Source: an uncultured SAR86 cluster bacterium
GTDB lineage: Bacteria; Pseudomonadota; Gammaproteobacteria; Magnimaribacterales; AG-339-G14
Assembly: GCA_902528485.1 (NCBI GenBank)
Contig: CABZTA010000005.1
Coordinates: forward strand, 1-40,638
DNA length: 40,638 bases
Direction: 5' to 3'
Shown: positions 1 to 40,638 of the stretch, one piece after another
Layout of the letters: every line of letters starts with the position of its first letter
How positions within the stretch are numbered: the stretch's first letter is position 1
Notes under the pieces: generated by a model
Told to the model about the DNA's origin: nothing
Databases searched by the model: none
Seen by the model: the letters and a program-made list of their open reading frames with translations, nothing else
Made by a program: the position numbers and the translations under genes

Positions 1-816
1 TAAACTTAGTTGAGCCAATTCAATACCAACATTAAATAGTAATAATGTATGAAAAAGATTTTGCCCTGAAAATCCAATTTCCATTAAAGCACCAGCAAAT
101 CCAAATCCATGGATCAAACCAAATCCAAAAGGAATATGCCATGGAATTTTTCTTAAATCTTTTTTAACTAAAATTTCATAGGCTAAATATATTATTGTTA
201 ATGCAATCACAGCTTCGGTTGCTGTTTGAGGAAGTCTTACTAAATCCAAAGATGACAAAGCCAAAGTAATGCTATGTGCCACCGTAAATGATGTGATTGT
301 CTTTATTAAGTTAAACCAGCCACTGATAAGAAAAACTAAGCCAAATACAAACAATATATGATCATATCCTCCAAGAAGATGTTCAAATCCCATGAATAAA
401 TAAGAAAAATTAGAGTAAATAACTTCGTCAGGAATCAATAAATCTGTATTTTCTGAAGTAATATAGTTTTGAAAGACTTCATCATTAAAAAATCTAATAG
501 TTACCATCACATCAGTCATGAATGACATATTAGTAACATTTAAAATTGATCCTTTGAGCGATTTTGAACAATTTAACTCAATTATTTCTAATAGATATTT
601 ACCGCTTCTCTTTGGAAATAAATCATCTTCAGATGAGCAAAATTCAGGAAACTTAATCTTTGATTTAGAAGGTTGATTTAATGGGAATTTCCAGTTTACT
701 AAATAGTCAGATTCAGATATCTGGGTAATTTCAAGTTGGGCGGGCGTGAATTCATGAGAGCTGGCTTCAAAGCTCACAACTACAAATAGAAAATAATAAA
801 GAATAAATTTAATCAA
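1..816 (-). CDS. HupE/UreJ-like membrane protein (partial, runs off the left edge)
   Basis: Manual reverse-strand reading from a TTG at 816: LIKFILYYFLFVVVSFEASSHEFTPAQLEITQ..., a signal peptide followed by SHEFTPAQLEI, typical of HupE/UreJ_2 proteins. Hydrophobic helices follow toward position 1. Not in the ORF track because of the non-ATG start and truncation. Confidence 0.65.
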   Translation of the reverse strand, partial: MIKFILYYFLFVVVSFEASSHEFTPAQLEITQISESDYLVNWKFPLNQPSKSKIKFPEFCSSEDDLFPKRSGKYLLEIIELNCSKSLKGSILNVTNMSFMTDVMVTIRFFNDEVFQNYITSENTDLLIPDEVIYSNFSYLFMGFEHLLGGYDHILFVFGLVFLISGWFNLIKTITSFTVAHSITLALSSLDLVRLPQTATEAVIALTIIYLAYEILVKKDLRKIPWHIPFGFGLIHGFGFAGALMEIGFSGQNLFHTLLLFNVGIELAQLSL

Positions 817-1594
817 AAGTATATTTTTTACTTAAAGACACATCGTAAGATTTTATTAATTCCTCTGTGTATTCTTTTAAAATTTCATCCTTTTTAATTA
901 ATAAATAGCTATCTAAAAGCTTATCCTTAATTGACTTAAATTTTGGTAAGTAAGAATTTTCAATATTTGAAACATTCACTATGTGCCATCCATAAATTGA
1001 TTCAATTATTAAATTGCTTTCAAGCTTTACTAAATTATCCAATACGCCAGCAAATTTTTCGCCGAAATCTCTCTGTATTTGTCTAATTGTTCTATCTGAA
1101 AAATTTTTACCCAAAAGAAAAGGATCGCCCTTTATGTTTTTATTTATCAGATATTGTTTTACTTCCTCAAACGACCGAGATTCCTTTGAAAAGAAGGTAT
1201 GGTCAAAACTTAATCTTTTAGGAATCCTAAAACCATCTCTATTTTCATCAAAAAATATTTTTAACTCTCTATCATTCGGAATTATCACTCCTTCTTCTTG
1301 TTTTAAAAAACCTAATTTTTGAACCAGTCTTCTCTTAACAATAATATCTCCTCTATCTAGATTGAGAGTTAAAGCTTCTCGGTATAAAACCTCATTTTGT
1401 ATGTAGTTATCAATAATGATTTTTAATTCCTCCTGATTCGGGGGTCTTTGCATTTGATCATTCCAGGTTGATATCAAAAAATCGATTTCGTTATCACTGA
1501 CGTAAATCATCCTTTCATCATCATTGTTTAAAAGCCAATCAACCAAATACAGAAAAAGAGCTATGGAGAGAAATATTAATATCTTTTTAGACAT
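809..1594 (-). CDS. PpiC/parvulin-like peptidyl-prolyl cis-trans isomerase, membrane-anchored
   Basis: 261-aa ORF with N-terminal TM helix, SurA/PpiC-like 'FIQNEVLYREAL'-type segment and 'GWHIVNV' near the C-terminus. Confidence 0.7.
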   Translation of the reverse strand: MSKKILIFLSIALFLYLVDWLLNNDDERMIYVSDNEIDFLISTWNDQMQRPPNQEELKIIIDNYIQNEVLYREALTLNLDRGDIIVKRRLVQKLGFLKQEEGVIIPNDRELKIFFDENRDGFRIPKRLSFDHTFFSKESRSFEEVKQYLINKNIKGDPFLLGKNFSDRTIRQIQRDFGEKFAGVLDNLVKLESNLIIESIYGWHIVNVSNIENSYLPKFKSIKDKLLDSYLLIKKDEILKEYTEELIKSYDVSLSKKYTFD

Positions 1595-1595
1595 T

Positions 1596-2879
1596 TTATT
1601 TTGGAGCTAATTCTAAATCTGATCTGATATGTCTGGCGGCAATAAAGTAATGTGTGGCAGACCATATTGTGGAGACAGGTATAACGATAAGTAACGCATA
1701 CCGGATTGACTCTATTCCATAGGTTGGATTGATCATATCGCTAACAAAACCTATAACCATAGGGCCAAATCCTAATCCAATGAAATTCAGAATAAAGAAT
1801 AGTATGGCTGAAGACATTGCTCTCATTCTTAAACCGACCAAGGAGTGAGTTATTGCTAAATTTGGTGCTAAATAAGCATTGAATAGCATACCTGTTATAA
1901 ACGTAGTCATTAAAGCTAAATAGGTTTGATCAGTTAAATATATAAATAAAGTAAAAGGTAGGTAGATGAGAGTAGTTATTGCAGGCACCCATTGGTACCA
2001 TCTGGGATCTTGCTTTCCTAATCGGTCAGAAAGATAACCTCCCATAAAAGTTCCTATCCCACCAGCGACTGAGCTTAGTGCTAGCCAGGTTCCTAACTCT
2101 CCAGTTTCAATATCATGTAATCGTAAAAATAATGAAGGTATAAAATTTCCAGCTCCGTAGGAGACAAAGGCGTGAATACCGCAGGCTATTGATAGGTGTC
2201 GGAATGATTTTCTAGACCACAAGAGCTTCAGCGTTTCTTTAAGTTTTGGAGCACTACCTTCATCAACTTTTTCTTCTGCCATACCTCTTGTAGGTTCTGC
2301 TACAACTAATTTTAAAAATATAGCCAAAGCAATTCCAGGAAGTCCGACAACTAAGAATGCTGTCCGCCATCCATAGAATTCATTTATCCACCCACCTAGT
2401 AGAAAGCCAAATAGGATTCCAATATTTATTCCGGTTGAATATATTGCTAAGGCAGTTGCTCTTTGCTGCTGATTAAAAATATCAGAAACCATGGCATGCG
2501 CTGGAGGACTACCTCCTGCCTCTCCAATTGCAACACCTATTCTTGCCAATAATAGATGTATGAAATTTTGAGCAAACCCGCTGACAGCAGTCATTGAACT
2601 CCAAATAGTTAATGAAATTACTATGACATCTCTCCTTATCCAACTATCGGCCAATTTTGCCAAAGGAATACCAAAGGAAACATAAAATATTGCAAAAGAA
2701 AAACCAGACAAAAGTCCAAGCTGAGTATCTGATAAGCCCATTTCAGCCTTAATTGATTCTTGAAGAATAACAAGGAGTTGTCTATCAATGAAGTTAAAAC
2801 TATAGACTGTAGTTAAGACTCCTAAGACAAAGTAACCGTATGATTTGTTCTCATACAGTTTAGCTGATAAATATTTCAT
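1596..2879 (-). CDS. MFS transporter (Spinster-like)
   Basis: 427-aa polytopic ORF; 'FNFIDRQLLVILQESIKAEMGLSDTQLGLLSGFSFAIFYVSFGIPLAKLAD' MFS signature. ATGA overlap with upstream gene. Confidence 0.88.
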   Translation of the reverse strand: MKYLSAKLYENKSYGYFVLGVLTTVYSFNFIDRQLLVILQESIKAEMGLSDTQLGLLSGFSFAIFYVSFGIPLAKLADSWIRRDVIVISLTIWSSMTAVSGFAQNFIHLLLARIGVAIGEAGGSPPAHAMVSDIFNQQQRATALAIYSTGINIGILFGFLLGGWINEFYGWRTAFLVVGLPGIALAIFLKLVVAEPTRGMAEEKVDEGSAPKLKETLKLLWSRKSFRHLSIACGIHAFVSYGAGNFIPSLFLRLHDIETGELGTWLALSSVAGGIGTFMGGYLSDRLGKQDPRWYQWVPAITTLIYLPFTLFIYLTDQTYLALMTTFITGMLFNAYLAPNLAITHSLVGLRMRAMSSAILFFILNFIGLGFGPMVIGFVSDMINPTYGIESIRYALLIVIPVSTIWSATHYFIAARHIRSDLELAPK

Positions 2880-3883
2880 AAATTACTTTTGATAACCACT
2901 TTTCCAACTAACTTTCTTTCGGATAAATATTCCAAAGCTTCTTTTGCATCAGTTAGATTAAATTCTTTGCATATATGTGGCTTTAAGTTTCCGGTTTCTG
3001 CAAGCTCATGGATAATTTTTTTTGTTTCTGCTCCCTTTTTTGGATCTCGAATACCGTATTCACCAGCTCTAACACCTATTACTGAAAAACCTTTTATCAA
3101 AGCTATATTAACTGGAAGGCTAGGTAATCTTCCGCTGGTAAAACCAACAATCAGAAGTCTTCCATTCCAGTTTATACATCGAATAGACTCATCAAAAACA
3201 TCTCCTCCAACTGGATCATAAATTACATCGGCACCTTTACCATCAGTTAAATCTTTAACTTCCTCTCTGAAAGAAGTAACCCCATCCTTTAAGGTATTCA
3301 AAATAAAATCTGCCCCCCAAGATTTAACAATTTTAAGCTTTTCATCTGAGGTTCCAGTAGCAATAACCGTGTTGCCAAACATTTTTGCAAGTTGAACAGC
3401 TGCCATGCCAACGCCACCTGAAGAACCATGGATAAGTACGACATCATCAGGGTTCATCTCGCCTCTCCTAATTAATGAAACATATGCAGTAGTATAAGCA
3501 GTAGCAAATGCAGCTGCTTCCGCCATATTCAATGCATTAGGTTTCTTAGATATTTTGGATTCTGGTAAGACAATATAATTTGCCATTGCACCATGACCCC
3601 AACCTCCAAACATTACCTCATCATTAATTTTTAAATCTTTTACATTTGGACCAACAGATTCAATTATTCCAGAACCTTCCATACCTAAGAAAAAGGGTAG
3701 TTCTGGTTTTCTCTGATATTTACCTTGAGACATCAACCAATCTGGAAAATTTAATGAGGCATGCGATATTTTTATTTTTACTAAATCATTTTCAATTTTA
3801 GGTAATTCTAGAGATCCCAGATTAATCCCAGACATATCTTCAGATAAATATTGGCAAAGAAGTCCTTGAGCTTGAGTCGACAC
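2876..3883 (-). CDS. NADPH:quinone oxidoreductase-like MDR family oxidoreductase
   Basis: 335 aa; 'VLIHGSSGGVGMAAVQLAKMFGNTVIATGTS' Rossmann motif and the MDR layout without catalytic zinc ligands. Confidence 0.85.
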   Translation of the reverse strand: MSTQAQGLLCQYLSEDMSGINLGSLELPKIENDLVKIKISHASLNFPDWLMSQGKYQRKPELPFFLGMEGSGIIESVGPNVKDLKINDEVMFGGWGHGAMANYIVLPESKISKKPNALNMAEAAAFATAYTTAYVSLIRRGEMNPDDVVLIHGSSGGVGMAAVQLAKMFGNTVIATGTSDEKLKIVKSWGADFILNTLKDGVTSFREEVKDLTDGKGADVIYDPVGGDVFDESIRCINWNGRLLIVGFTSGRLPSLPVNIALIKGFSVIGVRAGEYGIRDPKKGAETKKIIHELAETGNLKPHICKEFNLTDAKEALEYLSERKLVGKVVIKSNL

Positions 3884-3885
3884 TT

Positions 3886-4284
3886 CTAAAATCTACCTAT
3901 TATTTGTCTACTTCGTTTTAAATCAGCCATTCTTAGACTAAAAGCTATGCCAAGTGAAATTAGAAAACAAATGATTTGTGCGATTGTGATACTCATGAAG
4001 AAAAATGCTATAAATTGGGTAATTACAAATGAAGTTATTACTATGTAAATAGGCCACAAAGTTGTAGTTGGATTTCTACCTGCAAAAAATCTATAGATGA
4101 AATAGCATATTGTAAGATAAAGAGCAGGAATAATAGTTCTTAACCTCCATTCATACATAACCTCTTTCGTAAAACCTAATCCAGGAAACACGCTAACTAA
4201 ATTGGGATTGACGATAAAAAACAGAGAAAGTGTTCCAAAAAACATAAATAAGACAATCAAAATAACTTTTGTTGTTAAATCCAT
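3886..4284 (-). CDS. small membrane protein of unknown function
   Basis: 132-aa ORF with about four hydrophobic segments, same strand and close spacing to the MDR gene. Confidence 0.6.
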   Translation of the reverse strand: MDLTTKVILIVLFMFFGTLSLFFIVNPNLVSVFPGLGFTKEVMYEWRLRTIIPALYLTICYFIYRFFAGRNPTTTLWPIYIVITSFVITQFIAFFFMSITIAQIICFLISLGIAFSLRMADLKRSRQIIGRF

Positions 4285-4330
4285 TTCTCCCTCCTAATGC
4301 TAAAATTATAGCAATTAACCAATAAATATT

Positions 4331-4504
4331 ATGAATCCTTTTACTATTGCTAAAGACATAAAAAATATAGAAAAAATGCTAAAACCTGCTTTGGAAAATT
4401 ATATTGAAGGAGCGGGTTTTGCCAAGAGTAAAGAAGTTGAAGAAATTCTCAGAAGAGTTGAAGAGCTTGAAAAGAGAATGAAAACTCTGGAAGAAAAACT
4501 ATAA
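4331..4504 (+). CDS. 57-aa coiled-coil protein, possible UbiK/BMFP-like accessory factor
   Basis: Manual translation MNPFTIAKDIKNIEKMLKPALENYIEGAGFAKSKEVEEILRRVEELEKRMKTLEEKL*. Heptad C-terminus resembles the C-terminal part of UbiK/BMFP proteins. Below the ORF-track size cutoff. Confidence 0.55.
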   Translation: MNPFTIAKDIKNIEKMLKPALENYIEGAGFAKSKEVEEILRRVEELEKRMKTLEEKL

Positions 4505-5245
4505 TAGTTTGGGAATTACAGCTTTTCTATCTTCCGGATAATCTTCAAAGTTTTCTTTATACCATTTGTGGTTAGAGACCGCTCTTGGCAGTAAATTAGC
4601 TACAGTCCAAAAAAAGAATACTAAGCCTGCTGTACTGAAAGTCATTATTGCCCAACCTAACCATTCAATGAATTCACCTAAATAGTTCGGACAAGATACA
4701 AATTTATACATAAATCCTTTTGGTACTTGATATCCCTCATTTTTCTTTCTCAAAGAAAATAAAATCTCATCTGATTTTATATTTATGAACATCCCAATAA
4801 AAAATAGACTAAGCCCCAAAAAAAACGGTAATGAGAAAAAATGATTATCAGCATAATTTGAAATATAGAATAGCCAGGTTCCTTGAATATAAACATTTAC
4901 AAAATTAAATAAGAAAGCAGATAAAGCTATAGTCACTGGCATGCTCTTATTTTTAATTCTTGCTCTAATAGGCCAAATAAAACTGCGATTAAAATAATGA
5001 ATCATGAATAATATGGATGCAAAAATAGAGAAATTTGAACTACTTGAAAAATTTAAAATCAAAAAAACAAGCATCAAATAAAAAGCCGGAGATTCCATCA
5101 GGATCCAACCCCATCTTGAACTTATTTCAAATCCCCAACCTTTTTCCTGATGTCTCCCATATGGAGCAGTTTGAAAAAATAAATAAATAAAGACCGATAG
5201 ACCCACTAAAGTCCAGATAAGCATAACTAATTGATGGATAGTCAT
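4499..5245 (-). CDS. 3-oxo-5-alpha-steroid 4-dehydrogenase (SRD5A/DET2)-like membrane protein
   Basis: 248 aa polytopic; C-terminal 'VPKGFMYKFVSCPNYLGEFIEWLGWAIMTFS...NHKWYKENFEDYPEDRKAVIPKLL' matches the steroid 5-alpha-reductase C-terminal domain pattern (CPNY.GE...E..GWA, WY...F..YP..RKA.IP). Confidence 0.8.
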   Translation of the reverse strand: MTIHQLVMLIWTLVGLSVFIYLFFQTAPYGRHQEKGWGFEISSRWGWILMESPAFYLMLVFLILNFSSSSNFSIFASILFMIHYFNRSFIWPIRARIKNKSMPVTIALSAFLFNFVNVYIQGTWLFYISNYADNHFFSLPFFLGLSLFFIGMFINIKSDEILFSLRKKNEGYQVPKGFMYKFVSCPNYLGEFIEWLGWAIMTFSTAGLVFFFWTVANLLPRAVSNHKWYKENFEDYPEDRKAVIPKLL

Positions 5246-6111
5246 TTCTTGCTTGGAAGGATCATCAAAGAGGAGGTTTTTCTCATGTAATCTTCATAAT
5301 CAGTCCTGTTTTCAAGGCTTCTGTTATCCATCATTGGAATAGATGCAAACATAAACATCAGTAGCATTGCTATGGGACAAATCAAAAGAAAAATCGAGCC
5401 ATTAGTTCCGATTATCCCAAAACCGCATAGTCCAAACCAGAATCCCACTTCACCCAAATAGTTTGGATGACGAGAATATTGCCACAGACCTTGGTTCATA
5501 GTTTTTCCTTTATTTTCTGTATTTCCTCTAAATGTATGCATTTGTTCATCAGAGATCTGTTCAAGTAAAGCCATTGAAAAAGTAAACAAACATATTAAAT
5601 AATCTAATACGCTAACGCCCGCAGAGTTTTCAATGAAATAGAAGTAAAGAGGAAACAGACATAAATTTACAATTAAAGTTGGAAAGAGATGAATGCCAAA
5701 GAGGTTTATAAACCATTTTGAAGACCCAAACGTTTCGTATAAATTAACGTATCTGAAATCCTCTTTTGATAGGCCCGGCCAGGATCGTAACCAATTATGA
5801 GTCAATCTAAAAGCCCAATAACAAACTGGAATACCTACGAGAAAAATACGTTCCATGTTAATTTCATTTACATCAGATAAGGCGATGAAAAAATAAATAG
5901 GAACTGGTGCTACAGACCAATAGGGATCGTATAAACTTGAGTTTGAGTAAAATGTACTAAAAAGATAGATTACTAGAGTACTAATTACATGTGCTATTAC
6001 GACATCTATCCATAGATGAAATCCGAAAGCATCCGTTGCACTTAAACTGACTACTGCTGCAGCAAGGCTCAATGAATAGCAAAATAAACACAATATATGG
6101 TGGGCTTTCAT
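5242..6111 (-). CDS. DUF1295 family (steroid reductase-like) membrane protein
   Basis: 289 aa polytopic; 'NQGLWQYSRHPNYLGEVGFWFGLCGFG' DUF1295/steroid-reductase motif. ATGA overlap with the downstream SRD5A-like gene. Confidence 0.8.
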   Translation of the reverse strand: MKAHHILCLFCYSLSLAAAVVSLSATDAFGFHLWIDVVIAHVISTLVIYLFSTFYSNSSLYDPYWSVAPVPIYFFIALSDVNEINMERIFLVGIPVCYWAFRLTHNWLRSWPGLSKEDFRYVNLYETFGSSKWFINLFGIHLFPTLIVNLCLFPLYFYFIENSAGVSVLDYLICLFTFSMALLEQISDEQMHTFRGNTENKGKTMNQGLWQYSRHPNYLGEVGFWFGLCGFGIIGTNGSIFLLICPIAMLLMFMFASIPMMDNRSLENRTDYEDYMRKTSSLMILPSKK

Positions 6112-6123
6112 AGTCGCGAACTT

Positions 6124-7497
6124 TTATTTTGGATTAAATTTAACCGGTACGTCTTGAATGGCGTTAACAAAATTATTTGGAGTTAAAATCATTTCACCAT
6201 CTTGCTCCATTTCAGGAAACCTTGAGAATATTTTTTCGTAGACAACTTCTAACTGCATGTTGGCTGTGTGCTTTCCTAGACATAAGTGTCGTCCATAACC
6301 GAAGCCAAGATGTTTTTTAGCATTCTCCCTAGTTACATCAAATTTATCAGGATCCGTAAAAATTTCAGGATCTCTATTTGCAGCGCCATACCATAATGAT
6401 ACCTTTTCGTTGGGTCCAATCTCTTGATCGCCAATTTGGGTATCGCATTTAGTGGTTCTTCTCATATACCTTACAGGGGAAACCATTCTTATTGATTCAT
6501 GAACCATATTTGGTAAAAGATTTTTATCATTCAATACTAAATTTTTTTGGTCAGGATTCTCAGACAATAAATTCATCGTTCCGCTGATAGAATTTCTTGT
6601 CGTATCATTTCCTGCAAAAATAATTAACAACCAGGAACCATCTAGATATTCATTGGGTAGTTTTTCTCCTTCAACTTCAATGTTTGCAATCACAGATAAA
6701 AGATCATCTTTAGGATCCTTTCTCCTAGATTCTAAAATTGTCCTACCATAATCAAACATCTCTGCGACCATATTAGTAAACATTTCTACTAGAGCAGGAT
6801 CAGGAGCTGCTTGAGTGTGCTCTTCTGAAAATTCGATATCACCTTTTTCTGCAGCTTGAGTAGCAGCAATAAGTTGAGCCATTTCAAGAAATTTCATCCA
6901 TTCGATGATTTTGGGTCTATCTTCCTCAGGGACTCCTAACATTTCACATAAAGTAAACATTGGGACTTCTGCAGAAACTGCCTCAACAAGATTACACCTT
7001 CCCAAAGGTGCAATTTGATCCAATAGATGATCAACTTTAAGCTCTACTTTTTTTCTTAAATTAGATACGTACTTCGGATTAAAAAAGGACATGTGTGGGT
7101 TACGCATACTTAAATGCAACATACCATCGAGGCTGAGCATATGATCCATGGTTGATCTATACAGCGGCAAATCATCTTGTTGTTCAAAACCATGAGTAAG
7201 TGCAGTACCGCCAGCCAGTTGAGATGAAAAAATTTCCTGATTTTTTGATACAAACTCAATATCTTTATATTTTGTTAAAACCCAAAATCCAGGTTCAGAA
7301 TCTTCTGGACCTGTTTCATGAAAATATACCGGTGCGTTATTTCTTAGATTTGCAAAATGTTGATATGGTTCATCGCCCTTAGTGAAAAGCATGAGATCAG
7401 TTAGATCAAAATTTCTTTCAAATGTGAATTGGAGATTATATTTTGGGGAATTAATCTTTACAAAAGGTTGTTTACTACTGTTTAACTCTAGAACCAT
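6124..7497 (-). CDS. cytochrome P450 (bacterial CYP125/CYP124-like type)
   Basis: 457 aa; I-helix 'FAGNDTTRNSISG', ExxR 'ESIR', heme loop 'LGFGYGRHLCLGKHTANMQLEV'. Confidence 0.92.
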   Translation of the reverse strand: MVLELNSSKQPFVKINSPKYNLQFTFERNFDLTDLMLFTKGDEPYQHFANLRNNAPVYFHETGPEDSEPGFWVLTKYKDIEFVSKNQEIFSSQLAGGTALTHGFEQQDDLPLYRSTMDHMLSLDGMLHLSMRNPHMSFFNPKYVSNLRKKVELKVDHLLDQIAPLGRCNLVEAVSAEVPMFTLCEMLGVPEEDRPKIIEWMKFLEMAQLIAATQAAEKGDIEFSEEHTQAAPDPALVEMFTNMVAEMFDYGRTILESRRKDPKDDLLSVIANIEVEGEKLPNEYLDGSWLLIIFAGNDTTRNSISGTMNLLSENPDQKNLVLNDKNLLPNMVHESIRMVSPVRYMRRTTKCDTQIGDQEIGPNEKVSLWYGAANRDPEIFTDPDKFDVTRENAKKHLGFGYGRHLCLGKHTANMQLEVVYEKIFSRFPEMEQDGEMILTPNNFVNAIQDVPVKFNPK

Positions 7498-7519
7498 AGT
7501 TTATTTTACTATAAAAAAA

Positions 7520-7596
7520 TGGCACGCCCGGAAGGATTCGAACCTCCGACACCCAAGTTCGTAGCCTGGTGCTCTATCCAACTGAGCTACGGGCGC
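7520..7596 (-). tRNA. tRNA-Arg (anticodon ACG)
   Basis: Reverse strand GCGCCCGTAGCTCAGTTGGATAGAGCACCAGGCTACGAACTTGGGTGTCCGAGGTTCGAATCCTTCCGGGCGTGCCA: complete cloverleaf, CCAGG-CTACGAA-CTTGG anticodon arm, encoded CCA. Confidence 0.97.
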
Positions 7597-7626
7597 CCGG
7601 TAAATCCTAGTATAAAGTAGAAAAGG

Positions 7627-7791
7627 TTAAGTAGTCTTCTCTAAAGAGACTATCTCTTCTCTATGGACTGGAACTTGATTTGGTGCAGTAATTCCTAATC
7701 TAACTTGACTACCCTTTATTTCAAGAACAGTAATAGTTACATTCTCACCGATCAGTAATTTTTGATCTTTTTTTCTGCTTAAAACTAACAT
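7627..7791 (-). CDS. csrA: carbon storage regulator CsrA
   Basis: Manual translation: [54 protein letters not shown] (54 aa), canonical CsrA sequence. Missing from the ORF track because of length. Confidence 0.96.
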
Positions 7792-7876
7792 CTCCCCCCA
7801 GAAATATTATTAATACTAATTTATTAGGAAAACTAATATTTTTCAAGATATTTATAATTCTATTAATTAGAAATTT

Positions 7877-8731
7877 TTATAACTCCATTCCAATAGGAGG
7901 ATCTGGTGGTAAATTAGGATCTAAAGAATAAGTTAAAGTTCTTAGACTTTTTATAAGTTCTTGATTGGATATATTTTCTTTAAAATCACTCAAATTTAAT
8001 GGATCACCAATTGTTACAGGTACATCCGTGCCCATTCTGCTTCTTACTTCTTTGAATAGAAGTGCAGATCTGAACAATAAACCAAAACGACTGGCTAAAT
8101 GAAATAATTGAGAGTTTTGCCCTTGAAAATAAATTGGCACTATTGTTGCATCACTTTGTTTGATAAGCCTTGAAGTAAAAACCTTCCATTCGCAATCAAA
8201 GGCAATTTTTTCACTCATTTTCATCTTTGTTGATACACATCCGCTAGGAAAAATAACCATTGATCCACCATCAGAAAGGAATTTCCTTGAGAGCTTCCTT
8301 GTCTCTAAGTTTGTCACGACAGCCTGTTTAGTAAGTGCGAAATCTACTGGGAGTAGGTATCCTTTTGTCTCCGGTGCTCTGAGCAATAAAGAATGCGTTA
8401 GAACCTTAAAGTCATCTCTTACAAGACTCATCAGCCAACATATTACTAGTCCATCTAAAACTCCAAAAGGATGATTAGCAACCACTACTAAAGGGCCTTC
8501 TTTGGGTATTTTCTTCAATGCTTCTTCAGAATAATTTACATTAAGATTTAATTTCTTAATGCTTCCTTCCCAAAAATTCTTATATAGTTCTGGGGATCTT
8601 TGATATTCGTTATAAAGTTTATAAAGCTCAGGTTGACCTGAAATATATTCGATAGATCTTATGATTAATCTTTTAAGAAAGGGATCATCTGGATCAGCGT
8701 AACTAAAATATTTTGAATCTATATATTCCAT
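7877..8731 (-). CDS. PlsC-like lysophospholipid acyltransferase
   Basis: 284 aa; 'GPLVVVANHPFGVLDGLVICWL' (NHxxxxD motif) and 'MVIFPSGCVST'. Confidence 0.82.
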   Translation of the reverse strand: MEYIDSKYFSYADPDDPFLKRLIIRSIEYISGQPELYKLYNEYQRSPELYKNFWEGSIKKLNLNVNYSEEALKKIPKEGPLVVVANHPFGVLDGLVICWLMSLVRDDFKVLTHSLLLRAPETKGYLLPVDFALTKQAVVTNLETRKLSRKFLSDGGSMVIFPSGCVSTKMKMSEKIAFDCEWKVFTSRLIKQSDATIVPIYFQGQNSQLFHLASRFGLLFRSALLFKEVRSRMGTDVPVTIGDPLNLSDFKENISNQELIKSLRTLTYSLDPNLPPDPPIGMEL

Positions 8732-8739
8732 CTTAATAA

Positions 8740-8829
8740 TGGCGGAGAGAAAGGGATTCGAACCCTTGAAGGAGTTTCCCCCTTACCCGCTTTCCAAGCG
8801 AGCGCATTCGACCACTCTGCCATCTCTCC
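8740..8829 (-). tRNA. tRNA-Ser (anticodon GGA)
   Basis: Reverse strand GGAGAGATGGCAGAGTGGTCGAATGCGCTCGCTTGGAAAGCGGGTAAGGGGGAAACTCCTTCAAGGGTTCGAATCCCTTTCTCTCCGCCA: class II tRNA with long variable arm, anticodon GGA, encoded CCA. Confidence 0.97.
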
Positions 8830-8831
8830 AT

Positions 8832-9875
8832 TTATTTTAATTTGAAGCTGGCTATTCTATCTCCATGAAATGAACCTAGCCAAATCATATTTTTATTTGG
8901 AAGTGCAACTGTGGCAGCTCCCATCTGCCCATTAGAGAAACTATAAGTGCCGAGCTCATCTAAATCTTCTAAAGCTAGATGATGGATTGTAAATGGCAAG
9001 GGACATTGTATTATTGAAAAATCACACTGTAAGCTTTCCAAACCAGAATAATCATGTGCAGCTACCCAAAGACCAGAATCTGTAGCCAATAGGTTATCTT
9101 TGCCTCCTCCAAAATGTTCATATTCTGTAGATAAGCTTTTTAAATTAAATTTTATTGTCTTACCTGAAAACCAATAATTTATATATAAATTTTCTTCATT
9201 TTTATCTAAATCAATACCATTTGGAAACGATCCAGTTGTATTGGGTACTGCAGTAAAACCGTCATCGAAATTCCAGAAATAAACCTCACCTGTAGGATTT
9301 TTAAACATACTTGCATAAGCAATTGACCATTGCGATGCATCAAAATCATACATGTGAGTAATGTAAAAAGATCCATCAGTTTTTAATGCTACATCATTAA
9401 AATACTTATTTTTTGGGGCATCAATGCAACCTCTCCATATTAATTCAATAGTATCGCTCTCAATTAATTCGTAAAGTTCGATAGATTCATTTGGTAAATG
9501 ATTTACCACAGCGAGCATAAATTTACCGTCGTATCTTTGAATCAAATCCATTCCATGAGGAGATATTTTTTTGCTTTTAATCTCGCATTTAGGATCTCCC
9601 CAAGTATTATCTTCGTAAAGAAAATTTGGACTTTTTTTAGATTCAGAAACTAAGTCATAGAAAGATATTTCCCCATATTGAGTGTTTGGAGCCAGAGAAC
9701 CAAATTCTGAAATAATTATTTTATTTTTAGAAGGAGATAAATATAAATCCTCGGGATTTTGAAAACCGCAAACAATTGAAAAAGAATCGTCGTCATCACA
9801 ATTCTCAATTTCTATGAAATCACTAAAGCTAAAAGATGAAAGGAAGAATAAAATTCCAATAAAAAGATCAAACAT
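8832..9875 (-). CDS. exported paraoxonase/SMP-30-like beta-propeller (arylesterase/lactonase-like)
   Basis: 347 aa with N-terminal signal-like segment; 'SPHGMDL', 'YFNDVAL', 'FPNGIDLD' are positioned like PON-family active-site/metal motifs. Confidence 0.65.
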   Translation of the reverse strand: MFDLFIGILFFLSSFSFSDFIEIENCDDDDSFSIVCGFQNPEDLYLSPSKNKIIISEFGSLAPNTQYGEISFYDLVSESKKSPNFLYEDNTWGDPKCEIKSKKISPHGMDLIQRYDGKFMLAVVNHLPNESIELYELIESDTIELIWRGCIDAPKNKYFNDVALKTDGSFYITHMYDFDASQWSIAYASMFKNPTGEVYFWNFDDGFTAVPNTTGSFPNGIDLDKNEENLYINYWFSGKTIKFNLKSLSTEYEHFGGGKDNLLATDSGLWVAAHDYSGLESLQCDFSIIQCPLPFTIHHLALEDLDELGTYSFSNGQMGAATVALPNKNMIWLGSFHGDRIASFKLK

Positions 9876-10649
9876 TTAAGTTCTAATCCCAATTCCTCTT
9901 TTAAGAAGAGTATAAACAAACACTGAAAGTATCAAAATAAATAAACATATCATTAAAATTGCGTAATCGACACTAATATCTGAAATACCAATCATTCCGT
10001 ATCGAAAAGAATTAACCATATACAAAATAGGATTAATTTTAGAAACTCCTTGCCAAAAATCTGAGAGAAGTTCAATGGAGTAAAAAACTCCACCCAAATA
10101 GATTAAGGGAGTCAATACAAAAGTTGGCACAATGCTAATATCATCAAAACTATTTGCAAAGATTGCATTAATCATTCCAGCTAAAGAAAATAAAGTAGCG
10201 GTTAAAATTACAATTAAAAGGGTTAAAGGTATGTTCTGAACTTCCAATTTGGTAAAGAAAAGAGCAGTTATCATCACGAGTAATCCAACTATAATTCCTC
10301 TTGCCACTCCACCCACAATGAACCCTATCATTATCAAATATATCGGCATTGGAGATACTAAAAGCTCTTCGATGCTTTTTTGGAATTTAACTCCAAAAAA
10401 GGAAGCAACTACATTAGAGTAGGAATTAGTGATAACGGAAAGCATAACTAATCCAGGAGCCATGAATTGCATGTAATCTACTCCTCCCATGTCTCCAATT
10501 CTTTTTCCAATTAAAGAACCAAAAATTACGAAGTACAATACCGAGGTTGCAACAGGGGGAATCAAACTTTGAGTCCAAATTCTAAAAAACCTATTTAGTT
10601 CTTTTTTAATAAGACTAAAAAGAGCGTTTATCTGTTCTGTGTAGTTCAT
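9876..10649 (-). CDS. ABC-2 type transporter permease
   Basis: 257 aa with six hydrophobic segments; 'LIPPVATSVLYFVIFGSLIG' and 'FMAPGLVMLSVI'. Overlaps the ATPase gene by ATGA. Confidence 0.88.
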   Translation of the reverse strand: MNYTEQINALFSLIKKELNRFFRIWTQSLIPPVATSVLYFVIFGSLIGKRIGDMGGVDYMQFMAPGLVMLSVITNSYSNVVASFFGVKFQKSIEELLVSPMPIYLIMIGFIVGGVARGIIVGLLVMITALFFTKLEVQNIPLTLLIVILTATLFSLAGMINAIFANSFDDISIVPTFVLTPLIYLGGVFYSIELLSDFWQGVSKINPILYMVNSFRYGMIGISDISVDYAILMICLFILILSVFVYTLLKRGIGIRT

Positions 10650-11563
10650 TTTTCTGTTAAATCCAAAAATAATTCTTCCAACCTATTGGTTTCGTTTCGC
10701 ATGCTAAGAATGTTTAATTTATTTTCATTTAAGTAAGAAAAAATTTCATTCAAATTTTGAGATTTATTTATCTCAACGGAAATTTGATATGTATCTAAAA
10801 TTTTAATTGCAAAAGGACTGTTGGAGATTTTGCTGGGTTCAATAGAGTCTTTTAAATCAAATATAAAAATTTCAGTATCTAGCTCCCTTAACAAAGATTG
10901 CATTGATGACGTCTTTACTATTTCTCCTTTATCAATAATCGAAATATTTTTACAAAGCTTTTCAGCTTCTTCTAAATAATGAGTAGTCAAGATAATGGTA
11001 GTTCCTTTATTATTTATTTCAATTAGAAAATCCCATAAAGATCTCCTAAGCTCAATATCAACTCCTGCAGTTGGTTCATCTAAAATCAAAAGATCTGGAT
11101 TATTGATAAGAGCCTTTGCAACCATAAGCCTTCTTTTCATTCCACCCGAAAGGTTTCTGCCTTGTTCTTTTTTCTTGTCCCAAAGTCCAAGATTTCTTAA
11201 ATAGTACTCCGATCTTTCCTTGATAATTTTTCTCGGTAATCCAAAGTATCCTGCCTGCTGTTCTAAAATTTGTGAAACAGTTTCAAATTGATTGAAATTA
11301 ACCTCTTGACCGACTACACCAAGATTTTTTTTTGCTTTACTGTGGTTTACATCAATATCTATACCCATCAACTCTACTAATCCAGACGTTTTGGTTACCA
11401 ATGAGCTAACAATTCCAATTGTGGTTGATTTTCCTGCTCCATTTGGACCAAGCAATGCATAAAAATCCCCTTTTTTAACTTCAAGAGAAATATTATTTAG
11501 TGCCACGACATCGTCTCCATATACCTTGGAGAGATTTTTAATTTTGAGAGCGTTCTCAGACAA
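10646..11563 (-). CDS. ABC transporter ATP-binding protein
   Basis: 305 aa; Walker A 'LLGPNGAGKSTT', signature 'NLSGGMKRRLMVAKAL', Walker B 'LLILDEPTAGVD'. Confidence 0.95.
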   Translation of the reverse strand: MSENALKIKNLSKVYGDDVVALNNISLEVKKGDFYALLGPNGAGKSTTIGIVSSLVTKTSGLVELMGIDIDVNHSKAKKNLGVVGQEVNFNQFETVSQILEQQAGYFGLPRKIIKERSEYYLRNLGLWDKKKEQGRNLSGGMKRRLMVAKALINNPDLLILDEPTAGVDIELRRSLWDFLIEINNKGTTIILTTHYLEEAEKLCKNISIIDKGEIVKTSSMQSLLRELDTEIFIFDLKDSIEPSKISNSPFAIKILDTYQISVEINKSQNLNEIFSYLNENKLNILSMRNETNRLEELFLDLTEK

Positions 11564-11565
11564 AT

Positions 11566-12741
11566 TTATTTTGATAAATAAGACATTCCATCTTCTAGAC
11601 CTTTCAACGTGAGACCATACATTCGATCTTCAATTAAGGTTCTAGTTATGTCTATGGATGCAGAATAATCCCAGTGTTCAGATGGGACAGGATTGAGCCA
11701 TGCGACCTTATCGTAAATAGTTGTAATTTTTTTCATCCACAATGAGCCAGCTTCCTCATTCCAGTGTTCAATACTTCCTCCTGGGTTAGTTATCTCATAT
11801 GGTGCCATTGTTGCGTCGCCTACGAAAATAACTTTGTAATCTGATCCATATTTGTGAAGAATGTCATCTGTTTTAATTCTCTCATTTTGTCTACGCCTAT
11901 TATCTTTCCAAACAGACTCATAAATGAAATTATGAAAGTAAAAATACTCAAGATGCTTAAATTCAGTTTTAACTGCTGAGAAAAGTTCTTCGCATACTTT
12001 TATGTGAGGATCCATGGAACCGCCAACATCAAAAAAAACGAGAACTTTAACAGCATTCTGCTTTTCAGCTATCATCTTGATATCTAAGAGGCCGGCATTT
12101 TTTGCAGTGTGTTTGATAGTGCCATCTAAATCAAATTCTTCCTCGAGGCCTTGACGGGCAAATTTTCTCAATCTTCTTAGAGCCATTTTTATATTTCTAG
12201 TTCCAAGCTCTATAGAGTCATCTAAATTTTTATAATCTCTTTGTTGCCAAACCTTAACAGCCTTATTCTGTTTTCCTTCTCCATCAACTCTGATACCTTC
12301 TGGATTAGAACCTGCATTACCGTAAGGAGATGTTCCTCCAGTTCCAACCCATTTGTCTCCCTTTTCATGTCTTCCCTTCTGTTCTTCTAATCTTTTCTTA
12401 AATTCTTCTAACAGTTTTTCTAGACCTCCAAGAGATTTAATTTTTTTTAGTTCATCCTCGGATAAGAATTTCTCAAACTCTTTACGTAACCAATCTTCTG
12501 GAACTAGAGCTTCAATAATATCGTCAAGTGTTTCTAGGCCTTTAAAATATATATCAAAAGCTCTATCAAACTTATCGTAGTGTTTTTCATCTTTAACTAG
12601 CGTTGCCCTTGAAAGGTAATAAAAGTCTTCAGAATTAGCAAAAACTAATTGTTTTTCTAATCCAGCTAGTAAATCCAAGAACTCCCTTAAGGTGCAGGGC
12701 ACTCCGGTTTTTCTAAGTGTTCCAAATAAATTTAAAAGCAT
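11566..12741 (-). CDS. VWA domain protein (CoxE-like), MoxR partner
   Basis: 391 aa; 'KVLVFFDVGGSMDPHIKVCEELFSAVK' MIDAS-like segment. TAATG overlap with the MoxR gene. Confidence 0.85.
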   Translation of the reverse strand: MLLNLFGTLRKTGVPCTLREFLDLLAGLEKQLVFANSEDFYYLSRATLVKDEKHYDKFDRAFDIYFKGLETLDDIIEALVPEDWLRKEFEKFLSEDELKKIKSLGGLEKLLEEFKKRLEEQKGRHEKGDKWVGTGGTSPYGNAGSNPEGIRVDGEGKQNKAVKVWQQRDYKNLDDSIELGTRNIKMALRRLRKFARQGLEEEFDLDGTIKHTAKNAGLLDIKMIAEKQNAVKVLVFFDVGGSMDPHIKVCEELFSAVKTEFKHLEYFYFHNFIYESVWKDNRRRQNERIKTDDILHKYGSDYKVIFVGDATMAPYEITNPGGSIEHWNEEAGSLWMKKITTIYDKVAWLNPVPSEHWDYSASIDITRTLIEDRMYGLTLKGLEDGMSYLSK

Positions 12742-13595
12742 TATTGTTGATTTCCAGATTCTCTCCTTGCCATGAAAGCAAGCCTTTCAAGCAATTGAAC
12801 ATCTTGTTCATTTTTTATCAATGCACCGTATAGAGGTGGTATGGCCTTAGTAGCATCTCTATTCTTAAGTATTTCATCAGGGAGATCATCCGACATAAGC
12901 AATTTTAACCAGTCTACTAATTCAGATGTTGATGGTTTCTTTTTTAAACCAGGAACTTTTCTAACATCAAAGAAAATATCTAAAGCTTCTTTCACTAACT
13001 TTTGTTTTATCTTTGGATGATGAACTTTAACAATATCTTGCATAGTTTCTCTATCAGGAAATGAAATGTAATGAAAAAAACATCTTCTTAAAAATGCATC
13101 CGGTAATTCTTTTTCGTTGTTACTAGTAATAATTACGATTGGTCTATGAATAGCTTTGACAGTTTCTTTAGTTTCATAAACATAAAATTCCATGCGATCG
13201 ATTTCTTGCAGTAAGTCATTAGGAAATTCAATATCAGCTTTGTCTATCTCATCAATCAGCAATACTGCTCTTTCTCCTGAAACGAAAGCTTCCCAAAGCT
13301 TCCCTTTTTCTATGTAATTCGAGATATCCTTAACCCTCTCATCTCCAAGTTGAGAATCTCTTAGTCTTGTTACAGCATCATATTCATACAGACCTTGTTG
13401 AGCTTTAGTTGTTGATTTTATGTTCCACTCATACAAAGGTAATCCCAGTGATTCAGCAACTTCTAAGGCGAGCATTGTTTTACCTGTGCCAGGCTCTCCT
13501 TTAATAAGCAAGGGTCTTTCTAGGTTGATAGCAGCATTAACTGCCATGCTAAGATCTTCTGTTGAGATATAAGATTTAGTTCCTTCAAATTTCAT
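12741..13595 (-). CDS. MoxR-family AAA+ ATPase
   Basis: 284 aa; Walker A 'LIKGEPGTGKTML', Walker B 'AVLLIDEIDKAD', 'ITSNNEKELPDAFLRRCFFHYISFPD'. Confidence 0.93.
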   Translation of the reverse strand: MKFEGTKSYISTEDLSMAVNAAINLERPLLIKGEPGTGKTMLALEVAESLGLPLYEWNIKSTTKAQQGLYEYDAVTRLRDSQLGDERVKDISNYIEKGKLWEAFVSGERAVLLIDEIDKADIEFPNDLLQEIDRMEFYVYETKETVKAIHRPIVIITSNNEKELPDAFLRRCFFHYISFPDRETMQDIVKVHHPKIKQKLVKEALDIFFDVRKVPGLKKKPSTSELVDWLKLLMSDDLPDEILKNRDATKAIPPLYGALIKNEQDVQLLERLAFMARRESGNQQ

Positions 13596-13638
13596 AATAA
13601 ATTCCTTCTGCAGTCTCTATCCTAAAGATTTTTGAGAC

Positions 13639-14445
13639 TTATTTTTTAATTCTTAGTTTAGCCATTTGTTTAGATTGACCAACTAACTTACCTGAACTAT
13701 CCCAAATTTCTCTATCTTCTTCCATAAAGCCACCCGTAACAAATTCAGTCTTGGCAACTACTTTAAGAGGACCTTCGGAAGGAAGACCTCTTACATGAGA
13801 AGCCAAAGATATGGTTGGAACCCAACCAACAGTTCCTAGTTTATTATAAATTGGCGGAGTAGTCGCATCTAAGAACAGCACTAAATCAAATAAGTCAATA
13901 TCGTCCTTTTCAGGCCAAGACATATAAAGATTCAATGTAGACGAAGAGCTATCATTATTTTTTTTCCACCATAAAGAGTCTTGAGAATAAGCCTTTTCAA
14001 TATTTTTATCTAATTTTGGATTAAAACCTTCCTTATACGGAATAACTTCGCATGTGTCATAGTTTGGGAAAATAGGAACTTCCCTTTCATAGATATTCAT
14101 GTCATTTTTGAATGAAAAGTCAGTGAATGTTCCTATGAATATTATTTTTATTTTATTGCTTTGAATAAATTCTACTCTAGCGGTAGATAAACTTTTGCTA
14201 GTGCTAAGATGCGTAACATGAAGTTCTGTTGCTCCAAAATCAACTCTGTCTAGATAGTGTGCAGATATACTCAAAGGATCTTTATGATCCAAGAATTCCG
14301 ACATAGCTTTTGCTGCAAGAGTCATTGAATAACCCCCGTTTGCTGTGTTACCTATACTCCAATTTTCAGAGACTTCTGTTATAAATAAATTATCAGATTT
14401 TTTTATTACAGTTGTGTCTCTTGCAAATAATTCTTTAGAATTCAT
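13639..14445 (-). CDS. acyl-CoA thioesterase (TesB-like double hotdog)
   Basis: 268 aa; 'NWSIGNTANGGYSMTLAAKAMSEFLDHKDPLSISAHYLDRVDFG' N-terminal hotdog pattern. Confidence 0.8.
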   Translation of the reverse strand: MNSKELFARDTTVIKKSDNLFITEVSENWSIGNTANGGYSMTLAAKAMSEFLDHKDPLSISAHYLDRVDFGATELHVTHLSTSKSLSTARVEFIQSNKIKIIFIGTFTDFSFKNDMNIYEREVPIFPNYDTCEVIPYKEGFNPKLDKNIEKAYSQDSLWWKKNNDSSSSTLNLYMSWPEKDDIDLFDLVLFLDATTPPIYNKLGTVGWVPTISLASHVRGLPSEGPLKVVAKTEFVTGGFMEEDREIWDSSGKLVGQSKQMAKLRIKK

Positions 14446-14492
14446 CTTTTTATATTAAAGGTATGAGCTAATTAATAAAGTTAAAATTAGTT

Positions 14493-15257
14493 ATGTTTGA
14501 TATTGGAGCAAATTTAACAAGCAGTCATTTCTTAGATGACCTTGATGAGGTCCTCAGTAACTCTCTAGAAGCTGGTGTAGAAAAGATTTGTATTACTTCA
14601 TCTAATCTAGATGACGTTAAGAATGCAAAAAAAATAACTGAGAGATATGAAAATATTTATTATTCTGTAGGCTTTCATCCCCACAATGCTAAAGATTTTA
14701 ACATTGAATATTTAAATGATATGTCGACTCATTTGAATGATCCTAAAGCAATATGTTTAGGTGAAATGGGTCTCGATTTTAATCGAAACTTTTCTTCCAA
14801 AGAGGAGCAAATTTTATGTTTTGAGTCCCAATTAGATTTAGCTGATTCAATAATTAAACCTTTATTCCTTCATCAAAGAGATGCCCATGAGGAATTCTTA
14901 GGCATACTGGACAACTACAAATTTAGTCAAAATCTAATTGTACATTGCTTTACTGGTAACTTGTTTGAATTGGAGGATTATTTGAAAAGAGATTTTTATA
15001 TTGGGATTACAGGTTGGGTTTGTGATCTCAAAAGAGGTAAAGAGCTGAGAGAATGTATAAAACATATTCCTGAAGATAAGCTTCTCATTGAAACTGACTC
15101 TCCTTATTTAAGTCCAAGGAAAAAAATAAGGCGGAATGAACCAAAATTTTTAATTGATGTTGCGTCGGAGGTAGCTCTATTAAGAAAAGAGACAAAAGAA
15201 AGTATTATAAATTCTTCTTTTGAAAACTCTTTAAATTTTTTTAATCTCCACCGATAA
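14493..15257 (+). CDS. tatD: TatD family hydrolase
   Basis: 254 aa; 'MFDIGANLTSSHF', 'SVGFHPHNAKDF', 'CLGEMGLDFNRN', 'FLHQRDAHEE', 'IVHCFTGN', 'LIETDSPYLSP'. Confidence 0.93.
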   Translation: MFDIGANLTSSHFLDDLDEVLSNSLEAGVEKICITSSNLDDVKNAKKITERYENIYYSVGFHPHNAKDFNIEYLNDMSTHLNDPKAICLGEMGLDFNRNFSSKEEQILCFESQLDLADSIIKPLFLHQRDAHEEFLGILDNYKFSQNLIVHCFTGNLFELEDYLKRDFYIGITGWVCDLKRGKELRECIKHIPEDKLLIETDSPYLSPRKKIRRNEPKFLIDVASEVALLRKETKESIINSSFENSLNFFNLHR

Positions 15258-16374
15258 CGTTTGATGATACGAGCTCATCTATTTGCTCAGTCCATCCTAT
15301 TGAATCTAAAATTTCCTGTGTATCTACTCCAATAGGATTATGCAGATGTTTGATTTTTGAAGGCGTTTCTGAAAAAACTGGAGCTGGTGAGGGTTGAGTA
15401 ACTTCATCAATAGTACTGAATGAATTTCTCTCCTTATTGTGGGGATGCTTTATAGCTTCTTCCATAGAAAGTACAGGTGCAAAACATATATCAGTCCCCT
15501 CCATGATCTCACACCATTCATCTCGAGTTTTAGAAAGGAAAACTTTTTTAAATTTTATTTTATATTCGATCCACTTCTCTTTATTCATTTGTTCCGAGAA
15601 TTCGCTAATGTCTAATTCCATTTTATCCAAGAGGATTGAATAAAACTGAGGCTCAATAGATCCAAGAGAAATAAATTTACCGTCTTTACATTCATAGCTG
15701 TCATAGAAATGTGTTGCTCCATCAAGTAAATTACTCTGTTGTTGATCAGTCCAAAATCCAGAAGCTTTCATGCCATAAATCATAGACATTAATTGAGCTG
15801 TTCCTTCGGTCATAGCTGCGTCTATGACCTGACCTTTTCCACCATTTTTTACATTTACTAATGCAGCACATATTCCTAGAGCTAACAACATTCCGCCGCC
15901 ACCAAAGTCTCCAATTAGATTTAAAGGAGGAGCAGGAGGTTCACCATTTCTCCCTGTGGAGCCAAGAGCTCCTACAAGAGAAATGTAATTAATGTCGTGT
16001 CCAGCAGCATTTGCAAGAGGACCGGTTTGTCCCCATCCAGTCATTCTTCCGTATATTAGGTTTTCATTTTTTTGTAGACAAAGATCTGGGCCTAAACCTA
16101 ACCTTTCCATTACTCCCGGTCTGAATCCCTCTATCAATGCATCGGCAGATTCCACTAGCTTTAGAACAAGTTCAATCCCCTTTTCAGACTTCAAATCAAC
16201 GGCTATAGATTTTTTTCCTCGACCAGATACTTCAAATTTTGAACCTTTGCCATAATTTTGTTTGCGGTCAACTAAAATTACTTCAGCGCCCATATCAGCC
16301 AATAACATTCCTGCGAAGGGAGCTGGACCAATTCCAGCTATTTCAATTATTTTTGTTCCTTTTAGTGTGCTCAT
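15241..16374 (-). CDS. CaiB/BaiF CoA-transferase family, alpha-methylacyl-CoA racemase-like
   Basis: 377 aa; 'PFAGMLLADMGAEVILVDR', 'RGKKSIAVDLKSEKG', 'EGFRPGVMERLGLGP', 'YGRMTGWGQTGPLANAAGHDINYI' closely follow the AMACR pattern. Confidence 0.88.
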   Translation of the reverse strand: MSTLKGTKIIEIAGIGPAPFAGMLLADMGAEVILVDRKQNYGKGSKFEVSGRGKKSIAVDLKSEKGIELVLKLVESADALIEGFRPGVMERLGLGPDLCLQKNENLIYGRMTGWGQTGPLANAAGHDINYISLVGALGSTGRNGEPPAPPLNLIGDFGGGGMLLALGICAALVNVKNGGKGQVIDAAMTEGTAQLMSMIYGMKASGFWTDQQQSNLLDGATHFYDSYECKDGKFISLGSIEPQFYSILLDKMELDISEFSEQMNKEKWIEYKIKFKKVFLSKTRDEWCEIMEGTDICFAPVLSMEEAIKHPHNKERNSFSTIDEVTQPSPAPVFSETPSKIKHLHNPIGVDTQEILDSIGWTEQIDELVSSNVIGGD

Positions 16375-16376
16375 AA

Positions 16377-18827
16377 TTATTTCAATGGTTTTAGATAATA
16401 TAAAAGAGTTGGCAATAAAAGTAACGATCCTAAGATTGCCATGATCATAGCTAGTGAAGTGAAAATCCCAAAAAATACGGATGGATTAAAATTTGATGAT
16501 AATAAAATTAAGAATCCAATGACGATGGTTGATGATGTATAAAACATTGCTCTCCCAATAGTTGTATGGCTATTCTTGAGACATTCTTCATAGTCTTTCG
16601 ACAAATCAAATTCTCTTTTAAACCTGTGTAAGTAATGAATCGTATTATCAACCCCAATTCCTATACTTATGGCAGCCACAGTAACAGTCATAATATCTAG
16701 TGGAACACCAGAAAATCCTATCGAACCCATCACAAATCCAGCTGCAAGAAAATTAGGGATCATCCCGATCAAAGCTAAGCTGATAGACCTAAAAAGAAAT
16801 AAGAACATTACGAAAATTGCTATGAAAACTATACCTACACTGCCAATTAAAGAAGAGAAAAGACTTTGTAGTAGATTATTATAAATAACCGATATTCCCG
16901 TTAGCCTGAATTGCTCTTTATCAAGTCCAAACTTATTTTCAAGATCATAATTTATTTCGTCTATTAAGTTTTTTCTATTCAGGCCGTCTAAAGATTCTTT
17001 TACTCTGGCTTGAAGCCTTACTTGGTTATCATCATCAGAAATATAGGAATTAAGTAAGCTTTCTTTAATATCTTCAGGTAGCAGTTCTCTCATAAATGCT
17101 AACTCAAGGTCATTAAGCTTTCTTCCGTTGGCTATTTCTGCAAGTTTTATACCGCTTGATACAGACAAAACTTTTCCAATCTCTATCCTGGATTCCAAGT
17201 AATCATGAATTTCTTCTAGCTTTTCTAAATTTTGACTTGTAAACCAATATCCACTTGCTGAATCATCTGAACCGAAAGGATCATCAAAATCTTCAAAATC
17301 ATCCTCTATAAGTTCTGTTTTAGGTGCATTTATTACTATATCAAGGGGGGCAGTGCCGCCTAATTTTTCGTCAATTAAAGAAAGTCCTTTATATATTTCT
17401 GTATCCGACTTGAAGTAGTCTATGAATTTATTTTCAACAGATAACATAGATATTCCTAGGATAGATAGTCCTAAAATTATTAGAGAAAAAAAGAGAATTT
17501 TAATTCTAGAATATTTAAAAATTTGGAATATAGATAAGGTTATCCCTGAAGACTGATCCTCTACAAAATCCTTATCCTTTTTGGGCAATTTAGAAATAAC
17601 TGCGGGAAAAAAAGAAAAAGTCACTAAAAAGGCTATAACGATACTTGTTGCCATTAACAAGCCAAAATCAGTAATAGGTTTAATATCACTGATAATGAGA
17701 GATAGAAATGCCACTATTGTTGTTAGGGCAGTATAAAGACATGGAATAAACATCTGTGTTGAAGCCTTTAACACTATTTCTTTTTGACTTAACTCAGAGT
17801 TTTTAGATAAGAGTTCTTGGTATCTCACAACTAAATGCATTGTCAAAGATATTGCAATAATCATGAGAAGAGCAATGTAGTTTGCGGAAACTACTGTAAC
17901 TTTTAATCCTGCAAAACTTATTAAGCCAGTAACAACAATTGCAGAAATGAAGGCACTAATCAAAGGAAGTAAAATCCATCTGATTTGACGAAAAATAAAG
18001 CCTAGTACAGAAATGAAAAGAAGACCAACCGCGAAACCGAAGAAAACTATATCGTTCAGGATAAATTGAATTGTGTCAGTTGATATCATTGGACCGCCAC
18101 CAAGATATATTTCTGCATCGCCTTTGTACTTAGAGATAATTTCCCTTGTATCAGCAACTAACTTTTTTTGAGAGGCAACATTTTCTTTCTTTAAGACATC
18201 AATTTCTTGAGAAAGTGAGTTAAGTTTCAATTCTTTCTCAGTTTCACTAAGAGAAGAATCTTCTATAATTCGGTACCTTTCTTGGATCTTAGAATTGTAT
18301 TGTGTTGTAGGTTTTACTATTACCTGTAAAGCTACTGTGTCTAACTGTTCACTAACAAGGAGACCCCTGTAAACTGGATTACTTAAAAATTCTTTTTTTG
18401 CTAGAGATAGATCAACGTTTTTCTTCCTTAAGGATATGGGATTACTTGCTATTTCAGAAAATGATTGCCTGGGACTTTCTAACAAAGGAACGTCAAGAAA
18501 GTTCAAAACAGAATCAATTTCTTCAAGACTTTCTAGCTCATCGGATAATTCTTCTATTTTTGTCAGTGTTTCTTGTAAGAACAAATCATCATTAGGAGAG
18601 TAAGTAACAATTAAAAAGTCACCTCCCCCGCCACCGCCAAAAGTTTTATTGGTATCTCTATAAAACTTAAGATCATCATCATCTTCTAGTAACAAGGTAT
18701 CCGAAGAAGCGTCTAGCTGAAAAAATTGAACTCCAAATGCAAGGCTGAAAGTGATCAGTAAAACAATAGCTAACGTAGTTGAAGATTTGTAAACCACAAA
18801 ATGTAAGATTTTTTGTACAAATGCCAT
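16377..18827 (-). CDS. RND superfamily (MMPL-type) exporter
   Basis: 816 aa with two repeated TM bundles ('FGFAVGLLFISVLGFIFRQIRW...', 'IGIGVDNTIHYLHRFKREF') separated by large periplasmic loops. Confidence 0.9.
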   Translation of the reverse strand: MAFVQKILHFVVYKSSTTLAIVLLITFSLAFGVQFFQLDASSDTLLLEDDDDLKFYRDTNKTFGGGGGGDFLIVTYSPNDDLFLQETLTKIEELSDELESLEEIDSVLNFLDVPLLESPRQSFSEIASNPISLRKKNVDLSLAKKEFLSNPVYRGLLVSEQLDTVALQVIVKPTTQYNSKIQERYRIIEDSSLSETEKELKLNSLSQEIDVLKKENVASQKKLVADTREIISKYKGDAEIYLGGGPMISTDTIQFILNDIVFFGFAVGLLFISVLGFIFRQIRWILLPLISAFISAIVVTGLISFAGLKVTVVSANYIALLMIIAISLTMHLVVRYQELLSKNSELSQKEIVLKASTQMFIPCLYTALTTIVAFLSLIISDIKPITDFGLLMATSIVIAFLVTFSFFPAVISKLPKKDKDFVEDQSSGITLSIFQIFKYSRIKILFFSLIILGLSILGISMLSVENKFIDYFKSDTEIYKGLSLIDEKLGGTAPLDIVINAPKTELIEDDFEDFDDPFGSDDSASGYWFTSQNLEKLEEIHDYLESRIEIGKVLSVSSGIKLAEIANGRKLNDLELAFMRELLPEDIKESLLNSYISDDDNQVRLQARVKESLDGLNRKNLIDEINYDLENKFGLDKEQFRLTGISVIYNNLLQSLFSSLIGSVGIVFIAIFVMFLFLFRSISLALIGMIPNFLAAGFVMGSIGFSGVPLDIMTVTVAAISIGIGVDNTIHYLHRFKREFDLSKDYEECLKNSHTTIGRAMFYTSSTIVIGFLILLSSNFNPSVFFGIFTSLAMIMAILGSLLLLPTLLYYLKPLK

Positions 18828-18833
18828 TGTTTA

Positions 18834-19700
18834 TTAATTGTTTTTTTTAATACTCTGCTTGTGTCGCTCGAGATATCTTAATCTGTCTTCTTCTGATTTT
18901 TCATCTATGCATTGATGACAGGAGACACCAGCAGAATAATGAGATGACTCTAAATCTTTCTCTGAAAGTGGTCTTCTGCATGCAAAACATTGCTGAAAAG
19001 AACCTTTGTTAAGATCTTTATCCACAGTTACTCTCTCATCAAAAACAAAACACTCGCCTTCCCAAAGGTTTTTTTCTTTACTGTTTTTTAAGTAACTGAG
19101 AATTCCTCCTTTCAGTTGATAAACGTCATTAATATCTTCTGATTTAAAAATAGAAGATGCTTTTTCGCAACGAATTCCTCCGGTACAAAAAATACCAATT
19201 TTTCTTCCTTTAAAATTATTCTTATTTTTTTTTACAAAGTGTTTAAATTCTCTAAAGTTTCTAGTATCGGGATTTAGAGCTCCTTTAAAAGTTCCAACTG
19301 AATTTTCATAATTATTTCTTACATCAATTAAAATCGTATTTTCATTTTCTGAAAACTCATTCCAAAGTTCAGGGTCTATATGTGATGTAGAGTAATCTGT
19401 TAATTTCAGATTTGTTCCTGAGGGGACAAGTTCATGTCTCTCCTTAATCTTAAATTTCTTAAAGGGTTTGATTTCTGAGCAAGAACGTCCAATATTAATT
19501 GAGGGAAAGTACTTAGTTATGAAATTCTCAAAAGAATGGAGGTATTTTAAATTCTCACAGGCAATGGTTGAATTAATTCCTTCGGGAGTCAAAATAATTG
19601 TTCCAACTATGGAGAATTCATCAGCTTTTTTCGATAAGATTTGTTTCAAAAAAGAATTATCTCTCTCATGACAATCGTAAAACGTTGAAATATGGAACAT
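18834..19700 (-). CDS. trhO: rhodanese-domain tRNA uridine(34) hydroxylase (YceA/TrhO)
   Basis: 288 aa; rhodanese Cys loop 'IGIFCTGGIRCEKA', 'GTIILTPEGINSTIA', C-terminal CxxC segments. Confidence 0.88.
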   Translation of the reverse strand: MFHISTFYDCHERDNSFLKQILSKKADEFSIVGTIILTPEGINSTIACENLKYLHSFENFITKYFPSINIGRSCSEIKPFKKFKIKERHELVPSGTNLKLTDYSTSHIDPELWNEFSENENTILIDVRNNYENSVGTFKGALNPDTRNFREFKHFVKKNKNNFKGRKIGIFCTGGIRCEKASSIFKSEDINDVYQLKGGILSYLKNSKEKNLWEGECFVFDERVTVDKDLNKGSFQQCFACRRPLSEKDLESSHYSAGVSCHQCIDEKSEEDRLRYLERHKQSIKKNN

Positions 19701-19709
19701 TGATGTATT

Positions 19710-20015
19710 TTAATTTTCCCCGCCTAAACAGTTAGGTGATTTTAAATCCTGACCAGTTTTTTCTTGCCATTCATCCCTTGTAAATGCATGGATAGCAATA
19801 GCATGAATTTTAGTCATCTCTTCTTTTAATATTCTGTAAACCATTTGATGTCGTTGCACCAATCTTTTTTCGATAAATTCATCGGAAACCACCACAACTT
19901 TAAAATGAGATTCGCTTCCTGGCTCAACGTTATGATTTGGGCTTTCGTTTTCTACTTCTAGATGAAGTAAATCAATACCTTTAGTTAAATTCTTTTCAAT
20001 TGCAGTTTGGATCAT
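19710..20015 (-). CDS. BolA family protein
   Basis: 101 aa; 'LEVENESPNHNVEPGSESHFKVVVVSDEFIEKRLVQRHQMVYRIL...IHAIAIHAFTRDEW'. Confidence 0.9.
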   Translation of the reverse strand: MIQTAIEKNLTKGIDLLHLEVENESPNHNVEPGSESHFKVVVVSDEFIEKRLVQRHQMVYRILKEEMTKIHAIAIHAFTRDEWQEKTGQDLKSPNCLGGEN

Positions 20016-20016
20016 T

Positions 20017-21459
20017 TCAGTCTTCCAGATAATTTAATTCAGAAAGTTTTTCTTGATGACTTTCTTTGGTGGTTGTTACCAAGGAAATAGTAAACAGCGA
20101 AATAGACCAAAGAATTATTGAAGCAGTTATTGCCGTAAATCCAAAGGTGAACAAAACGGATTCATCCACTTGTCCGGGTACAGCATTTTTTGGCCAAGAT
20201 GCATAAGTCAAAATTAGTCCGGCCGCAAAAGCTCCTGCGCCGCTCATACATTTTGCAGCAAACGATCTTGCAGCTAGTAAAGTTCCTTCCATTCGTCTTC
20301 CGGTTTTTATTTCAACCTCTTCAACTGTATCCCACACCATTGAATTTAATGTAGTAAAGGAGATAACTGATGTCGCAACACCTATGAAATGGAAAAGAAG
20401 AACAAAGCCTAGAACTATTGGAGAGCCATTATCTGGTATTAAACCTAATAATCTTAGAGCTATCACACCATTTTCGACCGTTAGAGAGGTTGCAAACAGA
20501 ATTATTGCCCCGTTTCTCTTACCAAATTTATTTGCTAAAAGGGGCGATACAACAAGTCCCACCAAGGGTGCTAAAAATAAACTCAAACCAATTGTTAAGA
20601 TATTTAATGGAGTAAATTCCCAAAAAAAACTATAAAAATACAGCGTTAAATTTGTACCTATTCCTCCAGCTACTCCCATCATAATCATGGCAATAAAAAG
20701 AATTATGTAGTTTTTACTTACTGTCATCGTCTCGTAAAGTTCGGAGAAAATAACTTTTAGTGTTTTTCTTTGTATTTCAGGAGAATGTAAATCTTTTATA
20801 TGTCTGTGAGTACCCATTGCAGTTACAACAATTGCTAAAAACATAATGGGACTGCATACCAATCCATAGGTCATCCAAGTATCTGCAACAAATCTTGCAT
20901 CTTGGGTGCCGGTTAAGGTGCTGTAAACAACGAAAATCCATAAAGAGTTCCAAACAGCCAAGCCGCCCCACCAGCCAAACCAATATCGAAAAGAAAGCAA
21001 TGAACTTCTTTCGACATAATCTTTTGAAAGTTCTGGCCCCAAAGCATTACTCGGTATCTCATAAATGGTAATCGCAGTTCTTATCACTGCCCCGATGATT
21101 AACAAAAACCAAAATAATTGTGATTGAGTTAAGTTATCCGGAGGATCCCATATTAAAAAAAATGAAATAGCAACGGGAACTGCTGAAAAATACATAAAGG
21201 GATGTCTTCTGCCCCATTTAGATTTTAAATTATCTGAATAGTAGCCAATAAGAGGGTCTGAGATAGCATCAAAAACCAACATGAGAAGGATAGCCAATCC
21301 AGCTAAATCTGGTGATAATCCAAATACTTGAACATAGACAAACAAAAGGAAATAGTTAAAGGCATTGTCTTTAATTCCATAAGCTAAGGAACCAAACCCG
21401 TAATAGAATTTGGTCATAAAAGGCAACTTGAACGAATTATTATCTTTTTGTACTTCCAT
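20017..21459 (-). CDS. GPH-type MFS transporter (copy 1)
   Basis: 480 aa; 'DAISDPLIGYYSDNLKSKWGRRHPFMYFSAVP' GPH (TC 2.A.2) signature. Confidence 0.88.
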   Translation of the reverse strand: MEVQKDNNSFKLPFMTKFYYGFGSLAYGIKDNAFNYFLLFVYVQVFGLSPDLAGLAILLMLVFDAISDPLIGYYSDNLKSKWGRRHPFMYFSAVPVAISFFLIWDPPDNLTQSQLFWFLLIIGAVIRTAITIYEIPSNALGPELSKDYVERSSLLSFRYWFGWWGGLAVWNSLWIFVVYSTLTGTQDARFVADTWMTYGLVCSPIMFLAIVVTAMGTHRHIKDLHSPEIQRKTLKVIFSELYETMTVSKNYIILFIAMIMMGVAGGIGTNLTLYFYSFFWEFTPLNILTIGLSLFLAPLVGLVVSPLLANKFGKRNGAIILFATSLTVENGVIALRLLGLIPDNGSPIVLGFVLLFHFIGVATSVISFTTLNSMVWDTVEEVEIKTGRRMEGTLLAARSFAAKCMSGAGAFAAGLILTYASWPKNAVPGQVDESVLFTFGFTAITASIILWSISLFTISLVTTTKESHQEKLSELNYLED

Positions 21460-21512
21460 CTATCTCCTACTCCAGAAGTATCTCATAAAACAAGGATAAT
21501 TGAAGTAAATGG

Positions 21513-23756
21513 TTAGTCTAGTTTTGACGCAGCTAAATTAGGTTTTATTAATGGACTCAAATAGATTGGTGATGACCAAGCCCTTTCTTCAGACATTGAA
21601 ACACAATTATCATCAATATCTGTTTTATAGCCACCGTAACAAAAATTTGTTTCGATACAATTCTCTTCAGCATCATAGGTGCATCTAAGATTTTTACCAT
21701 TAATTCTTTCAGTAGGTTCTTGTATGGCACGCACATAAAAAGTTGCTTCTCTATTATTAGTGAGAAAATCTTCATCCTGGAATCTAATTTTGCAGACGGC
21801 TTTGTTTTCTTCGCATTCAAATATTTTCCAAGGGTCCATAATTAAATCGTTTGGATCTTCTGACTCATTGATTTCTGGCAAGACCTTTATGACCTCTATT
21901 CTTGTTATGGCATACCTTTCAGAACCAGGATTAAAACATTCATTCATACATAGTTTCTTTATGTCCTCTGCTGATCTTTTACCTAAACTATAATCAGGAC
22001 AACCAGGTTTTTGCTTGAAAGATCCGACAGCCTTGACTTGAAAAGTTGGATTATTATCAATGGTGTACTCAGAACCCATAGGCACTAACCCATTTTCAGT
22101 AATCAAATCAAACCAAAGCAGTATTCTTAGTCCGCTTGTTCCGTAGGTTTCCCTTCTTTTAAAAGCATCCCAAACCCCTTCCCTGCTTCTTGAGTCTACA
22201 TGGACTGCAGCTAAACCACCTGTTGTAAAAAATGATTCTTGCCTTTCTGATTCCCAGTATCCAAGAGGATTGGGTATGAATCTTTCTTCAATTTTAAATT
22301 TAACAGGTTTATCGCTTATTTCGTCTAAGGGATAAAAGAGCCTTTCAAAAGCAGGGTCTTTGACTCCATTCGATTCTGTGGTCAGTAATCTATCAACGGC
22401 TTTGTATCCAGTACCAGGTCGAGCTCTGTGGTTATCGCTTGATGCAATAACACCAAAAATAAATTTTTCGTTGTTGTTGCCTCTTTTTGTTAAAGCATAC
22501 TGAAAGGAGCCCTTAGGACGATAATTAAAACTCGGTATAAAACAATCTTTGCATTGCCCAGAATCAAGCCATATCTCCGGTGTTGCTCCCGGAACTACAA
22601 AATGTCCCGATTGCCCCGCTTCAAGATAAAAACTCTCTGCTTGCTTAGCATCCTCTCTGCATTGAATTTCGTTTTTTCCACTTTCAATACATCTTTCGTA
22701 GATAATATTCCCTGCTTGTTTGCATGAAGGGAGATAATTCTCTGTCGCCTCAGGACAAATAAGTTCATCTCCTTCAAAAATAATCTCTGTCCAATTTCTA
22801 TATTCCTCTGAATTGCCGTGACCGGACATAATTTCAAAAGAAATTTGTTTTTCCGGATCATGAACATCATCAAGCTGATCATCCCAAGAGGAACCTAAGG
22901 GAGTGTAAAATCCCCATGTGTTGCCATGGGGAATGACTATAGAATCGGTTTCCAAGTCATCTAGTTTAGAGAAAAGCTCTTTGGGTGTATCAGCAGACAT
23001 CAGACAATCATCTTCATCGTTTGAATTCCCTGAACAAACGGCTGATTTGGAAATATCTGCATTGTAAGCGATAAAATCGTAATACCTTTGTCTATTTGCA
23101 AGATCGTTATACGCTTGCACCATCATATTTATTCTCGCTTCATTCACCCTGTTGGGATCTCTAAAATTATTAAGACTGGCCCGGTCTGCGGCAATTGGAG
23201 ATTTAGGAAGATATTCAGAATCAATTTCTTTAAGAATGACATTTTTGTGTCCGAAGTGTTCATTTTGGTTATCACCAATTTGGGTCCATTCAAATCCTAA
23301 AAAGGTAATCATATCTGGGTTTTCTGGATCAGTACTTTTGTTACAGCTTTGTACCTGCTCAATTGTATTGTTCCAACTATGAGGGGTACTAGCCTCAGCA
23401 TGATCAGAAATTACCCAAAAGTCTAAAGCTGAACAAAATCTTGCGTAATCACAAGCATCTGAAACAGGATGGGGACCTCTTCCGTTATACATTGGCAGAC
23501 TCCACAGAAATGCATCGGTGGAATATGTTGTATGCACATGTGTGTCACCAAAGAGGATTTGTTTCGATGAGTTGGAGTGCTTTAATTGACTTCTTATTTT
23601 TTGATTTAATATTTTTTTTGGCAACTCACTATTTATTGACTTTCCACCGGGCTCTAATGATCCAAAAAAACCAAAAAAAGCAACCAAACTATAGATAAGA
23701 GCCGAGATAAGTATTACAAACAGGAAATAGAAAAATGATTTTAAGATAATTCGCAT
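21513..23756 (-). CDS. DUF3604 protein, exported, PHP-like predicted metal-dependent hydrolase
   Basis: ORF track gives 21513..23801, but the internal Met (MRIILKSFFYFLFVILI) gives a clean TM/signal start at 23756 and removes overlap with the upstream gene. 'ILFGDTHVHTTYSTDAF', 'DFWVISDHAEA', 'GVIASSDNHRARPGTGYK'. Confidence 0.85.
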   Translation of the reverse strand: MRIILKSFFYFLFVILISALIYSLVAFFGFFGSLEPGGKSINSELPKKILNQKIRSQLKHSNSSKQILFGDTHVHTTYSTDAFLWSLPMYNGRGPHPVSDACDYARFCSALDFWVISDHAEASTPHSWNNTIEQVQSCNKSTDPENPDMITFLGFEWTQIGDNQNEHFGHKNVILKEIDSEYLPKSPIAADRASLNNFRDPNRVNEARINMMVQAYNDLANRQRYYDFIAYNADISKSAVCSGNSNDEDDCLMSADTPKELFSKLDDLETDSIVIPHGNTWGFYTPLGSSWDDQLDDVHDPEKQISFEIMSGHGNSEEYRNWTEIIFEGDELICPEATENYLPSCKQAGNIIYERCIESGKNEIQCREDAKQAESFYLEAGQSGHFVVPGATPEIWLDSGQCKDCFIPSFNYRPKGSFQYALTKRGNNNEKFIFGVIASSDNHRARPGTGYKAVDRLLTTESNGVKDPAFERLFYPLDEISDKPVKFKIEERFIPNPLGYWESERQESFFTTGGLAAVHVDSRSREGVWDAFKRRETYGTSGLRILLWFDLITENGLVPMGSEYTIDNNPTFQVKAVGSFKQKPGCPDYSLGKRSAEDIKKLCMNECFNPGSERYAITRIEVIKVLPEINESEDPNDLIMDPWKIFECEENKAVCKIRFQDEDFLTNNREATFYVRAIQEPTERINGKNLRCTYDAEENCIETNFCYGGYKTDIDDNCVSMSEERAWSSPIYLSPLIKPNLAASKLD

Positions 23757-23760
23757 CAAT

Positions 23761-24522
23761 CTATTTTCTGAACTTGTCCTCAGACTTCTTAATAAAATCA
23801 TTGAGAAAGTTTCTTGAATTTTCTTTTTGAAAATTCATATTCGTATTTTGCCATGGCTTTGAATGAGGAATATCGAATAACTTAACATCTCTTTTTTTAA
23901 ATAAAGGAACGAGTATCATCCCTGCGATAAATCCACCTATATGTGCCAGATAAGCTACTCCGCCTTCATCTTGCAGTGAACTTGGAAGATTAAAAAACTG
24001 TCCTAAAATCCAAAAACCCAATACAAGAAAAGCAGGAATTCTAATGACTTGAATAAAAATTATTAAGAATACAAAGCAGCTAACGTTTGCCCTTGGATGC
24101 AACATCAAATATGCTCCAAGAACTCCAGCTATTGCTCCGCTTGCTCCTACCATCGGTATATTTGAATCAGGATTAACTAAAGCTTGAGATAAAGCAGCGA
24201 TAAGGCCACAAGTTATGTAAAACAGTACGAACCTTGTCCTTCCCATGGATTCTTCAACGTTGTCACCGAAAATCCATAGATAAACCATATTACCCACGAT
24301 ATGTGCAATACCTCCATGAAGAAACATAGAAGAAATAATTGTTAAATCAAAAAATGAATTAGAAAAAAATCTATCTGGAATAAAACCAAAATCTAAGAAT
24401 ATTTGTCCAGGCATTCCAGCAAGAAATTGAAAAACAAAAACAATCGTACAAACGAAAACAATAAATTGCGTTACGTAAGGCCTTATGGATGTCGGATTAT
24501 CGTCGTATAAAGGAAAAAACAT
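23761..24522 (-). CDS. rhomboid family intramembrane serine protease
   Basis: 253 aa; 'MFLHGGIAHIVGNMVYLWIFGDNVEE', 'PMVGASGAIAGVLGAYL' (GASG Ser), 'AHIGGFIAGM' (His). Confidence 0.93.
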   Translation of the reverse strand: MFFPLYDDNPTSIRPYVTQFIVFVCTIVFVFQFLAGMPGQIFLDFGFIPDRFFSNSFFDLTIISSMFLHGGIAHIVGNMVYLWIFGDNVEESMGRTRFVLFYITCGLIAALSQALVNPDSNIPMVGASGAIAGVLGAYLMLHPRANVSCFVFLIIFIQVIRIPAFLVLGFWILGQFFNLPSSLQDEGGVAYLAHIGGFIAGMILVPLFKKRDVKLFDIPHSKPWQNTNMNFQKENSRNFLNDFIKKSEDKFRK

Positions 24523-25974
24523 TTATGTCTTATAGCCTAACTCATCAACTGCGGAAGTATGTGAATCTCTAGTTATAGAATAAAAGTAAATGAATCCTAA
24601 TCCAGCAAAATTTAGTATTGGTCCACTGATGCATACAAAAATAACTAAGTTGTTGATGGGTTCTTGCATCTGCTCAACATTAGATTGAGAGTTATCGAAA
24701 CCTAGGAACTGCAGTACAAAACCTATTATAAAAACACCAAGACCTGAAAATATTTTTTGAAATAAACCCGGACCAGACAAGAAGAGTCCTTCGTCTCTTC
24801 TCCCCGTTCTCATTTGACTATCCTCAACAACGTCAAACATCATTGAAATCATAACTACCCAACCCATAACAGAGAAGATATCAGTTACACATAGATGCAT
24901 TAACATCACCCACCAGAGGGCATCGGATCCGTTAGCAGGAAAAGTTTGCACTTCAAAATAAGGATCAACTAATCTTAGAATGAATGGGATATATGAAATT
25001 GAAATTGTTCCAGTAAAAGCTAAAAGTGCAATAATTCTTTTTTCTCTTCCTTTAGAAATTGCTACTGCGATAACTGCTCCAATAATTGCAGAGATCCCCC
25101 CTGCTAAAGGAAAGATGGATATATCTGAGGGAGTCCACTGCCAAAAATAAACACTGATGTAATTAGCGATGCCATTATTTAAACCTAAAAAGAGAGCATA
25201 CAGACACCCAGCTAGAAAGATCATCAACCATGATCTGTTAGATAGTGCCTCTATGACTTCTGCTAAAACATTTTTTAATTTAATTGGTCCTGATGATTCA
25301 ACTACGTGAAGATCCTTAATATGCTTATGAGTACTGGATGCAGCTGTTACTCCTAAAATTATCACGAGGATGGCAGCAAAATAAGCAAGCTTTTCGTATC
25401 CTTCTGGGTTTAAGAAAGCCGTTGAGCCCTGAAATTGATCTGTTTCAGGTAAAAAATATTCAAGCATCACGAAACCAATGACTATGGCTCCAACGTATCC
25501 AAAGAAAATACCCATTCCATTTAGTAAATTTCTTCTATCGTAATCTTTGGTTAATTCTGGGCCTAGAGCAGCCCTAGGTGTTTCGAAAAAAGTAATGGCC
25601 AACCTAATGAGTATCGTTAAAACGAGCAATTTAACAAACAAGTAACTCTGGTCGTAAGAATTAGGCGGTGTGAATAATAACCAAACGCATATCGCTAAGG
25701 GAATGATGCTTGCATAAATAAAAGGATGTCTCCTTCCTAGCCTAGATCTAATACGATCTGACCAAACTCCAACCAAAGGATCCGATACTGCATCAAATAA
25801 TAAGGAAACACCAATAGCAATTGATGCTAAATAAGGCTGCAGACCTAAAACTTGGTTGTAATACAAAAGAACCCAAGCACCAAAAATAACGTTTTTAATC
25901 CCTACGACGCCTGATCCTGCTGAATGCAGAAAAAGTGTGAGGTTTGAAACTTTAAATTCTTTTACTTCTGACAT
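24523..25974 (-). CDS. GPH-type MFS transporter (copy 2)
   Basis: 483 aa; 'DAVSDPLVGVWSDRIRSRLGRRHPFIYASIIP', 'FFETPRAALGPELTKDYDRRNLL'. Confidence 0.88.
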   Translation of the reverse strand: MSEVKEFKVSNLTLFLHSAGSGVVGIKNVIFGAWVLLYYNQVLGLQPYLASIAIGVSLLFDAVSDPLVGVWSDRIRSRLGRRHPFIYASIIPLAICVWLLFTPPNSYDQSYLFVKLLVLTILIRLAITFFETPRAALGPELTKDYDRRNLLNGMGIFFGYVGAIVIGFVMLEYFLPETDQFQGSTAFLNPEGYEKLAYFAAILVIILGVTAASSTHKHIKDLHVVESSGPIKLKNVLAEVIEALSNRSWLMIFLAGCLYALFLGLNNGIANYISVYFWQWTPSDISIFPLAGGISAIIGAVIAVAISKGREKRIIALLAFTGTISISYIPFILRLVDPYFEVQTFPANGSDALWWVMLMHLCVTDIFSVMGWVVMISMMFDVVEDSQMRTGRRDEGLFLSGPGLFQKIFSGLGVFIIGFVLQFLGFDNSQSNVEQMQEPINNLVIFVCISGPILNFAGLGFIYFYSITRDSHTSAVDELGYKT

Positions 25975-26041
25975 TTATTTGATTAAAAAAATAATATACT
26001 TTAGTGATAAACATAATGCATTAAATTAATAGGGAGAAATC

Positions 26042-26950
26042 ATGGGAAGATTAAATGGCAAAATTGCTGTTGTAACAGGAGCAGGTCGAGGTATCGGTAA
26101 AGAAACAGCTCTTTTTTTGGCAAAAGAAGGAGCAAAAGTCGTCGTTAATGATCTAGGGGGTAATACCGATGGTACAGGCGGTACTCAAATTGCAGATGAA
26201 GTAGTTGAAGAAATTAAAGCTGCAGGCGGAGAGGCAGTTGCAAATTATGACAGCGTCTCTGATTTTGCTGGTGGACAGAATATCTTCCAGACAGCTCTAG
26301 ATACTTTTGGTGGAATGGATATTCTCATCAATAACGCAGGGATTTTAAGAGATAAAACACTTTTTAATATGGAAGAAAATGATTGGGATCAGGTTATAGC
26401 CGTTCACCTTAAAGGTCATTTTAATTGCACTAAACCATTTGCCTCTTACATAAGAGAAACTAATAGGATGGACTGCAGAATTATTAATATGTCATCGGTT
26501 TCTGGGTTGTATGGAAATTTTGGGCAAACTAATTACGGTGCCGCAAAGGCAGGCATTGCCGGTTTTACAAGAAGTCTCTCTTTTGAAATGACTAAATATA
26601 AGTGCACTGTAAATACAATCTCTCCCGGAGCAGCTACCAGAATGACCATTGACTTAATTAAAGCTGCAGGCAGAGATGTAGATACAAACGATTGGAAACA
26701 AGGGCCGCAACAATTAGCTCCTGTAATAACATGGCTTTGTTGTGATGAGGCATCAGATGTTACGAATCAGATCATACATGTGCAAAACGGAACGGTAGGC
26801 ATAATGCAGCAACCTGCAGTAATTGAATCTTTTTTATCTGATGAATTATGGTCTCTTGATCAATTAGACAGAGTAATAGGCTCTCTTGTGGAGACCAAAA
26901 AAAATCATGATTCTGAGATTCAAAAGAAAGCAGAACCAAAAAAATCTTAA
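26042..26950 (+). CDS. short-chain dehydrogenase/reductase, MFE2/17-beta-HSD4-like
   Basis: 302 aa; '[38 protein letters not shown]', 'NNAGILRD', '[15 protein letters not shown]'. RBS 'aggga' upstream. Confidence 0.88.
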
Positions 26951-27519
26951 CTAGCTTTGTAGATAGATTTTTTAGTTTGAGAAAGAACATTCCTTAGCAT
27001 AGGAATAAAAGTCTCAATGGGTTCGGTATCGTATTCAGGGTCAAATGAATTCTGATCGTATTTTGCACAAAACTCTGCACAATCTTTCCAATGAGGATTG
27101 TCTTTAAACTTATCTCTCATATTTTTGTCCAATCCTAGAAAGTCAAAAAAGTAGTATCCTTGAAAAATTCCGTGATGTTTGAGGATCCAATAATTTTTAT
27201 CGGAAATGAATGGTTCAAGCATAGTTGCAGCAAAGTCAGCATGGTTTGCTGGCGCTAAAGTATCTCCAATATCATGAAGAAGCGCACAAACAATGTATTC
27301 TTCATCTCTCCCATCGCGCAAAGCTCTTGTAGCAGTTTGCAAACAATGAGTATATCTATCAACCGCAAAACCTCCATGATCGCCCTTCAATAGGTTCAAA
27401 TGTTCGATCATCCTTTCAGGAAGATTGACACTATGTTGCATGCTAGCTTCTGCGATTATTTGATAATCTTCAGCCGTGCCTTTAGTCATGGTTGTAAATT
27501 TTGCTAATTTTTCAGACAT
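26947..27519 (-). CDS. HD-domain phosphohydrolase-like protein
   Basis: 190 aa; 'HCLQTATRALRDGRDEEYIVCALLHDIGDTLAPANHADFAATML'. Confidence 0.8.
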   Translation of the reverse strand: MSEKLAKFTTMTKGTAEDYQIIAEASMQHSVNLPERMIEHLNLLKGDHGGFAVDRYTHCLQTATRALRDGRDEEYIVCALLHDIGDTLAPANHADFAATMLEPFISDKNYWILKHHGIFQGYYFFDFLGLDKNMRDKFKDNPHWKDCAEFCAKYDQNSFDPEYDTEPIETFIPMLRNVLSQTKKSIYKAS

Positions 27520-27562
27520 ATTTGTACCTCACATACCCATTTTACTAATTTTTAAGAATTTT

Positions 27563-27748
27563 TCATATTTTTAGCTTATTTTTATCTTTTCTGAAGTGAA
27601 GATAATAAATCTCTGGTATTCCTAAAAGATTAAAGACCAACATAAAAATAAACCAATAACCTTCTTTTGCTTGAGCAGCTTTCCAGCATGCTTTGGCCGT
27701 CCAATATATTTCCCATAAAGATAAAAGTATCACCGAAACGATAAACAT
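27563..27748 (-). CDS. 61-aa membrane protein of unknown function
   Basis: Short ORF with two hydrophobic segments; 'WEIYWTAKACWKAAQAKEGYWFIFMLVFNLLGIPEIYYL'. Confidence 0.5.
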   Translation of the reverse strand: MFIVSVILLSLWEIYWTAKACWKAAQAKEGYWFIFMLVFNLLGIPEIYYLHFRKDKNKLKI

Positions 27749-27837
27749 AACTTTTTCATTTTAATCTTCCTTCATTTCGCGGTCCATTGAATCTCTTATA
27801 AATAAATATTTCCATCAGTCATCCCTCATTGTCAGAC

Positions 27838-27873
27838 AAAGGGAAGGTTCTCGTCATTGTTTTCCTTCCCTTT
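27838..27873. repeat. perfect 10-bp inverted repeat (hairpin) in a divergent intergenic region
   Basis: AAAGGGAAGG-ttctcgtcattgtttt-CCTTCCCTTT read directly. Confidence 0.8.
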
Positions 27874-27899
27874 ACGCTTAAATAAGTAATAATTTACCT

Positions 27900-28202
27900 A
27901 TGACTATTAGAGAACTATTCAATGGTTTGATTGACACCGAAATACTGACATTAGTTTATATAGCGTGTGGTTTAGTTTTTTATGGCATCTATTCCAGATT
28001 CATTATTGATATCTTCACATCAATATCTAAAAGTTGGGAAGAATGGCTAAGTGTAAAACTAGATTTGGATAATCCATCTTTAGTCAGACAAACATTGATG
28101 TTCTTTCCCCATCTATTTTTATACTTCATACCTGGTTTGCTAGGTTTAATAGCTTGGATGGCACCAATTTTCTTTTTCGTTTGGTTATTAATAAAACCTT
28201 AG
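27900..28202 (+). CDS. 100-aa membrane protein of unknown function
   Basis: ATG ORF with two long hydrophobic segments. Confidence 0.5.
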   Translation: MTIRELFNGLIDTEILTLVYIACGLVFYGIYSRFIIDIFTSISKSWEEWLSVKLDLDNPSLVRQTLMFFPHLFLYFIPGLLGLIAWMAPIFFFVWLLIKP

Positions 28203-28205
28203 TAT

Positions 28206-28457
28206 TTATTCTAACGGCAGATTAGGAAGATTATCACCTATGACACCAAACTCTTTTATAAATTCAGACTCTGATAATCTTGTGCCATCAATAAAAAAAT
28301 CTTTAACTTGATCTGGGGTAGCTTCTCTCCAGCCTTCATGCTCTTTGAGTACACGCAAAATAAAACCTTTGCTTTTCTCTGGCGTAATATCAACTATGAC
28401 AGCTGCAGAATTTTCCCAGTAAAAATATAATGTTTCTAAATTTTCCATAGATTTCAC
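28206..28457 (-). CDS. 83-aa soluble protein of unknown function
   Basis: Acidic ORF convergent with 27900..28202, stops 3 bp apart; alternate start MENLETLYF. Confidence 0.45.
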   Translation of the reverse strand: MKSMENLETLYFYWENSAAVIVDITPEKSKGFILRVLKEHEGWREATPDQVKDFFIDGTRLSESEFIKEFGVIGDNLPNLPLE

Positions 28458-28769
28458 TTTGTTCTAATAAGCTTCTCTACAACCTAATTCAAATAGATAA
28501 CAAGAATTTTGAAATAAATAGATGATCAAAAGTAACGCCAAAATAAATCCAGAAACTATAAAACACTTTTTAACAAAATCGTTCATATGTCACTTCTCCC
28601 TAGTACTAGAAAGATGGGATATAAATATTACATTCTCCAAAGATATTAAGAATGCAAGGATCAACTATGTAGATAACTATCAAAGTAAATACAAAAAGCA
28701 TTCCAAAAAATATCAAACACTTAATTACAAATTTTTTTAAATCCTTATCCACTTTTCTAATTAATTAAC

Positions 28770-28937
28770 CTAGTCCATAACTATTGCAACGATGGCAAAG
28801 AAAACCAAGCCAAAGAAAGCAAAGCCAACAACCAAATTTGCAACCAACGACAAAAGGTCTTTTAATTTATCTCCGCCAAATATCTGTGCGATAAAGAGTG
28901 CCAATATTGGTATGCCAATCAAAACCCATAATTCCAT
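28770..28937 (-). CDS. 55-aa single/double-TM membrane protein (not in ORF track)
   Basis: Manual translation MELWVLIGIPILALFIAQIFGGDKLKDLLSLVANLVVGFAFFGLVFFAIVAIVMD*. Confidence 0.45.
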   Translation of the reverse strand: MELWVLIGIPILALFIAQIFGGDKLKDLLSLVANLVVGFAFFGLVFFAIVAIVMD

Positions 28938-28965
28938 TTCAGTTAATTCCCTTTAGGACCAAAAC

Positions 28966-29358
28966 TTATCTCATTGAGTTGAAGTCACTTTCACAAAAGT
29001 AGTTGTTAAGCAACATCAAACCATAAGCTGTAGAAACTTCTTCTTGGTAGAAATCTTTTCCTAACTCAGATTTCCACAATGGTGCGATAGTTGGACCAGT
29101 GTCTTTTACATACATATGGGTCATAGCGATATGATATTTTGCATCGTATCTTTCAAACGGTCCGCAGAAAAGCTTATCTTTAAATTTATCTTGTGCCATA
29201 GAATTCATTACTAAAGCCCCCGACATAAGACCAGAAAAATAAATTTCTGTTTCATCAGGATAGCCAGAATCTCGCATTTCCATAAAATCTTTTATGGAAA
29301 GAGTTGAGGAAAAGTTACTCATGAATAATAAAGTCATAATAATTATTAAATTTTTCAT
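28966..29358 (-). CDS. exported protein, possibly Rap1a/Tai-like fold
   Basis: From internal start MKNLIIIMTLLFMSNFSSTLS (signal peptide) at 29358 rather than 29382. 'FSGLMSGALVMNSM...LFCGPF...YGLMLLNNYFC' recalls the paired-Cys Rap1a/Tai pattern. Confidence 0.5.
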   Translation of the reverse strand: MKNLIIIMTLLFMSNFSSTLSIKDFMEMRDSGYPDETEIYFSGLMSGALVMNSMAQDKFKDKLFCGPFERYDAKYHIAMTHMYVKDTGPTIAPLWKSELGKDFYQEEVSTAYGLMLLNNYFCESDFNSMR

Positions 29359-29368
29359 GATTATATTT

Positions 29369-29674
29369 AACCCTCTACACAAAGGTACTGTCTAGCACTT
29401 ACCTTGTGGGTGTATTCGCGAGTTCGGTCTTTTTGTAGGCACACTTCTCAAATATTGAGTTAAACCATCTAAAAAGAAGGAACGATATAGGAATGGATAA
29501 AACCCTTTGTGAACTGCTAAATCGCAGTCAAAAAGTACACCAGAACCCTCTATATAACCAAATATTCTAGGTTTTCAAAAACCCTTTGAAATCATTAGTT
29601 TTTAAAGTGGGACTCAAAGTGTGACTCAAGTTAGGGTTTCAAATAGTCAGAAAACCTTGATCTACTGAAACCCT
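29369..29674. repeat. cluster of AACCCT motifs and inverted repeats downstream of tRNA-Ala
   Basis: AACCCT at 29369, 29501, 29544, 29580, 29669 and inverted AGGGTT at 29633; perfect 9-bp inverted repeat AGGGTTTCA (29633-29641) / TGAAACCCT (29666-29674). Confidence 0.6.
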
Positions 29675-29692
29675 TATACTTATTGGGATATT

Positions 29693-29768
<76 letters not shown>

Positions 29769-29860
29769 GTTTATATAGTTTATTCAGTTACTTTACTATT
29801 TTTGAATATTTTTTGCTTGGGTGTGGATATGATAAATTATTACTGCGTGAGGAAATAAAA

Positions 29861-31747
29861 ATGCAAAATTATTCTTTTGATCCAGGTCAACTAAGAGATA
29901 AATACAGACAAGAAAGAGATAAACGGCTTCGAGATGACGGGAATGATCAATATCAAGAAGTAAGCGGTGATTTTTCTTATTTCGTTGATGATCCCTATAT
30001 TAATGAAGAAATTGAAAGGCAGGCTTTAACTGATACTTATGAAATCGTAATCATAGGTGGTGGTTTTGGTGGTGTTCTCGCTGCATCTAGACTTAAAGAA
30101 GCCGGGTTTTCTGATTTTAAAATTATTGAAAAAGGCGGTAGCTTTGGTGGTACTTGGTATTGGAATAGATATCCGGGAGCATCATGCGATATTGAATCCT
30201 ATATCTATTTTCCTCTGCTTGAAGAAACTGAGTTTATTCCTGGCAAAAAATACACTAACGCACCCGAAACTTTAGAATATTTTGATGTTATTTCAGAGAA
30301 ATTTGGATTAAGCGAGCATGCTATTTTCCAAACTGAAGTCAACGACGTCAGATGGAAAGATAATGAAAGACTTTGGGAAATAAACACTAATAAGGGAGAT
30401 AAGATTAAGTGTAACCATGTTGTTCATGCTAACGGCCCTCTTAATCGTCCTAAATTGCCTGCAATAAATGGCATTAATAATTATAAAGGACATACTTTTC
30501 ACACAAGCAGATGGGACTACGAATATACCGGCGGTTCATCGAAGGGAAATTTATCAAATCTTAAAGATAAAAGGGTTGCAGTTATTGGAACAGGTGCAAC
30601 TGCAGTGCAATGCATTCCGCATCTAGCAGAATCAGCAAAACAACTTTATGTCTTTCAAAGAACTCCATCATCGATTGATGAAAGAAATAACGTCGATACC
30701 GATGAGAATTGGTTTCTAAATCAATCTCCAGGATGGCAAACGAAAAGAAGAGAGAATTTTGAAGGATTTTTAACAGGTAACGTAAATGGTAAAGACTTAG
30801 TGAATGATGGTTGGACTGAAGTGTTTCGAAGGATATTAGGAGCATTACTAAATAACGGTCCGTCAAAATTTAGAATCTTTCTGTGGACTCTTGGCTCTGT
30901 TTTTTCAAAAAAATTATATAAAGAAGGTTTAAGAGCATACCTGCAAGGAAAATTTATGAGCTACGTTGGTCTTAGCAATTTAGCGAAACAAGTCGAAATG
31001 GCTGATTTTGAAAAAATGGAACAGATTAGATCAAGAGCCGATAGTGTCGTTAATGATCCAAAAACAGCTGATTCCTTAAAGCCCTATTATCGTCAATTCT
31101 GTAAACGTCCATGTTTTCACGATGAATATTTATCTGCTTTCAATAACGAAAACGTTGAATTGGTTGATACCGACGGTCAGGGAATCGACACTATTTCTGA
31201 AAAAGGGATAATTTTTGGTGGAAAGGAATACGAAGTTGATTGCATCATTTTTGCTACCGGATTTGAGGTAGGAACCGAATACACCAGAAGATGTGGGTAT
31301 GAAATTTATGGGAAAGAAGGAGTAAGTATTTCTGATAAATGGAAAGATGGACTTTCAACATTCCATGGCATGCATACGAGAAGTTTCCCAAATTGTTTCT
31401 TTTTTGGCCCTCAACAAGGTGCTTTTACTGCTAACTATACTCATTCGCTAGATGAACAAAGTATTCATCTTTCTTACATACTCAAGAAGATGAAAGAGGA
31501 TAAATTGACCTTCGTGGAGGCATCTGAACATGCTGAAAAAGATTGGGTTGAAAAAATAATCCGTAAATCGCGCGACATGAAAGAATTTAGGGAAAATTGT
31601 ACTCCGGGTTATTACAACAACGAAGGTAAACCTGATCTTCAGCCCCAGAATAATCCTTATGGTGGAGGCCCATTGGAGTTTTTCAGTATAATGCGTAAAT
31701 GGCGAAAAGAAGGAAATTTAGAAGGTTTGGAAGTCTCTGGAAATTAA
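29861..31747 (+). CDS. flavin-containing/Baeyer-Villiger monooxygenase
   Basis: ORF track starts at 29813, but 'gaggaaataaaaATG' favours MQNYSFD at 29861. 'EIVIIGGGFGGVLAASRLKEAGF', 'GGTWYWNRYPGASCDIES', BVMO fingerprint-like 'YKGHTFHTSRWDY', second Rossmann 'RVAVIGTGATAVQCIP'. Confidence 0.9.
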   Translation: MQNYSFDPGQLRDKYRQERDKRLRDDGNDQYQEVSGDFSYFVDDPYINEEIERQALTDTYEIVIIGGGFGGVLAASRLKEAGFSDFKIIEKGGSFGGTWYWNRYPGASCDIESYIYFPLLEETEFIPGKKYTNAPETLEYFDVISEKFGLSEHAIFQTEVNDVRWKDNERLWEINTNKGDKIKCNHVVHANGPLNRPKLPAINGINNYKGHTFHTSRWDYEYTGGSSKGNLSNLKDKRVAVIGTGATAVQCIPHLAESAKQLYVFQRTPSSIDERNNVDTDENWFLNQSPGWQTKRRENFEGFLTGNVNGKDLVNDGWTEVFRRILGALLNNGPSKFRIFLWTLGSVFSKKLYKEGLRAYLQGKFMSYVGLSNLAKQVEMADFEKMEQIRSRADSVVNDPKTADSLKPYYRQFCKRPCFHDEYLSAFNNENVELVDTDGQGIDTISEKGIIFGGKEYEVDCIIFATGFEVGTEYTRRCGYEIYGKEGVSISDKWKDGLSTFHGMHTRSFPNCFFFGPQQGAFTANYTHSLDEQSIHLSYILKKMKEDKLTFVEASEHAEKDWVEKIIRKSRDMKEFRENCTPGYYNNEGKPDLQPQNNPYGGGPLEFFSIMRKWRKEGNLEGLEVSGN

Positions 31748-32577
31748 CCGGCAATAGTTATTCTGTGTAAAAGTCTATCGTGTCCGTCATAACCGCCCTC
31801 AGCCATATGCATTACGGATCTGTTATCCCACATTAACAAAGTATCCTCATCCCATTTATGTCGGTAGATAAACTTGTCTTGAAGGATATGCTCATACAGG
31901 GAACTTAAAATAGTTCCAGCTTCCATATCATCCTTATCATCTATGCCAACGGTATATACGGGATTAACAAACAAGGTTTCTAAGTTAGATTCATTATGTT
32001 TTTTTATGACGGGATGTTTTTGAGTTGCCCTAGCCTCTTTGCTGGTAACAATATCCATTGATCTTTCTTCTGATTCAGTAGCGTAAAAGCCATTATCAGC
32101 ATACGGAAGCATGGCGCTGTGAATGCCAGATAAGCTCTTCACTTGCTCCCTTAGGGTTAAGCTTAGCTCACTACAAGCATCTTTAGTTGATGCAAAAAGA
32201 GTATCGCCACCCATAGGAGGAATTATTTTTGAGTATAAGAGAGTCATTGCCGGTGGATTATTCAAAAAGGACCAGTCTGAATGCCAAGTACCGCCAAATG
32301 GGGACGTCTTTTCTTTTTTAGACCTTTTTACCTCAACAATATGATTATGTTCTGGCATTGCTCTTAAATAGGGATCTTCTCCGTAGTCACCAAAGTATCT
32401 AGCGAACCTTGCAAATTCTTCATTTGTTAATTTTTGATTTGGAAAAAAAACTACTTGATTATCTATCCATACATTTCGAATCTGAGATATTTGATCAACG
32501 GTGAGTTCTGCAGATAAATCGATATTCTCAATCATGGCACCGAAAGAATAAGATTCGAGTTTTTTAGTGACTTTCAT
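31744..32577 (-). CDS. TauD/TfdA family Fe(II)/2-oxoglutarate dioxygenase
   Basis: Likely start MKVTKKLESYSFGAMIENIDLS at 32577. 'GGTWHSDWSFLNNPPAMTLLYS' (HxD) and 'LLMWDNRSVMHMAEGGYDGHDRLLHRITI'. Confidence 0.9.
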   Translation of the reverse strand: MKVTKKLESYSFGAMIENIDLSAELTVDQISQIRNVWIDNQVVFFPNQKLTNEEFARFARYFGDYGEDPYLRAMPEHNHIVEVKRSKKEKTSPFGGTWHSDWSFLNNPPAMTLLYSKIIPPMGGDTLFASTKDACSELSLTLREQVKSLSGIHSAMLPYADNGFYATESEERSMDIVTSKEARATQKHPVIKKHNESNLETLFVNPVYTVGIDDKDDMEAGTILSSLYEHILQDKFIYRHKWDEDTLLMWDNRSVMHMAEGGYDGHDRLLHRITIAG

Positions 32578-32634
32578 TTGCCTAAATAGTAACTTTAATG
32601 AGCAAATATACAAAATTTTAATTGCGGAGAATAA

Positions 32635-33654
32635 ATGACAATTTCGAATGAAATAATCAACAAAAAATGGGTTCTAAAAGAAAGACCTGAAGGCATGGCG
32701 AAGAAAAGTGATTTTGATCTATTAGAAGAAGAAATGAGTGAGCTTTCAGAAAACGAAATCATGCTCAAAAATAAATATATTTCATTTGATCCAACACAAA
32801 GAGGTTGGCTGAATGACGCTCCCGGATACCTACCGCCAGTTCAGATCGATGAAGTTGTAAGAGCTATGGGAGTTGGTGAAGTCATTGAATCTAAAAATGA
32901 TAACTATCAAGTCGGTGATTTAGTTATTGGATTTGCTGGTTGGCAAACATATTGTAAAACGACTCCTGATGATGCTGGAAGATTTAGAAAACTTGGTGAT
33001 AAGTTTCCTATTCCTACTACCCTAAACGTTTTAGGTGCAACAGGTATTACAGCTTATTATGGAATGGTTGAACTTGGGCAGGTGAAAGAAGGAATGAATG
33101 TACTTGTTTCAGGAGCTGCAGGTGCCACAGGTTCAGTAGCTGCTCAAATAGCTAAAATTAATGGCTGTCATGTTATTGGAATAGCCGGTGGAGAAACAAA
33201 ATGTAATTGGCTCAAGAATGATTGCGGTTTAGACGAAGTAATTGATTATAAAAATTCAAATTTAGCTGAAAAACTCAGAGCGAAAGCTAAAGGCGGTATA
33301 GATTTATTTTTCGATAATGTTGGGGGGGAAGTTCTAGAAACTACTCTCAATCATATCAATTTAAATGCAAAAATATTATTGTGTGGTGGAATTTCAGGTT
33401 ACAACTCGACCGAACCCCTACCCGGCCCAAGAAATCTCATGAACCTAGTTATTAGAAGAGCAACTATGGAGGGTTTTTTGGTGATGGATTATTTACCGAA
33501 AGCCCAAAAAGCTCTGGAGCAATTAGAAGAATATTTAGCAAATGACAAAATGAAACATCAAGAAGATATTCTTGTTGGCATAGAGAATTGTCCAGATGCT
33601 TTAAATAGATTATTTACGGGTCAAAATATTGGTAAACAGCTGGTAGAGCTTTAA
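32635..33654 (+). CDS. NADP-dependent MDR oxidoreductase (CurA/leukotriene B4 12-hydroxydehydrogenase-like)
   Basis: 339 aa; 'YISFDPTQRGWLNDAPGYLPPVQIDEVVRAMGVGEV', 'VLVSGAAGATGSVAAQIAKINGCHVIGIAGG'. Confidence 0.9.
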   Translation: MTISNEIINKKWVLKERPEGMAKKSDFDLLEEEMSELSENEIMLKNKYISFDPTQRGWLNDAPGYLPPVQIDEVVRAMGVGEVIESKNDNYQVGDLVIGFAGWQTYCKTTPDDAGRFRKLGDKFPIPTTLNVLGATGITAYYGMVELGQVKEGMNVLVSGAAGATGSVAAQIAKINGCHVIGIAGGETKCNWLKNDCGLDEVIDYKNSNLAEKLRAKAKGGIDLFFDNVGGEVLETTLNHINLNAKILLCGGISGYNSTEPLPGPRNLMNLVIRRATMEGFLVMDYLPKAQKALEQLEEYLANDKMKHQEDILVGIENCPDALNRLFTGQNIGKQLVEL

Positions 33655-35582
33655 TTAAGATTTTCTGCTAAAAATCTTTCAATCTCTTTGAACATAACAA
33701 ATCTATTACCTTGTTCATCAAAATAATGAGTAGCTTTAGGTAATTCAAAATATTCTACAGATTTATTACTGTTTTTAATTTTGTCATAGAACATTGCCGA
33801 TTGATTGTGAGGCACTTGAGTATCGTAAGTTCCGTGAATTAATAAGATTGGTCGCTTTATATTATCTGTATAGTTAATTGCAGAAACAGAATCTAAGTAA
33901 GCTTTATCTTCGAATGGATCTCCATGCATAATTTTATTGATTTTGGCAGAGCCTCTAAAGAATGTTTCAGACCTCATTAATTTTGTAAAATCTGAAATTC
34001 CAGCAATGCTGACAAAACATTTAAATCTGTCTTGAGATTGAAAACTGCCAGTTAATGCGGCATAACCTCCGTAACTGGCGCCAACCATACAAGCTTTGTT
34101 ACCATTTAGATCGTAATTTTTTACAACATAATCAAAGCCATCGATCATATCATTCTGCATCTTTTTGCCTGATTCTCTATAGCCAGAGACCTGATAATCT
34201 TTTCCCCAGCCAGCTGAACCTCTAAACTGCGGTTGAAATACTGCATAACCCTGACTGACCATGGCTTGAAGCCACGGATCGAAGTAATCAATTCGGTCTC
34301 TTGCTGTAGGTCCGCCATGAGGAAAAAGTACTATAGGCGGATTTTTGATAGCTTTTGGCATAGTCAAAAAACCATACAATTGATATCCATCACGAGATTT
34401 ATACTCAATAACTTTAGTAATAGAGTTAATTTTGTTTTCAAGTTGCGGATATTGACTAGAGATAAAAAAGGATTTACCCGTCCTCTTATCAAATCCAAAA
34501 TATTTTGCTGGTGAATTAGAATTCCGGATTGTTGCAATAAATCTAGAAAAGTCTTTGCTGTAAGAACTAATATTAATGTAATGATCTGGAAATGATTTTT
34601 TTAAGGCTTTGATGATGCCGTTTTCTTCGGGATCAAATAAATCGCATTCTCTAGTATATTTTTCGTAACAGACCATCTTAATATCGCCATCCTCAACTTC
34701 TAAAAGTACGATTTCATGATCTTTTTTTTGATAAATAGGATCACTTAATTTTCCTGTTTCAAGGTTGAATTTAGATATATACGAGAAATTACTATCAAAA
34801 TTAGAATATATGAATAAATTACCGTCTGTTTTATCCACCCCTCCAACTGAGAAGCTATCTGTTGCAAGATCTTCTGTATTCGCTCTGTATATTTCAATCC
34901 AGCTATCCTCTTTTTTTGGTCGGTAGAAAATTTTAGCTATGCCTGCATCGGAATCGTAGTAATCAGCAAATTGAATTTTTCCTTCAGACACAATGAAGCT
35001 TGTGACTCTATCGCCATCCTGATCCGTAAACGGTGACTCAATTTTTTTAAATCTATTATTCTTTAAATTAACTTCGAAAATAGCAGCTGCTCTTTCTCTC
35101 GGATCATAGCTGGATACCAATATCTTGCTTTCATCGTCTTCTAGAATATCGACTAAAGAAATACTCTCATATTTAGAAATATTTGAATTTTGCTTATCTT
35201 TGTAAATGGATTTATTTTCAATAACTTTAAAATTTGAGCCATCTGAGTCAATAGTGTTTAAGTCGTATACCCTAAACGTTCTTTCACGAACTTTTTCTGC
35301 CTTGCTTGTTTGAAAAATGATTTTTTCATTGTTTGCCCATTCAATCCATTCAAGACGATCGTATTCATTCTTAAGCGATGCGATGGGATTGAAATTAGAT
35401 GAACCGAATTCAGTGACTACAATATAAGGCTTGTCCTCAATGTTAGCTAGAGCTGCTATTTTCTCTCCATCAGGAGAAATGGTTACATTACTGAAAAAGG
35501 GTAATTTTCCAAAATCTTTGTAATCTAGAGCGAATAATGACGGCGAAAGTACAATTGAAATAATTAGAATGAATTTTTTCAT
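33651..35582 (-). CDS. S9 family (prolyl oligopeptidase-type) peptidase, exported
   Basis: 643 aa with signal peptide; catalytic 'MVGASYGGYAALTGSF', 'PQFRGSAGWGKDY', 'LLIHGTYDTQVP', 'ATHYF'. Confidence 0.92.
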   Translation of the reverse strand: MKKFILIISIVLSPSLFALDYKDFGKLPFFSNVTISPDGEKIAALANIEDKPYIVVTEFGSSNFNPIASLKNEYDRLEWIEWANNEKIIFQTSKAEKVRERTFRVYDLNTIDSDGSNFKVIENKSIYKDKQNSNISKYESISLVDILEDDESKILVSSYDPRERAAAIFEVNLKNNRFKKIESPFTDQDGDRVTSFIVSEGKIQFADYYDSDAGIAKIFYRPKKEDSWIEIYRANTEDLATDSFSVGGVDKTDGNLFIYSNFDSNFSYISKFNLETGKLSDPIYQKKDHEIVLLEVEDGDIKMVCYEKYTRECDLFDPEENGIIKALKKSFPDHYINISSYSKDFSRFIATIRNSNSPAKYFGFDKRTGKSFFISSQYPQLENKINSITKVIEYKSRDGYQLYGFLTMPKAIKNPPIVLFPHGGPTARDRIDYFDPWLQAMVSQGYAVFQPQFRGSAGWGKDYQVSGYRESGKKMQNDMIDGFDYVVKNYDLNGNKACMVGASYGGYAALTGSFQSQDRFKCFVSIAGISDFTKLMRSETFFRGSAKINKIMHGDPFEDKAYLDSVSAINYTDNIKRPILLIHGTYDTQVPHNQSAMFYDKIKNSNKSVEYFELPKATHYFDEQGNRFVMFKEIERFLAENLN

Positions 35583-35606
35583 AGAGAAATCTTAACAAAT
35601 AAATTT

Positions 35607-36830
35607 TTATGATGAAGCTCTAAGTTTGCCCAGTTCCTCTCTTGCAACTGTTCTTCTGTGCACTTCATCTGGACCGTCTCCAATACGAAGGTACCTGGTA
35701 GATTGAAATAATCCAGCGAGAATAGTATCTTGCGAAACACCTTCTCCACCATGAATTTGAATGGCCGCATCTATGATATTCACAGCCATTGAGGGAACAG
35801 ATACTTTGATTTGAGCTATCTCACTTCTCGCTATCTTATTACCTACCTCATCCATCATATAAGCTGCTCTCAAGGTAGATAGTCTTGCCATCTCCAAATC
35901 TATCCGACAATTTGCAATCACATCGTAGTTACCTCCGAGTTCTGCTAATTTCTTGCCAAAAGCTTCTCTATTAAGTGAGCGTTTACATAAGATTTCCAGG
36001 GCTCTCTCTGCAAGACCGATAATTCTCATACAATGATGAATTCTTCCTGGGCCTAGTCTTCCTTGAGCTATTTCAAATCCTCTGCCCTCTCCCAAAATCA
36101 TATTTTCTCTTGGGACTCTTACATCCTCGAATACAAGGTGACCGTGTCCATGAGGTGCATGATCTGCACCATAAACAGTCAGATACCTTTTAAGTGTTAT
36201 CCCGGGCGAATCTAAAGGTACGATAATCTGTGATTGTCTTTGATGTTTTGGACTTTCAGGATTGCTAACTCCCATAAAAATTAAGAATTTACAATTTGGA
36301 TGTCCGACACCAGATGCCCACCATTTTTCTCCGTTGATAACATAATGATCTCCATCTAGTTCTATTGAAGAAGATATATTGGTAGCATCAGAGGAAGCAA
36401 CTTTAGGTTCAGTCATTGCAAAACATGATCTTATTTCTCCTTCTAAAAGAGGTTTCAGCCATTTCTCTTTTTGCTCATCGCTACCAAACCTTTCTAGGAC
36501 TTCCATATTTCCAGTATCTGGCGCAGAGCAATTAAAAACTTCAGATGACCAACCTACTCTTCCCATAATTTCTGCAAGAGGGGCATATTCAAGATTCGTT
36601 AATCCATAGCCATATTCACTAGTAGGTAGAAAGAAATTCCAAAGACCCTTTCCTTTAGCAATTTTTTTTAAGTCCTCTACTATCGGAACTGTTTGCCAAG
36701 GATTACCCTCATTTCTAAAAACGGACATTTGATCAGCATAAGTTTCCTCATTTGGATATATGTATCCATCCATAAATCTCTCTAACTTAGAAATCAGTTG
36801 CAATGTTTGTTCTGTATGCTGAAAACGCAT
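35607..36830 (-). CDS. acyl-CoA dehydrogenase family protein
   Basis: 407 aa; '[17 protein letters not shown]', 'GEKWWASG', '[44 protein letters not shown]'. Confidence 0.93.
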
Positions 36831-36867
36831 TCTATTAATTCGGTGCTATATTTAGATATCTGGGTTT

Positions 36868-36883
36868 ATAAAAATATTTTTAT
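36868..36883. repeat. 16-bp perfect AT palindrome in a divergent intergenic region
   Basis: ATAAAAATATTTTTAT between the starts of the acyl-CoA dehydrogenase and MBL genes. Confidence 0.6.
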
Positions 36884-36895
36884 GGTTAGGTTATT

Positions 36896-38179
36896 ATGGA
36901 TTTAAAGGAATTAGCAAGTAAAGCAATCAATGATGAATTAGATCTTCAGTTTGAACATCATCCTGTACATGCATTTATTAATGGTTCAACTGAAATTAAT
37001 GAAAATCTTCTTGCGTTTAAGGGTATAGCCGGTTTTTATGTCTTGGATACAGGGAATGGATTGGTTTTACTTGATACGGGCAGCATCCTAGATGTCGATA
37101 GAGCGTTTGAGGATATAAGAAATTGGAGACCCGATGCACCTTTAAAAGCAGCTATCTATACCCATCATCATGTGGATCATGTATTTGCAGTTGAAAAATT
37201 TGATCATGAGGCTGGTTCATTAAATAGAGATAGGCCTATTGTCTATGCTCATAAATTACTTCCTGATCACTTTGATAGGTACAAGAAAACTCTTGGATGG
37301 AACACTGCAATAAACAGAAGACAGTTTGCTATCAACGTTCCTCAGTTTAGTTGGCCCGATAGTTACAGATATCCCGATATCCTTGTTGATGAAAAGATGA
37401 GCTTTAAAGTTGGTGAAACTGAATTTTTTTTAAATCCTGCTAGAGGGGAAACTGATGATCACTTATGGGCTTACATTCCTCAAGAAAAAATCCTTCTTCC
37501 AGGTGATTTATTTATTTGGGCTGTGCCGAATGGAGGAAATCCCCAAAAAGTTCAAAGATATATATCGGATTGGGCTACTGCATTGAGAGAGATGGCTGAA
37601 CTTAATGTTGAAATCATGTTGCCCGGACACGGTTATCCCATGTTTGGTACTGAAATTATAAACAAAGCGCTAGAGACAACAGCAACCTTTCTCGATGACA
37701 TAGAGGAACAAGTACTTTCATTCATGAATAGAGGTAAAACATTGGACTTCGTAATCCATAATGTGAAATTCGATACAGTCGCTATGAAATTACCTTGGTT
37801 GAAACCAGTCTACGACGATCCGCAGTTTTTAATTAGAATGATTTGGCGAAGGTATGGAGGCTGGTGGGATGGAGAATACGATAGATTGTTTCCGACTCCA
37901 AGATCAGAGGAGGCAAAAAAATGGCTTGAGCTAGTTGGTTCTTTGGATAAGATTATTGATGAAGCACTGATTGAATCAGAGGCTGGAAATCACAACATTG
38001 CAGCGCATCTTATTGAAACAGCTCTTCATGCTAATCCTGATTCGGAAAAAGTGCATAGTGCTCGTATAAAAATATTCTCTTCTTTCTCAAAGATTCAATC
38101 ATCTTCTATGGGAAGGAATATTTTAAACCATGCTTCACTAGCAAGCTTAGAGTTGAAAAGAGATTTAGCGGAAGATTAA
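36896..38179 (+). CDS. MBL-fold hydrolase, alkylsulfatase-like with dimerization domain
   Basis: 427 aa; 'YTHHHVDHVFAVE', 'ARGETDDHLWAYIPQEKILLPGDLFIW', 'LPGHGYPMFG', followed by alkylsulfatase dimerization-like helices. Confidence 0.85.
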   Translation: MDLKELASKAINDELDLQFEHHPVHAFINGSTEINENLLAFKGIAGFYVLDTGNGLVLLDTGSILDVDRAFEDIRNWRPDAPLKAAIYTHHHVDHVFAVEKFDHEAGSLNRDRPIVYAHKLLPDHFDRYKKTLGWNTAINRRQFAINVPQFSWPDSYRYPDILVDEKMSFKVGETEFFLNPARGETDDHLWAYIPQEKILLPGDLFIWAVPNGGNPQKVQRYISDWATALREMAELNVEIMLPGHGYPMFGTEIINKALETTATFLDDIEEQVLSFMNRGKTLDFVIHNVKFDTVAMKLPWLKPVYDDPQFLIRMIWRRYGGWWDGEYDRLFPTPRSEEAKKWLELVGSLDKIIDEALIESEAGNHNIAAHLIETALHANPDSEKVHSARIKIFSSFSKIQSSSMGRNILNHASLASLELKRDLAED

Positions 38180-38319
38180 CATTCTCACAAAAATTTAAGG
38201 TCTCTCACAAACGTCATCAATAAAATTGTGAAATTTTTTTTAAACTGGATCTATTAGTATTAATTAATTGATTTATAAGTTAAATTAATTATTAGAGATA
38301 TTTAGAAAGGAGAGTAATA

Positions 38320-38727
38320 ATGACAAATCTAAAGTATTTAATTTCTGTAGTTATCTTAATGATATCGGGAATGTCTTTTTCACAAGATTCCTCTGCGCCG
38401 GTTCCAGCTGAAATGTGGCTTTGTGAGTTAAACGAGGGGTTTACTCTTGCTGATGTGAGACAAGTTTCTAAGGACGTGGAAGCGTTTTCAGAAAAAAATG
38501 GTATGAAAGGTGGCCAGTGGATCTTCACCACTTTTATGGGCGATATGAATCCAAATGGATTCGCCTTAATGACTGCTTGGCCTGACTTCACTGAGATGGG
38601 TGGTGGATTCCAAAATTTCTTTACCAATGGTGAAGGAGATAAAATTTTTTCAAGGTGGCTTAAGATTGCTAATTGTCCTACAAGATCATTAGTAATGATT
38701 GAAAATCCTTGGAGTAACATGGATTAA
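38320..38727 (+). CDS. exported single-domain protein of unknown function (135 aa)
   Basis: RBS 'aaaggagag', signal peptide MTNLKYLISVVILMISGMSFSQ, then one copy of a C...NGxGD...C domain shared with the next gene. Confidence 0.75.
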   Translation: MTNLKYLISVVILMISGMSFSQDSSAPVPAEMWLCELNEGFTLADVRQVSKDVEAFSEKNGMKGGQWIFTTFMGDMNPNGFALMTAWPDFTEMGGGFQNFFTNGEGDKIFSRWLKIANCPTRSLVMIENPWSNMD

Positions 38728-38751
38728 TAAATTTTTAATAAGGAGATAAAT

Positions 38752-39528
38752 ATGAAAAAAATATTAATAATCGTTGCCCTTTTAAGTTCCGGGGCAATAC
38801 TGGCACAAAGCATGCCTCCAACCTTCCCTGTTGAAATGTACTATGGTTGTTCCTATGAAAAAGGAAAAAACATTGAGGATATGATGGAAGTGGGTGCTGA
38901 ATGGAGAGAATGGCAAGAAGAAAATGATCCTGTTGGTTTAGAAAACTATAATGCATATATTTTCACAGCCGATTTCGCAGGTGCTTCAATTCACGGTAAA
39001 TCAATGTGGTTTGGTGTGGCTAACAGTTGGGAAAACTTTACAAAATCTCATTTCAACTGGGTTAGAAATGGATCTGGCGATATGTTGAAAAAGTTTGAAA
39101 GAGTTATGGGGCCATCGGATTGTATGGGTCACTTAATGGGAGTTATGTTTCCAACAAAACAGGCAGACGGATGGGAGCCTACTGATATTAGACCCGTGTT
39201 TACAGCATTATGTACCTCTAAAGAAAATGCTTCTATGATGGATTTTAATTCTGCTTATTCAAAAATGAATGCATTTCTGGATGCTGGAGGAATGGCAAAT
39301 AAAGTGGCTATGTTTAATATCTTTCCAGTTGCTGGTCAAACTACAGATTATGATTTTGCAACAATGATGGTGTTAGAAAGTGATGCTGCATTAGCAGAGC
39401 TAGCTGCATTGATGTCAACAGGCGGAGCTGCAATGCAAACTCAGTTATTTGAGCCACTTCAAGACTGCACTCAAAATTCTTTGATGTTATCTTCTGCATT
39501 ACCAGGTAATACAAATTGGAGTGAATAG
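38752..39528 (+). CDS. exported two-domain protein of unknown function (258 aa)
   Basis: RBS 'aaggagat', signal peptide MKKILIIVALLSSGAILAQ. Repeat 1 about 38809-39162 ('FPVEMYYGCSYEKG...NWVRNGSGDMLKKFERVMGPSDC'), repeat 2 about 39193-39495 ('PVFTALCTSKEN...LMSTGGAAMQTQLFEPLQDC'). Confidence 0.75.
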   Translation: MKKILIIVALLSSGAILAQSMPPTFPVEMYYGCSYEKGKNIEDMMEVGAEWREWQEENDPVGLENYNAYIFTADFAGASIHGKSMWFGVANSWENFTKSHFNWVRNGSGDMLKKFERVMGPSDCMGHLMGVMFPTKQADGWEPTDIRPVFTALCTSKENASMMDFNSAYSKMNAFLDAGGMANKVAMFNIFPVAGQTTDYDFATMMVLESDAALAELAALMSTGGAAMQTQLFEPLQDCTQNSLMLSSALPGNTNWSE

Positions 39529-39542
39529 ACCGTTCGTATCAT

Positions 39543-39572
39543 AAAAAAAGGAGCCTTTTGGCTCCTTTTTTT
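39543..39572. terminator. bidirectional rho-independent terminator
   Basis: aaaaaaaGGAGCC-tttt-GGCTCCttttttta between convergent genes. Confidence 0.9.
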
Positions 39573-40638
39573 ATTTTGTAAAGTTTTCTAATCTTACTAA
39601 AGAGTCTTCTTTTCCAATTAGAAATAATAATTCGCCTATGCTGGGCGCGTTGGACTTGCCGGTTAGAGCGTATCTCATCGGCTTACCAAGTTGGGGGAAT
39701 TTTATTTCTTTTGCTTTTATATAGGCCTTAATAAAAATATTTAAATCCTCAATATTGGAGTAATCCATTTCCTTAAATTGACTGATGAAGTCTAAAAGTA
39801 ATTCTCTATTTTCTTGGTTTCTGAGTTCATGATCAGCATCTATGATAGGTTTTTCTGTAAACATTAAAATTGATTGCTCAATTTCAACTAAAGTTTTAGC
39901 ACCTTTTTTTAAAACCTCAATAATCTCTAATATTCTAGGGGTGGCTGGATCAATTTTTTGATTTCCTTCATTTATTCTCTCTAGAATAGATTTATTTGAA
40001 GAATCTTTTAAGTACTCATTGTTATACCAATCTAAAAGTTGTTGTGAAAATTTTGAGGCAGAAGAATTTATATCTATTAGGTCAAAATATGATAACAATT
40101 CATCCATTGTGAATTTCTCAACCTCATCCTTAGACCAGCCTAATCTAACTATGTAATTTAGTAGCGCCTCGCTTAAATAGCCTTCAGATTTATAGTCCAT
40201 AATATCCAGAGCACCGTCTCTTTTTGACAGCCTTTTTCCTGATTCTGACAAGACCATAGGTAGATGAGCATAACTAGGAATGTTTCCATTAAGTGACTTA
40301 ATTATATTGAGTTGTTTAATTGTATTAGTAAGGTGATCGTCTCCTCGAATGACTGTTGAAATTTTCATATCTATATCATCTACCGCTGCACAAAAATTAT
40401 AAGTAGGAGTTCCATCGGCTCTCAAAATAATAAAATCATCTAATTCTTTATTATCTACCGTGATATCACCCAAAATTAAGTCTCTAAATGAAGTTGAAAC
40501 TGCAGGCATTTTATATCGAAGAACATTTTTTCCTTCGTATTCTAAATTTTTATCTCTGCTACGCCCGTCATACATGGGCTTTTGTTTATTTTTTATCTGA
40601 ACAGCACGAAGTTCTTCTAACTCCTCAATAGAACAATC
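39571..40638 (-). CDS. gltX: glutamyl-tRNA synthetase (partial, runs off the right edge)
   Basis: 'VSTVIRGDDHLTNT'-type segment, 'SESGKRLSKRDGA' (KMSKS equivalent). The frame stays open past the ORF-track start: DCSIEELEELRAVQIKNKQKP-MYDGR, so the true start lies outside the window. Confidence 0.95.
   Translation of the reverse strand, partial: DCSIEELEELRAVQIKNKQKPMYDGRSRDKNLEYEGKNVLRYKMPAVSTSFRDLILGDITVDNKELDDFIILRADGTPTYNFCAAVDDIDMKISTVIRGDDHLTNTIKQLNIIKSLNGNIPSYAHLPMVLSESGKRLSKRDGALDIMDYKSEGYLSEALLNYIVRLGWSKDEVEKFTMDELLSYFDLIDINSSASKFSQQLLDWYNNEYLKDSSNKSILERINEGNQKIDPATPRILEIIEVLKKGAKTLVEIEQSILMFTEKPIIDADHELRNQENRELLLDFISQFKEMDYSNIEDLNIFIKAYIKAKEIKFPQLGKPMRYALTGKSNAPSIGELLFLIGKEDSLVRLENFTK

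Follow-up and report, generated by a model that had tools for sequence, protein, structure and literature searches.

Two adjacent genes of an uncultured SAR86 bacterium, designated q1 and q2, raised the question of whether their products are built from one undescribed domain, present once in the first and twice in the second, and of what such proteins may do. The window (the whole stretch analyzed, 40,638 nt) corresponds to one entire contig (40.6 kb) from a draft genome of 0.89 Mb, whose nearest named relative is the SAR86 assembly AG-337-I17. SAR86 bacteria abound in the surface ocean, have very small genomes and are hard to culture. Both open reading frames (ORFs) were found where the first-pass annotation had placed them, separated by a gap of 24 bp. 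The features of the locus were as follows.

36896..38179, forward strand: metallo-beta-lactamase / alkyl-sulfatase-dimerisation protein, the upstream synteny partner (PF14863, 7.6e-21; PF00753, 1.6e-15).
38307..38312, forward strand: ribosome-binding site of q1, AAGGAG (from the sequence).
38320..38727, forward strand: q1, single-unit exported protein of 135 aa (ORF; orthologues in all same-genus loci).
38320..38382, forward strand: predicted signal peptide of q1, residues 1-21, putative cleavage at SFS/Q, without a lipobox (read from the sequence).
38422..38424, forward strand: Cys35 of q1, at the end of strand 1 (invariant in the single-unit alignment A2; strand 1 of the AlphaFold2 model covers mature residues 7-16).
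38674..38676, forward strand: Cys119 of q1, where strand 4 begins, predicted to form a disulfide with Cys35 (invariant in A2; strand 4 covers mature residues 96-106).
38740..38745, forward strand: ribosome-binding site of q2, AAGGAG (from the sequence).
38752..39528, forward strand: q2, two-unit exported protein of 258 aa (ORF and relatives).
38752..38805, forward strand: predicted signal peptide of q2, residues 1-18, putative cleavage at ILA/Q (hydropathy and sequence).
38827..39141, forward strand: N unit of q2, approximately residues 26-130, with Cys33 (38848-38850) and Cys124 (39121-39123) (alignment to q1).
39193..39501, forward strand: C unit of q2, approximately residues 148-250, with Cys154 (39211-39213) and Cys239 (39466-39468) (profile match to the N unit).
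39541..39574, bidirectional: intrinsic terminator between q2 and the convergent gltX (15-bp hairpin with A/T flanks).
39571..40638, reverse strand: gltX (glutamyl-tRNA synthetase), the convergent flank, truncated by the contig end (ORF; name read from its sequence).

The order metallo-beta-lactamase, q1, q2, gltX was kept in 11/11 same-genus loci, in agreement with the earlier view of q1 and q2 as a dedicated gene pair. An acyl-CoA dehydrogenase gene was also visible in the five longer of these loci. q1 and q2 were found adjacent only within the window's genus; in other lineages the two-unit form occurred alone or in arrays. Comparison with the nearest relative gave dN 0.009 and dS 0.18 for q1 (dN/dS about 0.05), and dN 0.005 and dS 0.29 for q2 (dN/dS about 0.02). 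Both genes are under strong purifying selection.

The N-termini of both proteins resembled signal peptides, and both proteins are probably exported, as had been proposed. The maximum hydropathy over 12 residues was 2.6 near the N-terminus (2.61 over residues 7-18 of q1 and 2.56 over residues 4-15 of q2) versus 1.0 and 1.4 elsewhere in the proteins. The strong ribosome-binding sites described before were present as AAGGAG in front of both genes. A promoter scan gave fewer sites than in shuffled sequence. The terminator was confirmed as a strong hairpin (-21 kcal/mol, z -7.1 on folding), but it is shared, serving gltX as well as q2. It was detected by folding and missed by the automatic terminator scan, probably since the T-tract is part of the stem.

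In BLASTP, q1 aligned with the N half of q2 (E 4e-9, 26%), but the N and C halves of q2 gave no pairwise alignment. This made the assignment of the C half, made by eye in the first-pass annotation, a weak claim. Relatives were therefore gathered and their profiles compared. The profiles of the two halves aligned at E 8e-18 over 106 columns. The single-unit profile, with the signal peptide removed, matched the N unit at 2.7e-28 and the C unit at 8.7e-16. As controls, six families unrelated to this one but from the same loci were compared, and none gave E below 0.03. These comparisons strongly supported the arrangement claimed, with q1 consisting of one copy, and q2 of two copies, of one domain of about 100 residues.

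An AlphaFold2 model of q1, run with 16 unit sequences, had a pLDDT of 83.8 and a pTM of 0.71. The order of its elements was beta-alpha-beta-beta-alpha-alpha-beta: strand 7-16, helix 22-38, strands 44-49 and 59-65, helices 69-81 and 85-95, and strand 96-106 (numbering of the mature protein). Foldseek comparison of this model with the PDB gave 15 matches at E <= 1e-3, the best at E 2e-4. PeHNL, SnoaB (TM 0.63/0.72) and PA0709 came first, followed closely by NIPSNAP-type proteins; 4-methylmuconolactone methylisomerase was also among the leading matches. Against viral proteins, nothing was obtained at E <= 0.001. The model thus supported for q1 the ferredoxin-like, dimeric alpha-beta-barrel (ABM-type) fold that had been suggested from the sequence.

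The model of full-length q2 was poor (pLDDT 46.5); at this low confidence, the elements followed a similar order in the two halves. The case for an internal pseudo-dimer in q2 therefore rests on homology.

Searches of Pfam and NCBIfam with q1, q2 and their halves, and of Pfam with 41 relatives, gave chance matches only. Searches of PDB sequences with two profiles gave none that was significant; Bacillus YjcS came top in one of them, at E 0.18. The q1/q2 family is therefore a new family of known fold, absent from Pfam and NCBIfam, as the description of the domain as undescribed had anticipated.

The cysteines were counted in 64 non-redundant two-unit proteins of below 70% identity. Both were present in 52 N units and neither in 12, and none had a single one. 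Among the C units, 59 had both in register and none had a single one; the remaining five also had both, out of the alignment register. In the family alignment A7, both C-unit cysteines were invariant, and the only invariant positions were the two cysteines and one glycine. A signal peptide together with the cysteine pair at strands 1 and 4 was found in q1, q2 and the 52 of 64 N units.

Strands 1 and 4 run antiparallel and side by side in a ferredoxin-like fold. With the first cysteine close to where strand 1 ends and the second where strand 4 begins, the two can pair. This, and the lack of any unit with a single cysteine, pointed to a disulfide between the two cysteines of each unit. The 12 cysteine-free N units largely belonged to one orthologous group, so the joint loss may have been a single event.

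The (N/T)GxG(D/A) sequence, previously put forward as a family motif, did not hold up; even in close relatives this position is occupied by GGEGD and NGA-D. The recurrent signature was instead E-x3/4-C ... G-K-D-x2-D ... W-x-G ... C. Conserved polar and aromatic positions of the N unit were E28, W51, Y66 and W86.

With a profile of 11 relatives, matches were found in 127/199 genomes of the SAR86 order, and with a deeper profile of 41 sequences in 37/40 high-quality ones. This strongly supported the near-universal presence of the family in the order. In an even sample of the class Gammaproteobacteria, one genome outside the order matched (G364, of family f164), and 39/61 genomes of this gammaproteobacterial family had a match. 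A sample of 299 Pseudomonadota genomes added one weak single-unit match. Beyond the SAR86 order and f164, the family is almost absent. A distant Pseudomonadota genome encodes a 123-aa exported single-unit relative (L132:1498-1866, E 8e-8) with the first cysteine shifted, which may hint at a wider reach of the family.

The two-unit form was the commonest, and one subgroup of it had lipoprotein-type signal peptides. Single-unit forms were q1 and, in two related genera of SAR86, proteins of 125 aa. A tree of 130 units placed 58 of the 59 C units in one clade (support 0.964) that contained no N or single units; the single units sided with the N units. The simplest reading would be one duplication before the split between SAR86 and f164.

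The genes beside the family varied with lineage. A chromosomal site conserved in the SAR86 family f2 holds tandem arrays of three to five two-unit paralogues that have diverged from each other (L054:6944-10784, L055:7694-11498, L056:6987-11513). They are flanked by genes for a MATE-type transporter and an acetyltransferase on one side, and for a fatty-acid desaturase, MsrB and MurJ on the other (the desaturase by a Pfam match, the rest read from sequence). In f164, the two-unit gene was directly downstream, on the same strand, of a TIGR01976 (VC1184-type) cysteine-desulfurase-like gene in 10/18 loci (L111:5830-7957, L112:6795-8930, L113, L115, L117-L119, L121, L126 and L127). In the SAR86 family f3, a conserved cluster (L136, L137, L142, L143, L060) contains an exported PHB-depolymerase-type esterase, a two-unit relative, an FAD aromatic-hydroxylase-like enzyme, malate synthase G and DUF1330. 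In the window's genus the neighbor is the alkyl-sulfatase-like protein, in which no signal peptide was seen and which looks cytosolic. With neighbors differing in this way, guilt by association is weak.

A second set of exported SAR86 proteins, designated family B (230-247 aa, at least two subfamilies), was found interspersed with or adjoining the q1/q2 family (L055:9246-9980, L056:7752-8450, L059:7488-8953, L060:4575-5279, L023:1926-2621). These proteins resemble the q1/q2 family in being exported, of similar size and apparently made of two repeated halves, but differ in that the cysteine pattern is mostly missing. They belong to no Pfam family and have a weak similarity to DUF6854. An initial hhalign match to the single-unit profile (E 2e-8) vanished on removal of the signal peptides, leaving E 0.002 and a probability of 12-16%.

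The homology of the three units, the predicted fold of q1, the all-or-none cysteines, the single duplication, the purifying selection and the near-universality in SAR86, each shown or strongly supported, are the ground for our interpretation. We interpreted q1 and q2 as exported, disulfide-closed barrels of the ABM type that bind, and possibly convert, a small ligand in the periplasm, with a probability of roughly 55%. Each unit of about 100 residues would be closed by one disulfide stapling strand 1 to strand 4. q1 is probably a homodimer. In q2, a tandem fusion, the N unit probably packs onto the C unit, so that each chain would be an internal pseudo-dimer with one closed barrel. The type-I signal peptides would place both proteins in the periplasm. 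The interior of the barrel may bind a small hydrophobic or amphipathic organic molecule, which would be either held or converted with no need for a cofactor. The diversified paralogues of the tandem arrays would then serve for different ligands. Ligand binding in the periplasm, with catalysis as a possibility, is the role that we favor and infer from the fold and setting.

An alternative, plausible yet rather unlikely in our estimate, is that these proteins are true periplasmic cofactor-free enzymes of the ABM type (oxygenases, isomerases or lyases), each paralogue having as its substrate a different small molecule that the cell takes up or that is released outside it. This would agree with the presence of an oxygenase (SnoaB), a hydroxynitrile lyase (PeHNL) and the methylisomerase among the best fold matches, with the four conserved N-unit residues, and with the aromatic-hydroxylase-like FAD enzyme and esterase adjoining the f3 relatives. 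On the other hand, identity to the fold-matched enzymes was 8-12% with no catalytic set matched, the invariant positions in A7 included no residue other than the cysteines and the glycine, and no pathway neighbor was constant across lineages.

Less probable still are structural or surface proteins, for example associated with vesicles or the outer membrane, in which the barrel is a scaffold and the paralogues diversified under pressure from phages or grazers. Export, the divergent tandem expansion in f2 and the subgroup with lipoprotein-type signal peptides would fit such a role, but the low dN/dS of the window copies (0.02-0.05) and a core pattern conserved across the order do not point to a fast-evolving surface antigen.

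Binding or degradation of heme, a known ligand of the ABM fold, would likewise suit the fold class. IsdG-type heme oxygenases use a catalytic histidine in an Asn-Trp-His triad, but q1 contains no histidine at all and none is conserved in A7, which made this reading very improbable.

That the units resemble each other merely through common signal peptides and composition would accord with the failure of the q2 halves to align pairwise, but was refuted by the profile comparisons, in which signal-free profiles aligned over about 100 columns at the E values given above, and by the single split in the tree that parted N from C units.

Returning to the periplasmic ligand-binding barrels, we consider it a tentative possibility that SAR86 maintains an expanded repertoire of its own of ABM-type barrels, exported and locked by disulfides, by which small organic molecules are captured or converted before the cell takes them up. 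To our knowledge, the ABM-type fold is otherwise known mainly from the cytosol. The streamlined SAR86 genomes retain a gene family unknown to Pfam and NCBIfam, and in one SAR86 family it has expanded to as many as five tandem copies. Periplasmic ligand-binding or catalytic barrels, if confirmed, would help to account for the range of dissolved molecules used by SAR86, a question that is hard to test in a lineage so difficult to culture. The proteins themselves are small, of one or two units, and probably easy to express, so that fold, disulfide and ligand are directly testable. A search of the SAR86 literature for ABM proteins, for expanded families of secreted proteins or for metaproteomic evidence returned nothing relevant.

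Several known systems have the fold class of q1. One is that of the IsdG/IsdI-type heme oxygenases. The SnoaB/ActVA-type proteins are cofactor-free oxygenases with anthrone-type substrates. DUF1330 (PF07045) and NIPSNAP proteins are also of this class, and the DUF1330 gene within the f3 cluster is cytosolic. DUF1330 showed neither an HMM match nor profile similarity to the q1/q2 family (hhalign E 0.3-0.4), and we know of no DUF1330 or NIPSNAP protein with a cysteine pair of the q1/q2 type.

The ABM proteins (PF03992) and the dimeric alpha-beta-barrel superfamily (SnoaB, PA0709/ArqI, YgiN, YjcS) resemble q1 in its predicted beta-alpha-beta-beta-alpha-beta fold. They include enzymes as well as members with non-catalytic roles (PMC6689052, PMC12274486). 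Neither PF03992 nor any other Pfam model matched q1, q2 or the 41 relatives above its cut-off, and for PF03992 this held even with E limits as permissive as 1 to 10. Unlike the PF03992 proteins, to which identity is at the same 8-12%, members of the q1/q2 family are exported and carry a cysteine pair in each unit. Like the ABM superfamily, the q1/q2 family has both single-unit and fused multi-domain forms.
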